The notes beneath the pieces were generated by a model. That model was given only the letters and a program-made list of their open reading frames with translations, searched no databases and was not told the origin of the DNA. A DNA stretch of 64,000 nucleotides from Gemmatimonadaceae bacterium (GTDB lineage: Bacteria > Gemmatimonadota > Gemmatimonadetes > Gemmatimonadales > Gemmatimonadaceae), in contig JAHBVT010000001.1 in the NCBI GenBank assembly GCA_019637355.1, forward strand, positions 620,001 through 684,000. Direction: 5' to 3'. A program made the position numbers and the translations under genes. Position 1 is the first letter of the stretch, and each line of letters opens with the position of its first letter. Of the stretch, positions 1 through 64,000 are shown piece by piece.

Positions 1-168
1 CGGGTCCGCCCAGTCCACGCGGTCGGCGGCGATGTCGTGTTCGGCGAGCCCCTCCTGCAGCAGGGCATCGTCGTGCAGGATGTTGCGGAAGTACCAATCG
101 TCGGCGGCCGGCTCGCGGCCGACGTAGCGATGCTCGCTGAGCAGGGCGATGCGGAGGGGCTGCGGCAT
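1..168 (-). CDS. N-terminus of ATP-grasp-like protein (partial)
   Basis: A minus-strand reading frame opens with ATG at 168 and runs off the left edge after 56 codons with no stop. The start MPQPLRIALLSEHRYVG and the segment DDALLQEGLAEHDI...VDWADP resemble the N-terminal pre-ATP-grasp region of COG0189-type ligases, where a D-D-x-L-L helix is followed by a W-x-D-P strand. No catalytic part is visible, so the ligase assignment is an inference from this short N-terminus. It is transcribed divergently from katG, with about 130 nt between the two starts. Confidence 0.5.
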   Translation of the reverse strand, partial: MPQPLRIALLSEHRYVGREPAADDWYFRNILHDDALLQEGLAEHDIAADRVDWADP

Positions 169-267
169 CGCGGAAAGCTAAACGGCGTCCGAGACCGGCA
201 AACAGGCGGCGGGCCGCCAGCGGGAGCAAATCGCAGGGGTCGCGGGTTCTTCTGGCTGTTGCCGTAG

Positions 268-2508
<2,241 letters not shown>

Positions 2509-2515
2509 GCCGGCC

Positions 2516-2546
2516 GATGCCGGCGCGGGATTACCGCGCCGGCATC
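2516..2546. terminator. Hairpin between convergent katG and RidA-like genes
   Basis: A perfect 13-bp inverted repeat (GATGCCGGCGCGG, 5-nt loop, then its complement) starts 8 nt after the katG stop. It includes the last codons and stop codon of the minus-strand RidA-like gene. There is no T-tract, so it may serve as a bidirectional stop or 3'-end stabiliser. Confidence 0.6.
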
Positions 2547-2977
2547 ACCGCCATACACTCGATCTCGACGAGGGCGCCGGGGATCACAAGCGCCTTGACC
2601 ACCACCGTGCTGCGTGCCGGCGGGCTGGTCGGCCAGAACTCGCGGTAGGCCGCGTTCATTCCCTGGAAGTCCGCCGCCTCCACGAGGAACACAGTGCAGC
2701 GCACGGCGTTCTCCATCGTCGTGCCCGCCATCTCCAGCACGCGCTTCGTGTTCTCCAACGCGAGGCGCGTTTGCGCGCCAATCGACTGGTCCTCGGCGTC
2801 GCGGCGCATTCCGAGCTGGCCGGAGGCGTAGACCATATGCCCGACGCGGATGGCCGGCGTGAGCGTGGCGGAGGGATTGCCGAGCGCTTCGCGCGCCGGG
2901 GCCGGTGCCTGGGCCTGGGCGGGGGCAGTCGCGGCCAACGCGAGGGCGGTGAGGGCAAGGAGTCGGCGCATCGTCAT
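2531..2977 (-). CDS. Exported RidA/YjgF-family protein
   Basis: 148 aa. An N-terminal signal peptide (MTMRRLLALTALALAATAPAQAQ) is followed by a RidA fold with the typical strings VYASGQLG, TRLALENTKRVLEMAG and VEIECMAVMP. Cytosolic RidA proteins deaminate reactive enamines or imines. This exported version belongs to the broad Rid superfamily and its substrate is not known. Its ATG overlaps the stop of the upstream cytochrome gene (ATGA), so the two are translationally coupled. A second ATG at 2971 is possible. Nearby oxidases suggest a role in handling oxidation products, which is inference. Confidence 0.85.
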   Translation of the reverse strand: MTMRRLLALTALALAATAPAQAQAPAPAREALGNPSATLTPAIRVGHMVYASGQLGMRRDAEDQSIGAQTRLALENTKRVLEMAGTTMENAVRCTVFLVEAADFQGMNAAYREFWPTSPPARSTVVVKALVIPGALVEIECMAVMPAR

Positions 2978-3402
2978 CTCGTGGGGTTCGAGGGAGTGGA
3001 GAAGGCGAGCGTCGCGGCTTTGAGCGACGCGTCGTCGTCGGCGAGCGGAGCAGGCGTAGCGGGCATTCCGTTCAGGCGCATCAGGTACGCGACGATGTCC
3101 ACGTAGGTGCGCCGCGTCAACGTGCCGGGCTCTTCTTCCGGCATCGTGCTGCTGATGATATCGAACAAGTCGTAGGCCCGCTGGCCGCTCCAGCGCGTCT
3201 TGAAGTCCGCGGAGGACATATCCTCGGACGGATGGCAGGACTGGCACTGCGACACGTACCACTCGCGGCCGCGGGCGACCTGCGAGTCGGTCTGGATGGC
3301 GGGGAGCAGGCGCGCTGCGCGCTCGGGCTGGGCGCCGCCGATTGCGAACGGCGCGAGCGCCGCCGCGGCCACCAACGGGATGAAGAGTCGGGACGTAGGC
3401 AT
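2974..3402 (-). CDS. Exported mono-haem cytochrome c
   Basis: 142 aa with a signal peptide (MPTSRLFIPLVAAAALAPFAIGG) and one CQSCH haem-binding motif. A downstream TMPEEEPGTL segment has the Met expected as the axial ligand. The family resembles class I cytochromes paired with PQQ dehydrogenases. It forms an overlapping pair with the RidA-like gene and starts about 107 nt from the divergent FAD oxidoreductase gene, so the intergenic gap probably holds both promoters. It is similar in layout (CxxCH, MP-x-x-x-PGT, YLxRxNxMP) to the cytochrome at 8224-8625, so the two are likely paralogues. Confidence 0.88.
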   Translation of the reverse strand: MPTSRLFIPLVAAAALAPFAIGGAQPERAARLLPAIQTDSQVARGREWYVSQCQSCHPSEDMSSADFKTRWSGQRAYDLFDIISSTMPEEEPGTLTRRTYVDIVAYLMRLNGMPATPAPLADDDASLKAATLAFSTPSNPTR

Positions 3403-3508
3403 CGGGGCGGAAGCTGGCGTCATCGCAGGGGCGAAGCAACCCTCTCGCCGTTTGCGCCACGGGCGCCCAGAGACCATCTTCGCCGCTGGCCAACTTCTCC
3501 ATCTCGCA

Positions 3509-4909
3509 ATGACTGACGGTCCTGACGAAACCCGCGCGGAGCTGAAGCGCCGCGAATTCCTCCGCCTCGCCGGCCTCGGTGCTGGCGCCCTCGCCACCGG
3601 TGCGGCGATTCCCGCGCCAATCGTGGCTCAGGCCAGCGCCACGCGCCGCGCCGCTGCCTCCTCGCGCGTGGTCGTCGTTGGCGCCGGCGTCTGGGGCGCG
3701 AGCACGGCGCTCGAGCTCGCCCGCAAAGGCGCGCAGGTCACGCTGGTTGACCAGTACGGCCCCGCCAATTCGCGCAGCACCAGCGGCGACGAAACCCGCG
3801 GCATCCGCTCCAGCTACGGCGACCGCGCCGGTGAGACGGGCGTGCTGTGGACCCGCTGGGCCCGCGAGGCTATCGCCCGCTGGCAGGCCTTTGACGCCGA
3901 GCACGGCCCGCGCTTCGGCACGCGCTTCTTCATCCGCACCGGCGACGTCATCCTCCGCGAACGCGTGGAGCCCTTCGCGACGCGCACCGCCGAGCTTTGG
4001 GACGAACTCGGCGTGCGCTACGAGCGCCTGACAGCCGCCGAAGCCACGCGCCGCTGGCCGACGATCAACAGCAAGCCGTACTCCGTCATCCTCTACGAAC
4101 CGGACGCGGGCGTCGCACGTGCGCGTGCGTCCACGCAGGCGCTCGTGGCCCTCGCCCGCGATGCTGGCGTCACCTATCGGACGGGGCGCGTCACGCCCGG
4201 TGAGATCCGCAGCGGTACGATGCAGTCGCTGCGCCTCGACGACGGCAGCACCATCGGCGCCGACGCGTACGTGTTCGCCTGCGGTCCCTGGCTGCGCAAG
4301 GTGTTCCCGGACCTGCTCGAGGACCGGATGCGTACGCCGCTGGGCCACGTCTGCTACTTCGGCACGCCGGTGGCCGACGAGCGCTTCTTCGCGCCCAACA
4401 TCCCGAGCTGGAACGTCCCCGGCGTGACGGGTTGGGGCGCGCTGCCGATCGACTCGCGCGGCTTCCGTGTACGCGGGGCCTTCGCCGCCCCGCCGCCGCC
4501 ACGCCGCGAGGGCGAGCCCGAGGCGCCGCCACCGCCGCGCCCGGCGCCAGACCCCACCGCGCAGGACGCCGACCGCAGCTCGCGCTGGTCCAGCGAGGAT
4601 CGCATCGCCGGCTCGCGCCGCGTGCTCGAGCGCGTCTTCCCGCTGCTCGCCGAGGCGCCGCTGCTCGAGACGCGCAGCTGCCACTACGAGAGCACGGCCA
4701 ACCGCAACTTCATCGTCGACCGCCACCCCCAGGCCTCCAACGCCTGGATCACCGGCGCCGGCCAAGCCGAGGGCTTCAAGTTCGCGCCCCTGCTCGGCGA
4801 GTACGGCGCCAAGCGCATCCTCGGCGAATCTACCGACGCCGCGCTCGACGACGCCTTCAAGTTCCCGACGCAATCGTACACCGCCGCCCCTTCCGGAGAC
4901 GACGAATGA
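3509..4909 (+). CDS. Tat-exported FAD-dependent oxidoreductase (DAO family)
   Basis: 466 aa. A twin-arginine signal (KRREFLRLAGLGAGALATGA, ending near PIVAQA) precedes a Rossmann FAD site VVVVGAGVWGASTALELARKG and the DAO/sarcosine-oxidase-like fold with TSGDETRGIR and the C-terminal WITGAGQAEGFKFAPLLG. A proline-rich insertion sits around residues 330-355 (PPPPRREGEPEAPPPPRP), which is unusual. The family oxidises amines or amino acids; the substrate here cannot be read. Start chosen at the ATG just before the Tat motif; longer in-frame extension is antisense to the cytochrome gene. Overlaps the next gene by ATGA, so the two form an operon. Confidence 0.85.
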   Translation: MTDGPDETRAELKRREFLRLAGLGAGALATGAAIPAPIVAQASATRRAAASSRVVVVGAGVWGASTALELARKGAQVTLVDQYGPANSRSTSGDETRGIRSSYGDRAGETGVLWTRWAREAIARWQAFDAEHGPRFGTRFFIRTGDVILRERVEPFATRTAELWDELGVRYERLTAAEATRRWPTINSKPYSVILYEPDAGVARARASTQALVALARDAGVTYRTGRVTPGEIRSGTMQSLRLDDGSTIGADAYVFACGPWLRKVFPDLLEDRMRTPLGHVCYFGTPVADERFFAPNIPSWNVPGVTGWGALPIDSRGFRVRGAFAAPPPPRREGEPEAPPPPRPAPDPTAQDADRSSRWSSEDRIAGSRRVLERVFPLLAEAPLLETRSCHYESTANRNFIVDRHPQASNAWITGAGQAEGFKFAPLLGEYGAKRILGESTDAALDDAFKFPTQSYTAAPSGDDE

Positions 4910-5967
4910 CCTCACGTGTGATGCTCGGCGCCCTCGCCATCGTGCTCGCGGCGCCACTTGCCGCGCAGGCGCCGGTGAACGACCGCCCGAATCCGTACCG
5001 CACCGTCGAAGGCTGGGCGAAGATGCCCCAGGGCCGCAGCTGGGGTTCCACCAGCGCCGTAGCCATCGACCGCGACGGCGTGAGCGTGTGGGTGGCCGAG
5101 CGCTGCGCGGCCAACAACTGCGTGGGCTCGGACCTCGACCCCATCCTCAAGTTCGACGCCAACGGCAACCTTGTGCGCGCCTTCGGCCGCGGGCAGGTCG
5201 CCTGGCCCCACGGGATGACCGTGGATCACGAAGGCAACATCTGGGTCACCGATGCCCGCGACAATCTCGCCGCGCTGCGCGCCGAAGCGGGCGAGGGCGG
5301 GCAGATCGATTCCACGCGCCTATACGGCCACCAGATCCTCAAGTTCTCGCCCGAAGGCGTGCTGCTGATGACCCTCGGCAGCCGCGGCGGCGCGCGTGAG
5401 CCCGGATACTTCTGGCAGCCCAACGCCGTGCTCATCGCGCCCAACGGCGACATCTGGGTGGCCGAGGGGCATTCGTCGCAGCCCGGCTCCAGCGCGCGCG
5501 TGCTCAAGTTCGATCGCACGGGCCGCCTGCTGCTCAGCCTCGGCTCCACCGTCGGCAAGGGCGAGGGGCAGTTCGACCAGCCGCACGCGCTCGCGATGGA
5601 TTCGCAGGGGCGGCTGTTCATCGCCGACCGCAGCAACAATCGCCTGCTGATCTACAACCAGCAGGGCGTGCTGCTCGACACCTGGTACCAGTTCTCGCGC
5701 ATCAGCGGACTGTTCATCGACGCCAACGACGTGCTCTACGCGGCGGATTCCGAGTCCGGCTCGATCGCGCCGACGCGTCCGGAGTGGAAGCGCGGCATCC
5801 GCATCGGCAACGCGCGGACGGGTGAGGTCACGGCATTCATCCCGGACCCGGTGGAGCAGACCCGCAACACCAGCGCCGCCGAGGGCGTGGCGGTGGACCG
5901 CAACGGCGTCATCTACGGTGCCGAAGTCGGTCCACGCGCCCTCAAGCGCTACGAACGCGTTCCTTAG
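4906..5967 (+). CDS. Secreted NHL-repeat beta-propeller protein
   Basis: 353 aa with a signal peptide (MTSRVMLGALAIVLAAPLAAQ) and repeated NHL blades, for example VAWPHGMTVDHEGNIWVTD, FWQPNAVLIAPNGDIWVAE and FDQPHALAMDSQGRLFIAD. The propeller resembles the lyase domain of peptidyl-hydroxyglycine amidating enzymes, but no catalytic claim is made. It is coupled to the upstream FAD oxidoreductase by a 4-nt overlap and converges on the PQQ dehydrogenase gene, with stop codons overlapping. It may be a scaffold or a lyase acting on the oxidase product, which is inference. Confidence 0.85.
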   Translation: MTSRVMLGALAIVLAAPLAAQAPVNDRPNPYRTVEGWAKMPQGRSWGSTSAVAIDRDGVSVWVAERCAANNCVGSDLDPILKFDANGNLVRAFGRGQVAWPHGMTVDHEGNIWVTDARDNLAALRAEAGEGGQIDSTRLYGHQILKFSPEGVLLMTLGSRGGAREPGYFWQPNAVLIAPNGDIWVAEGHSSQPGSSARVLKFDRTGRLLLSLGSTVGKGEGQFDQPHALAMDSQGRLFIADRSNNRLLIYNQQGVLLDTWYQFSRISGLFIDANDVLYAADSESGSIAPTRPEWKRGIRIGNARTGEVTAFIPDPVEQTRNTSAAEGVAVDRNGVIYGAEVGPRALKRYERVP

Positions 5968-8180
5968 TCAGGAAGGCGCAGGGCCACCAACGAGGTGTTG
6001 GCGCCGGCCCCGGTAGCGAAGACGATGTACTGCTTTCCGCGATGCATAAAGGTCATCGGCATCGCGGTGGTGCGTGAGGGAATCTCCACCGCACCGACTT
6101 CGCGGCCCGTGGCCTTGTCCACCGCGAAGATCCGCGGCGGCGTGTTCGGCACGCCGCCCGAACGTCCGGTGCCGTAGATCATCAGCGTCTTGGTGACGAT
6201 GATCTGCGCCTGTCCGCCTGCCGGACGCGGCGGCAGCGTCACGCCGCGGAACAGCGGGTCGTTGCTGGTCACCGGGATCCAGCCGCCGTTCGGCAGCCAG
6301 AAACGCTTCTCCCCGGCGCGCATATCGTAGGCCGTGATCCCGCCGAGTTCCTTCGGCTTGAGGATCGACACGCCGTGCAGCATCGACGCGGCCGCGCGGC
6401 CGCCGAAGCCGCCGCCGCGCGATTCCGGCGCCACGTAGCCCGGCGGCGGAGGCAGCGCGCCGATCAAGCCGCAATTGTCGCGCGGCGAGCTGTAGTTGAA
6501 CTCCGAGCAGGGATCCTTCTGCAGCGAGATCGTCGAGAGGCCGCTGAGCGCCGCCACGTAGAGCATCCCGGTCTCGAGGTCCATCGCCGCACCGCCGTCG
6601 ATGTTCACGCCGCCCGACGCACCCGGCGCGTACCAGGAGCAGCGCAGGCCCGTCGGACCGCTGCCGTCGGCCAGCACCGCCGGAATGAAGTACGGTCCCA
6701 TCCGGCAGCGCCGCGCCATCGCCAGGGCCGAGTCGCGGATGGCCGGCGTGTAGTCGATGACGTCGCTCTCGAGCAGGCCCTGCTGCGCGTAGGGCTCGGG
6801 TTTGGTGGGGATCGGCTGCGTCGGGGACGCGCGCTCGCCCGGCACGTCGCTCTGCGGCACCGGTCGCTCCACGATCGGCCAGATCGGTTCGCCGGTCACG
6901 CGGTCGAAGGTGTAGATCCAGCCCTGCTTCGTCGTCTGTGCAATCACCTTCCGCGGCCGCCCGTCGATCACCGCGTCGTAGAGGTTCGGCGCCTGCGGCG
7001 TGTCGTAGTCCCAGATGTCGTGGTGCACCATCTGGAAGTGCCACTTTCGCTGGCCGGTGCGCGCATCCAACGCCACCAGCGAGTTGCCATAGAGATTGTC
7101 GCCGGGGCGATGGCCGCCGTACTCGTCCATCAGCGGCATCCCCACCGGGATGTAGACCATATTCAGCGCCGGGTCGGCCGAGTAGGTGGCCCAGGCGTCG
7201 TTCTTGCCCACGCCCTCGTCGCCCACGCGCGAGCCGCGCTCCCAGGTCTCGGCGCCGAACTCGCCCGGCTGCGGCACGAGGTTGAACAGCCAGAGCTGCC
7301 GACCCGTGCGCACGTCGAAGCCGCGGATGTAGCCGGGCAGGTTGCGCACGCGGATCGGGTAGTAGCCGTGGATGCTCGAGTTGCCCACGACGATGACGTC
7401 GTTGACCATAATCGCCGGCGAGCTGTTGGCGATCTGTCCGTGCACCGGGTCGATGCCCACCGTGCCGTCGGCGCCGGTGCGCGTCACTGGGTCCCAGCCT
7501 TCGCCCGGCCGCGCGCGCCGTGCCGGCGCCGCGTCGGAGATGATCAGCGAGCCCGTGTCGTCCACCGCCAGCGGCACCAACTCGAAGCCCAGTCCCGCCT
7601 GCAAGTCCACCACGCCGTTGCGCCCGAAGTTCGGGTCGGGAATCCCCGTGCGCGCGTCCAGCGAAACCATATGGTAGCCCGGCGTCACGAGGATGATCCG
7701 CTCGATCGTGCCGTCGGTCCAATAGGTGAGGCCGCGTCCCGCGAACTGTCGCGGCGCCTTCTGCCAGCGAATGCCTTCTTCAAGGCGATACGACCACAGC
7801 GTCTCGCCCGTCTCGGGATCCAGCGCCGCCGCGATGCGCCGCGTCGTCGCCACGGTGAAGAGCCGCCCGTTGGCGTACAGCGGCGTCGTACGGTAGTACT
7901 CGTCGCTGCCGAACGCCGAGGCGTTCCACTGCCAGGCGACCTCGAGTCGGTTGAAGTTCTGCGCGTTGATCTGCTCCAGCGGCGAATAGCGCGAGCTCCA
8001 GGCATCGGCGGCCCAGACGCGCCACTCGCCGGCCACGTTGCCGCGGGCGTCGGGCAGGGCCACGCGGCCCACGCCGCCAGGGGCCGTCGTCGGCCGCACG
8101 TGCTGCGCGGTGAGTGGCGCTGCGGCGCCGAGGGCGAGGAGGGCGGCAGCCAGCGCGACGCAGGGGACTCGGCGAATCAT
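5964..8180 (-). CDS. PQQ-dependent dehydrogenase
   Basis: 738 aa with a signal peptide and an eight-bladed quinoprotein propeller. Typical tryptophan-docking repeats are visible: GEWRVWAADAWSSRYSPLEQ at the N-terminus, DPETGETLWSYR, DVRTGRQLWLF, DARTGQRKWHFQMVHHDIWD, and a C-terminal QYIVFATG. No fused cytochrome domain is present. Electrons probably pass to a separate cytochrome c such as the product of the gene at 8224-8625 upstream in the same direction. The family oxidises alcohols or sugars; the sequence does not settle which. Start chosen at the ATG just before the signal sequence MIRRVPCVALAAALLALG. Confidence 0.92.
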   Translation of the reverse strand: MIRRVPCVALAAALLALGAAAPLTAQHVRPTTAPGGVGRVALPDARGNVAGEWRVWAADAWSSRYSPLEQINAQNFNRLEVAWQWNASAFGSDEYYRTTPLYANGRLFTVATTRRIAAALDPETGETLWSYRLEEGIRWQKAPRQFAGRGLTYWTDGTIERIILVTPGYHMVSLDARTGIPDPNFGRNGVVDLQAGLGFELVPLAVDDTGSLIISDAAPARRARPGEGWDPVTRTGADGTVGIDPVHGQIANSSPAIMVNDVIVVGNSSIHGYYPIRVRNLPGYIRGFDVRTGRQLWLFNLVPQPGEFGAETWERGSRVGDEGVGKNDAWATYSADPALNMVYIPVGMPLMDEYGGHRPGDNLYGNSLVALDARTGQRKWHFQMVHHDIWDYDTPQAPNLYDAVIDGRPRKVIAQTTKQGWIYTFDRVTGEPIWPIVERPVPQSDVPGERASPTQPIPTKPEPYAQQGLLESDVIDYTPAIRDSALAMARRCRMGPYFIPAVLADGSGPTGLRCSWYAPGASGGVNIDGGAAMDLETGMLYVAALSGLSTISLQKDPCSEFNYSSPRDNCGLIGALPPPPGYVAPESRGGGFGGRAAASMLHGVSILKPKELGGITAYDMRAGEKRFWLPNGGWIPVTSNDPLFRGVTLPPRPAGGQAQIIVTKTLMIYGTGRSGGVPNTPPRIFAVDKATGREVGAVEIPSRTTAMPMTFMHRGKQYIVFATGAGANTSLVALRLPD

Positions 8181-8223
8181 TGCAACTCCGTGGTGGGGCG
8201 GGGCGGGCCGCCCCCTCCGGCGG

Positions 8224-8625
8224 CTAGCGGGCCGGCGCAGAGGGGACGGAGTCAATGCGGATACGATGCAGCGCCGCGGCGTCCACCGCGAGGGGGCGCG
8301 CGCCGGTGGGCATCCGGTTGATGCGCAGCAGGTAGGCCGTGACCTGCACGTACTCCTCGTCGCTCATCGTGCCCGGGTCCGTCTTCGGCATCTCCTGCTT
8401 GAGATAGTCGAAGAGGGCGCCCAACGACCTGCCGTGCCACTTGGCGATGAACTCTCCGCCCGCGTGCTGCGTGGGCGTGTGGCAGGACACGCAGGCCATT
8501 AGGAAGACGTCGCGGCCGGCGTCGGCCTGGGCGCGCGTGTACACGCCGTCGGCGGTGTGGCGCGGATCATCCGGCACGACGACCGCCACGACGGCGGCCA
8601 GCAACAGGGCAACGAGCAATGGCAC
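8224..8625 (-). CDS. Membrane-anchored mono-haem cytochrome c
   Basis: About 133 aa. The proposed GTG start at 8625 lies 5 nt after the HupE-like stop and gives an N-terminal hydrophobic helix (VPLLVALLLAAVVAVVV) followed by one CVSCH haem site and a QEMPKTDPGTMSDEEY segment with the likely axial Met. It sits between the HupE-like and PQQ dehydrogenase genes, all on the minus strand, so it is the natural electron acceptor for the dehydrogenase. It is similar to the cytochrome at 2974-3402. The long upstream extension of this frame is antisense or overlapping and is not counted. Confidence 0.82.
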   Translation of the reverse strand: MPLLVALLLAAVVAVVVPDDPRHTADGVYTRAQADAGRDVFLMACVSCHTPTQHAGGEFIAKWHGRSLGALFDYLKQEMPKTDPGTMSDEEYVQVTAYLLRINRMPTGARPLAVDAAALHRIRIDSVPSAPAR

Positions 8626-8630
8626 GACGG

Positions 8631-9956
8631 TCAGGGCCTCGTCAATCGCAGGATCAACGGCCGCAGCGCCAGTGCCGCGGCCAGCGCGACGGCGCCCAGC
8701 AGGGCCACGCGCATCGCGTACAGGAGGAAGCTCGCATCCAGCGCCGGAAGGGCAAGGGTCAGCTCGTGCGCCGCCAGCTCCTCCCAGCGCTCGGCCATCC
8801 AGTGCCAGGCGCTGTGCGCCACGAGGGCCGAGCCCACCCAGGTGACGAGGTGCCCGCGCTCCACCGGCAACTTCCGTCGCAGCGCCGTGAGCGCCACCAG
8901 TGCCACGCTCAGCACCAACACCTGCCCCAGCTCCACGCCGATGTTGAACGCCGCCAGCGCCGTGAGCAGGTTGCCACCCGCGTACTGCAACTGCTCCTGC
9001 AGCGCGAACGAGAATCCGAAGCCGTGGATGAGTCCGAAGCCGAAGGCCATCCGCCACCGGCGTTCGAGTCGCGCTTCGTCGAGCAGCACGTTCTCCACGC
9101 AGAGCCAGAGAATCGACGCCGCGATCGCCGTCTCCACCAGCGGCGGGAACCACAGCGCCGTGGGAATCGCCCCCAGCGCGGCCGCGCCCAGCGTGATCGA
9201 GTGCGCCACCGTGAACGCCGTCACCACCGCCACCAAGGGACGCCAGCGCCGCACCGGCAGCACGAGGCAGATGACGAACAGCAGATGATCCAGCCCGCCG
9301 AGGATGTGCCAGAAGCCTTCGGCGAGGAACTGGCCCGCGCTCTGCCACCAGCGCGGGTCCAGCGTGACGACGCCTGGGTCGCCGGTGTAGCGCAGCGTGC
9401 GCACGCGGCCGTCCGGCAGCACCAGGTGGAGCACGCTCGAGGTCCGGACGCCCAGCCGCGCCAGCGCAGGCCGCAGCGCAAGCCGCGCATCTTCGCGCGG
9501 AATGCTGAACTCCAGCCGCACGTCGAAGTGCGCCTGCCGCCACGGGATCGCCAGCGTATCGCCCAGCTCCGGGGCGGCGAAACTCGCCTCGGCGGAAGCG
9601 AGGGATTCGAAGCTGCGGTCATCGGGCAAGGCGAGGCGCGTCGCGCGCACACGGGCCGCGGGCGTGGGCACGCCATCGGCGCTGAGCTCCACCGCCTCAG
9701 CCAGCCACAGCCGCGCCGCCTCGGGGAGCAGGGCGCGCACGCGGACCATATCCAACCTGCCGTCCGCCCGCTCCGGGAAGTCCAGGTCCCGCATCGCCTC
9801 CAGCGGTACGCGCAGCAGCAGCGTAAGCGTGGTGTCGCGCGGGACCACCCACGCACGCAGGGCCACGCGCTCCGGAATCTCGTGCGAGTCCAGTGCGCGG
9901 GGCATCGTGGTGGCCAGCAGCAGGCTGGCGAGGAGCAGCAAGCGTCTCTGGTGCAT
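8631..9956 (-). CDS. HupE/UreJ-family membrane protein
   Basis: 441 aa. After a signal sequence there is a soluble extracytoplasmic region of roughly 200 residues, then a C-terminal six- to seven-helix membrane domain with the HupE/UreJ signature strings WHILGGLDHLLFVICL, FTVAHSITLGAAALG and FGLIHGFGFSFALQ. HupE/UreJ proteins are linked to nickel, cobalt or copper uptake in some bacteria; the function of this long exported-domain form is not established. Conserved His and Asp in the membrane motifs are retained. First in an apparent minus-strand operon with the cytochrome and PQQ dehydrogenase. Confidence 0.82.
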   Translation of the reverse strand: MHQRRLLLLASLLLATTMPRALDSHEIPERVALRAWVVPRDTTLTLLLRVPLEAMRDLDFPERADGRLDMVRVRALLPEAARLWLAEAVELSADGVPTPAARVRATRLALPDDRSFESLASAEASFAAPELGDTLAIPWRQAHFDVRLEFSIPREDARLALRPALARLGVRTSSVLHLVLPDGRVRTLRYTGDPGVVTLDPRWWQSAGQFLAEGFWHILGGLDHLLFVICLVLPVRRWRPLVAVVTAFTVAHSITLGAAALGAIPTALWFPPLVETAIAASILWLCVENVLLDEARLERRWRMAFGFGLIHGFGFSFALQEQLQYAGGNLLTALAAFNIGVELGQVLVLSVALVALTALRRKLPVERGHLVTWVGSALVAHSAWHWMAERWEELAAHELTLALPALDASFLLYAMRVALLGAVALAAALALRPLILRLTRP

Positions 9957-10034
9957 CGTCGCGAGGAGATATAGCATATGGCACGCGCGGATTCACGCGT
10001 CGCGCTGGATCCAGACCACGTCCTCGGAGCCCGG

Positions 10035-11213
10035 ATGTCCCGCAAGAGAACGTCCATCCTCGCCGCCGTGTTGGGCGCCGTCATCCTCACGCTGGCCATC
10101 GGCCAGGCGCGGCTCAGTGCCTCGCTCGAGCGGCAGCCCGTACAGGCGCCCGTCTTCGAAGTGGACCCCTTCTGGCCCAAGCCCCTGCCCAACGGCTGGG
10201 TGATCGGCTCGGTCATCGGCGTCGGCGTGGACTCGCGCGACCACGTGTACATCGTGCACCGCCATCAGTCGCTCAACGCGCGCACCGAGATCGGCGCCGC
10301 GCAGGATCCGCCGACCGGCGACTGCTGCAGCCCCGCGCCGCCGGTGCTGGAGTTCGACCCCGAGGGCAACCTCGTGCGCGCCTGGGGCGGCCCCGGCGAG
10401 GGCTTCACCTGGCCCAACTCCAACCACGGCATCGCCATCGACCACCGCGACAACGTGTGGATCGGCGGCAACGGCCAGGGCGACTCGCACATCCTGCAGT
10501 TCACGCGTGACGGCCGCTTCGTGCGCCAACTCGGCGAGCCCGGTCGCCCCGTGAACAGCCGCAGCACCGAGTGGTTCGGCCGCGTGGCCAAGATCTCGTT
10601 CGATCCCGCCGCCAACGAGGCCTTCGTCGCCGACGGCTACGGCCACAAGCGCGTCGCCGTGCTGGATATGACCACCGGCGCCATCAAGCGCTTCTGGGGC
10701 GCCTACGGCAACGCGCCGCTCGACACGAATATGGGGCCCTACGACCCCGACGCGCCGCTCGCGCCGCAGTTCCGCAATCCCGTGCACTGCGCCGAGCCGT
10801 CGGTGGATGGGCTCGTGTACGTCTGCGACCGGCCCAACAACCGCATCCAGGTCTTCCGCCGCGACGGCTCCTTCGTGAACGAGGTGCGCATCGCGCCGCG
10901 CACGCTGGGCGACGGTGCCGTGTGGGACATCGCCTTCTCGCGCGACGCCGAGCAGCGCTACCTGTACCTCGCCGACGGCAAGAACGAGAAGGTCTACGTG
11001 ATGGACCGGCGCTCGCTCACGGTGCTCACCAGCTTCGGCGGCGGGGGCCGGCAGCCGGGACAGTTCTTCGCGGTGCACTCCATCGCCACCGACTCGCGCG
11101 GCAACATCTTCACCACCGAGACCTACGAGGGCAAGCGCGTGCAGCGCTTCGTGTATCGCGGCGTGCGGGCGGTGACGCAGCGCGATCAGGGGCCGCCCTG
11201 GCCGGTGCGCTGA
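10035..11213 (+). CDS. Exported 6-bladed NHL beta-propeller protein
   Basis: 392 aa. One N-terminal hydrophobic segment (SILAAVLGAVILTLAIG) is followed by NHL blades such as FTWPNSNHGIAIDHRDNVWIGG, NEAFVADGYGHKRVAVLD, LVYVCDRPNNRIQVF and the last blade SIATDSRGNIFTTETYEGKRVQRF. The protein is probably periplasmic or surface exposed. Catalytic residues are not recognisable. It is divergent from the HupE operon with about 78 nt between starts. The ATG at 10035 was chosen because it directly precedes the signal anchor. Confidence 0.83.
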   Translation: MSRKRTSILAAVLGAVILTLAIGQARLSASLERQPVQAPVFEVDPFWPKPLPNGWVIGSVIGVGVDSRDHVYIVHRHQSLNARTEIGAAQDPPTGDCCSPAPPVLEFDPEGNLVRAWGGPGEGFTWPNSNHGIAIDHRDNVWIGGNGQGDSHILQFTRDGRFVRQLGEPGRPVNSRSTEWFGRVAKISFDPAANEAFVADGYGHKRVAVLDMTTGAIKRFWGAYGNAPLDTNMGPYDPDAPLAPQFRNPVHCAEPSVDGLVYVCDRPNNRIQVFRRDGSFVNEVRIAPRTLGDGAVWDIAFSRDAEQRYLYLADGKNEKVYVMDRRSLTVLTSFGGGGRQPGQFFAVHSIATDSRGNIFTTETYEGKRVQRFVYRGVRAVTQRDQGPPWPVR

Positions 11214-11265
11214 ACCCGCCGCAGGCAGGGCTGAGGGACGCGGCGCAACCGCGCGAGACCGCCTG

Positions 11266-11805
11266 ATGCGCATCGTCGGAGGGAAGTTCGCCAACCGCGA
11301 CCTCACGTCGCCGCTGGACTTCCGTGTGCGGCCCACCGCCGAGCACGTGCGGGCGGGGACGCTGGACCACCTCACGCCCGACCTCGCCGACGCCTCCTGC
11401 CTGGATCTCTTCGCCGGCACCGGTGCCCTCGGACTCGAGGCCATCTCCCGCGGCGCCACGCGCTGCGACTTCGTCGAGACGCGCCCGGCCAGCCTGCACG
11501 CGCTCAAGGCCAACATCGCCGCGCTGCGCCTCCGCGAGCGCACGCGCGTCTTCAAGAAGGACGCCGTGCCCTTTGCTGCCGCGCTGGACGAGGGTGCCTA
11601 CGACATCGTGTTCGTGGATCCGCCCTACGGCTCAAAGATGCTGGACCACGTGATCGACTCGTGGCTGCGCAAGCGCTTCAGCAAGATTCTCGTCGCCGAG
11701 CACGAGCGTGCGCACTCGCTGCCGCCGGGAGGCAAGCGGCTGGACTTCGGCGAGACGGTGGTGTCGGTGTATCGGCGGCCGCCGCTCAAGGGCGCGCGGG
11801 GGTAG
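11266..11805 (+). CDS. rsmD: 16S rRNA (guanine966-N2)-methyltransferase RsmD
   Basis: 179 aa, the usual length. The start MRIVGGKFANRDL and RVRPTAEHVRAGTLDHL are typical RsmD, followed by the SAM site CLDLFAGTGALGLEAISRGA and the catalytic DPPYG motif near residue 123. The enzyme methylates G966 of 16S rRNA during 30S assembly. It is the last clear core gene before the cassette-rich region, and its 3' end overlaps the convergent methyltransferase gene by 20 nt. Confidence 0.95.
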   Translation: MRIVGGKFANRDLTSPLDFRVRPTAEHVRAGTLDHLTPDLADASCLDLFAGTGALGLEAISRGATRCDFVETRPASLHALKANIAALRLRERTRVFKKDAVPFAAALDEGAYDIVFVDPPYGSKMLDHVIDSWLRKRFSKILVAEHERAHSLPPGGKRLDFGETVVSVYRRPPLKGARG

Positions 11806-12403
11806 GTCTGCCCGTCCCTGCGAGGTAGTAGTGGTTCTCTCCTTCGTCCGCGAACTCGCGCAGCAACGCGAGGCCAGCGGCGTCCAGTGCGGTGGCGTAC
11901 GCAGCCGCGCCGAGCCCGTGGGACGCCTTGCCGGTGAGGACATCGTTCCACCTAGCGGGGACCGCCGGCGCCGTAAACAGGAACTCACCGCCCGGCGCGA
12001 GGCAGGCGCCCACGCGTTGAATGAGATCGCGCTGCGCATCGGGTGGCAGCAGGAAGATCACGCCGATGGCAATCACGGCGTCAAAACGGCGACCGAACAT
12101 CGCTGATGCCGTAAGATCCTCGCACTCGCTTTGGAACTGCGGAAAGCGCTCTCGGAAGCGGGCCAGCAGCGTCGGCGACGCGTCGATGCCCCACACGGTG
12201 CAGCCTTCGCGCGCCAACTGCTCCGTGACCGGCACGCCAGCGCCGCAACCGAGCTCAAGCACCTCGGCGCCGGGACGAAGCGATCGCGCCCACGAGGACA
12301 CCGCGTCGGCGCCGATCCCTGCGCCTTCGCGCAGCGCTTGGTACGCTTCGGCTGCCGCCTCGTACCCGCCTGAGGCGTCAGCGCCTGGTCGTGAGGGCAT
12401 CAA
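11786..12403 (-). CDS. Class I SAM-dependent methyltransferase
   Basis: 205 aa. Motif I EVLELGCGAGVPVTEQLA, the acidic post-I GIDASPTLLARFRERFP and motif IV RRFDAVIAIGVIFLLPP identify a small-molecule type class I methyltransferase. No substrate can be inferred. It converges on rsmD with a short overlap. Genes from here to about 13.5 kb are all minus strand, short and unrelated, like cassette genes further right, but no attC was found between them. Confidence 0.85.
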   Translation of the reverse strand: MMPSRPGADASGGYEAAAEAYQALREGAGIGADAVSSWARSLRPGAEVLELGCGAGVPVTEQLAREGCTVWGIDASPTLLARFRERFPQFQSECEDLTASAMFGRRFDAVIAIGVIFLLPPDAQRDLIQRVGACLAPGGEFLFTAPAVPARWNDVLTGKASHGLGAAAYATALDAAGLALLREFADEGENHYYLAGTGRPTPARP

Positions 12404-12421
12404 GGCATCCTCCGACTGGGG

Positions 12422-12667
12422 CTACGAGGCAGCGAGCACGGACACCGCCGCCGCGTTCGCCGCGAGTCGCGCGAGGACGAGCAACCCAGCGAGCGTGAGC
12501 CCGCAGGCAACGACGAGGGTGACACCGCGCCCCGGTCGGAAGAGCGGACTGCCGTCGGCCCGCGACGGGATCGCGACGCTCGGCGCGCGACCGCGCAGCA
12601 CCCACGCGACGTGGAGCGCGGCGAGCAGGAAGAGCGCGCCAGCGACGGCGCCGGCTAAGAGTCGCAC
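12422..12667 (-). CDS. Short DUF3995-like membrane protein (probably truncated)
   Basis: 81 aa with two predicted helices: an N-terminal one ending LHVAWVLRG and a second one TLVVACGLTLAGLLVLARL. The pattern LHVAWVLRG ... IPSRADGSPLFRPG ... TLVVACGL is that of DUF3995 proteins, which usually have about four helices and 130-150 residues. The gene therefore looks like the N-terminal half of a family member. Function unknown. Confidence 0.6.
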   Translation of the reverse strand: MRLLAGAVAGALFLLAALHVAWVLRGRAPSVAIPSRADGSPLFRPGRGVTLVVACGLTLAGLLVLARLAANAAAVSVLAAS

Positions 12668-12774
12668 GAGATCTCCACGTGTCTGGATGCTTCATATGGA
12701 ACGCGCGCCCGCCGCCCGGTCGCAATGAGCGCTCGAGCCGAGAGCTGGGCTCGCGTGCCGTGATGGAACGCGAC

Positions 12775-12996
12775 CTACTCGGGCGTCCGTGTGGCTTGGA
12801 GCGCCCCCGAGGGGCAGCGAGCGACCTGTTCGGCGATTGCGTCGGCGGATTCGTGCTCCAGCTGGATCCAGCGTTTCCGCTTTACGTCGAACACGCGCGG
12901 GAGCCCGCGCACGCAGCGCCCGGAGTGGGTGCAGACGTTGGGGTCGAAGGTTACGGTGAGGCCAGGGACCTCGTAGATCTGCAGGCGCTTGGTCAT
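12775..12996 (-). CDS. Small [4Fe-4S] ferredoxin-like protein (Fer4_19 type)
   Basis: 73 aa. It begins MTKRLQIYEVPGLTVTFD and has CTHSGRCVRGLP followed by ARCPSGAL, the divergent mono-cluster ferredoxin pattern seen in YjdI-like proteins. Spacing C-x5-C in the first part and C-P in the second fits this family rather than classical 2[4Fe-4S] ferredoxins. A GAGG-type ribosome site lies just upstream. The redox partner is unknown. Confidence 0.75.
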   Translation of the reverse strand: MTKRLQIYEVPGLTVTFDPNVCTHSGRCVRGLPRVFDVKRKRWIQLEHESADAIAEQVARCPSGALQATRTPE

Positions 12997-13029
12997 AGGG
13001 TGCCTCCTCGAGGAGCGAGTCTCGTTCTG

Positions 13030-13521
13030 CTACCGCGTGCTGCTGTCGTCGGGAGCCGTGGATGCGACCTGACGGATATGCACCGCCAGCCGCCAGTACA
13101 GGATTCCGTTGGCGAGCACGGCGATGATTGCACTTATGGTGTCGAACGGTCCCGGTCCGTCCGTACTTCCAGGAGCGGTCGCTTCGAAGTAAGCCAGGGC
13201 GACCGCCAGCAGCGCGACCATCCCGACGAACACGCGAATCCCCAACACCCACGACAGCGCGACGTACCTGCCGAGGAAATCCATCCCCGGGTCCCCACCG
13301 TTCGCGGCGTAGGCCAGCAGGGTGCCGAAGACAAGGATGATGACGTTCGCGACCGCGGCGACGTGGTCCATCGCGGTCGCCGGGAGGGCATACTGCAACC
13401 CAAACTCGACGATGAGCGAAACGACAACCAAGAACGCGAGCACATACTTCAGCGCGGCGCGAGGCGGCAGGGGGCCTGCGGCGAGCTGCTGCTTCAACGC
13501 GGATACATTCCAGAAGAACAT
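13030..13521 (-). CDS. Four-helix membrane protein, family not recognised
   Basis: 163 aa. Four hydrophobic stretches can be seen (around residues 25-45, 53-73, 88-112 and 128-150), with short loops. No known motif was recognised. Its start lies about 17 nt left of the first decayed attC, in the same reversed geometry seen in the cassettes to the right, so it may be the first cassette gene of the array. Confidence 0.6.
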   Translation of the reverse strand: MFFWNVSALKQQLAAGPLPPRAALKYVLAFLVVVSLIVEFGLQYALPATAMDHVAAVANVIILVFGTLLAYAANGGDPGMDFLGRYVALSWVLGIRVFVGMVALLAVALAYFEATAPGSTDGPGPFDTISAIIAVLANGILYWRLAVHIRQVASTAPDDSSTR

Positions 13522-13537
13522 ACGCTCGCTCCGGTCA

Positions 13538-13673
13538 AGCTAAGGTGTGAAGCTGCCGTGAGCGCTTCCCAGAGAACGCGGTGGTGGGGCCTCGGCAGGC
13601 CTTCATCAAGATGAGGCTCAGGCGCCACGACCGCTACCGCCCCTGCGGATGCCGGCAGCAAGCTTCGCTATGC
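13538..13673 (+). other. attC site, decayed (attC-1)
   Basis: Recognisable order: a modified R'' (GCTAAGG), a degenerate L'' ending TGCCGTGAGCGCTTCCC, a stem of the GGGGCCTCGG type, L' GCCGGCAGCAAGC and R' GCTATGC. R' deviates from GTTRRRY, so activity is doubtful. The neighbouring gene's TAG stop lies within R'. Confidence 0.7.
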
Positions 13674-14102
13674 GGCCGTGGCCTTCGCGGACCCGCTCCA
13701 CTGCCGCGCCAGCGAGCTTGCGAGCATCCCGTACGCCACGAACACGCCTGCGGAGAACGCGAGCACGATCGGAATGGCCACAGGGGCAGTCGGGGCGGTC
13801 GCGCGGCCAACAGGCGATGTCAACCACGCGACACCGAACATCAGCAGCCCAAAGCCTGTGCTGGCGCCTGGAACGGCCATCACGCGAGTCCGACGCAAGA
13901 GGGCGAGTGCGATGCCCCCGATCGCGCCATAGATCGTGCCGAGCAAGACTACCTCGAGCGATCCGCCCCAAGAGAAGCGCGTCGGTGCTCCGGTAATGAA
14001 GGGCAGCGCTGCCATAGCCAGCCGCCCGCCGACGCCAAGTACGCCGAGGCCAGCGACCGCACCTGCGAGAATTGCGCTCAAGTCCGACCGCCAGTGCGAC
14101 AT
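13668..14102 (-). CDS. Integral membrane protein, cassette gene
   Basis: 144 aa with four hydrophobic segments (SAILAGAVAGLGVLGVGG, the LEVVLLGTIYGAIGGIALAL stretch, GFGLLMFGVAWL and IPIVLAFSAGVFVAYGML). No family was recognised. The ATG at 14102 is preceded by GGAGG at good spacing. The stop codon TAG is formed by the R' box of attC-1, so the 3' end of the gene is set by the recombination site. It runs opposite to attC polarity. Confidence 0.65.
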   Translation of the reverse strand: MSHWRSDLSAILAGAVAGLGVLGVGGRLAMAALPFITGAPTRFSWGGSLEVVLLGTIYGAIGGIALALLRRTRVMAVPGASTGFGLLMFGVAWLTSPVGRATAPTAPVAIPIVLAFSAGVFVAYGMLASSLARQWSGSAKATAA

Positions 14103-14144
14103 TGTCTTGCGGCCTCCGGGGTGGGCGGCCGCGAGGACCGGCCG

Positions 14145-14202
14145 TGTCATCGGTTTCTGCAGCAACTGCCTCTGCGCTCGTCGGCAGCAAGCGTCGCGAT
14201 AC
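14145..14202 (+). other. attC remnant, short and decayed (attC-2)
   Basis: A 58-nt element with left arm GTGTCATCGGTTTCTGC and right arm GGCAGCAAGCGTCGCGATAC. The right arm is identical to good sites except in R'. Almost no central stem remains. It separates two unrelated membrane-protein genes as expected for a cassette boundary. Confidence 0.5.
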
Positions 14203-14203
14203 T

Positions 14204-14578
14204 TCAGGCCACCACACCCACACGCCACAGCCAGACTGCCGCGACTCCCACCACGAGGGCTTCGCCGGCGACCCACATCCACTGACGCGCGTCGTGCCCG
14301 TCGACCATCAAGCCCATCAGGCGTACGACAAGGGCGCCCGCGACGAAGTACACAGCGACGGTCGGAACGAAGGTAGACCAAGGCCGCAGTGACGTGCGTG
14401 CGAGGAAGACGAGGCCAACGCCGAGAACCATCCCGCCGCGAATGCGTCGTTCGATTGCCTGGAACGTATCAGTGGCAGGCTCGGCACCGCCTGTGAGGCT
14501 GCCAAACCAACCGGGGAAGACGGCCATAACGACCCCGAGGCAGACGAGCACGACGCCGAGGATCCGTGGCAGCGACAT
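14204..14578 (-). CDS. Four-helix membrane protein, DUF4345-like
   Basis: 124 aa with about four helices. The N-terminus MSLPRILGVVLVCLGVVMAVFP, the central RIRGGMVLGVGLVFL and the C-terminal AGEALVVGVAAVWLWR suggest the DUF4345/YidH-like group of small membrane proteins. This family link is a judgement from pattern only. Its stop lies 2 nt from attC-2. Confidence 0.55.
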   Translation of the reverse strand: MSLPRILGVVLVCLGVVMAVFPGWFGSLTGGAEPATDTFQAIERRIRGGMVLGVGLVFLARTSLRPWSTFVPTVAVYFVAGALVVRLMGLMVDGHDARQWMWVAGEALVVGVAAVWLWRVGVVA

Positions 14579-14781
14579 CGAAAGGCCTCAACTGGTGATT
14601 GAAGGACGTGAGGGAGTGCGCGGGGGAGCCGTCGGTTCGTCGGTCGGACGCGCGTAGGTGACAGTCTTCCCTAAACTGCACGGACTACCTCAGTTCCGCG
14701 ACTTCGCCCGATGCCTTGGCGGGAGGCGCGGGACCGTCCGCTGCCACCAGGGTGTGTCGGGGGATGCCCGGCGCGCCGCGG

Positions 14782-15687
14782 CTACGCAATGCGCCCCTCC
14801 GCATCCATCGGCAGCACGCGTGGAGGCACCCAGCGATCGAGCACCACCATATGGTTCACTGGCACCGGCGTCCATCGGGGATCGTTCGTCAGGCGCTCTG
14901 ATGAAACGACCGTCGCCTCGCCCTCGTCGGTCGGCCGCCGTTGCGGGAACGACAGCCCGGCCGGCTCATACAGTTCGCCGTGCAACAGGTAGAGCGTCTC
15001 CGGCACGGCTCCCGCGCCTGTGGCAAAGCGGCTGACCGCGATGTGATTCCCGTCCGTCACGGCGACGTTGAGAAAGCTCGGGTCACCGCGGCCGTATCGC
15101 GCGGCGATGTCCACCACCCGCGCGATCGCCGCCGAGAGCCGCTGCGCCAGTTCGAGCGCCGCGCTCCCGTCGCGTCCCTCTGCGCCCGCGGCATCGACCG
15201 GGCAGCCGTGCCGCACGATCTCGTCGACGAACACGGCGAAGAGATGCTCGGTATCGGTATTTCCGCGCACGATGCCGAAGGCTTCGTCCGTCAGGTCCTC
15301 CAGCAGGCGCCGGCGCAGTTGGCGGAACCCCCCGATCATCCCGTTGTGCATCAACAGGTAGTTGTCGTACGCGAAGGGATGGCAGTTCGCGAGGTCCACG
15401 CCGCTGCCGGGCGTCGCGGCGCGCACGTGGGCCATTACGCAGGCGCTGGTGACGACCTTCGAGATGCTCTGCAGGTTGCGGTCACTCCAGGCCGGCGTGA
15501 TCTGGTGGAAGGTCGCCGGCTGGCTGTGGAGGCGCGGCGCATACCATCCGATCCCGAAGCCGTCGCCGTTCAGCGGCTCGGCGCGCTCAGTGGCGTGCGC
15601 GCTCTGGTGGATCAGCGAGTGTTCGGGCTCGGTGACGAGCGTCGAGAGCCGGACGGTGGGGCCGAGGTAGAGTGTGAAGCGGCACAT
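14782..15687 (-). CDS. Class II glutamine amidotransferase (EgtC-like)
   Basis: 301 aa. The start MCRFTLYLG places Cys at position 2, the N-terminal nucleophile after Met removal. NGDGFGIGWYAP, HVRAATPGSG, NCHPFAYDNYLLMHNG and RGNTDTEHLF are the glutaminase-site motifs of EgtC/YafJ-type proteins. EgtC removes glutamate during ergothioneine synthesis, but no EgtB or EgtD gene is near, so the substrate is open. Start set by the required Cys2. The upstream metallopeptidase frame overlaps it by 101 nt. No clear attC flanks it, so cassette status is uncertain. Confidence 0.88.
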   Translation of the reverse strand: MCRFTLYLGPTVRLSTLVTEPEHSLIHQSAHATERAEPLNGDGFGIGWYAPRLHSQPATFHQITPAWSDRNLQSISKVVTSACVMAHVRAATPGSGVDLANCHPFAYDNYLLMHNGMIGGFRQLRRRLLEDLTDEAFGIVRGNTDTEHLFAVFVDEIVRHGCPVDAAGAEGRDGSAALELAQRLSAAIARVVDIAARYGRGDPSFLNVAVTDGNHIAVSRFATGAGAVPETLYLLHGELYEPAGLSFPQRRPTDEGEATVVSSERLTNDPRWTPVPVNHMVVLDRWVPPRVLPMDAEGRIA

Positions 15688-16441
15688 AGGCACTAGTATG
15701 CACCGAGATGGCTTGGGGTGCATCGGTGGCAGGCTTTCGGCGCCGTTCCGGCTGCAGCACACGACGTGACCAGCGGTCGCGCGCCAGCGCATAGACCTGT
15801 GCGCAGGCGGTCGCCGTGGAGTCCTGCCAGCCTGCGACCAGGCAGTCGAGCGCCGCGGCGCGTTCCAGGCGCTCAGCGCGCGTGGCGTCGAGGAGCTCGG
15901 GATGCTCACCGAGCTGGCGCATCAGTTGTGCGGCTGCCCGTACGTCGGGTCCAAACCGCCCTGTCGCGAGGAGGAAGACTGCGGCGAACTGATCGGCGTC
16001 CGCTTCGCCGCTCCCTGACGCGACTTCGCCTAGCTCGTCGGCGACGGCGTGGCCGAGTTCGTGCGCCAAGATGAAGCGGGCGATGCTGCGCGGCGCGTCC
16101 GAGAACTGCACGGCGTAGCCCAGCATCTCGTCGCACAGCAGGATCTCCGCGGTTTGCTCCAGCCATACGGCCTCTGCGGACTCCCCGCATCGCTCCAGGC
16201 GGACCGTAATGCGACGCGGCAAGGGACGCAGCAGCACCAGGACTCCACCGAGGTCATTCGCCGCTTCAAGCGCGAGGTCGCGAACAGCCGACGGGAACGA
16301 ATCGGAGCGCAGCACCCAACCATTCGCCGGGGAACTCGCGAGGTGATGCGGTCCGGATTGCACGCTGACGCACGCGAGGCAAGTTGCGACGAGGGCAAGG
16401 CAGATAGACCGCGCCCGTAACACGGTGGGATGCCTGTTCAC
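15587..16441 (-). CDS. Lipoprotein with HELGH metallopeptidase motif (DUF4344-like)
   Basis: 284 aa as read. A lipoprotein signal (ICLALVATCLAC) is followed by ARFILAHELGHAVADELGE and then SGEADADQFAAVFLLA, the HExxH plus downstream acidic residues of gluzincin-type DUF4344 putative metallopeptidases. The last 35 or so residues (from about VPLHTLPRPHRP) are arginine/proline rich and overlap the next gene by 101 nt, which suggests a frameshift or a lost natural stop near 15.7 kb. The zinc-binding part is intact. Confidence 0.72.
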   Translation of the reverse strand: MNRHPTVLRARSICLALVATCLACVSVQSGPHHLASSPANGWVLRSDSFPSAVRDLALEAANDLGGVLVLLRPLPRRITVRLERCGESAEAVWLEQTAEILLCDEMLGYAVQFSDAPRSIARFILAHELGHAVADELGEVASGSGEADADQFAAVFLLATGRFGPDVRAAAQLMRQLGEHPELLDATRAERLERAAALDCLVAGWQDSTATACAQVYALARDRWSRRVLQPERRRKPATDAPQAISVHTSAYVPLHTLPRPHRPALDARHRARTLADPPERARH

Positions 16442-16532
16442 GCGAGAATGTGGGCGGAGCGACCTGCGGCTTCGGGCATTCAGGGCGTCTCGTTAGGTGG
16501 AAGTGTCAAGTGAACTGGGGCAGGATCCCTCG

Positions 16533-16554
16533 CCGGCAGCGAGCGTCGTTATGG
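16533..16554 (+). other. attC remnant, 3' arm only (attC-3)
   Basis: The L'-R' part CCGGCAGCGAGCGTCGTTATGG matches good sites closely. No matching R''-L'' arm could be found to its left, so the site is a half-site unlikely to recombine. It marks a former cassette border. Confidence 0.55.
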
Positions 16555-16598
16555 CGCCGCGCGCTTGAACCTGAGTTCGTGCCAAACAGATGCTGGTC

Positions 16599-17729
16599 TC
16601 ACCTACCGCCGTAGCGCTCCAGGTACACTAGGTCGTCCTCCGAATCGGTGCGGGCCACGTACACCGTTCCGGCGCCGAACCCAACGACCACCGCACCAGC
16701 ACGTAGGGTGGCTGTGCCAATCAATCGGCCTGCAGCGTCAAAGATGTCGTACTGCCACGTGCGATCAGTCGCTGCGTGACTGCGGCCAATCCAGATTTCA
16801 CCTTCAGGTGTGGACAGGACGGTGGCGGCGATGAACGGTGGCATCATTCTCGGGAACGCCTCGTCGGGAAGCTCCGGTGCTTGCCTCTGCGGTCCGCTGC
16901 CGCCGCCTTCGCGGAGGGCGCCGACCCGGGCGCCTTCGATGCGCCTTCGATACGCAGCCCGCTCTTCTGCCGACACGGCAATCGGAGTGAATGCGATGTC
17001 TGTACCACGTCGCACGTTACCCGCTGCGTCGATGATGTCGACGCGGAACGGATCGTGATGCACGACGACAACCTGTCCCTCGGGAAGCACCGTCCAGGCG
17101 TCGAGATGCGGGAACGGCGTGACGGACCTGGCGAGCGAGGCGACACCGCTCGGGAGGGTGAGCCGCACGCGTCCGCCATTTGATATGCGCGTGATCGCCT
17201 CGGAACGACCATCCGCGGGATTCCAGCGGACGACCGCGACCGAATCGATGAACGCGCCACGCTCTTGGTCGAACCCGCTACCCTCGAAGTAAAATCGGCC
17301 TTGCCGGTCGGTTCCCCGCGCACGAGCCAGTCCGCCCGGCACTCCGCCGGTGGGCATCGGGAGCGACGTTGCCGCAATCCGTCCGTCGGCTGACACCCCG
17401 AGAATGCGACGAAGCACCGGGTCCACGACCCACGTGGTCTCTGCGATGCCACGCAGTGGCGCCGTGGGAAATCGGTACTCGCCTGGCCCTTCTCCTTGGC
17501 GACCTACAGCGCGTCGCGTGCCTGCGGTGAAGTCGACCAGCACAATGCTGCGGTCCATCTGATCGGTGACGAGCGCGCGCTGACCCGGAAGCTCGCGCAC
17601 GCCAGCGATCATCGTGAACGGCTCTTCAATCGTTGCATCGGGGCGGACCGTGAGGTCCAGCCGACGCTGGGGCGATGCAGAGGCGATAGGCGGCAGCGCC
17701 AAGATGAGAAACAGTCGGAAATGCAGCAT
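16599..17729 (-). CDS. 6-bladed beta-propeller protein, cassette gene
   Basis: 376 aa with a signal peptide (MLHFRLFLILALPPIASA). The blade motif GRQGEGPGEYRFPTAPLRG followed by a TTWVVDPVLRRILGVSADG turn is typical of the exported 6-bladed propeller family common in Bacteroidota and Gemmatimonadota. Probably periplasmic or surface located; ligand unknown. It shares the GxGPGE signature with the two neighbouring propeller genes, so the three look paralogous. The stop lies 45 nt from attC-3. Confidence 0.75.
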   Translation of the reverse strand: MLHFRLFLILALPPIASASPQRRLDLTVRPDATIEEPFTMIAGVRELPGQRALVTDQMDRSIVLVDFTAGTRRAVGRQGEGPGEYRFPTAPLRGIAETTWVVDPVLRRILGVSADGRIAATSLPMPTGGVPGGLARARGTDRQGRFYFEGSGFDQERGAFIDSVAVVRWNPADGRSEAITRISNGGRVRLTLPSGVASLARSVTPFPHLDAWTVLPEGQVVVVHHDPFRVDIIDAAGNVRRGTDIAFTPIAVSAEERAAYRRRIEGARVGALREGGGSGPQRQAPELPDEAFPRMMPPFIAATVLSTPEGEIWIGRSHAATDRTWQYDIFDAAGRLIGTATLRAGAVVVGFGAGTVYVARTDSEDDLVYLERYGGR

Positions 17730-17910
17730 ACGTGCTCCGGGGGGCAGGACGGCAGGCGGTTGAGCGTCCTGCGTCGACGATGGGGACACCGTCACACGGA
17801 GCAACGCCTGCGCCGCTGAGCGCGCGCAAATGACTCCGAAGTGGCTCTCGGTTGGACACAATCTGCTGGCTGTATGGTTCCCTCCGGTTGCCGCGAGCCT
17901 GCAGGGTCGC

Positions 17911-18003
17911 CATAGCGTCAAGTTGTGCTGCAGGCGATCAAAAAGATGCGGTGCCGAAGGCGCCGCTACCATAGCCGACCGTCAGCACCAACTCTCGTTA
18001 GCC
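17911..18003 (+). other. attC site, 93 bp (attC-4)
   Basis: Left arm GTCAAGTTGTGCTGC and right arm GTCAGCACCAACT pair with one extrahelical base, a GATGCGGTG / CGCCGCTACC stem lies between, and R' is GTTAGCC, a perfect GTTRRRY. R'' is degenerate (ATAGC). Its arms differ from the main attC family of the array, so it has a different origin. Confidence 0.65.
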
Positions 18004-18029
18004 GAGCCTCGCCGCGAAACCGTCGGCTG

Positions 18030-19088
18030 CTATTGCGTCCTGGAGTAAATTTCGACTACCTGATCACCGTCTGGCGTCTCGGCGAGCGCGGCGATTCGCG
18101 ACGGGCCGATGGCCCGTAGGCGACGTCCCTCGGGAAGTCGAACGCTGCCCAGCAGCGCACCGGTGGCGCTGCGATGCTCCCAGGTCTCGCCTTCTGCAGA
18201 CGTAGTGCGCTGGAGCCACACGCCGCCGCGAGGATCGCCGAGCATGCTCAGCACGGGTGGCAGTGTGCGCGGGAACGTGGCAAGTACGCGCGCCCGTGCG
18301 CGCAGTGGGGCGAAGACGGCACCGTCAGGAACTGCGCTTTCAAGCCACGCCTCTCGATCGGCACCCGACACCTGATGGGGCGCGGTGGGGCCAGCGAAAC
18401 TTCCGACGCTTCGGCCGCTGAGAGTGCGGAGCTCCACCTGATTGGTCTCGGGCGTCCACACCGCGATGACACCCGATGCCGCGACGGCCCACTGCGGCTC
18501 GGCGACGTAGGGCGCCGGAATTACCATAATCGGCGCACCGCTGGCCTCAAGGCGAAGCGCACGTGGCGCACTCTCCCAAGCGTACACGGTGTCTGTCCGT
18601 GTGCCCGCGATGCGGACAAGCGCTCGCGTGCTCGAGAATGGAACCCTGTACTCCAGCAGCGTGTCGGCGCCCGTCACGAAGATCCGCCGACTGGTCAGCG
18701 CCGGAACCATGCGGGTGCGAATGACGCGACCGGCGAAGTCGTACGTGGTGAGGCGGCCGGCGCCGTAGTCGAGGACAGCCACGGTCTCATGATCGAGGAT
18801 CACGTCCGATGGAGCCCGGACCTCGCCCGGACCGTCGCCTTCGCGGCCGAAGTGCGCCGAGCGTGTCGCTTCGAATATATGGATCGCTGAGTCTGGTGGT
18901 GTCACGATAGCTACGACGCCGTTCGAGACCGACATGGCGCGCACGGCACCCGTGACACGGTCATCGGCACCGAGAGTCTTCTCGAGGCGCGGAACGGTTT
19001 GCGCGCTGGCTTCGAGAGCACTCGCAGCTAGGCAAGCGCCGACAAGTCCTGCGAGGCGAGCCGACCAGCATCCGGAACCGATCTGCAT
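18030..19088 (-). CDS. 6-bladed beta-propeller protein, cassette gene
   Basis: 352 aa. A signal peptide (ARLAGLVGACLAASALEASAQ) precedes propeller blades with GREGDGPGEVRAPSDVILD and VAVLDYGAGRLTTYDFAGR. The same GxGDGPGE motif occurs in both neighbouring cassettes. ATG at 19088 was chosen as the start of the signal sequence; the far longer upstream frame is antisense to another gene. Function unknown; propellers of this type are usually binding or sensing modules. Confidence 0.75.
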   Translation of the reverse strand: MQIGSGCWSARLAGLVGACLAASALEASAQTVPRLEKTLGADDRVTGAVRAMSVSNGVVAIVTPPDSAIHIFEATRSAHFGREGDGPGEVRAPSDVILDHETVAVLDYGAGRLTTYDFAGRVIRTRMVPALTSRRIFVTGADTLLEYRVPFSSTRALVRIAGTRTDTVYAWESAPRALRLEASGAPIMVIPAPYVAEPQWAVAASGVIAVWTPETNQVELRTLSGRSVGSFAGPTAPHQVSGADREAWLESAVPDGAVFAPLRARARVLATFPRTLPPVLSMLGDPRGGVWLQRTTSAEGETWEHRSATGALLGSVRLPEGRRLRAIGPSRIAALAETPDGDQVVEIYSRTQ

Positions 19089-19120
19089 CGCTGTCCCCTC
19101 CTCAGAAGATGGTTGCTGCG

Positions 19121-19257
19121 GCCTAACGTGTGCTCTGCTGTGAACGCTCCAAAAAGAAGGGTTTGGCGGGGCGTCCGCAAGCAATCCTAGGCCACCGGCG
19201 GACGCCCCGCCCAACCCAATCCGCACCTGCGGCCGTCGGCAGCAAGCGTCGTTATAC
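19121..19257 (+). other. attC site, 137 bp (attC-5)
   Basis: R'' GCCTAAC (perfect RYYYAAC), L'' GTGTGCTCTGCTG, central stem GGGTTTGGCGGGGCGTCCG pairing with CGGACGCCCCGCC, L' GGCAGCAAGC, R' GTTATAC. This is a well-preserved site of stem type A. Confidence 0.85.
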
Positions 19258-19358
19258 CGTGCGCGCCGATACCAAGTGGGCCAACCTCGGCAGCAAAGCC
19301 CGGGTTGAATCGGTGCTTGTTCGCGTCGATGTCGTCGTGATAGGTTCTCGAAAGGTCC

Positions 19359-20603
19359 GTGGCGCCCGCTGTGGACAGCAATCGTGAGGCCGACCAGGGC
19401 CGAGAAACTCTTCCCCAGCAGGAGTGGCATTTGCGCGTACTCGCTCATGCGTTCTGCCAGCCGCGCCTGGCATTGTCGGCCTACGTGCTTGGCGCATTGC
19501 TGGTCCTTGCCTCGCTGGGCTGCCGAGTCGGCCCTGAGGCGAGCGGGACAATTCAGGCAGTGTTGGTCGACTCGCTGATGCTTGAAGAGACCGACTCCGT
19601 GTTCGTCGGTCGAACCGGCGGACTCGCTGTCGATGATCGTCGACGAATCCTCGTGGCCGACGCGGTAGCGAACGCTTTGCTCGAGTTCGACTCGACAGGG
19701 CGTTTCGGCCGACGCTATGGGGCCGCGGGTCGAGGTCCGGGCGAGTTTCGCGGCATCGGCGATGCGATTCTTTCTCGAGCGGACGGGCAGCTCACACTTA
19801 CTGACTACTCCCTGCGTCGGGTGACCACGTTTCACCGGGACGACGGCCGATTGCTGGGCACGCGCGCTTTTGATGGAAAATTGGGCAGCCTCGCGGGTGC
19901 CGACGGAAGGATCTGGTACGGAATCTTCGATCCGGTCAACGCGCGAGCCGTTGCCGTGGAGCAGTTCGCGGGATTGGTCACGACGGACACGACGCCCATT
20001 CAAGCGAGCTTGGTCGCGATTCCCAAGGAGTATCTGACAGTTGAGTCGCTGAACGGCATATACGGCTTCGCGAGTGTGGTCGCGTGGGGAGACACGGCTT
20101 TCGTGGGGTTCGCCGCGTCCCCTTTTCTCTTGCTTGTGACCGCCGATGGCGCCGTCGTGGACACGGTGCCACTGCCGGCCCGAACGAGGCGTGGTGTTCC
20201 TCCCAATCTTGCGGCCATCCTGAGCGACGTCAGTCTCCCGCTGACTGAGATGTACCGTGCAGCGTCCGGTCTGATGCGATTGCATCGTCGCTCCGACGGT
20301 TCCGTGGTCACAATCCATCACGACACCGAGATCGCCGGTCGACTGCTCTCCGCGCGAGTGTTCGCCGGAGTGATCGCCCCTGACCGCTCGCGCGCGTGTA
20401 TGGATGCCGAGATTCCGGTCTCTTCGGACGCCATTCCTTGGACGGCGATGCAAGATGACTTGCTGTTTGTACTTGACCACGTGGTGGACGACGACGCCCC
20501 CAGGCCGCGACTGATGGTGCGAGCATACCGACTGGATACAAGCGAGTGCTCGTGGACACCACTTCAGGGAGACGTCCCACTGACGGGAGGTGTGAAGCGA
20601 TGA
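19359..20603 (+). CDS. 6-bladed beta-propeller lipoprotein, cassette gene
   Basis: Up to 414 aa. The likely signal is ALSAYVLGALLVLASLGC, a lipobox with Cys near residue 55, so a start downstream of 19359 is possible. Propeller motifs include GLAVDDRRRILVADAVANALLEFDSTG and YGAAGRGPGEFRGIGDAIL. Related to the two propellers to the left. It is one of only three resident genes in the array that run in the canonical direction towards attC, and it overlaps the following small gene by ATGA, so this is a two-gene cassette. Confidence 0.75.
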   Translation: MAPAVDSNREADQGRETLPQQEWHLRVLAHAFCQPRLALSAYVLGALLVLASLGCRVGPEASGTIQAVLVDSLMLEETDSVFVGRTGGLAVDDRRRILVADAVANALLEFDSTGRFGRRYGAAGRGPGEFRGIGDAILSRADGQLTLTDYSLRRVTTFHRDDGRLLGTRAFDGKLGSLAGADGRIWYGIFDPVNARAVAVEQFAGLVTTDTTPIQASLVAIPKEYLTVESLNGIYGFASVVAWGDTAFVGFAASPFLLLVTADGAVVDTVPLPARTRRGVPPNLAAILSDVSLPLTEMYRAASGLMRLHRRSDGSVVTIHHDTEIAGRLLSARVFAGVIAPDRSRACMDAEIPVSSDAIPWTAMQDDLLFVLDHVVDDDAPRPRLMVRAYRLDTSECSWTPLQGDVPLTGGVKR

Positions 20604-20965
20604 GCAGTCCAATCCGGATTCCGCTGTGCTTGCTGGTATTCGCGCTGGTCGGACCGACGCCGATGTCGGCGCAGGATCGGCTGCCTCCGGACAGCAGCGC
20701 GATTCGGCGGGCCCACTGCGCCGCTGCTAGCCTACCCATTGTGAAACAAGCGCTGGACTCGGCCCGTCCTCCGCTGCTGCTCGTCGGGGAGCAGCGCCTC
20801 GGGCCGGTCCGTCGGTTCCCATCTTGCTCTCAAGCTCAGGAGCGAGACGGCTCGCTTGAGATCCGATTCATCCGTCCGTTCGCCGCGCGCGAACTCTATG
20901 GCGAGGCGGGTCGCTTTGGCGCCGTGATGCTCGACAGTTGGCTCCCGACGAGTCGCGCTCCCTGA
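20600..20965 (+). CDS. Small secreted protein with TonB-plug-like segment
   Basis: 121 aa with a signal peptide (IRIPLCLLVFALVGPTPMSAQ). The region PPLLLVGEQRLG ... LEIRFIRPFAARELYGEAGRFGAVML matches the arrangement of SusC/TonB-receptor plug domains (PLxVxDGxxLG ... IESIEVLKxAxAxxLYGxRAAxGVIxI). No barrel follows, so this is a free plug-like domain. It is coupled to the propeller lipoprotein gene (ATG inside the preceding stop region). The similarity is read by eye and the role is unknown. Confidence 0.6.
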   Translation: MSSPIRIPLCLLVFALVGPTPMSAQDRLPPDSSAIRRAHCAAASLPIVKQALDSARPPLLLVGEQRLGPVRRFPSCSQAQERDGSLEIRFIRPFAARELYGEAGRFGAVMLDSWLPTSRAP

Positions 20966-21169
20966 CGAGGTGAGATGAGTCCGCGACTGAGCGACGGCGA
21001 CGGTGTGCTGCGAGCGGAAGTCCTGTGCCTTTGCTCAGCTACCATATCACGAGCTGCGCTTCGGCCGCCGGTGGGAGTGCAGCCGCAGCACTGCGTGCCC
21101 GCATGGCCAGCATTCGACTTGAGGCGGACTCAGTAGTAGAGCGTGAACTACACTGAGCTCTACGAATCG

Positions 21170-21203
21170 GTATAACGTGTGCTTCTGCTGCAAGCGCTCC
21201 CAT
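21170..21203 (+). other. attC 5' arm interrupted by an IS110-family element (attC-6)
   Basis: R'' GTATAAC and L'' GTGTGCTTCTGCTGCAAGCGC are intact and followed by CTCCCATA, the usual position of the central stem. The site is then broken by the insertion sequence. The expected 3' arm does not follow the right end of the element directly. Confidence 0.75.
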
Positions 21204-22465
21204 AGTTGGTATGAAGCGGCGGCTGGACCTCCGCCCATCCACGGGTGCAAGGTTCTGCCCCATACCATCTACCGTGCTCGCCGTCTCGCGACGGGGCACA
21301 CTGCGGAGGCCAGCCGCCATGGATATGATAGGCATCGATCTCCACAAGCGCGAGAGCCAGCTCTGCATCCTCGACGGGCAGGGCGGCGTCACCGAACGAC
21401 GCATCGTCACGAGCCGCGACCGCTTCACCGCGGTGCTGGGCGCGCGTCCGCCCGCACGCATCCTCGTCGAGGCGTCGACCGAGAGCGAGTGGGTCGCGTG
21501 CCACCTGGAGGCGCTGGGCCACGAGGTGGTCGTCGCCGACCCGAACTTCGCGCCGATGTACGCCACGCGCAGCCGGCGGGTGAAGACGGACAAGCGCGAT
21601 GCGCGGACCCTGGCTGACGCGCTCCGGCTCGGCGCCTATCGTCCGGCGCACCGCGTCTCGGCGGCGCGGCGGCATGTGCGCGCCGAGTTGGCGGTGCGCG
21701 AGGCCTTGGTCCGCACACGCACGCGATGCATCGCGCTCGCCAAGGCCCTCGTGCGCCGCGACGGCCTGCGCGTGCCGAACAGCACGGCCGCGTGGTTTGT
21801 CGAACGACTCACCGCGCTCCCGCTCTCGCCGGTGCTGGCGGCCGAGCTGGCGCCGCTGGTCGCGATCCTCGCGCCGCTGAACGTGCAGATCGCGGCCGCC
21901 GACGCGCGCATCGCGGCGCTCGGGCGGACGGACCCGATCGTCGCGCTGCTGCAGACGGCCCCCGCCGTCGGGCCGGTGACGTCCAGCGGCATCGTCGCGA
22001 TCGCGGAGGACATCGGCCGGTTCCCGTCGGCGCACCAGTTCGAGGCCTTCCTCGGGTTGGTGCCCGGGGAGCGGAGCTCGGGCGAGAAGCGGCGACTCGG
22101 CCACATCACGAAGGCGGGCAACCGGCGCGCGCGCTATCTCCTGGTCGAGGCGGCGTGGCGCATCCTCCGCTCCAAGTCAAGCGACACCGCGGTGTTGCGG
22201 GCGTGGGCGCAGCGCATCCTGCTCCGCCGCGGCACGAAGATCGCGGCGGTCGCGCTGGCGCGGCGGCTCGCGGGCATCCTCTATGCGATGTGGCGGGACC
22301 AGCGGGCGTACGACGCGAGCCACCTGCGGATGCCGCAGCCCGTGCCGGCGTCCGCCGCATGATCGATGGGTAAGTGCAGGACCTGCGTGGGATCGAGATG
22401 ACTGAATCGGGAGTGGCGAGCGCGACGCATTTTATGGCCGCTGGTGAGAGCCGACCCATAGTTGG
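21199..22465 (+). mobile_element. IS110-family insertion sequence in attC
   Basis: An element of about 1.26 kb bounded by 11-bp direct repeats CCCATAGTTGG (21199-21209 and 22455-22465), with a single DEDD transposase gene. Long terminal inverted repeats are absent, as usual in IS110. Short non-coding stretches of about 110 nt (left) and about 92 nt (right) flank the gene, and one of these should encode the bridge RNA. The exact crossover lies within the repeat. Insertion is in the 5' arm of an attC, reminiscent of the known IS1111-attC group. Confidence 0.8.
21319..22362 (+). CDS. IS110-family transposase (DEDD recombinase)
   Basis: 347 aa. The N-terminal RuvC-like DEDD domain begins MDMIGIDLHKRESQ (first Asp), followed by ILVEASTESEW (Glu) and VKTDKRDARTLADAL (Asp pair). 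The C-terminal Transposase_20 domain contains TAPAVGPVTSSGIVAIAEDIG and FLGLVPGERSSGEKRRLGHITKAGNRRAR, with the catalytic serine region. Length is normal for the family. Start chosen at the conserved IGIDLHK rather than the in-frame ATG at 21211, which would use the element's terminal region. IS110 transposases are guided by a bridge RNA. The gene appears intact. Confidence 0.92.
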   Translation: MDMIGIDLHKRESQLCILDGQGGVTERRIVTSRDRFTAVLGARPPARILVEASTESEWVACHLEALGHEVVVADPNFAPMYATRSRRVKTDKRDARTLADALRLGAYRPAHRVSAARRHVRAELAVREALVRTRTRCIALAKALVRRDGLRVPNSTAAWFVERLTALPLSPVLAAELAPLVAILAPLNVQIAAADARIAALGRTDPIVALLQTAPAVGPVTSSGIVAIAEDIGRFPSAHQFEAFLGLVPGERSSGEKRRLGHITKAGNRRARYLLVEAAWRILRSKSSDTAVLRAWAQRILLRRGTKIAAVALARRLAGILYAMWRDQRAYDASHLRMPQPVPASAA

Positions 22466-22617
22466 CGCCGCCCCTCCTTCGCAGACCCCAATGCGCCGAG
22501 GCCACGGGCCTCACGAGCGAGCGCGAACAGAAGGATGAGCAGCACCTCGAGCAGCGCAGGCACAACGGAGAACTGCAACAGCGTCAACGCACCTGGGGCT
22601 TGACGCGGGCCGCCGCT
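22466..22617. other. Segment between IS110 and next attC, cassette remnant
   Basis: About 150 nt with no complete gene. On the minus strand a frame from roughly 22586 to 22437 encodes a short hydrophobic peptide (LTLLQFSVVPALLEVLLILL then FALAREARG) with only a TTG start, possibly the remains of a small membrane-protein cassette. This segment separates the interrupted 5' arm of attC-6 from the next 3' arm. Confidence 0.35.
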
Positions 22618-22726
22618 TCACAGAAAGATGCGGTTGCGGGGCCTCGGCAAACTTTTCAACAAGATGGAGCCGAGGCCCCACAACCGCTACACTAGCTGCG
22701 CTCGTCGGCAGCAAGCGTCGTTATGC
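22618..22726 (+). other. attC site lacking a clear 5' arm (attC-7)
   Basis: Stem type B: AGATGCGGTTGCGGGGCCTCGG pairs with CCGAGGCCCCACAACCGC, then L' CGGCAGCAAGC and R' GTTATGC. The region left of the stem only weakly resembles R''-L'', so the 5' boundary is uncertain. The stem matches the site at 33523-33657 almost exactly. Confidence 0.65.
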
Positions 22727-22736
22727 GCCGCCCGCC

Positions 22737-24747
22737 CTAAAGGTCTGCAACATGCGCGCTGTACGCCTGCAGTTCCGCTGGCCCGAGGCCGCTGGAGGCA
22801 GCAAATGGTATGCCAAGAGAAGGCACGAAGCGCGATGGTCCGTGCACCTTCGTACTCCCGTTCATGGGGCGCTTCTTTGAGTAACTCAAGACACATAGGG
22901 CCCGCGCTCGCGTGATGCCAACGTAGAGAAGGCGCGCGGCCTCGGAAACCTGTCCAGAGTACTTTGCTCGGTACGGTCCCGGAAGGATCTCGTCCTCGAG
23001 TCCCGGGAGGAACACAGCTTTCGCACTGAGCCCTTTGGAGGAGTGAAGCGTCATAATTCTCACCCGCCCAGCCGGGTCATACTCAGGAGGTAGCTCAGAG
23101 CCGATGCGAGCAAAGGCGTCTCGAAGCACTTCTCGCACGTGTTTCGGACCACGTGCTCCAAGGACGTCCCTGACCTCTTCGAGCGTGAAAGCGTCTGGCA
23201 ACGCATCCGTGAATGATCGCCACTCCTTGAGCGCCGGAGCAGGTAGGTGAGCGCTTACCAGTGCCTCGATCTCTGCCTTCCTGGCACCAAGCGTATCCGC
23301 GAGCGTCCATCCGGCGACAGATGCGCGAACGGCAACAACACCATCCAACGCCTTGAGCTGGCGTGTGCTGAACGCAGAGGCAGTGCGAGTGGGCGTGAAC
23401 TGATCCGCGAAGTTCAAGTGATGAGTGTGACACGCGTCCGTGATGTCAGAGCAGATCTTCATGCCAACGCCTGCGCGAATCCCCAACAGAGTGCGGAGAG
23501 CCACGTAGTCCTCAGAATCGCTCATTGTGCGCAGGAGAGCGTACACGAAACGTGTACCGTCCTCATCCGCATATCCACTGCTCGATTGCACCTCCGCCTT
23601 GACGCCAGCTTCCACCAAAGCCGTGAGCAGCGGACCCGCTTGTGCATCTCGGCTCGAGATGAGGACTAGGATATCCTCAGGCGCGGTTCCTTGAGTAAGC
23701 AAGGCCTTAACGGACGCCGCGACGGCCTTTGCCTCCGCAGTCACGTTCTGAAACGCCCAACCGAGGGCCTGACCCGGCACCGGTGGGGTGCTAGCCTTGT
23801 AAACAGACTCTTGAACTTTGGGAATGCGCTTCGGTGGGGGGAAGGACGCTAGGACGGAGGTCGCTGCGGCAAGAATCTTCTCGCTGCACCGGAAACAGTG
23901 CTGTAAGACGTGTGAGCCGGCACTCTTGTGGCGTAGCAGAAAGTCCTGAATGCCCTCTGGGTAAGCGTGGCGGAACGAGTAGATGCTCTGGTCGTCGTCC
24001 CCGAGCGCAAAAACCACCACTCCCATAGCCGCAAGCAGGTCAATGAGTTCGATATCTGCGCGATTCAGGTCCTGATACTCGTCGACGATCAGATGCTTCA
24101 GTCCTGTGAGTACAACAGGATCAAGTGTACCGGCTTTGATTTCGTCCACGCATAGTCTGACCGGCTCACCGGGCAGGATGAAAGCATACGTCTGCGTGGC
24201 TCGCCGGTAGAAGGCGGTAAACGCGGCCAGTTCGCCGGGAGTAATCGGAACTTTGGGCAATGATATGTGAGGAGCAGGAGGCTGTCCCGTACTCCATTCC
24301 GACTCAAAGTAAGCGCGTAGCTCGCGCGCTCGGGTAAGCGTGCAGCCGATTGACTTCGCCAACTCCTCGTCGAACACGAACCGCTGCTCCCATTCATCAA
24401 AGCACGCGCGGCCGCACGGGGTAGTACGACAGCTTCTTGCCGGCCGACAGGATCGTCAGTGCCAGAGAATGCAGCGTCGTAATTCGTGCCTTCTCAATGC
24501 CAGGAACCGTCGCGCATCTCTTCCGGATGCCATCACGAAGATCCTCGGTCGCAGCGTTAGTGAAGGACACCGCCCAGATTGCCTCGGGCGGCGTCCCACT
24601 GGCCACGAGCCACCGAATTCGTTCTGCGATCGAGAACGACTTTCCGGATCCGGGCCCTGCAACGAGTCGAACCTGATTGCTGGTGTCGTGTGCTGCGGCG
24701 TCTTGGACCGCCTTGGCGGCAGTGAGCTGAGCTTGCGTTACTGGCAC
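22737..24747 (-). pseudogene. UvrD/Rep-type DNA helicase with one frameshift
   Basis: Two frames make one helicase of about 669 aa. The first part (24747-24397, GTG start) has Walker A AGPGSGKSFSI and motif Ia SFTNAATEDL. The second (to 22737) has DEYQD in LIVDEYQDLNRAD, motif III GDDDQSIYSFRHA, motif V TLHSSKGLSAKAV and motif VI LLYVGITRARAL. All superfamily 1 motifs are intact. The break is at CTT TGA (24402-24397); skipping one T restores VL-DEWEQRFVFDEEL. This may be a real mutation, a sequencing error, or a +1 recoding event, since CTT-TGA is the RF2-type slip motif. It fills an unusually large cassette between attC-7 and attC-8, opposite to attC polarity. Confidence 0.8.
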
Positions 24748-24782
24748 GAGGAGTCTGACTCAGGTTAGGAGCTGGCTGGTGC

Positions 24783-24917
24783 GCATAACGTGTGCTTCTG
24801 CTGTGAACGCTTCAATAAGAAGGGTTTGGCGGGGCGTTCGCAACCGACCTAGAGCAATCACGAACGCCCCGCCAAACCCAACCGCACCGCGTTCATCGGC
24901 AGCAAGCGCCGCTATAC
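24783..24917 (+). other. attC site, 135 bp (attC-8)
   Basis: R'' GCATAAC, L'' GTGTGCTTCTGCTG, type A stem AGGGTTTGGCGGGGCGTTCG pairing with CGAACGCCCCGCCAAACCC, L' GGCAGCAAGC, R' GCTATAC. R' carries C for the first T, so recombination may be impaired. Confidence 0.8.
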
Positions 24918-25315
24918 GCCCTCCACGAACTCGCGTGAGACATCCGTGAATCGGGACCGTCTAGGGAGCTAGCGCCCTCAGGCTACCCACATGAAGAGCG
25001 AAGGCTGACGCAAGAGCATCGCAGACTGCGCAGCTGATCCGAGTGAGGAACGATATGCTCGGGTTGCAACAGCGCACTCGCTTTCGCGGTTCCAGCCCGG
25101 CCCTGAGTACCCAAGTTGACACGGTCTGTATCCGAGGGTGAGCTTGGGTGGAGTGCTTGGCGCAGGCCAACGCAACAAGTAATTGCACGGGGGGTAACAA
25201 AGTCGACCGGAAACCTTTGTGCCAAAATGACGTACTGCCACTCGTGTGTAGACACAGACGGAAGCGTGCGTCGAAGTGTGTGCGGCAACTCTTGTAGCGA
25301 GGACTCGATACTTCG
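24918..25315. other. Non-coding stretch after attC-8
   Basis: About 400 nt without a convincing gene. Overlapping minus-strand frames here have no recognisable motif or start context. A TTGACA hexamer at 25116-25121 points towards the downstream lipoprotein gene but no good -10 follows at normal spacing. Base composition is more AT-rich than the flanking chromosome. Confidence 0.4.
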
Positions 25316-26254
25316 ATGTCAAAACTGAGCATTTTGCTCGTGTCGCTTGCTTCCGTCGCGATCAGTTGCGATTCGCCCACCGGGGTTGATCGCGAACTCG
25401 TGGTGCAGCTGGATCCTACGTGGGTCGGCGGCGAGTCGAGTTCGCGCGTCGACTGGAGCACGCGCCAGTTCATCCTGCCTGGCAACGTGATGGCAACTTT
25501 GCCGATTGCCCGAGCTGAGTCAATCGCGACTGCATTGTCCGCGATGCTTGCCGCCGACGCGATCGTAGGCAACATACGCGAGACGCTCGAAGCTGATCGT
25601 GGCGGTCAAATTTCATTCAACGATCTGACTCCGTGTCGGCGCCTGACCTATACGATCTCACCCGCCAATGCCGAAACACCAGGATTGTCATTGTATCAGC
25701 GCAGATCGCTTGCGAGTCAATGGGCGGTGCCACTCTGTAGTTCACGAGGTGACGCTATCATTTCAGTTTCTATCGCAGACGCTCCGTTCAGTGGACAGAT
25801 ATCGGAGGAAGGCATCACGTGGGATAGCGAAGAATCAGCGTCCGGCGCTTTCCGGCTGACTGGAATGCGTCCGACTTATCCAAGCGGACTTCCTCTATCT
25901 CCTGAAGAAGCAGCTAAGTTCCTATATATGCAGTTGGGGACGCGAATAATTCGCGGCCCTGACCTTGTCAGCCAATACGAAGAGACGAACATCGCCCGTT
26001 CGGCACACTGCGGTAGTTGGAGGTTTGTCATCGAGACTTCGCTTGATGTTTCCGTTGCCGACGGCGGAAGTGTGACCCGCGACGCCTTCTATCTCCGCCG
26101 CCATCCTTCGTGCATCTCAGATCAGATTGCTGTATTTGTCGAGCGAGATTCCCAGCCGACGACGTTCTGGAGCTATCGACTTGTAGGAAGTCAATTGGAT
26201 AGCGTCCTTGTCCAGCTGAATCTACCGACCCGATTCACTCGAGTTCTCTTCTAG
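25316..26254 (+). CDS. Lipoprotein of unknown family, cassette gene (paralogue A)
   Basis: 312 aa. Lipobox VSLASVAISC with Cys at residue 18. The body contains GGQISFNDLTPCRRLTYTIS, WAVPLCSSRGDAIISVSIAD, FSGQISEEGITW and GLPLSPEEAAKFLYMQLGTR. The same pattern occurs in the gene at 28830-29756 (KIHADDLQPCPRAYYAVS, WLVGLCYGGTQEVLVAVS, HEGRISAPG, VAPEDAAVTASMRTGT), so the two are paralogues. No known domain was recognised. GC content is lower than in the chromosomal flanks. It runs in the canonical cassette direction and ends just before a long hairpin. Confidence 0.7.
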   Translation: MSKLSILLVSLASVAISCDSPTGVDRELVVQLDPTWVGGESSSRVDWSTRQFILPGNVMATLPIARAESIATALSAMLAADAIVGNIRETLEADRGGQISFNDLTPCRRLTYTISPANAETPGLSLYQRRSLASQWAVPLCSSRGDAIISVSIADAPFSGQISEEGITWDSEESASGAFRLTGMRPTYPSGLPLSPEEAAKFLYMQLGTRIIRGPDLVSQYEETNIARSAHCGSWRFVIETSLDVSVADGGSVTRDAFYLRRHPSCISDQIAVFVERDSQPTTFWSYRLVGSQLDSVLVQLNLPTRFTRVLF

Positions 26255-26339
26255 CGACCTCTGGTCGGCAAGAAGACGTAGTGGGGGTATGAATCGGCCC
26301 GGGTTTGCCGGAGGCTCCACATCGTGAGAGGTTGGAGCC

Positions 26340-27565
<1,226 letters not shown>

Positions 27566-27627
27566 CCGAGTCTCCGGGAATCCCGGGCCGATTCAGTATG
27601 CATATCCCCACTACGTCTGCCTTCCGA

Positions 27628-28827
27628 CTAGGGTACACGCTGCGGAAGTGCGGGTGGTCGGCGCGCGGGTCGTCTCGGACTGGGCGATGTCGGAGGGGTT
27701 CCAGAGCGCAACGACTCCATGCAGTTTGGATCATTTGGCTGACAAGAGCCGGTGTTCACATGAATCATCAGGTCTGCTGAGCCCGTCACCCCTTGCGCGT
27801 CGACGACCGATACTCCGAGGCTCCGAAACGACGCGGGCGTGTCAAAGCTGTGCTGAAACGAACTGCCCGATCCAGCGTACTCTCCGTCGAGGTACCACGA
27901 GAAGGTGAAAGGGGGGGTGCCCGCTGTGGCTGTAGCATCCCACGAGTTAGTCACCCACGGATAAACGTAGGATGGGCCTGAGATGGTGACGGGCACGGGT
28001 ACGTTCACAACCATCGTGCTTGTCAGCGCGATTCCGTCAGCAGTTAGCTGGTCATTCCGGATAGTGTGAGTGCCCACCGTTGAGAATGTTCGCGTAAGCG
28101 TCGCTCCTGTGTCCGCGGTCTGCTGCACTCCGTCGACGAACCAGCGAAAGCGATAGCCAGTGGTGTCCCAATCAGGAATCACGCGCCAGGTGCTCGATGC
28201 GTTCGGCGCGATAATGTTGTAGCCCGTGATGGTGCCAGGCGAGCTTGATATCACAACCGGCGTGCGGACGAAAGCCTCAGAGTACTGCTGCTGCGGAAAT
28301 CCATGGCCGCTCGGGTGCAGGATTCCGGAGAAGTACCGGACGTGCAAGCTGTCCTGCTCCTGCACCTGGCTACTCCACGAGTTGCCGGCTCCCCACGTCA
28401 AAGTTGCGGACGCACGGTAGACATTGTGGAGCGGATTGCCTCCGGGATCCGGATAGTCCGCGATCATGTCGAACGCAAACTCCGCGCTTACAAAGAGGAA
28501 AGTCTCGAGCGGAACCCCCGCGGGGCCCGTCGCATTCTTGATCCAAATTTCTGCCTCTCCCGGAGAGGCGTAGATCCACGGATTCTTTGACTGTGGAACG
28601 TCTAGCGTTACCGCGCCAGTGAGCGTCCGATACATCTGACTCACGACCATTGGACATGACTTGAGCATCGTTGGCAAATCGTACTGGTGCACCTCTGTGC
28701 GCCAGCCAGTAGATCGATTGACTGCGCATGCTTCCTGATAGACAGAGTTGTAGCCGCCTCCGCCTGCGCATGCCGAGAGGAACGCCATTGCGGGAACAAC
28801 GAATAGGTGAGCAGGAGTGAGCCGCAT
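27628..28827 (-). CDS. PKD-type lipoprotein, array gene
   Basis: 399 aa. Lipobox AMAFLSAC (Cys20). Two Ig/PKD-like regions are seen near residues 205-275 (YRFRWFVDGVQQTADTGATL, TFSTVGTHTIRN) and 280-370 (PFTFSWYLDGEYAGSGSSF, VSVVDAQGVTGSADLMIHV). The C-terminal 30 residues are arginine/proline rich and end at the hairpin, so the natural C-terminus may have changed. Its ATG is 2 nt from the stop of the upstream lipoprotein gene, with AGGAG inside that gene, so the pair is an operon. Probably surface exposed; role unknown. Confidence 0.68.
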   Translation of the reverse strand: MRLTPAHLFVVPAMAFLSACAGGGGYNSVYQEACAVNRSTGWRTEVHQYDLPTMLKSCPMVVSQMYRTLTGAVTLDVPQSKNPWIYASPGEAEIWIKNATGPAGVPLETFLFVSAEFAFDMIADYPDPGGNPLHNVYRASATLTWGAGNSWSSQVQEQDSLHVRYFSGILHPSGHGFPQQQYSEAFVRTPVVISSSPGTITGYNIIAPNASSTWRVIPDWDTTGYRFRWFVDGVQQTADTGATLTRTFSTVGTHTIRNDQLTADGIALTSTMVVNVPVPVTISGPSYVYPWVTNSWDATATAGTPPFTFSWYLDGEYAGSGSSFQHSFDTPASFRSLGVSVVDAQGVTGSADLMIHVNTGSCQPNDPNCMESLRSGTPPTSPSPRRPARRPPALPQRVP

Positions 28828-28829
28828 GA

Positions 28830-29756
28830 TCAGTTCTCCTTCGTCACGGGATCAACGTCCGAAACGAAATCAGGCCGTCTACTGAGTGCGGCCGATCGCT
28901 CTGAGGCGCTTGCTCTTCGTAGTGGGGCAAGGCGAACAGTCTCGCGCCCATCGTTCGGTCCGCGAGTGTCGCGCCGGAGTCCAACCGCGGGCTGGCGCCA
29001 TCCTTGAAAGTGCCCAACGAGGACGGACGTGGCCCGTCGAGAAGCACTTCCTTGCGCGGTGCGAAGGAGAACGTCGTTCGCGAGCGAAACATCCCAGACG
29101 GCGTTCGCCGCCGAGAAGGGCCGAGAGCGAAGCAGTAGTCGTGGAGCTGCAGCGACAAGCGTGCCGGTTCTCATCGATGCGGTCACCGCAGCGTCTTCCG
29201 GCGCGACGGGAATGCGACCGCCAACTGGCACGCCGAAGAAGAAGAAGTTGTGAAGCCCGGGAGCAGAGATGCGTCCTTCATGTGTGCGTGCGTCTCCAGC
29301 GAGAGCAGACACTGCCACCAGGACCTCCTGCGTGCCGCCGTAGCAAAGCCCGACGAGCCAACGCGAAGCGGTCATCTTCTGAATCAGTGGATCAATGTGT
29401 TCCGCGGTCGGCTCGTACGCGCTCACCGCGTAGTACGCTCGCGGGCATGGTTGCAGGTCGTCAGCGTGAATCTTCGCGCCACGATCGCGCTCTGCGACTG
29501 GGCGAACGAAGCCGACAGTGCTCCGCCACCAGGCTATGGCGAGCTGCTTCGCATCAGACTCGGAGATCTCGCCCGGTGCCTGCAGGGCGAGCACGAATCG
29601 TCCCTCTGCATCTAACTGGCTCTGTGCCTCGACAGTAAGAGCGGCACGCAATTCACTCTCCGTGGCCGCCGTGGGAAGCTTCGCGTCTGCGCACGCGAGT
29701 ACTCCCGCGAGCTGTAACGCAACCACGGCGGTAGCGTGTCGTCGACTCAACGTCAT
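28830..29756 (-). CDS. Lipoprotein of unknown family (paralogue B)
   Basis: 308 aa. Start at 29756 chosen by a good GGAGG site 4 nt upstream; lipobox ALQLAGVLAC. Shares with the product of 25316-26254 the pattern I-x-x-x-DLxPC-x-R-x-Y, W-x-V-x-LC, G-x-I-x-x-x-G, P-E-x-A-A and GT near the same positions. Two conserved Cys (in QPC and GLC) may form a disulfide. The C-terminal third (RRATSVLVGHFQGWRQPAV onwards) is arginine rich and does not match the paralogue, so it may be frameshifted. Leads a two-gene operon with the PKD lipoprotein. Confidence 0.62.
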   Translation of the reverse strand: MTLSRRHATAVVALQLAGVLACADAKLPTAATESELRAALTVEAQSQLDAEGRFVLALQAPGEISESDAKQLAIAWWRSTVGFVRPVAERDRGAKIHADDLQPCPRAYYAVSAYEPTAEHIDPLIQKMTASRWLVGLCYGGTQEVLVAVSALAGDARTHEGRISAPGLHNFFFFGVPVGGRIPVAPEDAAVTASMRTGTLVAAAPRLLLRSRPFSAANAVWDVSLANDVLLRTAQGSASRRATSVLVGHFQGWRQPAVGLRRDTRGPNDGRETVRLAPLRRASASERSAALSRRPDFVSDVDPVTKEN

Positions 29757-30313
29757 AGCGCCTCCAATAGGGTAGAGAGTTTGCAAGGCCGCATGAACAA
29801 GAATGACGTCTGCTTCTGACAGAGTGACGCGCGAGCGAGACGGCAGATGTCCGCCTTAAGTCAGATTATGCCTTCTCCGCCAAGATCTTGTCGCCTTGCA
29901 TCACGAGGATGAATGACGGGCGCGGAAGGCGCAAGTAGCCTAGGTCAATACTGCGAAGGCGAGAGCGGCGCTGCCGAATGCAAGCGGGACCGTCAAGGGC
30001 GCGGCGTAGGGACGGCGCTGTCGCGTCAATCGAGGTGCTGGCGTCTAATCGTGCAACAAGTTGAGCGGCCAGAAGCGTCTGGGGCCCAATTGTCACAAGT
30101 GGTGGCGCTACGACTTGCGTCTGCACCAAGTCACTGGCACCTGTGCGCCGAACGCACGATGATACACACACGATGGGTCGAGTAGACGAGAGGAACTGCG
30201 GCCCGACGAGAGGCCGTGCTCGCGGGTGCGACCTGAGTCAGCTGAAGGCCATATTTGTGAACGGCACAGCGTTCGTGCTATTGCCCTGTGTCTGCGGTGA
30301 ACCCGCGGCGTGC
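29757..30313. other. Gap with possible attC remnant and an unsupported small ORF
   Basis: At 29803-29872 there is GACGTCTGCTTCTG on the left and CGGCAGATGTC ... GATTATGCC on the right, which resembles a heavily decayed attC. A minus-strand frame at 29866-30171 (101 codons, ending LRLPRPSFILVMQGDKIL) has no start context or family and is not called as a gene. Nothing else was found. Confidence 0.35.
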
Positions 30314-30451
30314 GTATAACGTGTGCTTCTGCTGTGAACGCTTCAATAAGAAGCAGTTGTGGGGCGGCCGCTAGGCCGTCCCATGCTTCAACAACCGGCC
30401 GCCCCACAACTGCATCCGCACCGCGTTCATCAGCAGCAAGCGTCGTTATGC
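30314..30451 (+). other. attC site, 138 bp (attC-9)
   Basis: R'' GTATAAC, L'' GTGTGCTTCTGCTG, stem AGTTGTGGGGCGGCCG pairing with CGGCCGCCCCACAACT, L' CAGCAGCAAGC, R' GTTATGC. The stem is intermediate between types A and B. It opens a run of seven well-spaced sites, each separated by one small gene. Confidence 0.88.
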
Positions 30452-30461
30452 GCCGCGCACG

Positions 30462-30902
30462 CTAGCGACGCGGGCACTCGCTGCCTGGCTGGAGTGCGAT
30501 GCGAAGCGTGTCAGAACGATTGGGCTGCAACGTGAGCGTGCGCACGACGGGCTCGTAGCCGAGGCGGCGGATGCGCACTGTGACGCTTCCGGCGGGCAGG
30601 GAATCGAGCAGGAACCCGCCAGTCGAGTCGCCCCATGCATGCCGCTCATACGGTGCGATGACGGATGCTTGCGCCATCGTCACCGCGCCGTTCGATCGCG
30701 CGTCGGTCACGGTGCCGAGCAATCGAGCCAAGCCGGACGCAAGTGGTGCGGCCGCTGGCAGTACCGCCGGCGCGGACGGGATAGGCTCCGCGAGACACTG
30801 CGGCGGCATATCAAGCATTGGATCGAATCCGGGCGTGCGTACGCAACTCGGAATGCCGAGCAGTACGAAGCTGTAGACTGCTAGGATGTGTCTAGTGCGC
30901 AT
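30462..30902 (-). CDS. Carboxypeptidase-regulatory-like lipoprotein, start codon inside attC
   Basis: 146 aa. Lipobox LAVYSFVLLGIPSC (Cys20), then a CarboxypepD_reg-like beta-sandwich: LLGTVTDARSNGAVTMAQAS, STGGFLLDSLPAGSVTVRIR, GYEPVVRTLTLQ. The only ATG before the signal peptide (30902) lies within the R'' box of the next attC (GCATAAC read in reverse as GTTATGC). An AGAAG from the L'' arm lies about 8 nt upstream and could act as a weak ribosome site. Runs opposite to attC polarity. Probably an outer-membrane-anchored binding protein. Confidence 0.7.
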   Translation of the reverse strand: MRTRHILAVYSFVLLGIPSCVRTPGFDPMLDMPPQCLAEPIPSAPAVLPAAAPLASGLARLLGTVTDARSNGAVTMAQASVIAPYERHAWGDSTGGFLLDSLPAGSVTVRIRRLGYEPVVRTLTLQPNRSDTLRIALQPGSECPRR

Positions 30903-31033
30903 AACGTGAGCTTCTGCTGTGAACGCTCCAATAAGAGGGGTTGGGCGGGGCCTCCGCAACCATCCTAGGGCATCCCGGAGGCCCCGCCCAACCCACTCCG
31001 CACCGCGTTCATCGGCAGCAAGCGGCGTTATAG
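30899..31033 (+). other. attC site, 135 bp (attC-10)
   Basis: R'' GCATAAC, L'' GTGAGCTTCTGCTG, type A stem GGGTTGGGCGGGGCCTCCG pairing with CGGAGGCCCCGCCCAACCC, L' CGGCAGCAAGC, R' GTTATAG. Well preserved. R'' contains the start codon of the gene at 30462-30902. Confidence 0.88.
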
Positions 31034-31083
31034 CGCGAGTCATCGGCGGCGCGCGGTCGGTCGGAGCGCGCGACAGCCTGCGG

Positions 31084-31296
31084 CTACCTTGAACGCCGGT
31101 CGAGCGTTCCGTCGAGTGACCGGCGCCGTTGGCGCCAGATCCAGAACCAGCCGCCCATCGGCAGAAGGGCGACACCGAGCGTTCGCCACCCGCCTGGCGT
31201 GGGGTCGAGCGCGACATTTCCCAAGGCCGCGAGGCAAAGCGCGACGCAGAAGATCCACATACCGAGTGCTGTGCGTTCAGAGAGTCGCGTAACCAT
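31084..31296 (-). CDS. Small two-helix membrane protein, cassette gene
   Basis: 70 aa. Two hydrophobic segments, MWIFCVALCLAALGNVAL and TLGVALLPMGGWFWIW, joined by a Pro/Gly loop, with a basic C-terminus (RQRRRSLDGTLDRRSR). AGAGGA lies about 5 nt before the ATG. The start is 28 nt from the next attC. No family recognised. Confidence 0.6.
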   Translation of the reverse strand: MVTRLSERTALGMWIFCVALCLAALGNVALDPTPGGWRTLGVALLPMGGWFWIWRQRRRSLDGTLDRRSR

Positions 31297-31323
31297 GGAG
31301 TCCTCTTGTCGAACAGGTGGTCG

Positions 31324-31458
31324 CTATAACGTATGCTTCTGCTGTGAACGCTCCAATAAGAAGGGTTTGGCGGGGCGTCCGCAACCGGCCTAGGCCATCA
31401 CGGGCGCCCCGCCAAACCCAAACCGCACCGCGTTCATCGGCAGCAAGCGTCGTTATCG
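31324..31458 (+). other. attC site, 135 bp (attC-11)
   Basis: R'' CTATAAC, L'' GTATGCTTCTGCTG, type A stem AGGGTTTGGCGGGGCGTCCG pairing with CGGGCGCCCCGCCAAACCC, L' CGGCAGCAAGC, R' GTTATCG. Contains the TAA stop of the following minus-strand gene. Confidence 0.88.
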
Positions 31459-31773
31459 CGCCGCGTCGCGAATCGATCCCAGCCATGTGGCGGCGGCAAA
31501 GGCTGTTCGCACGTCGGCGACTGCGGCGCGCGCGCTGGGAGAGTCAGTCGCAGCAACAAGGAAGCGGCTGTTGTCGCCGAACATCTCAAGAATGATGAAG
31601 TCTGTATCGCGGTAGCGGAACTCGCAGAAGTCATCGGGCGAAGGGCGGAACGGGCGATACCGACGCGTGAGGGAGGCGCCGGCCAACTGGGAAGGCACGC
31701 GGCACGCAGCGAGGCGGCCGCCCAAACCGTTTGGCACCTCGAAGCTGAGGTCGGAAACATCCCAAATCTTCAT
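31453..31773 (-). CDS. Small soluble protein of unknown family, stop codon inside attC
   Basis: 106 aa, beginning MKIWDVSDLSFEVPNGLGG and containing YRPFRPSPDDFCEFRYRD and FIILEMFGDNSRFLVAATDS. It looks like a compact alpha/beta protein without a signal peptide. The TAA stop is read from the R' box of attC-11. The start at 31773 is 23 nt from attC-12. No family could be assigned. Confidence 0.6.
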   Translation of the reverse strand: MKIWDVSDLSFEVPNGLGGRLAACRVPSQLAGASLTRRYRPFRPSPDDFCEFRYRDTDFIILEMFGDNSRFLVAATDSPSARAAVADVRTAFAAATWLGSIRDAAR

Positions 31774-31796
31774 TGCGACGAGATAGTCGGTTGTCG

Positions 31797-31893
31797 CGAT
31801 AACGTGTGCTTCTGCTGTGGACACTCCAATAGAACGCGCGGGCGCAGCCCGCGCCATCCATACCGTGGCCATCAGCAGCAAGCGTCGTTAGCC
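31797..31893 (+). other. attC site, 97 bp (attC-12)
   Basis: R'' CGATAAC, L'' GTGTGCTTCTGCTG, short type C stem CGCGGGCGCAGCCCGCG, L' CAGCAGCAAGC, R' GTTAGCC (perfect consensus). Nearly identical to attC-14. R' supplies the stop codon of the next minus-strand gene. Confidence 0.88.
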
Positions 31894-32436
31894 GGCACCC
31901 GTCCGCCGCGCCGCCCGTCGTTCGCGGATCCAGCGCCGCACCGAGTCGGCGTCGGCGGCGAGCCGAGTGGCGGTTGAGGCCAGCGAGTCCTGCGCGCCCG
32001 CGAGCGAATCCGCGGGCGACAGCGGTCGGAGCCAGGCGATCGAATCGCCCTCAAAGCTTACGGCCGCGCCCCGCGAGCTGGAGACCACGCCGCTCAGCGG
32101 CGCGGCGTAGTGCTCCGTGCGCTCTTCGGCGCAGCGGAGGGTGTCGTCGCGGAACGCGAAGTGCTGCCGGAGTCGACCGGTCTCGCCGTAGAACGTGACG
32201 CGGTAGCGCTCGATGCCTGAGGCCATCCGGTCAAACTCGAGCGAGGCGCCCTCCGCAGACATCCCTTCGAGCGAGTAGGTCTCGACAGCCACGCGCGTCG
32301 TGTCGTCGAGGAGCGCCAGGCAGCCTTCCGCGACGCGCTGCTCAGTCAACTCTTCCGCGCTCGCGGCGGGGTCGGGCGACGGGGTGCACGCAAGCCCGGC
32401 GAGCCAGGTAAGAATCGCGGCAGTGCGACGAGCCAT
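31888..32436 (-). CDS. Small lipoprotein, cassette gene, stop codon inside attC
   Basis: About 182 aa. Start MARRTAAILTWLAGLAC at 32436 was chosen because GGAGG lies 9 nt upstream; an ATG at 32445 is the alternative. Lipobox LAGLAC. The mature part has helix-rich ends (AEELTEQRVAEGCLALLDD and RLAADADSVRRWIRERRAAR) and a central beta segment (ERYRVTFYGETGRLRQHFAF). A Cys pair (GCLALL, LRCAEE) may form a disulfide. The TAA stop comes from R' of attC-12. Function unknown. Confidence 0.62.
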   Translation of the reverse strand: MARRTAAILTWLAGLACTPSPDPAASAEELTEQRVAEGCLALLDDTTRVAVETYSLEGMSAEGASLEFDRMASGIERYRVTFYGETGRLRQHFAFRDDTLRCAEERTEHYAAPLSGVVSSSRGAAVSFEGDSIAWLRPLSPADSLAGAQDSLASTATRLAADADSVRRWIRERRAARRTGAG

Positions 32437-32460
32437 GCGTTCCATCCTCCGCGCGTGTCC

Positions 32461-32595
32461 GGCTAACGTGTGCTTCTGCTGCAAGCGCTCCCGTAAAATG
32501 CGGTTGTGGGGCCGCTGCAATCCTTCCATAAAGTGAAGCAGCGGCCCCACAACCGCTACCGCACCCGCGCTTGACGGCAGCAAGCGTCGTTAGGC
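32461..32595 (+). other. attC site, 135 bp (attC-13)
   Basis: R'' GGCTAAC and R' GTTAGGC, both perfect consensus boxes. L'' GTGTGCTTCTGCTG, type B stem GCGGTTGTGGGGCCGCTGC pairing with GCAGCGGCCCCACAACCGC, L' ACGGCAGCAAGC. Best-preserved site of the array and the one used to define the arm asymmetry. Confidence 0.93.
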
Positions 32596-32630
32596 CGCGC
32601 GCGACCTTCTCTGCGCAGCGCCACTTGGGT

Positions 32631-33134
32631 CTATCGCTTCTTCCCGCCGACACCAGGCGCCGCCGTGATCTGCCGCATCCACGCGGCGATCTGGCGTGCG
32701 TCGAGTTCCTTCTCGGACCTGAGCTCTACACCACGCGTTGCCTTGCCCATCGCCACCGGGGTCACTGGCGGTACGGGCTTGAGAGAGACGCCGTTCACGA
32801 ACATGAGCTTGACATGATTGACAAATCCTCCGCAACAAAAGCACCAACCGTCCCCAACGCCATAGTACGCCATGCCCCACTTCACTGCGCGTTGCAGGCC
32901 CGGGAGCGTCTTAGCCGCCAGCGCGTCGACTCGCTCCGCGATGTCGCGTTGCGGCTGCGGCAAGCTGGCGATGTACGCTAAGACCGGCGCGTCACCGTCC
33001 GCCGCCTTCGCGGGGCTGGCCTTGCCGGTGAGCATGGATTTCTTCAACGAGGGCGATTTACCAGATGCCGTCTTGCGCTTGGCCGCCTTCGGGGCGGAGA
33101 CTGCGGCGCTCCTGCCTGTCTTCTTGGCGGGCAT
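32631..33134 (-). CDS. DUF1801-family protein, cassette gene
   Basis: 167 aa. A lysine/alanine-rich N-terminal tail of about 45 residues precedes a DUF1801 (YdhG-like) domain: VLAYIASLPQPQRDIAERVD, LPGLQRAVKWGMAYYGVGD, HVKLMFVNGVSLKPVPPVT, GVELRSEKELDARQIAAWM. The fold is of the YdhG/iron-chaperone-like superfamily, with no firm biochemical role. A GAGGAG ribosome site lies upstream. Runs opposite to attC polarity, starting 32 nt from attC-14. Confidence 0.85.
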   Translation of the reverse strand: MPAKKTGRSAAVSAPKAAKRKTASGKSPSLKKSMLTGKASPAKAADGDAPVLAYIASLPQPQRDIAERVDALAAKTLPGLQRAVKWGMAYYGVGDGWCFCCGGFVNHVKLMFVNGVSLKPVPPVTPVAMGKATRGVELRSEKELDARQIAAWMRQITAAPGVGGKKR

Positions 33135-33165
33135 ACTGTGCTCTCGCTCCTCAACGGCGGGGTCG

Positions 33166-33262
33166 GCCTAACGTGAGCTTCTGCTGCGGACACTCCAATA
33201 GAACGCGCGGGCGCAGCCCGCGCCATCCATACCGTGGCCGTCGGCAGCAAGCGTCGTTATCG
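33166..33262 (+). other. attC site, 97 bp (attC-14)
   Basis: R'' GCCTAAC, L'' GTGAGCTTCTGCTG, type C stem CGCGGGCGCAGCCCGCG followed by CCATCCATACC, L' CGGCAGCAAGC, R' GTTATCG. Twin of attC-12, so one of these two cassette ends probably arose by duplication or shares an ancestry. Confidence 0.88.
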
Positions 33263-33277
33263 CGCTTGCCGCGTTCG

Positions 33278-33502
33278 TCAGTCGATCCGAAACCGGAGGC
33301 GTTGGCGTCGCAGGCCTTCTCGGAGGAGCCGGATGCCCTTGGGCCCGACGCCGTGGAGCGCGGCGAGCTCAGGCTCGGACCAGCGCGCGAGCTGGGTCAT
33401 GGTGCGGATGCCGGCATGGTGCAGCGCCCGCAGGACCGGCCCACCGACCCCGTGGGGGAATGCCTCTTCGTTCGGATGTGTCGTCGAGCGTGGCTTGGTC
33501 AT
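33278..33502 (-). CDS. Small helix-hairpin-helix (RpoA-CTD-like) protein
   Basis: 74 aa. GVGGPVLRALHHAGIRTMTQLA and LAALHGVGPKGIRLLREGL form the two helix-hairpin-helix units seen in small RNA-polymerase-alpha-CTD-like or DNA-binding proteins. Probably binds DNA; the target is unknown. It fills a very small cassette (about 260 nt), opposite to attC polarity, starting 20 nt from attC-15. Confidence 0.8.
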   Translation of the reverse strand: MTKPRSTTHPNEEAFPHGVGGPVLRALHHAGIRTMTQLARWSEPELAALHGVGPKGIRLLREGLRRQRLRFRID

Positions 33503-33522
33503 GCGTCAATGCGTCGCGGTCG

Positions 33523-33657
33523 CGATAACGTGTGCTTCTGCTGCGAGCGCTCCCATAAAATGCGGTTGTGGGGCCTCGGCAAACCTTACAAAAGATGAAG
33601 CCGAGGCCCCACAACCGCTACACTAGCCGCGCTCGTCGGCAGCAAGCTTCGTTATAG
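33523..33657 (+). other. attC site, 135 bp (attC-15)
   Basis: R'' CGATAAC, L'' GTGTGCTTCTGCTG, type B stem TGCGGTTGTGGGGCCTCGG pairing with CCGAGGCCCCACAACCGC, L' CGGCAGCAAGC, R' GTTATAG. Last complete site of the array. Confidence 0.9.
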
Positions 33658-33719
33658 CGCACGCGCCAATGTTTCCTGACGTTCAATGTGCAAACGCGAA
33701 GTCAGCGCGTCCGAGCGCA

Positions 33720-34466
33720 TCACGATTCGGCGGAGTCATCATCGTCTCCATCATCGGGGAGTCCCTCAAAGTGTGCGAAGCGTCTCTTCGCGAGTGACTG
33801 TAGGCGCTCACTCTGCACAAGAAGAACTCGACGCAAGCCAGGTGCTACCTTTCTCTCGCTGATGATCTGCGCGAGACGGGCGAGCGTAGCGGCTCGACGA
33901 GCGATGCGGACGTCTGGATGGCTGCGAAGTGCGATGACGCTGTCGCTTACGATTCGTCCGCGGAACGACGCTGGCAACTTCGCCTTCTTTTGCGCTGCAG
34001 GGACCTTTTCGTTGAGCACCGCGCTGAACTCGGAGTTCTCGAGGACCTTGATGTACACGGTAGCTTCGAGTCGGTCGAGCAACTCCTTCACCGCTGGGTC
34101 GTTGGTCTTCTTGCCTTCGAGATCCGGAAGGGGATAGAGCTCAACCTCGTACACTTCGAAAGGATCGAGCACACTCATCGCCACAGCGTCAGTTCGCTGA
34201 TTCGTTAGGTGCCTGCCGACGCGCCCGCTGAGCTTCTCGCGTGTCTGTCCGACGTAAATGGGCTCGCCGTCGTAGTCGTAGAACACGTAGACGCCAAACG
34301 TGTAGGAACCCAGTCGAACCTGCTTGCCTGAGATTGGATCCTTGACCTGTTGGTCAAGAAACGCCTTGAGGGCTTTGCGAAGCTCTGCTGTATCCAGTGG
34401 CGGATGCGAGACACTGTCGCTGATCGGAGCGCTGTTCTGAACGGGCTGCTTGCTCTTGCTTCCCAT
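33720..34466 (-). CDS. GIY-YIG nuclease, likely restriction endonuclease (Eco29kI-like)
   Basis: 248 aa. GIY-YIG core FGVYVFYDYDGEPIYVGQTR with Tyr60 and Tyr71, then Arg82 and His86 in GRVGRHLTNQ, Glu134 in RLEATVYIK and a candidate Asn152. This Y-Y-R-H-E-N set matches the catalytic residues described for R.Eco29kI, a GIY-YIG restriction enzyme. The N-terminal 50 residues and the acidic tail (PDDGDDDDSAES) are outside the core. It starts 1 nt after the methyltransferase stop, so the two form an operon. The Eco29kI relation is inferred from motifs and context. Confidence 0.78.
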   Translation of the reverse strand: MGSKSKQPVQNSAPISDSVSHPPLDTAELRKALKAFLDQQVKDPISGKQVRLGSYTFGVYVFYDYDGEPIYVGQTREKLSGRVGRHLTNQRTDAVAMSVLDPFEVYEVELYPLPDLEGKKTNDPAVKELLDRLEATVYIKVLENSEFSAVLNEKVPAAQKKAKLPASFRGRIVSDSVIALRSHPDVRIARRAATLARLAQIISERKVAPGLRRVLLVQSERLQSLAKRRFAHFEGLPDDGDDDDSAES

Positions 34467-34467
34467 C

Positions 34468-35619
34468 TCACCCCACCGCCATGAGAGAACGAGTCAACAA
34501 CGGCTTGAAGAGATTCCGTGCTAGGTGACGAACCACCGGGACCGCAACGCCGTCACCGGCGAGGTGATACGCGGCGTTGTAGTTGCTCGGAAGCTTGTAC
34601 TTGTCCGGTAGTCCCATCAGCCGGGCTACTTCACGCGGCGACAAAAGTCGACTGCGAACCGACCTGCCTTCGACAACCAGTAGGGTTTGCCTGCTCGACC
34701 CACCGCCAGGCGTGCGCAGGCAGCCTGCGATACCGTCAAATCGCACTTCGGCACGCTGAATTTTCTCTCCGGTCGGAGCGACTCGAGTCCGACGGTAGAT
34801 CGTGCCGACTTGACGTTGCCCGGATTTCATCGCGTCCTTCACTTTCGCCGCGTTGAGCGGCGACATCATTGCGAGCAGCTGAGCGGTCTTCTCTTCTGAA
34901 TTCCACTCCACGCCGCTCGGGTTTTCCTCAATGATCTCAGAGAGACTCTTTCGAGCGCCTCGTGGCATCGGGACCTTCCACCAAATCCACTTCTGTTTCA
35001 GGTTGGACGGTAGCGACTCGAATGCGGCGACGACGGCCTGTGAATGCCAAGCGTTCACAGGAGCGGCAGACACAAGCTCTTCCGGCACATTGGCAGACTC
35101 GTGAACGCCAACGATGAAGAGCCTCGGCCGAGACTGTGGCAAGAAGTGCACGGCATCGATGACCATTGCCCCGACACTGTAACCCTCTTCCACGAGTGCC
35201 CCAACGATGGAGGCAAAGTCGCGCCCACGATTCGAGGTGAGCGTGCCATAGACGTTCTCGAGAGCGACGACGCTCGGAGCGCGCTCCTGTTCGTTCAGTT
35301 GTGCGATGATGCGCCAGAAGGACCAAAACGTCCCTGACCGCCCGCCCTTGAGGCCGGCTCCGTTCCCTGCAAGCGACAAGTCCTGGCACGGGAACGAGGC
35401 CCATGCCAAGTCTGCGTCTTCAGTGATCGAGTTCGCGCTCAGCTTGCCAACGTCACCGAGAACGAGCTCATCGGCCGGGCTGAAGTTCGAGCTGTACGCC
35501 GCCGCCTTCGTCCGATCTATGTCGTTGGCGAGCAAGCACTTCCAATCCGCTCCGAGCCCAAGGCGCGCCATTCCCGCACCGGCGAAGAACTCCAGAAATG
35601 TGAACGTGGGTTCGGGCAT
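34468..35619 (-). CDS. DNA (cytosine-5) methyltransferase
   Basis: 383 aa from ATG at 35619. Motif I FLEFFAGAGMARLGLG, catalytic Cys78 in ASFPCQDLSLAG (motif IV), ENV at 121-123 (motif VI), QSRPRLFIVG (motif VIII), and the C-terminal RLMGLPDKYKLPSNYNAAYH with GDGVAVPVV (motifs IX-X). The target-recognition region lies around residues 200-300. Order methyltransferase then nuclease on one transcript fits a type II restriction-modification system carried by a cassette. Recognition sequence cannot be read. Confidence 0.93.
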   Translation of the reverse strand: MPEPTFTFLEFFAGAGMARLGLGADWKCLLANDIDRTKAAAYSSNFSPADELVLGDVGKLSANSITEDADLAWASFPCQDLSLAGNGAGLKGGRSGTFWSFWRIIAQLNEQERAPSVVALENVYGTLTSNRGRDFASIVGALVEEGYSVGAMVIDAVHFLPQSRPRLFIVGVHESANVPEELVSAAPVNAWHSQAVVAAFESLPSNLKQKWIWWKVPMPRGARKSLSEIIEENPSGVEWNSEEKTAQLLAMMSPLNAAKVKDAMKSGQRQVGTIYRRTRVAPTGEKIQRAEVRFDGIAGCLRTPGGGSSRQTLLVVEGRSVRSRLLSPREVARLMGLPDKYKLPSNYNAAYHLAGDGVAVPVVRHLARNLFKPLLTRSLMAVG

Positions 35620-35742
35620 ATGAATGCGGCGGAGGGCGGAAGAAGCCTGAGAGAAGTACGGCCGAATATAGGCCGAAGTCCCGTTAGCTGCAATCATTGG
35701 ATTGCATACCGAACCAGACTAACGCGTGCGTACTCCAGAGCT

Positions 35743-35973
35743 TCAACCTTCCGGAGGGTGCAGCGTCGAGTCCTTCGCGAAGACGTAGAACTCGCCCTCA
35801 CCGACCACGTGCCGTCGGTAGAAATCTGCGTTGCTGAGCATCTTGGCGGCCTCTCCCGGATTGGTCACGGGGAGAACGGGTGGCCAAGTGATGACTTCCT
35901 GGCCGATGAGATGATCGGGAACCGCTTCCCATCGACCACCCTCTAGAATGATGAAAGCTCTTCGCTGCGCCAT
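35743..35973 (-). CDS. Small protein of unknown family, last cassette gene
   Basis: 76 aa, starting MAQRRAFIILEGGRWEAVPD and containing PGEAAKMLSNADFYRRHVVG and GEFYVFAKDSTLHPPEG. Mixed alpha/beta, no signal peptide. It lies upstream of the methyltransferase on the same strand with about 120 nt between. Its start is 15 nt from the truncated last attC, the same geometry as the other reversed cassettes. Could be a controller or an unrelated passenger. Confidence 0.58.
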   Translation of the reverse strand: MAQRRAFIILEGGRWEAVPDHLIGQEVITWPPVLPVTNPGEAAKMLSNADFYRRHVVGEGEFYVFAKDSTLHPPEG

Positions 35974-35987
35974 GACTCTCTCGGTCG

Positions 35988-35997
35988 CTATAACGTG
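35988..35997 (+). other. Truncated attC (R'' only), right end of array (attC-16)
   Basis: CTATAACGTG matches R'' and the next bases of good sites (compare attC-11), but the sequence then changes to GATTATCCG and no L'', stem or R' follows. This marks the deletion or rearrangement point at the right end of the array. Confidence 0.55.
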
Positions 35998-36210
35998 GAT
36001 TATCCGAAAAACGAACACAAACTCCCCTGCTTATTCCCCCGACTATCCTTGCAGGGAACTCACACTATCCCAAACCTCACTCCACGCTAACCCCCTGCGC
36101 AAGCACGATTTGTGCCGCACGCCTAGGCCATTTCGTACCCGGCTATCTTACCGCGCTATGCTGCAGGCAACTCGCACTATTCCATCCACATCCTTCGACC
36201 TCACCAAGCC
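35998..36210. other. AT-richer spacer with imperfect direct repeats
   Basis: No gene seen. Two imperfect copies of a GCAGGxAACTCxCACTATxCC unit lie at about 36050-36071 and 36162-36183, 112 nt apart. Composition is clearly lower in GC than the chromosome to the right. It lies between the end of the cassette array and a terminator, and may be the foreign side of the array junction. Confidence 0.45.
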
Positions 36211-36247
36211 AGAAAAGGGGCACGGACCATCGGTCCGCGCCCCTTCT
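36211..36247 (-). terminator. Intrinsic terminator of the M28 peptidase operon
   Basis: Read on the minus strand: GGGGCGCGGACC, a GAT loop, GGTCCGTGCCCC, then TTTTCT. A 12-bp GC-rich stem with a T-run about 40 nt after the peptidase stop codon. It ends the minus-strand transcription unit of 36284-41541. Confidence 0.85.
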
Positions 36248-36283
36248 CGCCCTTCCATATCTTTTCAGCCCAGCCGAAAAACC

Positions 36284-37930
36284 CTACCGCGTAGCCTGCG
36301 GCGTCCGCCGCGTCGCCGGATTACAATCCCGCCACTGCCCCGGCTGCCCACCCGGACCAGCAGGCAACGGATCCATAATGTCACGCGGCATCCGCTCCGG
36401 GTCCTCGCTGGCCAGGTACGCCAGCATCGCCACGAGCGTCGCGTTGTTCTTCAGGTCGTACTCCACAACCTTATCGTACGTGTCGCGGTCGGTGTGCCAG
36501 GTGGTGAAGCTGTAATCCCAGCTGAGCGCGCCAAGGTTGAACGCGGGCGCCTTGTGACACACGAAGCTGGCGTGGTCGGTGCCGCCGGTGGCCTGCCCAC
36601 CAGTGGGGTTGAAGCGGATCCACTGGGTGATCTCGCTGGGCACCTGCCCGAGATACCGCTCGATCCGCTGCGCCGCGCCAGGGAACGGACCGGCGCTGAG
36701 ATTGACGACGCGGCCGGTGCCGTTGTCCTGATTCCACAGCGCCTGCAGGCCACGCACGACTTCCGGATGATCCTCGCTGAACGCGCGCGAACCGTTGAGG
36801 CCCTGCTCCTCGCCGCTCCACAAGCCGACGAGAATGGTGCGCTTGGGATTGGGATACACCTGACGCAAGATGCGCAGCGCCTCCATCATCGTGATGGAGC
36901 CGGTGCCGTTGTCGGTCGCGCCAGACGACGAAGACCACGAGTCGAAGTGCGCCGAGAGGAGCACGTACTCGTCTGGCTTCTCGCTGCCGCGGATCTCGGC
37001 GACGACGTTGAACACGGGACGCTCGCCGACGATCTCGCTGTCGGTGAAGGCCCGCACGCGCGGGCCCTGGTTGTTGCGCGCGAGACGGAACAGCAGCCCG
37101 TAGTCCTCGCAGCCGACGGCGAACGCGGGCAGGGTCTGCTGCGGCGACCCGAACACCTTCTGGATGCCGGGATAGTTGCTGAACTGGTGGGTGAAGACGC
37201 CGAGCGCGCCGGCATCCTTGAGCTTCTGCCACACGTTGCGGCCGCCGCTCATCGCGACGTTGAGCTGGTTCCACTCCTGCTGCATCGCTGCCTGCGCCGC
37301 AGTCACGCGGTCGCGCTCCTCAGGCGTCGCGAACTCGGCCCACTGGCCGGGCGAACGGCAACTGAGCCGCGGTACGCTCATCAGGAAGAACTTGCCGCGC
37401 ACGTTGGGCAACCAAGCATCAAAGGCCTCAGGCGTGCTGATGCCCTCAGGATACGCGATGACCTGGCCCTCGACAGGACGGCGCATCCCGGGGCTGTAGG
37501 TGAGCGCGTAGGCCTCGAGCGAACGCACGCGCGGGGTGAGCAGGTCGATGTGGGTGACGCCACGCTTCCAGCCGAGCCAGGTGCCGTACTGCTCCTTGCG
37601 CGCGGTCACGCCCCAGCGCTGGAAGGTGCTCACGGCCCAGTTCTGCGCCGCATCCATATGCGGGGACGCGGTCATCCGCTGCCCGAGCGAGTCCATCAAC
37701 TGCTGCGCGAGGCTCATCGCCTGCGAACGGTTCATCCCCTCGTCCCACATCCGCTGGATGATGGGATCGGAGGACGGCGAGCGACGGATGTACGTGGGGA
37801 CGCTGTTGACGTCGATGGGATCGGCCATCGGATTGCGCGCCCCCATCGGGGGACGGGCCTGGCCGGCCGGCTGCTGCGCGGCGAGCAGCGGCGCGACGAG
37901 CGCGACCGCTAGCAATGCTCTGACGAACAC
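36284..37930 (-). CDS. Exported M28-family zinc aminopeptidase
   Basis: 548 aa from a GTG start at 37930 preceded by AAGGAG; signal peptide VFVRALLAVALVAPLLAAQ. A PA-like insertion occupies the middle. Metal site: SAHFDSW (His and Asp), GATDNGTGS (bridging Asp), GEEQGLNGS (catalytic Glu and ligand Glu) and TDHASFVCH (last His region). Cleaves peptides outside the cytoplasm. It follows the ABC permease gene by about 35 nt and is the last gene of the operon. Confidence 0.9.
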   Translation of the reverse strand: MFVRALLAVALVAPLLAAQQPAGQARPPMGARNPMADPIDVNSVPTYIRRSPSSDPIIQRMWDEGMNRSQAMSLAQQLMDSLGQRMTASPHMDAAQNWAVSTFQRWGVTARKEQYGTWLGWKRGVTHIDLLTPRVRSLEAYALTYSPGMRRPVEGQVIAYPEGISTPEAFDAWLPNVRGKFFLMSVPRLSCRSPGQWAEFATPEERDRVTAAQAAMQQEWNQLNVAMSGGRNVWQKLKDAGALGVFTHQFSNYPGIQKVFGSPQQTLPAFAVGCEDYGLLFRLARNNQGPRVRAFTDSEIVGERPVFNVVAEIRGSEKPDEYVLLSAHFDSWSSSSGATDNGTGSITMMEALRILRQVYPNPKRTILVGLWSGEEQGLNGSRAFSEDHPEVVRGLQALWNQDNGTGRVVNLSAGPFPGAAQRIERYLGQVPSEITQWIRFNPTGGQATGGTDHASFVCHKAPAFNLGALSWDYSFTTWHTDRDTYDKVVEYDLKNNATLVAMLAYLASEDPERMPRDIMDPLPAGPGGQPGQWRDCNPATRRTPQATR

Positions 37931-37965
37931 GGACTTCTCCTTGCAAGTGTGGTGGAACGGTTCCC

Positions 37966-39213
37966 TCAAACCTTGACGCTGAGTCCATCCGCCAACGAAC
38001 TACGATACGCCTTCCAGGCCGGCAGCATTCCCACGAGCGTGCCGGCGACGACAACCAATCCAAGGAATCCCCACGCGGTGGCGCTGAGTGGCGCCATCGC
38101 GAGCGCGAGTCCGTAGCGCGACTCGATCGCGCCGGACGCCAGCGCCAAACCAAGGTACACCAACAGGACGCCGGCCACCGCGCCGCTGAGCGCGAGCAGC
38201 GCCGACTCGCTCACGAGCAGGGCGGAGATGGTGCGGGGTCCGGCGCCGACGGCGCGCAGCACGGCCATCTCGCGGCGTCGGCTCTCGAGCGAGGCATACA
38301 GGGCCACGCACATCCCGATCAAGCCGACGAGCAGCGTGAACAGGCTCACCAGCCGCAGCGCGGCCTCGGCGTTGCCGACGACGTCCCAGAGCTGCGCCAA
38401 GGCTACGCCAGGCACGATGGCAGTGAGCGGGTCGACGATGTCCTCGTTCATCTCGCGCTGCAGGCGCAGCGTCTCGAAGCGGTTCTTGGTGCCGACGAGG
38501 AAGGCGGTGATCGGCGGCTCGGCGTCGTGCAGGTGGTCGTCCGGCGGACCCATCGGCAAGCCGCCGCGATGCGCCTCGGCCTCGTGCATCGCCTCCAGCC
38601 CCTCGAGCGTCACGTACAGCGCGCGGTCGATGGGCGTCACGGTGCGATTGATGATGCCGACGACCTTGAACGGATGCACGTCGTGCTCGGCGAAACTGAC
38701 GTCGGCGATGCCGTGGGCGAGCACGACCTCGCTGCCCAGCGTGTAGCCGAGCCGCCGCGCCACCTCGTGGCCGATGGCGACTTCGTCGTTGCCGCTGGGT
38801 GCGCGGCCCTCGGCGAAGGTCACACCCTGGTCGCGGAAGCGGTAGCGCTCGAAGAACGCGCCCGTCGTGCCGATGACGCGGAAGCCTTTATGCGAATCGC
38901 CGAGCGAGTAGGGAATCGTCCACGCCACGGCGGGATGCGCACTGTAGCGTTGGTAGGTGGCCCACTGCACGCTGCCGGAGGGCGTGGCCATCCCGAAGAC
39001 AGTGCTGAGCAGGACCTGTGTGGTGCCGCCACGCGCGCCGACGATGAGATCGGTGCCGCGGATGGTGCCGGCGAACGAGTCACGCACGCCGCTGCGCAGG
39101 TGCTCGATGCCCACCAGCAGCGCGACGCTGAGCGCGATGCTGGCGACGGTGAGCGCCGAGATGGCGACGCGGGCGCGCAGGGACCGCGCGGCGAGCCCGA
39201 GCAAGAACATCAC
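37966..39213 (-). CDS. ABC transporter permease (MacB/LolC type)
   Basis: 415 aa (or 414 from the ATG at 39210). One N-terminal helix (RVAISALTVASIALSVALLVG), a large periplasmic MacB_PCD-like domain of about 250 residues, and a C-terminal FtsX domain with three helices (FTLLVGLIGMCVALYASLES, LALSGAVAGVLLVYLGLALA, WGFLGLVVVAGTLVGMLP). This layout is that of mechanotransmission transporters that act on lipoproteins or outer-membrane substrates. Overlaps the ATPase stop codon. Confidence 0.9.
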   Translation of the reverse strand: MMFLLGLAARSLRARVAISALTVASIALSVALLVGIEHLRSGVRDSFAGTIRGTDLIVGARGGTTQVLLSTVFGMATPSGSVQWATYQRYSAHPAVAWTIPYSLGDSHKGFRVIGTTGAFFERYRFRDQGVTFAEGRAPSGNDEVAIGHEVARRLGYTLGSEVVLAHGIADVSFAEHDVHPFKVVGIINRTVTPIDRALYVTLEGLEAMHEAEAHRGGLPMGPPDDHLHDAEPPITAFLVGTKNRFETLRLQREMNEDIVDPLTAIVPGVALAQLWDVVGNAEAALRLVSLFTLLVGLIGMCVALYASLESRRREMAVLRAVGAGPRTISALLVSESALLALSGAVAGVLLVYLGLALASGAIESRYGLALAMAPLSATAWGFLGLVVVAGTLVGMLPAWKAYRSSLADGLSVKV

Positions 39214-39908
39214 GCCGCCAGCTCCGTGGACGCCCGGTTGAGCGTCGCCAAGGCCAGCGTGCGCCCGAAGCGCTCGGCCAGCGCGAGGTCGTGGCTCACG
39301 AAAAGCAGCGTGCTGTTGGCCGCGGCCACCGAGGCGAAGAGCAACTCGAGGAAGCGGTCGCGGCGGTCGGCGTCCAGCGCCGAGGTGGGTTCGTCGCAGA
39401 CGATGAGCTCCGGCGCGCCGATGAGTGCGCGTGCGACGGCCACGCGCTGCTGCTGGCCAACGGAGAGTGCGGTCACGGGCTTGTCGATTAAGGCCGTCAG
39501 TTCGAGGCTGCCGGCCAGGCGGTCGGCTTCGGCGAGCGGATTGGCGCCGCCGAGGCGTGCGCGCCGTGCCGCCGAGAGCCGCAGCGGCAGCAGGATGTTG
39601 TCACGCACCGAGAGGTACGGGATCAGGTTGAACATCTGGAACACGTAGCCGATGTGCGCGGCGCGAAAGCGGTCGCGTCCGGCGGAACCCATCGCGCCGA
39701 GGTCGCTGCCAAGCACCTGCACGCTGCCAGTGACGGGCGCGAGCACGCCGGCGACGAGGCCGAGCAGGGTGGTCTTGCCGCTGCCGCTGGGGCCGTGCAG
39801 GAACACGCGTTCACCGCGGGCGACGTGCAGGGCGGCGATGTCGAGCACGGGCGCACTGCCGCGGTACGCGAAGCGCACCTCGTGCAAGGCGATCGCGGGG
39901 TCGGTCAC
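39210..39908 (-). CDS. ABC transporter ATP-binding protein (LolD/MacB type)
   Basis: 232 aa from GTG at 39908, which overlaps the DUF3299 stop (GTGA). Walker A GPSGSGKTTLL, Q-loop YVFQMFNLIPYLSV, signature LSVGQQQRVAVARAL, Walker B LIVCDEPTSALD and H-loop LLFVSHDLAL. Family members pair with the adjacent FtsX-type permease. The much longer upstream frame is an out-of-frame shadow of neighbouring genes. Confidence 0.92.
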   Translation of the reverse strand: MTDPAIALHEVRFAYRGSAPVLDIAALHVARGERVFLHGPSGSGKTTLLGLVAGVLAPVTGSVQVLGSDLGAMGSAGRDRFRAAHIGYVFQMFNLIPYLSVRDNILLPLRLSAARRARLGGANPLAEADRLAGSLELTALIDKPVTALSVGQQQRVAVARALIGAPELIVCDEPTSALDADRRDRFLELLFASVAAANSTLLFVSHDLALAERFGRTLALATLNRASTELAA

Positions 39909-40399
39909 CGGCCTGTGTACGGGCGCATCGAGAGCCCTTCGATCGTGAAGCCGACGGACCCGTAGGGCGAATCGTAGTTGACGATGCGCAGCGTGCCTTC
40001 CATCCACACGGCATCGAAGAGCGCGAGCTTCACCGAGCGGCCGCCGGTCATCGTGACGAAGGCCATCTGGTTGGGCGGCGGCGGCGGGGTGTGCACGCAG
40101 GCGCCGTAGTACGGCACGAGCAGGAACTCGGCGCCTTCCTCCATCGCGTCGTCGAGCGGCACGATGAAGCCGGGGACCCGCACGCGCTGGCCGTCGAGGC
40201 GCCTGAGCGTGTCGGGCGCGGTGCCCTTTTCGTAGTCGAGCTGGCCGAGCAGGCGCCAATCGACGGGTACGGCGCTCTGCACCGCACTGGCGGGCGCCGA
40301 GGCTGGTGCCGGGGCCGGCGCGCGGGTCTGCGCCGCCGAGGTGAGCGGAAGGCTCGCGGCTGAGGCGCAGGCGAGGACGAACGCGACGCGTCGCATCAT
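39905..40399 (-). CDS. Exported DUF3299 protein
   Basis: 164 aa with a signal peptide (MMRRVAFVLACASAASLPLT). The DUF3299 strings RVRVPGFIVPLDDAMEEGAE, FLLVPYYGACVHTPPPPPNQ and MEGTLRI are clear, including the conserved Cys-Val-His-Thr-Pro. Members are often next to ABC transporters of this type; the motif suggests metal or haem handling but the function is not known. Coupled by 4-nt overlaps to both neighbours. Confidence 0.9.
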   Translation of the reverse strand: MMRRVAFVLACASAASLPLTSAAQTRAPAPAPASAPASAVQSAVPVDWRLLGQLDYEKGTAPDTLRRLDGQRVRVPGFIVPLDDAMEEGAEFLLVPYYGACVHTPPPPPNQMAFVTMTGGRSVKLALFDAVWMEGTLRIVNYDSPYGSVGFTIEGLSMRPYTGR

Positions 40400-41541
40400 C
40401 GGCGCGTCACCGCGAACTCCGCCACCATCTCGGTGCGGTCCCACTGCAGCGCGAGCAGGCCGCGGCCGTTCTCCTCGCGCACGCTGATCGTGAAGGCCTC
40501 GACTTCATTGGCCAGCGGCCGCGCGCGCAGCGGGATGCGGCCAAGGTCACGCGCCTGGTCGTACTGCTGGCCGTTCTGGCCGGTCTGGCGATTGATGATC
40601 AGGATGCCGCCCGTGGCCTCGGGGATCGAGTACAGCGTGTACTCGCCCGGCGGCACGACGAGCTCGCCGAAGCGCAGCTCGGTGTCGGTCTTGAAGTGCG
40701 TGGCGCGGTTGGCGCCGGTGCGCCAGAGCTGGCCGTAGCGCACCAGCGCGCCCCAGATGTCGCGGCCGCGCTTCATCGGCACGCCGTAGTCCAGCGTGAA
40801 CGTGGCGCCGAGCACGCGGGTCTCGCCGCCGCCGCGCCCGGAGAGCTCGCCGACACCGCGGCCGGTGGCGTCACGGTTGGCGAAGTCGCGCGCGAGCGCG
40901 ACCACATCGGAGTTGCCGCTGCGCGTGACGATCAGCGCGCGCGTGGTCGCGCCGGCGTCGAGCGTGCGGATGGAGCCGTCGGGCAGCACGGTGAGGCGCA
41001 TCGTGCCGCGCGTGGGGTGCGTGACGGTGGCCGAGTCGCGGCCGATGAGCGCCAGCGGGAAAGGGCTCACGCGCTGGCCGCTGAGCATCGGTGCGCCGAC
41101 GGTGCTGGCACCGCTGCTGCGCAGGCGGCGCAGCGCCACGTCGAAGGGCCAATGCACGAGGTCAATGAACGGCAGCCACTCGGCGGGCGCGGCGACCATC
41201 CGCTCCGTGCGCTCGGCGGCCTGCGTGGTGATGTGCAGCGAATCGCCGTGCTTCATATATCGCACCGTGCGCGTCTCGGCGCCGGTGGTGGGGTTCAGGT
41301 CCACGACCGTGAGCGAGGTCAGGTTGCCGCGGGCGTCGAACTGCGCGCGCTGGCGTTGCAGCGTGGTGCGCGGGGATCGCGTGACGACTTCTGCTTCGAT
41401 GACGTTGCCGGTGCGGATGATCCGCTCGACGGAAATCGTGTCGACGCCGAGACGGGCGGTGAGCGTGGACGTATCGGGGCGCGCCTGGGCGCCGAGGGCC
41501 GCTGGGGCCGTGGCCACGAGGGCAAGCAGGAGGAGTCGCAT
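40396..41541 (-). CDS. Exported protein with C-terminal DUF2911
   Basis: 381 aa with a signal peptide (MRLLLLALVATAPAALGAQ). The N-terminal 200 residues are beta rich. The C-terminal DUF2911 domain shows FTLDYGVPMKRGRDIWGALV, YGQLWRTGANRATHFKTDTE and VPPGEYTLYSIPEATGG. Function unknown. First gene of the operon continuing through DUF3299, the ABC transporter and the M28 peptidase. Confidence 0.9.
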   Translation of the reverse strand: MRLLLLALVATAPAALGAQARPDTSTLTARLGVDTISVERIIRTGNVIEAEVVTRSPRTTLQRQRAQFDARGNLTSLTVVDLNPTTGAETRTVRYMKHGDSLHITTQAAERTERMVAAPAEWLPFIDLVHWPFDVALRRLRSSGASTVGAPMLSGQRVSPFPLALIGRDSATVTHPTRGTMRLTVLPDGSIRTLDAGATTRALIVTRSGNSDVVALARDFANRDATGRGVGELSGRGGGETRVLGATFTLDYGVPMKRGRDIWGALVRYGQLWRTGANRATHFKTDTELRFGELVVPPGEYTLYSIPEATGGILIINRQTGQNGQQYDQARDLGRIPLRARPLANEVEAFTISVREENGRGLLALQWDRTEMVAEFAVTRR

Positions 41542-41578
41542 AGTAAGAATTCTACGCCACAGGGCCCCCCTTCGTTGC

Positions 41579-42367
41579 CTAGAGCGGCGGCATCGTCCGG
41601 CGCACGCTCTGGACGAAGCCGAGGCGCGAATAGTCCCCGAAGCTCCATCGGCCCGTCAGATCCTCGCCGCCGAAGACCTGGTCGCGGATGGCGCGGTCCA
41701 CCCAGCCCAGGCGGATGAGGGTTTCGATCTGGCCGATGGTCTCCTCGATCCAGTCGGCCTTGGCCCGCAATTGCGCGACCGGGTCGTCCAGGCGCCCGCG
41801 GTGGGCGTCGAAGAAGCGCTCCGGGTGCCAGCTGGCCACTTCGCGGAGGGCCAGCACCTGCGCGCGCAGGTCCTCGTCGTGATGCGCGATGCGCACCTTC
41901 ACGCCGATGAACAGGTCGCCGCCGAAGACCGTGCCGCGCTCGGCGTCCCAGACCACGTGGTGGTCGTCGGAGTGGCCCGGGGTTGGGCGAAGCGTGAGCG
42001 CGTCATCGGCGAAATCCGCGAGCGGCTGCGTGAGCTGCCGTCGCCGGCCCCAGGTGAAGCGCCGGTAGAATCCCACGCGTTCGGCAGCGCGGAGACGCCG
42101 CTCCGTGAGCGCCGCGCGTTGCACGCCGATGCCGCGGGCGATCAGCGCGGGCAGGCCGCCCGCGTGATCCTCGTGCGCGTGCGTGAGGATCGCGCCGCGC
42201 ACCGGATGCGCGTCGAGCCAGGCGCCGAGGGCCGGTGCGGCGTTGGGGAAGGCCGCGTCCACGAGCACTTCGCGCGTGACGAAGGCACTCACCGCGTAGC
42301 CGACAAGGCGGCTGCGCCAGGAGGAGAATCGCAGTTCGGTGACGTCGCCGTGCGAGAGGACTAGCAT
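41579..42367 (-). CDS. MBL-fold metallo-hydrolase
   Basis: 262 aa. Metal motif ILTHAHEDHAGGLPAL (HxHxDH form), then TPGHSDDHHVVWD and GGDLFIGVKVRIAHHDEDLR. The protein resembles glyoxalase-II-like or other hydrolytic MBL enzymes; the substrate is not inferable. Start at 42367 chosen at the first in-frame ATG clear of the greA promoter region. Divergent from greA. Confidence 0.85.
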   Translation of the reverse strand: MLVLSHGDVTELRFSSWRSRLVGYAVSAFVTREVLVDAAFPNAAPALGAWLDAHPVRGAILTHAHEDHAGGLPALIARGIGVQRAALTERRLRAAERVGFYRRFTWGRRRQLTQPLADFADDALTLRPTPGHSDDHHVVWDAERGTVFGGDLFIGVKVRIAHHDEDLRAQVLALREVASWHPERFFDAHRGRLDDPVAQLRAKADWIEETIGQIETLIRLGWVDRAIRDQVFGGEDLTGRWSFGDYSRLGFVQSVRRTMPPL

Positions 42368-42431
42368 ACTCGCTGAACGATACCCGCGGAGCCGAGTCTC
42401 AGCGCACACCCAGCGGCGCCGGGCGCGACGA

Positions 42432-42460
42432 TTGCCGGGGACCGCGTCGGAGAGTACATT
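42432..42460 (+). promoter_or_regulatory. Putative sigma70-type promoter of greA
   Basis: TTGCCG (42432-42437), 17-nt spacer, TACATT (42455-42460), each 4 of 6 to consensus. Predicted start near 42467, just before the leader hairpin. It is in the right place to make a short leader RNA followed by greA. Confidence 0.5.
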
Positions 42461-42478
42461 TCAGGCGTTGAGGCAAGT

Positions 42479-42520
42479 GACCGGCGCCCGGCCATCAGGT
42501 CGGGCGTCGGGTCTTTTTTT
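42479..42520 (+). terminator. Intrinsic terminator/attenuator in the greA leader
   Basis: GACCGGCGCCCGG, a short loop, TCGGGCGTCGGGTC, then seven T. The stem is about 13 bp with minor mismatches. It lies 36 nt before the greA start and downstream of the putative promoter, so most transcripts would stop as a leader RNA of about 50 nt unless the structure is overcome. Confidence 0.8.
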
Positions 42521-42555
42521 CGCCCCCCGCGACATCCCTTTCCGAGGGTAGCCCC

Positions 42556-43026
42556 GTGATCGAGGCGCTCAAGCAGAAGCTCACCGACGAGGCGGAGAAG
42601 CTCCGCATCGAACTGAACGTCACGCTCCCCAACGAGATCCGCAAAGCCGTCGAACTCGGCGACCTGCGCGAGAACTCGGAGTACAAGGCCGCCCTCGAAC
42701 GCCAGCAGTTCGTGCAGGCGCGGCTCGGGCAGCTCACGCAGCGCCTGTCCAAGCTCTCCAGCATCGACGAGTCGCAGATCGCCAGCGACGCCGTCGGGAT
42801 GGGCTCCAAGGTGACCGTCGAGGACCAGGACTCCAAGGAGCGCGAGGAGTACCACCTGATCTTCGGCGACGCCGAGGACTTCGAGGACGGGCAGGTGACG
42901 ATGTCGTCGCCAATCGGCCGCGCGCTTCTCGGCAAGAAGGTGGGCGAGGTGGCACTGCTCAAGCTGCCGGCGCGCACGCGTAAGCTGAAGGTCGTGAAGC
43001 TCGTGACGATTCACGAGGACATCTAG
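42556..43026 (+). CDS. greA: Transcription elongation factor GreA
   Basis: 156 aa from a GTG start. The N-terminal coiled coil (to about residue 75) holds the signature LGDLRENSEYKAALERQQFV, and the C-terminal FKBP-like domain contains GSKVTVEDQD and SPIGRALLGKKVGEVALLKL. GreA rescues backtracked RNA polymerase by stimulating transcript cleavage. An in-leader terminator suggests self-control. It converges on the TlpA-like gene with overlapping stops. Confidence 0.95.
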   Translation: MIEALKQKLTDEAEKLRIELNVTLPNEIRKAVELGDLRENSEYKAALERQQFVQARLGQLTQRLSKLSSIDESQIASDAVGMGSKVTVEDQDSKEREEYHLIFGDAEDFEDGQVTMSSPIGRALLGKKVGEVALLKLPARTRKLKVVKLVTIHEDI

Positions 43027-43607
43027 CGTCCGCTAGGCTCGCTCAGCACGGAGTCGAGGAGGGCGCGCAGTCCGGCGTCGCTGGCGCGCACGGGCCCCAT
43101 ATGCCGCCAGCGCAGCGTGCCGGCGCGGTCTACGAGATGCGTGCTCGGCACGCCGAGCGCCCGGAACGTGAAGGACGCGCGGTCGTCGGGATCGAGCCAG
43201 AGTTCGTAGCTCGCGCCGAGTTCGCGCGCGAAGCCGGCGATCATCGCGGTGTCGGAACTGACGTCAATGCTGACGCCCACGATGCGTAGGCCACGCGCGC
43301 CGAACTCGCGGTGCAGGGAGTCGAGGGCGGGAATCTCCTCGCGGCAGGGCTTGCACCAGGTGGCCCAGACATTGAGCATCACGACGTTGTCGCGCTGCTC
43401 GGCGAGCGTGACCGGCGTGCCGTCGAGGCGCTGCGCGGCGTAGGCCGGCGCCGGCTGGCCGACGGCGACGACTCCGCCGCGGGCGGGCGCATCGCCGCAG
43501 GAGGTGAGGGCCGCGACCGCTACGGCGACCGCCACCGAAGCCGCCACCGAAGCCGCCGCCGCGACAGCGCCGCGCGCGCCGCGCGTCCCACGCCAACCCC
43601 AAGCCAT
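43023..43607 (-). CDS. TlpA-like thiol-disulfide lipoprotein
   Basis: 194 aa. A long Ala/Val-rich signal (AVAAAASVAASVAVAVAVAALTSC) ends in a lipobox Cys, followed by a TlpA/ResA fold: VGQPAPAYAAQRLDGTPVTL, VMLNVWATWCKPCREEIPAL with the CKPC active site, and GVPSTHLVDRAG with cis-Pro. Probably reduces apo-cytochromes or other exported thiols. Its ATG overlaps the stop of the upstream gene (TGATG). Confidence 0.92.
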   Translation of the reverse strand: MAWGWRGTRGARGAVAAAASVAASVAVAVAVAALTSCGDAPARGGVVAVGQPAPAYAAQRLDGTPVTLAEQRDNVVMLNVWATWCKPCREEIPALDSLHREFGARGLRIVGVSIDVSSDTAMIAGFARELGASYELWLDPDDRASFTFRALGVPSTHLVDRAGTLRWRHMGPVRASDAGLRALLDSVLSEPSGR

Positions 43608-44851
43608 CACTCGCTCCGGCGGTACGTCGCGGCCTTGATCGCGCTCGGCGTACCCGGTTCCGTCCACGCGAGCAGCAGCCCGTCGGCGATGCGGGTCATC
43701 CGCGGGAATCCGCTGGACCGCGCCGCGCTGGACTGGCTCACGACCACGGACTCGCCGCGCGTGCCGTCGCGTGCAACGCGGCGCAGGCGCACACTCGCAG
43801 AATCGCCGCTGCCAATTTCGAGCCAGCTCACGTACGCCGCGCCATCAAAGAGTTGCAGTGCCACGCGGCCGGCGGGCCTGCCGTCGTCCACGCGCAGGGG
43901 CGCGCCGAAGCTCGCACCGGCGTCGTACGAGAACGCGACCTGCACCTTGGCGCTGTCGCGGGCGCCGGTGAACCAGGCCACGGCGACGGTGTCGCCATAG
44001 GCCTGCACCATCGGGCCGTTCACCGGGCAGAAGTTCACTTCCCAGTTGTCGGCGTGCACGCGCGTGGCGGGGGTCCAGGCACCATCCACGAATCGGCTCA
44101 CGGCGATGTCGCGGATCTCCGGCGTGCCCTCGGTGCGATCGCGGAACGCCACCACGGGCCCGCGCGTGGTCATCGCGGCGCTGGTCTGGCAGCAGTCGCA
44201 GACGCGTGTATCGATCACGGTCTTCGTCTGCGGGCGCATCGTGGCGCTCCACGAATTACTCGCCAGCGTCATCGGCGTGCCGTGCCCGCCGCCTCCGTGC
44301 GCGTGCCCGCCGCCGAGGTTGTGGCCGCCGTCAAGGAAGAACACCTGCGCGCCGTCGGCGGTGGGCAGCACGGACACAAAGCCGTGCTCGGCCTCGATGC
44401 CCGCGCGATGCGGCGTCACCGACGCGGACCACGTCGCCCCGTCGTCGCGCGACTCGGCCATCCGCACCTCGTAGGCGTAGCGCGCCGTGCCGTTGCGCTG
44501 CAGCCAATGCGCCAGGAGCCGGCCATCGGCCAGCGCGGTCACGGAGGGGAAGTCGGCCCAGTTCACGAACAGGTCGCGGCGGCGCAGCACTTCGCGCGGC
44601 TCGCTCCACTGGCCATCGTCACCGCGCACGCTGAGGCGCAGCGCGTGGCCTTCACCGGTCACCGGTTCCAGCCAGCTCATCACCACGCGGCCATCGGGCG
44701 CCGTGTGCAGATTGGGCTCGCCGGCGCCGGCGCCCGATGGCGCGTCGATCGCCGTCAGCGCATAGCGGTGCAGCGGCGCGTCAGGTGCATCGGGCGTGCA
44801 GGCGAGCGCGGCAAATACAATGAAGGGCGTCCAGCGGCGTGCGGCGTGCAT
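43607..44851 (-). CDS. Sialidase-fold (BNR repeat) lipoprotein
   Basis: 414 aa. Lipobox FIVFAALAC, then repeated Asp-box-like segments (SRDDGATWSASV, SYDAGASFGAPLRV) and VMSWLEPVTG-type blades of a six-bladed propeller. A His/Gly-rich loop (HNLGGGHAHGGGGHG) near residue 180 and a CDCC cluster may bind metal. Catalytic sialidase residues are not evident, so it may be a binding protein. Middle gene of the glpD operon. Confidence 0.78.
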   Translation of the reverse strand: MHAARRWTPFIVFAALACTPDAPDAPLHRYALTAIDAPSGAGAGEPNLHTAPDGRVVMSWLEPVTGEGHALRLSVRGDDGQWSEPREVLRRRDLFVNWADFPSVTALADGRLLAHWLQRNGTARYAYEVRMAESRDDGATWSASVTPHRAGIEAEHGFVSVLPTADGAQVFFLDGGHNLGGGHAHGGGGHGTPMTLASNSWSATMRPQTKTVIDTRVCDCCQTSAAMTTRGPVVAFRDRTEGTPEIRDIAVSRFVDGAWTPATRVHADNWEVNFCPVNGPMVQAYGDTVAVAWFTGARDSAKVQVAFSYDAGASFGAPLRVDDGRPAGRVALQLFDGAAYVSWLEIGSGDSASVRLRRVARDGTRGESVVVSQSSAARSSGFPRMTRIADGLLLAWTEPGTPSAIKAATYRRSE

Positions 44852-44852
44852 A

Positions 44853-46379
44853 TCAGGGCGTGATGGTGAAGATGTCGGCGATACTGCGTTCATACTCCTG
44901 CACCGCGTGCTGGATCCCGGCATCGGTCCAGCCCAGCGTCGCGGCCATCCGCTTGGCAATGCGCGGGGCCACGCTGCGGCCTTGGTCGCGCAACTCGAAC
45001 GCAAGGAAGGTACGCCGGATCATCACGTCGGCCAACGACTCCGCGAACTCCTGCGTGACGGCGCGGTCGACGTCCACCTCGCGCCAGGCGAGCTCGGGCA
45101 CGATGCGCACGTCGCTGCCGCTCTCGGGGGCGCGCGCGCCGGGCAACGGCGCCTCGGCGGTGTCGCAGCGGCGACGGCCCATCCCGAGACGTTCGAGCGC
45201 GGCGTCCACGATCTGCGCGGCCTGCGGGCGGTACGTCGTGAGCTTGCCGCCGGTGGCGGTGAGCACGCCACGGCGCGTGACGTGCACCGCGTGCTCGCGC
45301 GAGGCGCTCGACGGATTGCCGGTGTTGCCCGCGGCCACCAACGGCCGGATGCCCGCCCAGGCGGAGACGATGTCGTCCTCGCCCAGCCGCGCATCGGGGA
45401 AGAACCGATTGCAGGCGTTGAGGAGGTAGCGCACATCGGCGCGCGAGGCGCGCACGCGCCGCGGATGCTCGTCGGTCGGCGTGTCCGTCGTGCCGATGAT
45501 CGTGTGCCCTCCGCTGGCCGGCAGCGTGAACAGCACGCGCCCGTCGTCCGGCGAGAGCATCGTCACGGCCGACACATTGCCCACGCGCGCCGCCGGCACG
45601 GCGATGTGCACGCCCTTGGTGCCGCGCACGGCCGGGCCGGCCTGCGGATCCTCCATCCGCGCGATCTCGTCCGTCCAGGGACCGGTGCAGTTCACGACGA
45701 GGCGCGCGCGCACGTGCACGCTGTGCCCGCCGATGAGGTCCTGCACCTCGACTCCGTCGCAGGAGCCGTTTGCGTTGGCGTAGGTAAGGCGGTGCACCGG
45801 TGCGTGATTCATTACCACAGCGCCGTGGGCGACGGCATCGAGCACGTTGGCCAGCGTCAGGCGCGAATCGTCGGTGCCGGCATCCCAGTAGGTGGCGCCG
45901 CCAAGCAGTTGGTCGCGCGCGAGCATCGGCTCGGACTCCAGCACCTGTGCCGCGCCCAGCCGCCGGTGCCGCCCGACGTTCCGGAACGTGGCCAGCGCGT
46001 CGTACATCGTGAGCGCCGCGCCCAGCTGCCAGCGCTTCACCCGCGCGCCGCGGTACACCGGCCAGGTGAACCGCAGCGGCCGGACGAGGTGCGGCGCGTT
46101 CTGGAGCAGGCGCCGGCGCTCCTGGCTGGACTCCCACACCAGGTGCAGGTAGCCGTGCTCGAGGTAGCGTACGCCGCCGTGGATGAGGCGCGAGGAGCGG
46201 CTGGAGGTCCCGGCGGCGAAGTCCTCGGCTTCCACCAGCGCCACGCGCAGGCCGCGGCGGGCGGCGTCGCGGGCCACGCCGGCACCGGTGATTCCCCCGC
46301 CCACGACGACGAGGTCGAAGCGGTCGGCGGCCAGCGCCGCGAGGCGCGCGGCCCGGGGGGAGGGCGGGGAAGCGGACAT
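44853..46379 (-). CDS. glpD: Glycerol-3-phosphate dehydrogenase (FAD)
   Basis: 508 aa. FAD site FDLVVVGGGITGAGVARDAA, GTSSRSSRLIHGGVRYLEHG, RGTKGVHIAVP, HTIIGTTDTPTDEHP and a C-terminal DAO_C domain with IRRTFLAFELRDQG and KRMAATLGWTD. Oxidises glycerol-3-phosphate to DHAP at the membrane, feeding electrons to quinone. It leads an operon with the BNR lipoprotein (1-nt gap) and the TlpA-like gene. The ATG at 46379 was chosen as a normal family start; longer frames are shadows. Confidence 0.95.
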   Translation of the reverse strand: MSASPPSPRAARLAALAADRFDLVVVGGGITGAGVARDAARRGLRVALVEAEDFAAGTSSRSSRLIHGGVRYLEHGYLHLVWESSQERRRLLQNAPHLVRPLRFTWPVYRGARVKRWQLGAALTMYDALATFRNVGRHRRLGAAQVLESEPMLARDQLLGGATYWDAGTDDSRLTLANVLDAVAHGAVVMNHAPVHRLTYANANGSCDGVEVQDLIGGHSVHVRARLVVNCTGPWTDEIARMEDPQAGPAVRGTKGVHIAVPAARVGNVSAVTMLSPDDGRVLFTLPASGGHTIIGTTDTPTDEHPRRVRASRADVRYLLNACNRFFPDARLGEDDIVSAWAGIRPLVAAGNTGNPSSASREHAVHVTRRGVLTATGGKLTTYRPQAAQIVDAALERLGMGRRRCDTAEAPLPGARAPESGSDVRIVPELAWREVDVDRAVTQEFAESLADVMIRRTFLAFELRDQGRSVAPRIAKRMAATLGWTDAGIQHAVQEYERSIADIFTITP

Positions 46380-46436
46380 CGCTTGGACGATAGCCCCGCC
46401 GCCCCCACGGGGATAGGCGGCAGCTACCTTTATGGT

Positions 46437-47729
46437 ATGCCTATCTATGAGCCGGGGCGGCGCATCGCGATCATCGCGGGCGTGCGGACCCCATTCGCCA
46501 AGGCCGGCACCACCCTCAGGGCGCTCAGCGCGATCGAGCTTGGCAAGATCGCCGTCAGCGAATTGGTGCATCGGACCGAGTTGGACCCCAAGAGCCTCGA
46601 CCTGCTCACCTTCGGCACGGTCATTCCCAACGTCACGGCGCCGAACATCGCGCGTGAGATCGCACTGCTGCCGCTGCTGCCCAAGGGCGTGGATGCCTTC
46701 AGCGTCTCGCGCGCCTGCGCCTCGGCGAACCAGGCGATCACCGACGCCGCCGACCAGATTGCGCTGGGCCACGCCAGCATCGCCATTGCCGGCGGCGCCG
46801 AGTCGCTGTCGAACGTGCCGATCCTGCACTCGCGCGGCTTCTCCGACGCGCTGGTCGCGGCGAGCAAGGCCAAGACCCTGGGGCAGCGCGTACAGGCCTT
46901 CTCGAAGATCCGCGGCAAGGACTTCATCCCAATCACGCCGGCCATCGCCGAGCCGACCACCGGTGAGACGATGGGCCAGAGCGCCGAGAAGATGGCCAAG
47001 CTCAACGGCATCACGCGCGAGGAGCAGGACCGCTTCGCGCTGGCCTCGCACCTGAACGCGGCCGCCGGCATCAAGGACGGCCGCCTCAGGGCCGAGATCG
47101 CGCCGGTAATCGCCGGTCCCAAGTACGAGGCGGTGACCGACGACAACATCGTGCGCGCCGACACCACTTTCGAGGCGCTCTCGGCGCTCAAGCCGGTGTT
47201 CGACAAGCGCTACGGCAGCATCACCGCGGGAAATGCGTCGCCGCTCACCGACGGTGCGGCAGCGGTGCTCCTGATGCGCGAGGACGTCGCCAAGTCGCTG
47301 GGCTTCACGCCCAAGGCGTACATCCGCAGTTACGCCTACGCGGCGCTGGATCCGGGCGAGCAGTTGCTGCAGGCGCCGGTGCTGGCCGCACCCAAGGCGC
47401 TCAAGCGCGCCGGTCTCACGCTCGCGCAGATGGATCTCGTCGAGATGCACGAGGCCTTCGCGGCGCAGGTGCTCAGCAACCTGAAGGGCTTCGAGAGCAA
47501 GGAGTGGGCGCAGCGCGCCGGCGCGAGCGAGGCCACCGGCACGGTGGACCGCAGCAAGCTGAACGTGATGGGCGGCTCGGTGAGCATCGGGCACCCGTTC
47601 GGCGCCACGGGCGCGCGCATCCTCACGACGCTGGTGAACGAGCTGGGCCGCCGCGGCGGACAGTTCGGCCTGATGACCGTCTGCGCGGCCGGCGGGCTCG
47701 GCCACGCGATGGTGGTGGAGCGCGCCTGA
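46437..47729 (+). CDS. fadI: Acetyl-CoA acyltransferase (thiolase, FadI-like)
   Basis: 430 aa, the length of FadI-type thiolases. Nucleophile Cys in SVSRACASANQAITDAADQI, then LVEMHEAFAAQVLSNL, GGSVSIGHPFGATGAR and the second active Cys in TVCAAGGLGHAMVVERA. Catalyses the last step of beta-oxidation. It overlaps the fadJ start by one base (TGATG), so both subunits of the complex are co-translated. Confidence 0.92.
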   Translation: MPIYEPGRRIAIIAGVRTPFAKAGTTLRALSAIELGKIAVSELVHRTELDPKSLDLLTFGTVIPNVTAPNIAREIALLPLLPKGVDAFSVSRACASANQAITDAADQIALGHASIAIAGGAESLSNVPILHSRGFSDALVAASKAKTLGQRVQAFSKIRGKDFIPITPAIAEPTTGETMGQSAEKMAKLNGITREEQDRFALASHLNAAAGIKDGRLRAEIAPVIAGPKYEAVTDDNIVRADTTFEALSALKPVFDKRYGSITAGNASPLTDGAAAVLLMREDVAKSLGFTPKAYIRSYAYAALDPGEQLLQAPVLAAPKALKRAGLTLAQMDLVEMHEAFAAQVLSNLKGFESKEWAQRAGASEATGTVDRSKLNVMGGSVSIGHPFGATGARILTTLVNELGRRGGQFGLMTVCAAGGLGHAMVVERA

Positions 47730-49882
47730 TGCCCAACGCACTCAGCCTGGAGATGGTGGACGGCGTCGCCGTCATCACCTTCGACCTCAAGGACGAGAGC
47801 ATCAACAAGTTCTCGCCAGCCGTGATCGACGAGTTCACGGCGATGATCGAGCGCCTCGACAAGGACGCGTCGGTGAAGGCCGCCGTGCTGATCTCCGGCA
47901 AGCCGGGCACGTTCATCGCCGGCGCCGACATCGACCAGTTCCTCGAGTTCAAGACGGCCAAGGACGCGCAGACGGCCAGCGCGTTCGGCCACACGATGAT
48001 GTCGCGCATCGAGAAGGGCCGCGTGCCAGTGGTCGCCGCGATCGAAGGCGCCTGCCTCGGCGGTGGCCTGGAGTTCGCGCTGGCCTGCGCGTATCGCATC
48101 GCGGCGGACACGCCGAAGATGGTGCTCGCGCTGCCGGAAGTGCAGCTCGGCTTGATCCCCGGCGCCGGTGGCACGCAGCGCCTGCCGCGCCGCGTCGGCC
48201 TGCAGGTGGCGCTGGATATGATCCTGACCGGCAAGAACGTGCGTGCCAAGAAGGCCCTGCAGACAGGCCTCGTGGACGAGCTGGTGCACCCGAGCATCCT
48301 GCGCAGCCTCGCCATCGAGCGCGCCAAGGAGCTCGCGGCCGGCACCATCGCGCGCCAGCGCGACGACCGCAAGCACGGCGCCAAGGAGATGTTGCTGGAC
48401 GACAATCGCCTCGGCCGCGCGGTGGTATTCCGGCAGGCGCGCGAGATGACGCAGAAGAAGTCCAAGGGCCACTACCCGGCGCTGTTCGCCGCCATCGACG
48501 CCATCCAGGCCGGCTACTCCGGCAGCGAAGCCGAGGGCTTCGCCGAGGAGGCGCGGCTCTTCGGCGAGATGGCGATGACGCCGGTGTGTAAGCAACTGAT
48601 GTTCCTCTTCTACGCGACCACGTCGCTGAAGAAGGACGCCGGACTCGGCGTTGACGTGAAGGGCAAGCCGGTCGACCGCATCGCCGTGCTCGGCACAGGC
48701 TTTATGGGCGCCGGCATCGCCAGCATCAGCGTGGCGCAGGGCGTACCGGTGCGCTTCAAGGACACGTCGCCGGCGCAGGTGGCCAAGGGCGTGGCGGCGG
48801 TGCGCGACGTGATCAAGGACCGGCTCACCAAGCGCCAGATCACGCGGCAGCAGTTCGACGACCAGATGTCGTTGGTGGCCGGCACCACCGACTACACCGG
48901 CTTCGGCCGTGTGCCGCTGGTGATCGAGGCGGTATTCGAGGAGTTGTCGGTGAAGCACAAGGTGCTCGCCGAGACCGAGACGGTGCTGCCGCCGGACGCC
49001 ATCTTCGCGACTAACACCAGCACGATCCCGATTACGAAGATCGCGGCGGCGAGCAAGCGCCCCGAGCAGGTGATCGGGATGCACTTCTTCTCGCCGGTGC
49101 ACAAGATGCCGCTGCTCGAGGTGATCGTCACGCCGCGCACGGCGGCGGAGGTTGCGGCGACGGTCGTGGACTTCGGTCGCCGCATCGGCAAGACGGTGAT
49201 CATCGTGAACGATGCGCCGGGCTTCTACGTGAACCGCATCCTCGCACCCTACGTGAACGAGGCGGGCCTGCTGCTCGACGAGGGCGTGGCGGTGGACGCG
49301 ATCGACAAGGCGATGGCGCAGTTCGGCTTTCCGGTGGGGCCGATCAACCTCATCGACGAAGTCGGTCTCGACATCGCCGGCAAGAGCGGCGCGATTATGG
49401 CCGAGGCCTTCGGCGGCCGGATGACGCCGAGCGTGGCGCTGCGCCAGGTGCTCGGCGCCGGCCGGCTGGGCCGCAAGGGCAAGAGCGGCTTCTACGTGTA
49501 CGACGAGAAGGGCAAGCGAGGCGACGTGGATGAGAGCGTCTACCAGATCTATCCCGGCGGCGCGAAGCGCACGCAGGTGCCCAAGGAAGAGATCCAACGC
49601 CGCCTCAGCCTCGCGATGGTGAACGAGGCCGCACGCTGCCTCGAGGAAGGCATCATCCGCTCCGCCCGCGACGGCGACATCGGCGCGGTGTTCGGCATCG
49701 GGTTCCCGCCGTTCCGTGGCGGGCCGTTCCGGCACATCGACGCGGTGGGCGTGGCGGAGGTGGTGAAGCAGCTCGAGGCGCTGGATGCGAAGGCGTCGGG
49801 CCGGTTCACGCCGGCGAAGCTGCTCGTGGAGATGGCACGGGAGGGGCGGACGTTCTATCCGGCTGAGGGGAAGCGGGTTTGA
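47729..49882 (+). CDS. fadJ: Fatty-acid oxidation complex alpha subunit FadJ-like
   Basis: 717 aa. N-terminal enoyl-CoA hydratase (FIAGADIDQFLEF, AIEGACLGGGLEFALACAYR, LPEVQLGLIPGAGGTQRLPR) and C-terminal 3-hydroxyacyl-CoA dehydrogenase (VLGTGFMGAGIASISVAQG, NTSTIPITKIAAASKRPEQV, GMHFFSPVHKMPLLEVI, GRKGKSGFYVY). All catalytic regions are present. Acts with the upstream thiolase in beta-oxidation. Confidence 0.93.
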   Translation: MPNALSLEMVDGVAVITFDLKDESINKFSPAVIDEFTAMIERLDKDASVKAAVLISGKPGTFIAGADIDQFLEFKTAKDAQTASAFGHTMMSRIEKGRVPVVAAIEGACLGGGLEFALACAYRIAADTPKMVLALPEVQLGLIPGAGGTQRLPRRVGLQVALDMILTGKNVRAKKALQTGLVDELVHPSILRSLAIERAKELAAGTIARQRDDRKHGAKEMLLDDNRLGRAVVFRQAREMTQKKSKGHYPALFAAIDAIQAGYSGSEAEGFAEEARLFGEMAMTPVCKQLMFLFYATTSLKKDAGLGVDVKGKPVDRIAVLGTGFMGAGIASISVAQGVPVRFKDTSPAQVAKGVAAVRDVIKDRLTKRQITRQQFDDQMSLVAGTTDYTGFGRVPLVIEAVFEELSVKHKVLAETETVLPPDAIFATNTSTIPITKIAAASKRPEQVIGMHFFSPVHKMPLLEVIVTPRTAAEVAATVVDFGRRIGKTVIIVNDAPGFYVNRILAPYVNEAGLLLDEGVAVDAIDKAMAQFGFPVGPINLIDEVGLDIAGKSGAIMAEAFGGRMTPSVALRQVLGAGRLGRKGKSGFYVYDEKGKRGDVDESVYQIYPGGAKRTQVPKEEIQRRLSLAMVNEAARCLEEGIIRSARDGDIGAVFGIGFPPFRGGPFRHIDAVGVAEVVKQLEALDAKASGRFTPAKLLVEMAREGRTFYPAEGKRV

Positions 49883-49888
49883 GTTAAT

Positions 49889-49966
49889 GACGGATGACGG
49901 ATGACGGATGACGGATGACGGATGACTGATGACGGATGACGGATGACAAGGGACGGATGACGGATG
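49889..49966. repeat. Heptanucleotide tandem repeat (GACGGAT)n
   Basis: About eleven near-identical 7-bp units GACGGAT, some altered (GACTGAT, GACAAGG), directly after the fadJ stop. The same unit recurs at 57246-57297, and its complement lies inside the M14 peptidase signal-peptide codons at 50067-50087. Confidence 0.92.
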
Positions 49967-50020
49967 CTTCTTTGGCGGAACAGGCGGGCTTGCCCGCGGA
50001 ACTCATCAATTCAGCGTGAA

Positions 50021-51676
50021 ATGAACCGACTATTCCTCGTGGTAACGGCTGCCGTACTTGTCTTGCATCCGTCCTCCGTCATCCGTCCCCTACACGCCCA
50101 ACAAACCCGCGCCGAGTCCAGCGCCTACACCGCGACCTCGAGCCACGCTGACGTGCTCGGCTTCCTCGACTCGCTGCAGCGCGCGCATCCGGATGCCTTC
50201 GTGCGCGGGGAGATCGGAACGTCAGGGCAGGGGCGTGCGCTGCCGTACCTCCTGATCTCGCGGCCGCTAGTGCGCGATGCGGCCGAGGCGCGGCGCAGCG
50301 GCAAGCCGATCGTGTACGTGCAAGGCAACATCCACGGCGGCGAGGTGGAGGGGAAGGAAGCCCTGCTGGCGCTGGTCCGTGACCTGCTGCGCGACGCGCG
50401 GCCCAACGTGCTGGATTCCATCGTGCTCGTCGCGGTGCCGATCTACAACGCCGACGGCAACGACGCCTTCGGGCCGCAGGAGCGGATGCGGGGCTCGCAG
50501 AACGGGCCGCAGCTCGTCGGCAACCGGCCCAACGCGCAGACGCTGGACCTGAACCGCGACTACATCAAGGTCGAGGCGCCGGAGACGGCGGCATCGATGC
50601 GGATGTTCGCGCTGTTCGATCCGCACGTGTTTATGGACCTGCACACGACCAACGGGTCGTATCACGGCTACGCGCTCACCTACTCGCCGTCGTTGCATCC
50701 GGGTGCGATGGATCCGGTGCTGGCGCCGGCCGGTCCGTTCACGCGCGATACGCTGCTGCCGCTGATCCGCCAGCGGATGCAGGCGCGGCACCGCATCGAG
50801 ACCTTCGACTACGGCAACTTCACCGGCCGCGACGACGTCACCAATGCGCAGAAGTCCGGCTGGGCCACGTATGAGCACGTGCCGCGCTTCGGCACCAACT
50901 ACTACGGCCTGCGCAACCGCATCTCGATCCTCAGCGAGGCGTACTCGCACGATCCCTTCGAGCGCCGCGTGCTTGCGACTTACCACTATGTGCGTGAGAC
51001 GCTGAGCGCGGTGGCCGAGCATCGTGACGTGGTTTTGGCGCGCACACGGCGCACGGGGATGCCCGCGGCGCTGCCGGCGTCCACAGCGGTGCCGATTCGC
51101 GCGCGGATGACCACGACGCCGTTCACGGCGCCGATTCTCGTCGAGACGCTGATCCCGACGGGCGACTCGATCCGCTACGAGCCCGGGCTGCGCCGCGGCT
51201 TCCGGCGGTCGAACGTGTTCACGGCCGTCGAGATGCCGGTGTACGACCGTTTCGAGGCCACCCGCACGCGCACGCTGCCCACCGCGTGGCTGGTGCCCGG
51301 CGACGACACGGCCTTCGTGGCGCGTCTGGGCCTGCACGGCCTCGAGCTCACCGAGATCAGCTCGCAGGGCGGCTCGGCGGGCACGGTGAACGCCGAGCGT
51401 TTCATCGTGGACTCGATCATTCGCTCGCCGCGCAACTTCCAGGGGCACAACGAAGTGCGCCTTGAAGGCCGATGGGAGCCGACGCGCGTGGACCTGCGCG
51501 GCCGTTTCTGGCTGGTGCGTGCCACGCCGCGGCAGGCGCTGCTCGCCGCCATCCTGCTCGAGCCCGAGAGCGATGACGGGCTCACGACCTGGAACTTCCT
51601 TGACGCCGCGCTCCGCGTCGGCGCGCCGCACCCGGTGATGCGTATCATCGGACCGCTGCCGCGCACGCTGCGCTGA
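50021..51676 (+). CDS. Exported M14-family zinc carboxypeptidase
   Basis: 551 aa. The signal region MNRLFLVVTAAVLVLHPSSV is followed by an M14 domain: QGNIHGGEVEGKEALLALV (HxxE zinc ligands), LDLNRDYIKVEAPET (Arg), MDLHTTNGSYHGYALTYSP (His ligand), ISILSEAYSHDPFERR (catalytic Glu). The C-terminal 200 residues are a beta-rich accessory domain. Codons for HPSSVIRP are made from heptanucleotide repeat units (ATCCGTC, CTCCGTC, ATCCGTC). Confidence 0.9.
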   Translation: MNRLFLVVTAAVLVLHPSSVIRPLHAQQTRAESSAYTATSSHADVLGFLDSLQRAHPDAFVRGEIGTSGQGRALPYLLISRPLVRDAAEARRSGKPIVYVQGNIHGGEVEGKEALLALVRDLLRDARPNVLDSIVLVAVPIYNADGNDAFGPQERMRGSQNGPQLVGNRPNAQTLDLNRDYIKVEAPETAASMRMFALFDPHVFMDLHTTNGSYHGYALTYSPSLHPGAMDPVLAPAGPFTRDTLLPLIRQRMQARHRIETFDYGNFTGRDDVTNAQKSGWATYEHVPRFGTNYYGLRNRISILSEAYSHDPFERRVLATYHYVRETLSAVAEHRDVVLARTRRTGMPAALPASTAVPIRARMTTTPFTAPILVETLIPTGDSIRYEPGLRRGFRRSNVFTAVEMPVYDRFEATRTRTLPTAWLVPGDDTAFVARLGLHGLELTEISSQGGSAGTVNAERFIVDSIIRSPRNFQGHNEVRLEGRWEPTRVDLRGRFWLVRATPRQALLAAILLEPESDDGLTTWNFLDAALRVGAPHPVMRIIGPLPRTLR

Positions 51677-51691
51677 CCCTACACCTTCCCA

Positions 51692-52624
51692 ATGCTCCGT
51701 AAGTCACTGCTGTACCTGTCGCACCAGCCGCAGATCTTCCGTTTCGTCCGCAACAACGGCCTGGCCAAGAGGTTCGCCTCGCGCTTCGTGGCCGGTGAGA
51801 CCATCGCCACCGCCTGCGATGCCGTCGCCGAGCTCAAGGCCAGGGGTATCGCCGCCTCGCTCGACCTGCTCGGTGAGTCGGTCACCAACGCCGCCGAGGC
51901 CCGCGAGACCGCGCGGCAGTACCTCGAGCTGCTGGACGAGATGCAGCGCCGCGGCCTTGAGCTGAACGTCTCCGTGAAGCTCACGGCGCTCGGGCAGGAC
52001 ATCGACGACGCGCTCTGCGAAGAGAACATCCGCGCGATCCTCGCCAAGGCCGGGGCGCAGGGCGGCTTCGTGCGCCTCGATATGGAAGGCTCGCCGTACA
52101 CGCAACGCACGCTCGACTTCTTCGAGCAGAAGTTGCGTCCCGGCTTCCCGGACACCGTGGGCGTCGTGCTGCAGAGCGCGCTGCGCCGTACGCTGGATGA
52201 TGTGCAGTGGAGCATCGAGCGGCAGTGCCGCGTGCGCATCTGCAAGGGTGCGTATCTCGAGCCGGCGACGGTGGCGTTTCCTGCCAAGAAGGACGTGGAC
52301 GCCAACTACGTGATGGCGATGCATCGCCTGATGGAGCACGGCAACTATCCGGGCCTCGCGACGCACGACGAGGCGATCATCGCCGAGGCCGTGCGGTTCG
52401 CGAAGGCCAAGGGCATCGCGCCGGAGCGCTTCGAGTTCCAGATGCTCTACGGCGTGCGCCGCGACCTGCAGGAGCAGCTCGTGCGCGACGGCTGGCGGAT
52501 GCGCGTGTACGTGCCCTTCGGCACGCAGTGGTATCCGTACCTGATGCGACGCCTCGCCGAGCGCCCCGCCAACCTGGCCTTCATCACCGGCAACGTGATG
52601 AAGGAAATGGTGAAGCGCCGTTGA
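51692..52624 (+). CDS. Proline dehydrogenase (monofunctional)
   Basis: 310 aa, typical of monofunctional PRODH. KLTALGQDIDDALCEENIRA, VRLDMEGSPYTQRTLDFFE, RICKGAYLEPATVAFP, LATHDEAIIAEAVRFAK, FEFQMLYGVRRDLQEQLV and RVYVPFGTQWYPYLMRRLAE are the FAD/proline-site motifs. Oxidises proline to P5C with FAD. No P5C dehydrogenase is adjacent. Stop overlaps the TTG start of the next gene. Confidence 0.93.
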   Translation: MLRKSLLYLSHQPQIFRFVRNNGLAKRFASRFVAGETIATACDAVAELKARGIAASLDLLGESVTNAAEARETARQYLELLDEMQRRGLELNVSVKLTALGQDIDDALCEENIRAILAKAGAQGGFVRLDMEGSPYTQRTLDFFEQKLRPGFPDTVGVVLQSALRRTLDDVQWSIERQCRVRICKGAYLEPATVAFPAKKDVDANYVMAMHRLMEHGNYPGLATHDEAIIAEAVRFAKAKGIAPERFEFQMLYGVRRDLQEQLVRDGWRMRVYVPFGTQWYPYLMRRLAERPANLAFITGNVMKEMVKRR

Positions 52625-52956
52625 GCCGATTCCTTCCCGCGGACCACGCCAAGGGCGACGAGACCACCGTCGGCGGCTACGAAGCCGTGCACGCGCGGCC
52701 GGCGGCGCTGGATGCGCGGGACGGATTCTCGTACAGCATCGCGCGGATGGCGGACCTGCTGGGCGATGATCCGCGTGGCGCCTGCGGTGCGTACCTGATG
52801 TTCCTGCGTTGGCGGCGCATCGGCGAGGAAGGCGTCGAGGGACACCTCGAGACTGCCTACCTCGAATTCGGCGCGACGCGTGAGGCGGCGCTTGACGCCC
52901 TCGGGGCCTGGCGGATTGCGCGCGCGCAGGCGCTTCTCGACGAGCTCCTGCCGTGA
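52621..52956 (+). CDS. Small hypothetical protein between prodh and rsgA
   Basis: 111 aa from a TTG start overlapping the upstream stop; the next gene begins in its stop region (GTGA). Contains GFSYSIARMADLLGDDPRGA and GHLETAYLEFGATREAALDA. No family was recognised. The tight overlaps on both sides indicate that it is expressed. Confidence 0.65.
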   Translation: MSRFLPADHAKGDETTVGGYEAVHARPAALDARDGFSYSIARMADLLGDDPRGACGAYLMFLRWRRIGEEGVEGHLETAYLEFGATREAALDALGAWRIARAQALLDELLP

Positions 52957-53888
52957 GCGCGCGCGAGGGCATCGTGATCGAGGGCACGGGCGGCGTGTGG
53001 CAGGTGCGCACGCGCGACGGCGAGTTGCTGCCGGCGGCGTTGGCCGGACGGCTCAAGCAGGAGGACCGCGACCACGTGAAGCTCGCCGTCGGCGACCACG
53101 TCAGCGTCGAGCCTGAGGAGAGCGATCGGGGATGGCGCATCGTGGCCATCGGGCCGCGACGCGGCGTATTGGCGCGCCGCGAACCTGGCGGCCGCTACGG
53201 CGAACGCGTGCTCGCCGCCAACGTGGACCAGGTCTGCGTGGTGTTCTCCGTCGCGAATCCCGAGCCGCATCCGCGGATGATCGATCGCTTCCTCGTGACC
53301 AGCGAGGCCAACGACCTCGAGGCGCACGTGGTCTTCAACAAGGTGGACCTCGCCAGCGACGATGCGGAGGTGGACGCGCTCGCGCGTCCCTACGAACGCG
53401 CCGGCTACGCCGTGCATCGCACCAGCGTGAAGCGGAACGTGGGTCTCGACGAGCTGCGCGGCGTGCTGCACGGCAAGGTCACCGCCGTCACCGGCCCCAG
53501 CGGCGTGGGCAAGTCCTCGCTGCTCAACACCCTGCATCCCGGCATCGCGCTGCGCATCGGCGAGATCTCGCAGAGCGTCAACAAGGGGCGCCACACCACC
53601 GTCGGCGCGAAGCTCATCCCGTTGCCCGACGGCGACGACGGTTACCTCGTGGACACCCCCGGCCTGCGCGAGATCGCGATGTGGGGCCTGCCCTCGGAGT
53701 CCCTGGACCAGTGCTTCCCCGAGTTCCGCCCTTACCTCGGCGAGTGTCGCTTCCAGGACTGCTCGCACGAGGTGGAACCCAGCTGCGCCGTCCGCGCCGC
53801 CGTGGACGCCGGCGCGGTGGATGCCGGCCGTTACGAGAGCTATGTCAAACTCTTGGGGGAACTCAAGCTGTCGGAACGAGTACGCTAG
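52953..53888 (+). CDS. rsgA: Ribosome small subunit GTPase RsgA
   Basis: 311 aa from GTG. N-terminal OB fold (GIVIEGTGGVWQVRTRDGEL), circularly permuted GTPase with NKVDL first (about 129-133), then GPSGVGKSSLLN (181-192) and DTPGLRE, and a C-terminal zinc knuckle (ECRFQDCSHEVEPSCAV). RsgA checks 30S maturation. Length and domain order are normal. Confidence 0.96.
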   Translation: MSAREGIVIEGTGGVWQVRTRDGELLPAALAGRLKQEDRDHVKLAVGDHVSVEPEESDRGWRIVAIGPRRGVLARREPGGRYGERVLAANVDQVCVVFSVANPEPHPRMIDRFLVTSEANDLEAHVVFNKVDLASDDAEVDALARPYERAGYAVHRTSVKRNVGLDELRGVLHGKVTAVTGPSGVGKSSLLNTLHPGIALRIGEISQSVNKGRHTTVGAKLIPLPDGDDGYLVDTPGLREIAMWGLPSESLDQCFPEFRPYLGECRFQDCSHEVEPSCAVRAAVDAGAVDAGRYESYVKLLGELKLSERVR

Positions 53889-53929
53889 AGCGTCGCTCTT
53901 CCCAACTGACCCCCTTCTCGCCTCGCCCA

Positions 53930-54865
53930 ATGTGCCGCAAGTCGCTGTTGCGCATCCCGCCGTCGCTGCGCTCGCTGCTGATGTTGCTGTTGTTGCAGTT
54001 GCTGTCCCCTTCCGTCTTCAGTCTTCCGTCCCAAGCGCCTGCTTCCCCCGGCGCCGCCGACTTCAACGCCGGGATGGCCCATATGCGCGCCGGCAACCCC
54101 GACCGCGCCGAGCGAAGCTTTGAGCGCGCCATCGAGAAAGAGCCGCGCAACGGCACCTACCATCTTTGGCTCGGTAACGCCGTCGGCCAGCAGGCCCAGA
54201 ACGCCAGCGTCGTGCGGCAGCCGTTTATGGCGCGGCGCATTCGGAACTCTTTCGAGCGTGCGGTGGCGTTGGACCCCAACCTCCTCGACGCGCGCGACGG
54301 TCTGATTCAGTTCTACCTCGCCGCGCCGTCGGTGATGGGTGGCGACGTTAACAAGGCACGTGAGCAGCAGGCCGAGATCGCCAAGCGCGACGTCGTGCGT
54401 GGCCACATCGCCGCCGCGAACATCGCCTGGCACGGACGCGACACCGTGGCCACCGAACGCGCCCTCCGCGCCGCCGTGGCCGCGGCGCCCGACTCTGCCG
54501 CGCCGGTCTTGAGCCTCGGCGCACGCCAGTACAACTGGGGCCGACCGGCAGACGCCTTTGCCACGTACGAGGGATTCCTGCGGCGGCATCCGCAGAACAT
54601 CCCAGTGCGCTACCAGTATGGGCGCCTCGCGGCGCTGACCGGCGAGAATCTGACCACCGCCGAGCGGCATCTGCGCGGTATTCTGGCGGTGGAGGAGTGG
54701 CCGCCAAACAACTTCTCGCCCAGCAAGGCCGCCGCCCACGCGCGACTCGGCGATGTGCTGCGGCGGCAGGGGAAGCGTGACGAAGCGCGGGCGGCGTACA
54801 ACACTGCGCTGGGGCTCGACGCAAACTTGCAGCTCGCCAAGGACGGGCTGCGCGCGCTCAACTGA
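53930..54865 (+). CDS. Exported TPR-repeat protein
   Basis: 311 aa. Hydrophobic signal SLRSLLMLLLLQLLSPSVFS followed by TPR-like helices (FNAGMAHMRAGNPDRAERSF, NSFERAVALDPNLLDARDG, HARLGDVLRRQGKRDEARAAY). Probably a periplasmic protein-interaction module. The codons for PSVFSLPS derive from three heptanucleotide units (TTCCGTC, TTCAGTC, TTCCGTC at 54010-54030), the same units as the intergenic repeat near 60.2 kb. Confidence 0.85.
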   Translation: MCRKSLLRIPPSLRSLLMLLLLQLLSPSVFSLPSQAPASPGAADFNAGMAHMRAGNPDRAERSFERAIEKEPRNGTYHLWLGNAVGQQAQNASVVRQPFMARRIRNSFERAVALDPNLLDARDGLIQFYLAAPSVMGGDVNKAREQQAEIAKRDVVRGHIAAANIAWHGRDTVATERALRAAVAAAPDSAAPVLSLGARQYNWGRPADAFATYEGFLRRHPQNIPVRYQYGRLAALTGENLTTAERHLRGILAVEEWPPNNFSPSKAAAHARLGDVLRRQGKRDEARAAYNTALGLDANLQLAKDGLRALN

Positions 54866-54937
54866 TCGTCCCGCAAACGCGGCTGACGTGAGATTCGCGT
54901 GGACTTCGCGGTCAGTGGATCCCCGCTCGCCGCGAAG

Positions 54938-55570
54938 CTAGGGACTCAGCCGCTCGATCTCCCAGCCCTTGCCCGTCTGCCGGTACCGCAGCCGGTCGTG
55001 CAGCCGGCTCTCGCGGCCTTGCCAGAACTCGTAGGACTCGGGCGTGAGACGATACCCACCCCAGTGCGGCGGCGTCGGCACGGCATCAGGATACTGCGCC
55101 GCCAACTCGGCGTGCCGCCGTTCGAGCGCATCGCGACTCTCGATCACCGAGCTCTGCGCCGACGCCCACGCCCCCAGCTGCGATCCGCGCGGCCGCTGCA
55201 CGTAGTACGCCGCCGACTCCTCGGCGCTGACCTTGGCGATCGGCCCGCGGATGCGCACTTGCCGCTCCAGCGGCGCCCACCAAAAGCACAGCGCCGCCCG
55301 AGCATTCGCGCCCAGTTCCAGCCCCTTCATCGAGCGATAGTCGGTGAAGAAGACGAAGCCCCGTTCATTGGCTTCTTTCAGCAACACCATCCGCACATTC
55401 GGCGCCCCATCGGCGTCGGCCGTCGCCAGCGCCATCGCATTGGGCTCGTGCACCCTGGCCTCCTGCGCCTCGCGGAACCAACGCCGAAACTGCAGCAACG
55501 GATCCGCGTCAACATCGTCGCGGCCGAGGCTGGCGTGGCGGTACTCCTGCCGGAGGTGAGTGAGGTCCAT
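54938..55570 (-). CDS. pdxH: Pyridoxamine 5'-phosphate oxidase PdxH
   Basis: 210 aa. AMALATADADGAPNVRMVLL, GFVFFTDYRSMKGLELGANA, RQVRIRGPIAKVSAEESAAY, RPRGSQLGAWASAQSSVI and the C-terminal WGGYRLTPESYEFWQGRESR with HDRLRYRQTGKGWEIERLSP are characteristic. FMN enzyme producing PLP. Upstream lies a low-complexity repeat shared with the divergent sigma-factor gene. Confidence 0.96.
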   Translation of the reverse strand: MDLTHLRQEYRHASLGRDDVDADPLLQFRRWFREAQEARVHEPNAMALATADADGAPNVRMVLLKEANERGFVFFTDYRSMKGLELGANARAALCFWWAPLERQVRIRGPIAKVSAEESAAYYVQRPRGSQLGAWASAQSSVIESRDALERRHAELAAQYPDAVPTPPHWGGYRLTPESYEFWQGRESRLHDRLRYRQTGKGWEIERLSP

Positions 55571-55790
55571 CTAGAGGAGGGAGGAGGGAGGTGGGAGGGG
55601 GGTGAAGGTAGGGCGAGGGGACAAGGAGGAAGATAAGGGAAGGCGGCCGAGGGACGATGGTACCCACCCCGTCTCCCAACCCTCTCCCACCTCCCAACCC
55701 TCTCCCATCTCCCCCTCTCCCCGCCGTCACCCCCCTCCCCCTCTCCCTCCTCCCACTGGAAGCCCACACAATTCCCATCCCCCGGAACCG
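55571..55790. repeat. Purine/pyrimidine-skewed low-complexity repeat
   Basis: First a G/A-rich block (GGAGGGAGGAGGGAGGTGGG), then a C/T-rich block of irregular 7- to 9-nt units such as CTCCCAA, CTCTCCC and CATCTCCC. It fills the region between divergent pdxH and the sigma-factor gene, so it lies in both promoters' vicinity. A similar block is at 60223-60345. Confidence 0.85.
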
Positions 55791-55824
55791 GTACCCCCCA
55801 CCACCGATTTATGCCAAGTTCCCT

Positions 55825-56421
55825 ATGGTGACCGAAGAACTTGCCCAATCCACCGAGGCGCACGACGCCTTCAGCGCCCTCGCGCTGACGGCGCTCGACG
55901 ACGTCTATCGCTTTGCCCGCTCGCTGACCCGCGACGAGGCCGACGCCGAGGACGTCGTGCAGGAGACCTACCTGCGCGCCTTCCGCAGCTGGCAGACCTT
56001 CCAGATGGGCACCGACGTGCGCCGCTGGCTCTTCACCATCGCCCGCAACGTGTTCCTGCGCTCGCGCGAGCGCGGGCAGCGTGAGGTGACGCTCGACGAC
56101 GACGGCGCCGAGGCCGTGGATGCGGCGCAGGCGCGCACCGCCTGGCTGCGCCGCGGGCTCGATCCGCTGCTCGCGCGCGCCGATCTCGCGCCCGCCATCA
56201 ACGACGCGCTTAACGCCATCCCCGAGACCTTCCGCTCGGCGGTGGTGCTCGTGGACCTCGAAGACCAGTCCTACGAGGACGCCGCCGCCGTGCTCGGCGT
56301 GCCCGTCGGTACGGTGCGCTCGCGGCTCTTCCGCGGCCGCAAGCTGCTCCAGGAGCAGCTCCTGCTCCACGCCCAAGACCTTGGCATAGTCCCCACACCC
56401 GGCCCAGACGGGAGCCACTGA
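55825..56421 (+). CDS. ECF-family RNA polymerase sigma factor
   Basis: 198 aa. Sigma-2 region DVYRFARSLTRDEADAEDVV and QETYLRAFRSWQTFQ, DVRRWLFTIARNVF, and sigma-4 region VDLEDQSYEDAAAVLGVPVG followed by TVRSRLFRGRKLLQEQLL. The ATG overlaps no upstream gene. Followed directly by a zinc-type anti-sigma gene with overlapping ATG, the classical sigma/anti-sigma pair (RsrA- or ChrR-like). Confidence 0.93.
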   Translation: MVTEELAQSTEAHDAFSALALTALDDVYRFARSLTRDEADAEDVVQETYLRAFRSWQTFQMGTDVRRWLFTIARNVFLRSRERGQREVTLDDDGAEAVDAAQARTAWLRRGLDPLLARADLAPAINDALNAIPETFRSAVVLVDLEDQSYEDAAAVLGVPVGTVRSRLFRGRKLLQEQLLLHAQDLGIVPTPGPDGSH

Positions 56422-56687
56422 TGACGTCCCACGACGACGGCGCACCGATCAAGGATTGCCGCAACGCGATGGACAAGCTGTTCGACTTGCTCGACGGTGA
56501 ACTCACCGACTCGCGCGAGCGCGAACTCCGCCGGCACATCACGTCCTGCCCCGATTGCTTCACGCACCACGACTTCGAGCAGCGCTTTCTCGCGGCGTTG
56601 CACGCCGCCAAGTCCGCCAGCTGCGCACCGGGGTCGCTGCGCGACAAGCTGATGAACGCGCTGCGCGCCGAAGGCCTGACGCGTTGA
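56421..56687 (+). CDS. Zinc-dependent anti-sigma factor (ZAS type)
   Basis: 88 aa. The ZAS motif HITSCPDC (His-x3-Cys-x2-Cys) follows a helix MDKLFDLLDGELTDSRERE. Such proteins hold their sigma factor inactive and release it on thiol oxidation or metal loss. No membrane helix, so cytoplasmic. Its ATG overlaps the sigma factor's stop. Confidence 0.9.
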   Translation: MTSHDDGAPIKDCRNAMDKLFDLLDGELTDSRERELRRHITSCPDCFTHHDFEQRFLAALHAAKSASCAPGSLRDKLMNALRAEGLTR

Positions 56688-56694
56688 GCGCCGA

Positions 56695-57243
56695 GTGACG
56701 CCCGCTTCGCCCGATTCTTCCCAGGCGCCGGCGGGTACCGCCGCACATCGCAGCGAGGCCGCAGGCCTGGGCGCCCTGCGCTGCGCCGTGCTCACCGTCA
56801 GCGATTCCCGTACGGCAGCCACCGATGAGTCCGGCCCCCTGGCCCGCCGCCTCCTTGAGCACGCCGGCCACGAGATCACCCTCCACGACCTGCTCCCCAA
56901 CGATGAACCCCGCGTGCGTGCGTTGGTGCAGGACTGGCTCGCCCGCGGCGACCTCCACGCCATCGTCATCACCGGCGGTACCGGCCTCGGCAGCAAGGAC
57001 CGCACGATCGAGGCGGTCACGCCGCTGTTCGAGAAGGAGATTCCCGGCTTCGGTGAGCTGTTCCGGCTCCTGAGCTACCAGGAGCAGATTGGTACCACGG
57101 CGATCCTGAGCCGGGCTGCGGCCGGCAGCGCCAAGGGCGCGGTGATCGTGTCGCTGCCGGGGTCAAGCAAGGCCGTTGAGCTCGGGCTGAGTCGAGTGTT
57201 GATTCCGGAACTGCGGCATTTGTTGCGGGAGATCGGCAAGTAG
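56695..57243 (+). CDS. moaB: Molybdenum cofactor biosynthesis protein MoaB/MogA
   Basis: 182 aa from GTG at 56695. CAVLTVSDSRTAATDESGPL, HAIVITGGTGLGSKDRTIEA, GELFRLLSYQEQIGTTAILS and VIVSLPGSSKAVELGL are the MoCF-binding family motifs. Adenylylates molybdopterin before metal insertion. A 25-residue N-terminal tail is unusual. Not followed by other moa genes. Confidence 0.9.
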   Translation: MTPASPDSSQAPAGTAAHRSEAAGLGALRCAVLTVSDSRTAATDESGPLARRLLEHAGHEITLHDLLPNDEPRVRALVQDWLARGDLHAIVITGGTGLGSKDRTIEAVTPLFEKEIPGFGELFRLLSYQEQIGTTAILSRAAAGSAKGAVIVSLPGSSKAVELGLSRVLIPELRHLLREIGK

Positions 57244-57245
57244 CG

Positions 57246-57297
57246 GACGGATGGTGGATGACGGATGACGGATGGCGGATGACGGATGACGGATGAG
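57246..57297. repeat. Heptanucleotide tandem repeat (GACGGAT)n
   Basis: About seven units of GACGGAT with some changes (GGTGGAT, GGCGGAT) between moaB and xth. Same unit as at 49889-49966. Confidence 0.9.
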
Positions 57298-57317
57298 ACC
57301 TGCAACTACATTGCGGA

Positions 57318-58112
57318 ATGAAAATCTACTCGTGGAACGTGAACGGGCTGCGGGCCGTCATCCGCAAGGGTGATTTCCAGAAGTTCATCGCCAAGCACAA
57401 GCCGGACATCCTCTGCCTGCAGGAGACCAAGGCCGAGCAGGGCCAGGCGGAGGTGGACCTGCCGCAGTACGAGGAGTACTGGAACTCGGCGTCCACCAAG
57501 GGCTATTCGGGCACGGCGATCTTCTCGCGCGTGAAGCCGCTGTCGGTCAGCTTCGGCTTTTCCAAGGCAATCGCCAAGCAGTACCGGCTGGTGGACGGCG
57601 AGGGCCGCGACAGCAACGACGAAGGTCGCGTCGTCACGGCGGAGTTCGCGAAGTTCTACGTGGTGAGCGTGTACACGCCCAACGCCAAGGATGACCTCAG
57701 CCGGTTGCCGCTGCGCGAGAAGGCTTGGGACCCGGCCTTCCTCGCGCACTGCAAGGCGCTGGAGAAGAAGAAGCCGGTGATCTTCTGCGGCGACCTTAAC
57801 GTCGCGCACACCGAGCTCGACCTCGCCAATCCCAAGCCGAACGTGGGCAACAAGGGCTTCACCGATGAGGAGCGCGCCGGCTTCCAGGCCTTCGTCGACG
57901 CGGGCTTCGTGGACAGCTTCCGCCTCTTCACGCAGGGCAACGGCCACTATTCGTGGTGGAGTCAGCGCGCCAACTGCCGTGCGCGGAACATCGGTTGGCG
58001 GATCGATTACGTGATGGTGTCCACGGCGCTGGCCAAGCAGGTGAAGGCGGCGCAGATCCACACGGACGTGATGGGCAGCGATCACTGTCCGGTGAGCGTC
58101 ACGCTCAAGTAG
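57318..58112 (+). CDS. xth: Exodeoxyribonuclease III
   Basis: 264 aa. MKIYSWNVNGLRAVIRKGDF (Asn), DILCLQETKAEQGQAEV (Glu), VISVYTPN-type strand, FCGDLNVAHTELDLANPKPN (Asp and Asn), and GSDHCPVSVTLK (catalytic His). Repairs abasic sites. ATG at 57318 directly follows the heptamer repeat region. Confidence 0.95.
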   Translation: MKIYSWNVNGLRAVIRKGDFQKFIAKHKPDILCLQETKAEQGQAEVDLPQYEEYWNSASTKGYSGTAIFSRVKPLSVSFGFSKAIAKQYRLVDGEGRDSNDEGRVVTAEFAKFYVVSVYTPNAKDDLSRLPLREKAWDPAFLAHCKALEKKKPVIFCGDLNVAHTELDLANPKPNVGNKGFTDEERAGFQAFVDAGFVDSFRLFTQGNGHYSWWSQRANCRARNIGWRIDYVMVSTALAKQVKAAQIHTDVMGSDHCPVSVTLK

Positions 58113-58139
58113 CGCACGAGGGCCCGAGCCCCCGTGCGG
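58112..58139. terminator. Hairpin between convergent xth and osmC-like genes
   Basis: GCGCACGAGGG, a CCCGAG loop, CCCCCGTGCGGC. About 10 base pairs with one mismatch, no T-run. Probably a bidirectional transcription stop. Confidence 0.5.
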
Positions 58140-58145
58140 CGACGT

Positions 58146-58577
58146 TCAGCTCTGGAGCTCCAGCGTCCAGCGAATCGGCAGGTTCGGATCCAACGTGTCG
58201 CGCACCGAGCAGTACTTGGTGATCGCTAGCTCGATCGCCCGCTCCGCGTGCACGCGCTCGACACCCGCGCCCTTGATGTAGTAGGCGATATCCACCGCCA
58301 CCACGCGCGACGGTACGCCGTTGGCGCGCTCGCCGGTGACCTCGATGCGCAGCGATTCCACCGGGGTCCGCCGCTTGGCGAGGATCTCGGTGACGTCCAC
58401 GCCCGTGCAGCCGGCCAACGCGATCATCAGGGTGTCCACTGGGCTCGGTCCGGCGACGCCGCGCCCGTCCATATGGATCGTCGGGCCGCCGCTTGCACGG
58501 CCAGCGTCAAACTGCTGATCGCCCGTCCAGGTGATGACCGTCTTCGTCGGCGGCTTGCCCTGCGTCCCTTCAGCCAT
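58146..58577 (-). CDS. OsmC-family peroxiredoxin-like protein
   Basis: 143 aa. The OsmC redox cysteines are in MIALAGCTGVDVTEIL and AITKYCSVRDTLDPN. PSPVDTLMIALAGC and YYIKGAGVERVHAERAIELA fit the YhfA/OsmC-like branch. Reduces organic hydroperoxides. Single gene, divergent spacing to the amidohydrolase is not relevant since both are minus strand with a 15-nt gap. Confidence 0.92.
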   Translation of the reverse strand: MAEGTQGKPPTKTVITWTGDQQFDAGRASGGPTIHMDGRGVAGPSPVDTLMIALAGCTGVDVTEILAKRRTPVESLRIEVTGERANGVPSRVVAVDIAYYIKGAGVERVHAERAIELAITKYCSVRDTLDPNLPIRWTLELQS

Positions 58578-58592
58578 TCACTCGCTCCACAG

Positions 58593-59825
58593 TCAGTTGC
58601 CCAGCCCCATCCGGAGCCGGTCGAGCGCGATGCGCCCATTCGTGATCACCAACAGCGGATCCCGCAGCGTCCCCGGATCGCTCAGGGGGTCGTGCTCGAG
58701 AATGATGAGATCCGCCTCGTATCCCTCAGCAATCCGTCCGATGCGATTTCCACTCCCGAGCAACTCGGCGGCGCCGCTGGTCGCCGTCGCCAGCGCATCC
58801 TTCGGCGACAGCCCGAGTGCCGTGAAGCGCATCACCTCGTGCGCAATACGCGTCGTGCTCTCGCGGCCGTAGTCGGTGTCGGCCCCGGCGGCGATGCGCA
58901 CGCCCAGTGCGTGGGCGCGGCGAATCACGTCCTCCAAGCGCGGCTGCATATGCTGGCCGCGCAGTTCCAGTACCGGGTCCGAGTAGTCGCCGCCGGGCGT
59001 GGTGAGGTCCACCACGGTGGAAAGCGTCGGCACCAGCCAGACGTTGCGATCCTTCATCAGGCGCAGCGTGGAGTCCGAGAGGTAAGTGCCGTGCTCGATG
59101 CTCTTCACGCCCGCGCGCACCGCCGCGTAGGCGCCTTCGTCGCCGTGCGCGTGCGCCATCACCGGGAGGTTGGCCTTGCTTGCCTCCTCGACGATCACGC
59201 GCAACTGCGCCTCGGTGTAGGTCTGCTGGCGCGGATCGGTGTCGGGCAGGCCGGCGCGCTCGGTGCCACGCGTCTTGATCCAGTCTACGCCTCGCGCGGC
59301 GTTCACCTGCACGACGAGCCGCAGTTGTTCCGGCGTCTGCACGCCGCCGGCCAAGGGGCCAAGCCGCGCGTCTGCGAGGATCGTCTCGCCGAGCTGGGGC
59401 GTCACGAACACGCCCGTCGCGACCATATCCGGCAGCACCAGGTGCCCCGCCCGCGCGATGTCGCGCAGCGCAACGTCCTGGTAGTTCGGCACGCTGGCGG
59501 AGCGCACCGTCGTCACGCCGCTGTGCAGCGCACGCCGCGCATCGGCCACCGTGCGGATGTGCGTGTGCACGTCGATCATCCCCGGCGCCACCCATCGGTC
59601 GGCGGCGTCGAGCACGCGCGCGCCAGCGGGCACCGGCCCATTCACGCGGATGCTCTCGATGCGCCCGCCGCGCAGTACGATGGTCACGTTGCGCAGTCGC
59701 GTATCCGAGACGCCGTCCACGACGTTGGCGCGCGTGATGGCGATGAGTTCCTGCGGCAACTGCGCGGAAAGCGGCGCGGCAAGCAGCAGGGCGGCGAGCA
59801 AGGCAAGTCTGCGCATCGAAGTCAT
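58593..59825 (-). CDS. Exported amidohydrolase
   Basis: 410 aa. Signal MTSMRRLALLAALLLAAPLS, then MIDVHTHIRTVADARRALHS (HxH metal motif), VGTHGxx-type LPVMAHAHGDEGAYAAVRAG, GVKSIEHGTYLSDSTLRLM and IAAGADTDYGRES (Asp). Belongs to the imidazolonepropionase-like amidohydrolases, exported members of which often cleave peptides or prolidase substrates. ATG overlaps the csaA stop (ATGA). Confidence 0.9.
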   Translation of the reverse strand: MTSMRRLALLAALLLAAPLSAQLPQELIAITRANVVDGVSDTRLRNVTIVLRGGRIESIRVNGPVPAGARVLDAADRWVAPGMIDVHTHIRTVADARRALHSGVTTVRSASVPNYQDVALRDIARAGHLVLPDMVATGVFVTPQLGETILADARLGPLAGGVQTPEQLRLVVQVNAARGVDWIKTRGTERAGLPDTDPRQQTYTEAQLRVIVEEASKANLPVMAHAHGDEGAYAAVRAGVKSIEHGTYLSDSTLRLMKDRNVWLVPTLSTVVDLTTPGGDYSDPVLELRGQHMQPRLEDVIRRAHALGVRIAAGADTDYGRESTTRIAHEVMRFTALGLSPKDALATATSGAAELLGSGNRIGRIAEGYEADLIILEHDPLSDPGTLRDPLLVITNGRIALDRLRMGLGN

Positions 59826-60154
59826 CCGATTCGGGTTCCGTTTTCCACCGGCTGGTCCACTTGGAGCAGCACGACGTCGGTGGGCGAGGGCATCGCACCG
59901 AGCACCAGCACTTCGCTCTTGAAGCCGGCGATGCGCCTCTCTCCGAGGTTCACGGCAGCGATCACCTGCCGTCCGACCAGCGACTCAGGCGAGTAACGTT
60001 CGGTGAGCTGCGCCGACGAGCGCCGCAGCCCCAGCCCCGGCCCAAAGTCGATGGTTAGCTTGAGCGACGGCTTGCGTGCCTCAAGGAACGGCTCCGCTGC
60101 GAGCACCGTTCCCACGCGCAGATCCAGCTCGGCGAACTGTTCAGGGGTGGCCAC
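59822..60154 (-). CDS. csaA: tRNA-binding protein CsaA
   Basis: 110 aa, the family length. FAELDLRVGTVLAAEPFLEA, KPSLKLTIDFGPGLGLRRSS, QVIAAVNLGERRIAGFKSEV and VLVLGAMPSPTDVVLLQVDQ are the EMAP-II/CsaA OB-fold motifs. CsaA has chaperone and tRNA-binding activity. Coupled with the exported amidohydrolase gene. Confidence 0.93.
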   Translation of the reverse strand: MATPEQFAELDLRVGTVLAAEPFLEARKPSLKLTIDFGPGLGLRRSSAQLTERYSPESLVGRQVIAAVNLGERRIAGFKSEVLVLGAMPSPTDVVLLQVDQPVENGTRIG

Positions 60155-60172
60155 GTGTTAAGGTATTGGGGC

Positions 60173-60211
60173 GAAGACTGAAGACGGAAGACTGAAGACT
60201 GAAGACGGAAG
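60173..60211. repeat. Heptanucleotide tandem repeat (GAAGACT/GAAGACG)n
   Basis: Five and a half units alternating GAAGACT and GAAGACG. The complement TTCAGTC/TTCCGTC also occurs in the TPR gene's signal-peptide codons at 54010-54030. Confidence 0.92.
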
Positions 60212-60222
60212 GTAGGTGCAGT

Positions 60223-60345
60223 TTGCTTCTTCCCTCTCCCAACCGTCTCCCTTCTCCCGGCCGTCTGCCCTCTCCCAGCCCTCTCCCCTCTCCCGCCTCC
60301 CCGCCGTCACCCCCCTCCCCCCTCCCATCTCCCGACCCGAGTCCA
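60223..60345. repeat. C/T-rich low-complexity repeat
   Basis: Irregular units based on CTCTCCC and GTCTCCC (for example CCCTCTCCCAACCGTCTCCC) directly upstream of the ferredoxin-like gene. Same character as the block at 55571-55790. Confidence 0.85.
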
Positions 60346-60353
60346 AGCAAGGA

Positions 60354-60677
60354 ATGTCCCAATACCCCCGCCACATCTTCGTCTGCACCTCCGGCAAGAC
60401 CTGCAAAGCCGCCGATTCCGCCGCCACCTTCGAGGCCCTCAAGCACGCCTGCCGCGACGCCGGCATCGCGCAGTCCGTGCGCGTGAACCACGCCGGCTGC
60501 TTCGCGCAGTGCGGCCACGGGCCGATGGTCGTCGTGTATCCCGAGGACGTCTGGTACCACGGCATCACCGTCGAGAGGGCCCAGCGGATCTTCACCGAGC
60601 ACCTCGTCGGGGGCACGCCGGTGGAGGAGTACCGCTACATCGCGCCGCCGGGCGACAACAAGCTGCCGGGCACCTGA
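60354..60677 (+). CDS. (2Fe-2S) thioredoxin-like ferredoxin
   Basis: 107 aa. HIFVCTSGKTCKAADSAATF and VNHAGCFAQCGHGPMVVVYP give the C-x5-C ... C-x3-C pattern of thioredoxin-fold [2Fe-2S] ferredoxins. VYPEDVWYHGITVERAQRIF is typical. Stop overlaps the next, related gene (TGATG). Redox partner unknown. Confidence 0.9.
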   Translation: MSQYPRHIFVCTSGKTCKAADSAATFEALKHACRDAGIAQSVRVNHAGCFAQCGHGPMVVVYPEDVWYHGITVERAQRIFTEHLVGGTPVEEYRYIAPPGDNKLPGT

Positions 60678-61024
60678 TGCCGGCGCGTCACCCGCTCGAG
60701 GGCCTGATGGAGCCGTACACGCGACACGTGCTCGTGTGCACAGGCGGCTACTGCACCGCCGACCGCGGCGGCCGCGCCATCTACTCGCTTCTCGCGCGCC
60801 TGCTCGAGCGCGAGGGCCTGCTCTTCGGTCCCACGCGCGTGAAGCGCAGTGAGGCCCCTTGCCTCGGTGTCTGCACCGGCGGGCCGATCGTCGTGGTGTA
60901 TCCCGAGGGCACCTGGTACGCCGACGTCACGCCGGCACTGCTCGAGCGCATCGTCGTCGAGCACCTGAAGGGCGGGCGCGAGGTCGCCGAGGCGGTCTTT
61001 CACCGCTACGGCCCGGCGCAGTGA
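60677..61024 (+). CDS. (2Fe-2S) thioredoxin-like ferredoxin, second copy
   Basis: 115 aa. HVLVCTGGYCTADRGGRAIY and SEAPCLGVCTGGPIVVVYPE, then TWYADVTPALLERIVVEHL. Same fold as the upstream gene but with different cysteine spacing (C-x4-C, C-x3-C), so the two probably differ in potential or partner. Tandem duplication is likely. Confidence 0.9.
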   Translation: MPARHPLEGLMEPYTRHVLVCTGGYCTADRGGRAIYSLLARLLEREGLLFGPTRVKRSEAPCLGVCTGGPIVVVYPEGTWYADVTPALLERIVVEHLKGGREVAEAVFHRYGPAQ

Positions 61025-61104
61025 CGCAGCGGCCTGGGCCGTGTTCGCATCGCCCGGTCCCAGCCCAGTGGACGCCGCGCCCCGCGGGCGCGACATTTCC
61101 GCAG

Positions 61105-61383
61105 ATGAATCCTGATCTCACCAGCGTGCTCTACGAGCGCAAGATGCCCCACGGCCCGCTCGTCCGGATTCGCCGCGTGCCGGCCGCCACGACCGGCGCC
61201 GTGGCTGCGGTGATCGAGGTGGACCGCCGCGCCGGTACGCCGCGCGAGGCCGAGGGCGGGATTCCACCGGCCCTGATGGCCGTCGAAGGGGAGAGCGAGG
61301 ACGCAGTCGTCGCCTCGCTACTCCCCTTCGCCGATGATGACTCGGCGGTGGCGCGCCTGCTCGCCACTCGCGGCATCAGGTAA
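61105..61383 (+). CDS. Small hypothetical protein
   Basis: 92 aa starting MNPDLTSVLYERKMPHGPLV; a GTG at 61021 overlapping the previous stop would add 28 residues. RIRRVPAATTGAVAAVIEVD and ALMAVEGESEDAVVASLLPF suggest a compact alpha/beta protein. No family recognised. It converges on htpX with a 2-nt gap. Confidence 0.65.
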   Translation: MNPDLTSVLYERKMPHGPLVRIRRVPAATTGAVAAVIEVDRRAGTPREAEGGIPPALMAVEGESEDAVVASLLPFADDDSAVARLLATRGIR

Positions 61384-61385
61384 CG

Positions 61386-62219
61386 CTAGGCCGCCATCGC
61401 CTGCAGCTTGGCCACGCGGTCGGCCGTGGCCGGGTGCGTGGAGAACAGCGACATCATCCCGCCGCCCAGCGCCGAGAGCGGGTTGGAGATCGCCAGCGCC
61501 GCCGCAGCCGGCGCCACGTCCATCGGAATCCGCTTGGCGTAGGCCTCGAGCTTCTGCAGCGAGCTCGCCAGCGCCAGGGGCTTGCCGCTGATCTCGGCGC
61601 CGACCTTGTCCGCCTTGAACTCGCGCTGCCGCGAGATGGCCGACTGGATGAGCGCGGCCGCCAGCGGCGCGACGAAGAACATCACCAGCGCGCCGACCAT
61701 ATTGCGGTTCCCGTTCTCGTCGCGGCCGCCGAACCACAGCGCCATCTGGCCGAGCATCGAAATCGCGCCCGCCATCGTCGCGGTGATCGTCTGCAGCAGC
61801 ATATCGCGGTTCTTGATGTGCGCCAGCTCGTGCGCGATCACGCCTTCGAGTTCGTCGCGGTTCACGAGCTTGAGCAGGCCGGCGGTCACGCAGACCACCG
61901 CGTGCTCCGCGTTGCGGCCCGTCGCGAAGGCGTTGGGCTGCTCGTGCGGCGCGATGGCCAGCGTCGGCATCGGCAGTCCGGCGCGCTGGCGCAGGCGGTC
62001 GGTCATCTCGTACAGCTCCGGTGCCTGCGCGGCAGTCACCACCTGCGCCTTGTACATCCGGAGCACCATCTTCGAGCTGCTCCAGTACATAAAGACGTTC
62101 ATCACGCCGGCGAACAGCAGCGCCACCACCAGCCCGCTCTGGCCCCCGACGACACCACCCACCGCGCCGAGGAGCGCGGTCATAGCCGCCATCAAAGCGA
62201 AGACCTTCACGTTGTTCAT
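61386..62219 (-). CDS. htpX: Membrane zinc metallopeptidase HtpX
   Basis: 277 aa. Two N-terminal helices (VFALMAAMTALLGAVGGVVG and LVVALLFAGVMNVFMYW), HELAH in GVIAHELAHIKNRDML, two further helices and RQREFKADKVGAEISGKPLA (third zinc ligand). Degrades misfolded membrane proteins. ATG at 62219 is preceded by GGAGTTCGAG. Longer upstream frame is not used. Confidence 0.95.
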   Translation of the reverse strand: MNNVKVFALMAAMTALLGAVGGVVGGQSGLVVALLFAGVMNVFMYWSSSKMVLRMYKAQVVTAAQAPELYEMTDRLRQRAGLPMPTLAIAPHEQPNAFATGRNAEHAVVCVTAGLLKLVNRDELEGVIAHELAHIKNRDMLLQTITATMAGAISMLGQMALWFGGRDENGNRNMVGALVMFFVAPLAAALIQSAISRQREFKADKVGAEISGKPLALASSLQKLEAYAKRIPMDVAPAAAALAISNPLSALGGGMMSLFSTHPATADRVAKLQAMAA

Positions 62220-62446
62220 CTCGAACTCCACCAAAGGGTTACGGGCAGTCTGCCAAGGCGGCAGCAGTCCCGAGAATCTGGGTATATAACCCCGCAACCC
62301 CCGTGCCAGTTCGCGGCGAACCAGCGTCCTGCGCGCACCAATACCCTGTACTCGAAGCGGAAGTCTCTCGGGATCGCCACGAAGTCTGTAGGGGGTGTGC
62401 GCCGACGCCAGGGTTTGCTCGCGTCGCTCGGTCGCTGGTGCGAATT

Positions 62447-64000
62447 TCAGCGCACGTCCACCGCAACGTCCAGCGTCCAACGCGGTCGACCCTCGAGGCG
62501 CGCGGCGGCGTCGAGGCGCAACAGGCCGTCGAGCGCGGACAGGCTCACGCCCGCCGCCGACGCGCGGTTCGCCGCGTGTGCGAATTCGCTTCGTGCGCCG
62601 GCCCAGCCCTGCTCGACGAAGATGCTGCGGCGCAGCATCTCGCCCTGCCAACCGACTTCGCCGCGCGCCAGCCAGAAGCTCTCGCCCTGGACCTCGCCGG
62701 CGCGGTGCGCGTGCAGGCTCGCCGGGCCGCCGAGGTAGAACCGCCGCTGGACCGGCAACGCACCGGACGATGTACCGGCCGCCGCCACCACGCTCAGATG
62801 TCCTCGGCTCATCAAACCACGCGCGAGCCGCGACTCGCCGCGCACGCGTGCATAGGGGAGCGGCCCATTCGCTGCCTCCGCCGATAGTTCACCTGAAAGT
62901 TGCAGCGTCCGCGGATTCACACCGAGCACCGCGAGGACCTTCGATTCCGCGCCGGCATACGTGCCTGCTGACGCGGGTGGATTCGGCGGGAAGCGGCCGC
63001 CGCCCAGCCAGTGCGCCAACGATTGGTCGCCCCCAGTCCGTGCCGGTTCCTGCCGCTCGACGAAGGCCCGCCACTCGAACGCGCTGCCCGACGCGACCGG
63101 GATGCGCCGACTGCCGATTTCCGTCCCGTGGGCACGATAGTAGATGCCGTAATCGTTGCCGACGAACAACGCGCCCGCGGAGGCCATAAGGCCGAGCGGG
63201 TGTCCCCAGTCATTGGCTGCAGCCAGGCGGCGATAGACGCCTGCGCGCCGTATCGTTGCGCTGCCGGTGCGTCGGACGCTCAGTTCGGCGCCCGGCTCCC
63301 AGTCCCCGCTGCCGATGCGCGCGCTGCCCGTTACCGCAAAGCCGCGTCCGAGCGGACGGTCGCCGCGCACACCAAGCGAAACGCCCTCCACCCGGTTGAA
63401 TCGCAGCATCCCGTCGCTCATCCCCCAGGTCCACTCGGTCTGCTGCGGCGACCACTCGGCTTGGCGCTGCATTGCGGTCGCGCCGGACACCTCGCGCCGC
63501 AGGCGGTCAAAGTTCGTCTCGGTAAAGAACTCCTCAGACGAGTCAAAGATGCTCGGTGGCAAGTACTCGTTCTTTAGGAGCGACGATTGGTCATTCGGAA
63601 TGAACACTGTCACGCGTGTGCCGGACACGCGCTCACGGGTGCGTCGGATTGCCGGTGTGCCTGGCGCAACGGGCGCGCTGACCGTCCCACCCTGCGCCAC
63701 CGATTCGTACGTGAACGTCTGCTCGATCGAAATCGTCACGCGTCCGACCTTCGCGGTGCCTTCGGCGCGCAGGGCGCGCGCGCGCGGCAGCCAGAACCGC
63801 TCCCCGTAGAGTCCGTGCTCCACCACGATCTCTTCCACGCGACCCCGTAGCGGCCCCAAGGCCGCAGCGATCCGCTCGTCGTCTCTCGTGATCTCGGGGC
63901 GTAGGAACGGGAGCAAGTCAAACGTGTGGCTCGGGCGGTATGCGGCGCGCACCAGCGCTCCCGTGCGCTCGTCGAGCCAGAGTGAGCCGACGATCAAGTG
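62447..64000 (-). CDS. Outer-membrane beta-barrel protein (partial)
   Basis: About 518 codons visible; the gene continues past the right edge. GSLWLDERTGALVRAAYRPS at the visible N-terminal end and many alternating beta strands such as GVRGDRPLGRGFAVTGSARI, RRFYLGGPASLHAHRAGEVQ and RRSIFVEQGWAGARSEFAHA resemble BamA/DUF5686-type barrels, with FYLGG as a marker for the barrel's last strands. Likely surface localised. Function unknown. Confidence 0.75.
   Translation of the reverse strand, partial: HLIVGSLWLDERTGALVRAAYRPSHTFDLLPFLRPEITRDDERIAAALGPLRGRVEEIVVEHGLYGERFWLPRARALRAEGTAKVGRVTISIEQTFTYESVAQGGTVSAPVAPGTPAIRRTRERVSGTRVTVFIPNDQSSLLKNEYLPPSIFDSSEEFFTETNFDRLRREVSGATAMQRQAEWSPQQTEWTWGMSDGMLRFNRVEGVSLGVRGDRPLGRGFAVTGSARIGSGDWEPGAELSVRRTGSATIRRAGVYRRLAAANDWGHPLGLMASAGALFVGNDYGIYYRAHGTEIGSRRIPVASGSAFEWRAFVERQEPARTGGDQSLAHWLGGGRFPPNPPASAGTYAGAESKVLAVLGVNPRTLQLSGELSAEAANGPLPYARVRGESRLARGLMSRGHLSVVAAAGTSSGALPVQRRFYLGGPASLHAHRAGEVQGESFWLARGEVGWQGEMLRRSIFVEQGWAGARSEFAHAANRASAAGVSLSALDGLLRLDAAARLEGRPRWTLDVAVDVR

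Follow-up and report, generated by a model that had tools for sequence, protein, structure and literature searches.

A putative Type II restriction–modification cassette at an attI-like site without an adjacent integrase gene in a Gemmatimonadaceae bacterium

We analysed a 64,000-nucleotide stretch (the window) of the main contig, C1, of a Gemmatimonadaceae bacterium genome. It contains what appears to be a Type II restriction–modification (R-M) gene cassette, the first in an array whose attI-like site lacks a neighbouring integrase gene (intI). The cassette was most likely placed there in trans by a distant integrase. This reading draws on the family, linkage and catalytic residues of the two R-M genes, on the structure and orientation of the attC sites, on an attI-like core repeated beside attC sites, on the single integrase found in the genome, and on the occurrence of the same arrangement in two more species. 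Defence pairs like this one are common. The unusual element is that several capture sites are seemingly served by one distant integrase.

Gene cassette and attC sites

From crossover to crossover, the R-M cassette spans 2465 bp on the minus strand (33529–35993). Both edges, 33528/33529 and 35993/35994, read G^TT on this strand, and the genes run in the cassette direction: a 76-aa ORF (35973–35743), the methyltransferase gene (35697–34468), and the nuclease gene (34466–33720). On the 3′ side of the nuclease gene lies an attC site (33520–33660, plus strand), a hairpin with the consensus structure that scores 132 bits with covariance model R1, the site itself being part of the training set. No other attC arms or attC matches are found inside the cassette. 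A search of 33400–36350 for sigma-70-like promoters found none, with 0.8 expected in shuffled sequences.

A common hairpin of 23 pairs is formed by nine attC sites, of which the window supplies eight and the array that carries intI one. At six of these pairs, both bases have changed in at least one of the sequences. In the 3′ arm of the consensus, two bases stay unpaired, each on its own, at a distance of 7 columns from one another. The R″–L″ arm is the 3′ arm of the attC bottom strand. It is on this arm that extrahelical bases have been described in published attC sites (PMC2727003). Because the extrahelical bases here lie in the 3′ arm of the plus strand, the plus strand of the window is the recombinogenic bottom strand, and cassette genes should then read on the minus strand, as the R-M genes do. 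Reading the sites in the plus orientation was dropped, since the folds place the extrahelical bases in the plus-strand 3′ arm.

The window contains nearly identical attC arms, nine left and 14 right, one of the latter being a 4-mismatch match at 9934, outside the array. All arms lie on one strand, and their occurrence is therefore beyond chance. Model R1 locates eleven further attC sites on the plus strand between 13535 and 33265, with starts at 13535, 17907, 19118, 22595, 24780, 30311, 30896, 31321, 31794, 32458, and 33163. The sites are weaker at the distal end of the array, where three of the first four score 38–47 bits. Over the stretches of this genome that were fetched, the covariance model finds 122 distinct attC sites, the nine training sites counted in. 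They are distributed over four arrays of 17, 12 (window), 27 (with intI), and 50 sites, with 12 more on two small contigs and 4 elsewhere, and their strand is uniform within each array.

A preliminary description of this DNA, made from the sequence alone, had presented the R-M pair as carried in an integron cassette. The attC site, the G^TT crossovers, and the gene direction agree with this, and we regard the pair as an integron gene cassette that could be excised and inserted. The same description called the unit attC-bounded, which holds for the edge on the 3′ side of the nuclease gene, where the site at 33520–33660 lies. The other edge (35993/35994) has no attC; its sequence corresponds to the stretch of the intI array that separates intI from the first cassette.

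An attI-like site and a single integrase gene

The attI-like site occupies 35990–36185 (minus strand), with its core at 35991–36002 reading TAATCCACG^TTA on the minus strand. Beyond it lies a host gene (36284–37969, minus strand), outside the array, which we take to encode an M28-type peptidase. The R-M cassette appears to come first in the array, at a site that has no adjacent integrase, and, because it lies directly against this site, it was probably the last cassette inserted there.

We find one integrase-strength match in the genome, although a second intI may sit in the missing part of the assembly (3 contigs, 96.5% complete). This gene is an open ORF at C1:783979–785010 (TIGR02249, E 7.5e-122, above cut-off), approximately 128 kb from the window site. 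Its locus combines the integrase gene, an attI-like site, and 27 attC matches, as expected of a chromosomal integron. The window array, with no intI in the window, is not a complete integron on its own; with 12 attC matches and no nearby intI it classifies as a CALIN. A repeat of ~32 bp occurs in several tandem copies about where the integrase gene begins (about 11010–11140 in the fetched locus L005, near the intI 5′ end), and short tblastn matches recur there.

The sequence between the 3′ end of intI and the first cassette of its array is AACGTGGATTATACGCAAAACGAACAC, and the window boundary at 35992–36018 matches this site with two differences. A 27-nt pattern covering both boundaries occurs at four places in the genome, with none for the reversed control. 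A shorter 12-nt core occurs at five places, one beside intI and four without intI, all of them adjoining attC sites. Three of the intI-less copies are 85–92% identical over 192 bp (88–92% between the window copy and the other two), compared with 60–64% between these and the intI-linked copy over 158 aligned positions (60% for the window copy). The intI-less copies are thus closer to each other than to the copy next to the integrase gene, which weighs against action in trans; they may be relics or have a separate origin.

Recurrence in other species of the genus

Among 11 IntI-bearing genomes of the genus, the 12-nt core TAATCCACGTTA is found at 11 places. This genome has five of them, G128 (a relative assembled as one contig) three, G395 two, and G188 one. 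The expectation is ~0.08 per genome (assuming 68% GC), and the reversed pattern is not found. The other seven genomes have an integrase but no core, and the longer 27-nt pattern is confined to the genome studied here (one of 17 genomes of the genus, one of 179 of the family), the core alone recurring. Both observations count against action in trans.

An intI gene lies within 1.5 kb at four of the 11 places and at none of the other seven. An attC site is present 321–2330 nt from the core, on the correct side and strand, in ten of the 11, comprising all seven intI-less places and three of the four intI-linked ones. The exception is the intI-linked core of G188, whose nearest detected attC is ~12 kb away, a further point against the trans reading. 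In our genome, the fifth copy (1.867 Mb) stands at the head of an attC cluster that is sparse.

In G128, one intI-less site (3.12 Mb) stands at the head of an array for which the 20 kb fetched contain 22 attC matches. The flank of this site and that of the array at 23 kb in the genome studied here are orthologous (78% identity over 4.7 kb). Another intI-less site of G128, at 1.34 Mb, has a flank in common with an intI-less site on contig 13 of G395 (83% over 9.9 kb). Since these flanks are orthologous between species, some of the intI-less sites are old and shared. The window site is not shared with G128. At this locus the relatives carry the same flanking gene, and similarity stops at its end (window position 36282 or later); in G128 the gene is present with no attC in the fetched stretch and no core, which also argues against the trans reading.

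Origin of the integrase-less arrays

Integron integrases have been described to capture and excise cassettes through folded attC bottom strands and to insert them at attI (PMC11023631, PMC9024848). We propose that the IntI encoded 128 kb away most likely inserted the R-M cassette by attC × attI recombination in trans, as position, sequence, and recurrence suggest. The same IntI could still act at several attI-like sites. Taking this further, we are inclined, by a narrow preference, towards a polycentric chromosomal integron, in which one integrase would act in trans on several attI platforms, each building its own array. Candidate platforms number five in this genome, three in G128, and two in G395, and some of the satellite ones keep their locus from one species of the genus to another. 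If this is true, defence cassettes could hold the first position at several loci at once.

Integrase-less integron arrays are usually read as decayed. Accordingly, the window array may be a degraded integron that formerly had its own intI, or a copied intI-less head, with the attI as a fossil and the R-M genes stranded. The divergence of the intI-less attI copies from the intI-linked one and the weak distal attC sites of the window array speak for this. However, no remnant of intI is seen near the intI-less sites: in the window the best tblastn match has an E of 0.52 and lies 23 kb from the site, none is listed near the other two main intI-less sites, and the other four intI-less core copies have no intI within 1.5 kb. 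Degradation would also call for the loss of intI several times over, or for the duplication of a head already lacking it, in three genomes. In most arrays, moreover, the first cassette lies directly against its attI copy and has a good attC site. We therefore consider degradation an unlikely, if still serious, competitor of insertion in trans.

Off-target insertion at an ordinary genomic G^TT has been described elsewhere (attG, PMC12444791; secondary sites, PMC10127599). Here such an event, with a boundary that is not an attI, is very improbable, because the boundary fits the 27-nt pattern of three other array heads, the intI-linked one included, and matches two array heads over 192 bp at 88–92%, which a random target would not.

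Integrons are described as typically having one attI close to the integrase gene (PMC9024848). The sedentary chromosomal integrons of Vibrio and Xanthomonas resemble the present system in having intI, a long attC-separated array, and defence genes (PMC12409362, PMC12444791). In contrast to these, the arrays here are spread over several loci of one chromosome, and most begin with an attI-like head of their own and lack intI. The window array resembles a CALIN in having attC sites without a nearby intI, and differs from it in being headed by an attI-like site. Such a head would go unseen in a CALIN, because IntegronFinder is described as not detecting attI outside class 1 (PMC9024848). CALINs can reportedly be mobilised in trans (PMC12444791). 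If intI-less arrays keep a working attI on which a distant integrase acts, a cell would have several first positions, and part of the CALINs would be live.

Defence genes in integrons, R-M genes included, have already been published (PMC12444791, PMC12409362). Among the papers listed by our literature search, which is weak on this point and mostly leaves out subscription papers, none describes one integrase shared by several arrays that each have an attI at their head.

The nuclease and methyltransferase genes

The nuclease gene (33720–34466, minus strand) encodes a putative GIY-YIG restriction endonuclease of 248 aa, with a match to the Pfam family GIY-YIG (PF01541, E 2e-5, above cut-off). 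The adjacent gene (34468–35697, minus strand) encodes a C5-cytosine DNA methyltransferase of 409 aa, with matches to DNA_methylase (PF00145, E 2.7e-51) and TIGR00675 (above cut-off). Its true start is probably the ATG at 35619, since alignments to relatives begin at residue 25–36 in 12 of 13 loci and at residue 12 in one. A single base (34467) separates the two genes, both on the minus strand, as the preliminary description had it.

The Y-Y-R-H-E motif set that it reported is found as Y60, Y71, R82, H86, and E134, to which N152 can be added. These six positions are invariant in an alignment of the window protein with 12 relatives and in a second alignment of 40 sequences. In the AlphaFold2 model of the nuclease (pLDDT 85.7), the GIY-YIG core is located at the N-terminus (approximately residues 29–155) and is followed by C-terminal helices at residues 183–234. 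None of the PADLOC models fits the nuclease (best E 0.042), and defence surveys that use them may overlook this half of the pair.

A scan of genome_contigs, which covers one genome for each of 84,980 species, returned 378 relatives of the nuclease, placing it in a widespread family; the best 80 were kept. In 79 of these best 80, a methyltransferase gene lies on the same strand within ~1 kb of the nuclease gene, the sole exception being L049, which has 223 nt between its start and the end of a contig. Further loci, from plasmids, one phage record, and the phylum, have the methyltransferase in 13 of 14 cases, the fourteenth being a weak nuclease match. Because the linkage is kept in 79 of the best 80 loci, the pairing is more than chance and the two genes appear to form a Type II R-M pair. 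This conserved linkage and the intact catalytic residues support the earlier assignment to an R-M system. If expressed, the methyltransferase would mark a short host motif with 5-methylcytosine, and the GIY-YIG nuclease would cut incoming DNA lacking the mark, restricting phage and plasmid DNA.

Solitary C5 methyltransferases exist, such as ScmA of Caulobacter (PMC12907096), and the gene in the window could in principle be a housekeeping-type enzyme beside an inactive or unrelated nuclease. There is little chance of this, given the six catalytic positions kept here and in the 12 aligned relatives, and the linkage of the genes in 79 of the best 80 loci.

The pair has a GC content of 59.1%, a composition that suggests a foreign origin. 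Host stretches of the window have 69–70%, and the remainder of the array has 64.5%. Relatives are found on conjugative, mobilizable, and small plasmids. In a phylum sample, five of 394 other genomes have a match, one of them weak, and none belongs to the same genus. Because of this distribution the pair looks mobile and sporadic. Model R1, which is tuned to this genus and says little in other genomes, gave no attC in 98 loci around relatives of the pair (67 of the best 80 genome_contigs loci among them, with 13 omitted).

A Vsr-like gene is present in the fetched locus of 35 of the best 80 relatives. Vsr is expected where 5-methylcytosine deaminates. The window cassette has three ORFs only, and no Vsr is seen among them.

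Comparison with Eco29kI and other GIY-YIG nucleases

The preliminary description placed the pair near Eco29kI. The order Y-Y-R-H-E-N is common to GIY-YIG nucleases generally. In Eco29kI the active site is described as Y49, Y76, R104, H108, E142, and N154 (PMC1952068). All six residues have a counterpart in the window nuclease and the R-x3-H spacing is the same, but the two tyrosines are 11 residues apart instead of 27. The profile of the Eco29kI family, RE_Eco29kI (PF09517), has no match to the nuclease among hits up to E 1, and none across the whole genome. It does match eight of 395 genomes of the phylum at E 0.001, seven above cut-off. At the loci of these eight genomes, the window nuclease has no hit stronger than E 0.11. 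The methyltransferase is 22–30% identical in seven of the eight.

The best structural match to the predicted nuclease is the GIY-YIG domain of UvrC (residues 29–155, Z 8.8). PD-T4-3 and Hpy188I, GIY-YIG restriction nucleases with known structures, share the catalytic core with it, but both are weak matches (Z 5.3–5.4 over ~90 residues for PD-T4-3; Foldseek E 1.1 for Hpy188I). The C-terminal part, residues 183–234, consists of helices that match generic helical chains only and has no clear relative. Eco29kI is not among the structural matches listed by Foldseek and VIA-align 2, an absence that excludes nothing. A search of PDB sequences with the nuclease alone as the query gave no match, and a profile search of PDB sequences, run without a positive control for Eco29kI, listed no Eco29kI entry.

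The window pair and Eco29kI thus have in common the fold superfamily, the order of catalytic residues, and an adjoining C5 methyltransferase, and differ in the PF09517 match, in residue spacing, and in the sequences of both proteins. We reject membership in the Eco29kI family on the PF09517 mismatch, the unrelated nuclease sequence, and the low methyltransferase identity at the PF09517 loci; an Eco29kI-type system recognising CCGCGG is the least credible of the readings considered, and this specificity finds no support. The pair belongs instead to a GIY-YIG/C5-methyltransferase family in which we found no characterised member.

The 76-aa ORF

The first gene of the cassette (35743–35973, minus strand) encodes a 76-aa protein with no family in Pfam, PADLOC, NCBIfam, or PHROGs. 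The preliminary description suggested that it may be a partner of the R-M genes, which the comparisons do not bear out. The gene occurs near none of the best 80 of the 378 nuclease relatives. Its own relatives are found in four other genomes of 395 (one weak, E 0.009), and the 2.4–3.2 kb fetched around them contain no match to the nuclease or the methyltransferase. No match was found on plasmids. A role as antitoxin or controller was also considered and set aside, as there is neither conserved linkage nor a family.

Rest of the array and genome surroundings

The four attC arrays of C1 lie at 3.12–0.02, 0.63–0.66, 0.75–0.78, and 2.54–2.60 Mb. The gene dnaA is located at 2.98 Mb, and the mean GC skew is +0.018 (15 samples) in one arm and −0.016 (20 samples) in the other, with five further samples in neither arm. 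With the origin placed on this basis, the skew being noisy, the attC bottom strand would be on the lagging-strand template in each of the four arrays. The strand preference stated for chromosomal integrons is opposite to this placement (PMC11023631). The two small contigs, C2 (8.8 kb) and C3 (3.8 kb), carry nine and three attC sites and are probably array pieces left unplaced by the assembly.

Next to the R-M cassette, the neighbouring cassettes encode a DUF1801 protein (32631–33134, minus strand) and a 74-aa helix-hairpin-helix protein (33278–33502, minus strand). Further inside the array lies the gene of a 546-aa UvrD-like helicase (22737–24377, minus strand), whose best PADLOC match is GajB (E 3.5e-40). 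The array also contains an IS110-type transposase gene (21211–22362, plus strand) and two abutting ORFs (26340–27565, plus strand) that by eye have the look of an IS3-type transposase, with an ALIL pseudoknot at 26618–26734 within the pair. Elsewhere in the window, a tandem repeat of GGATGAC units is observed at 49873–49966.
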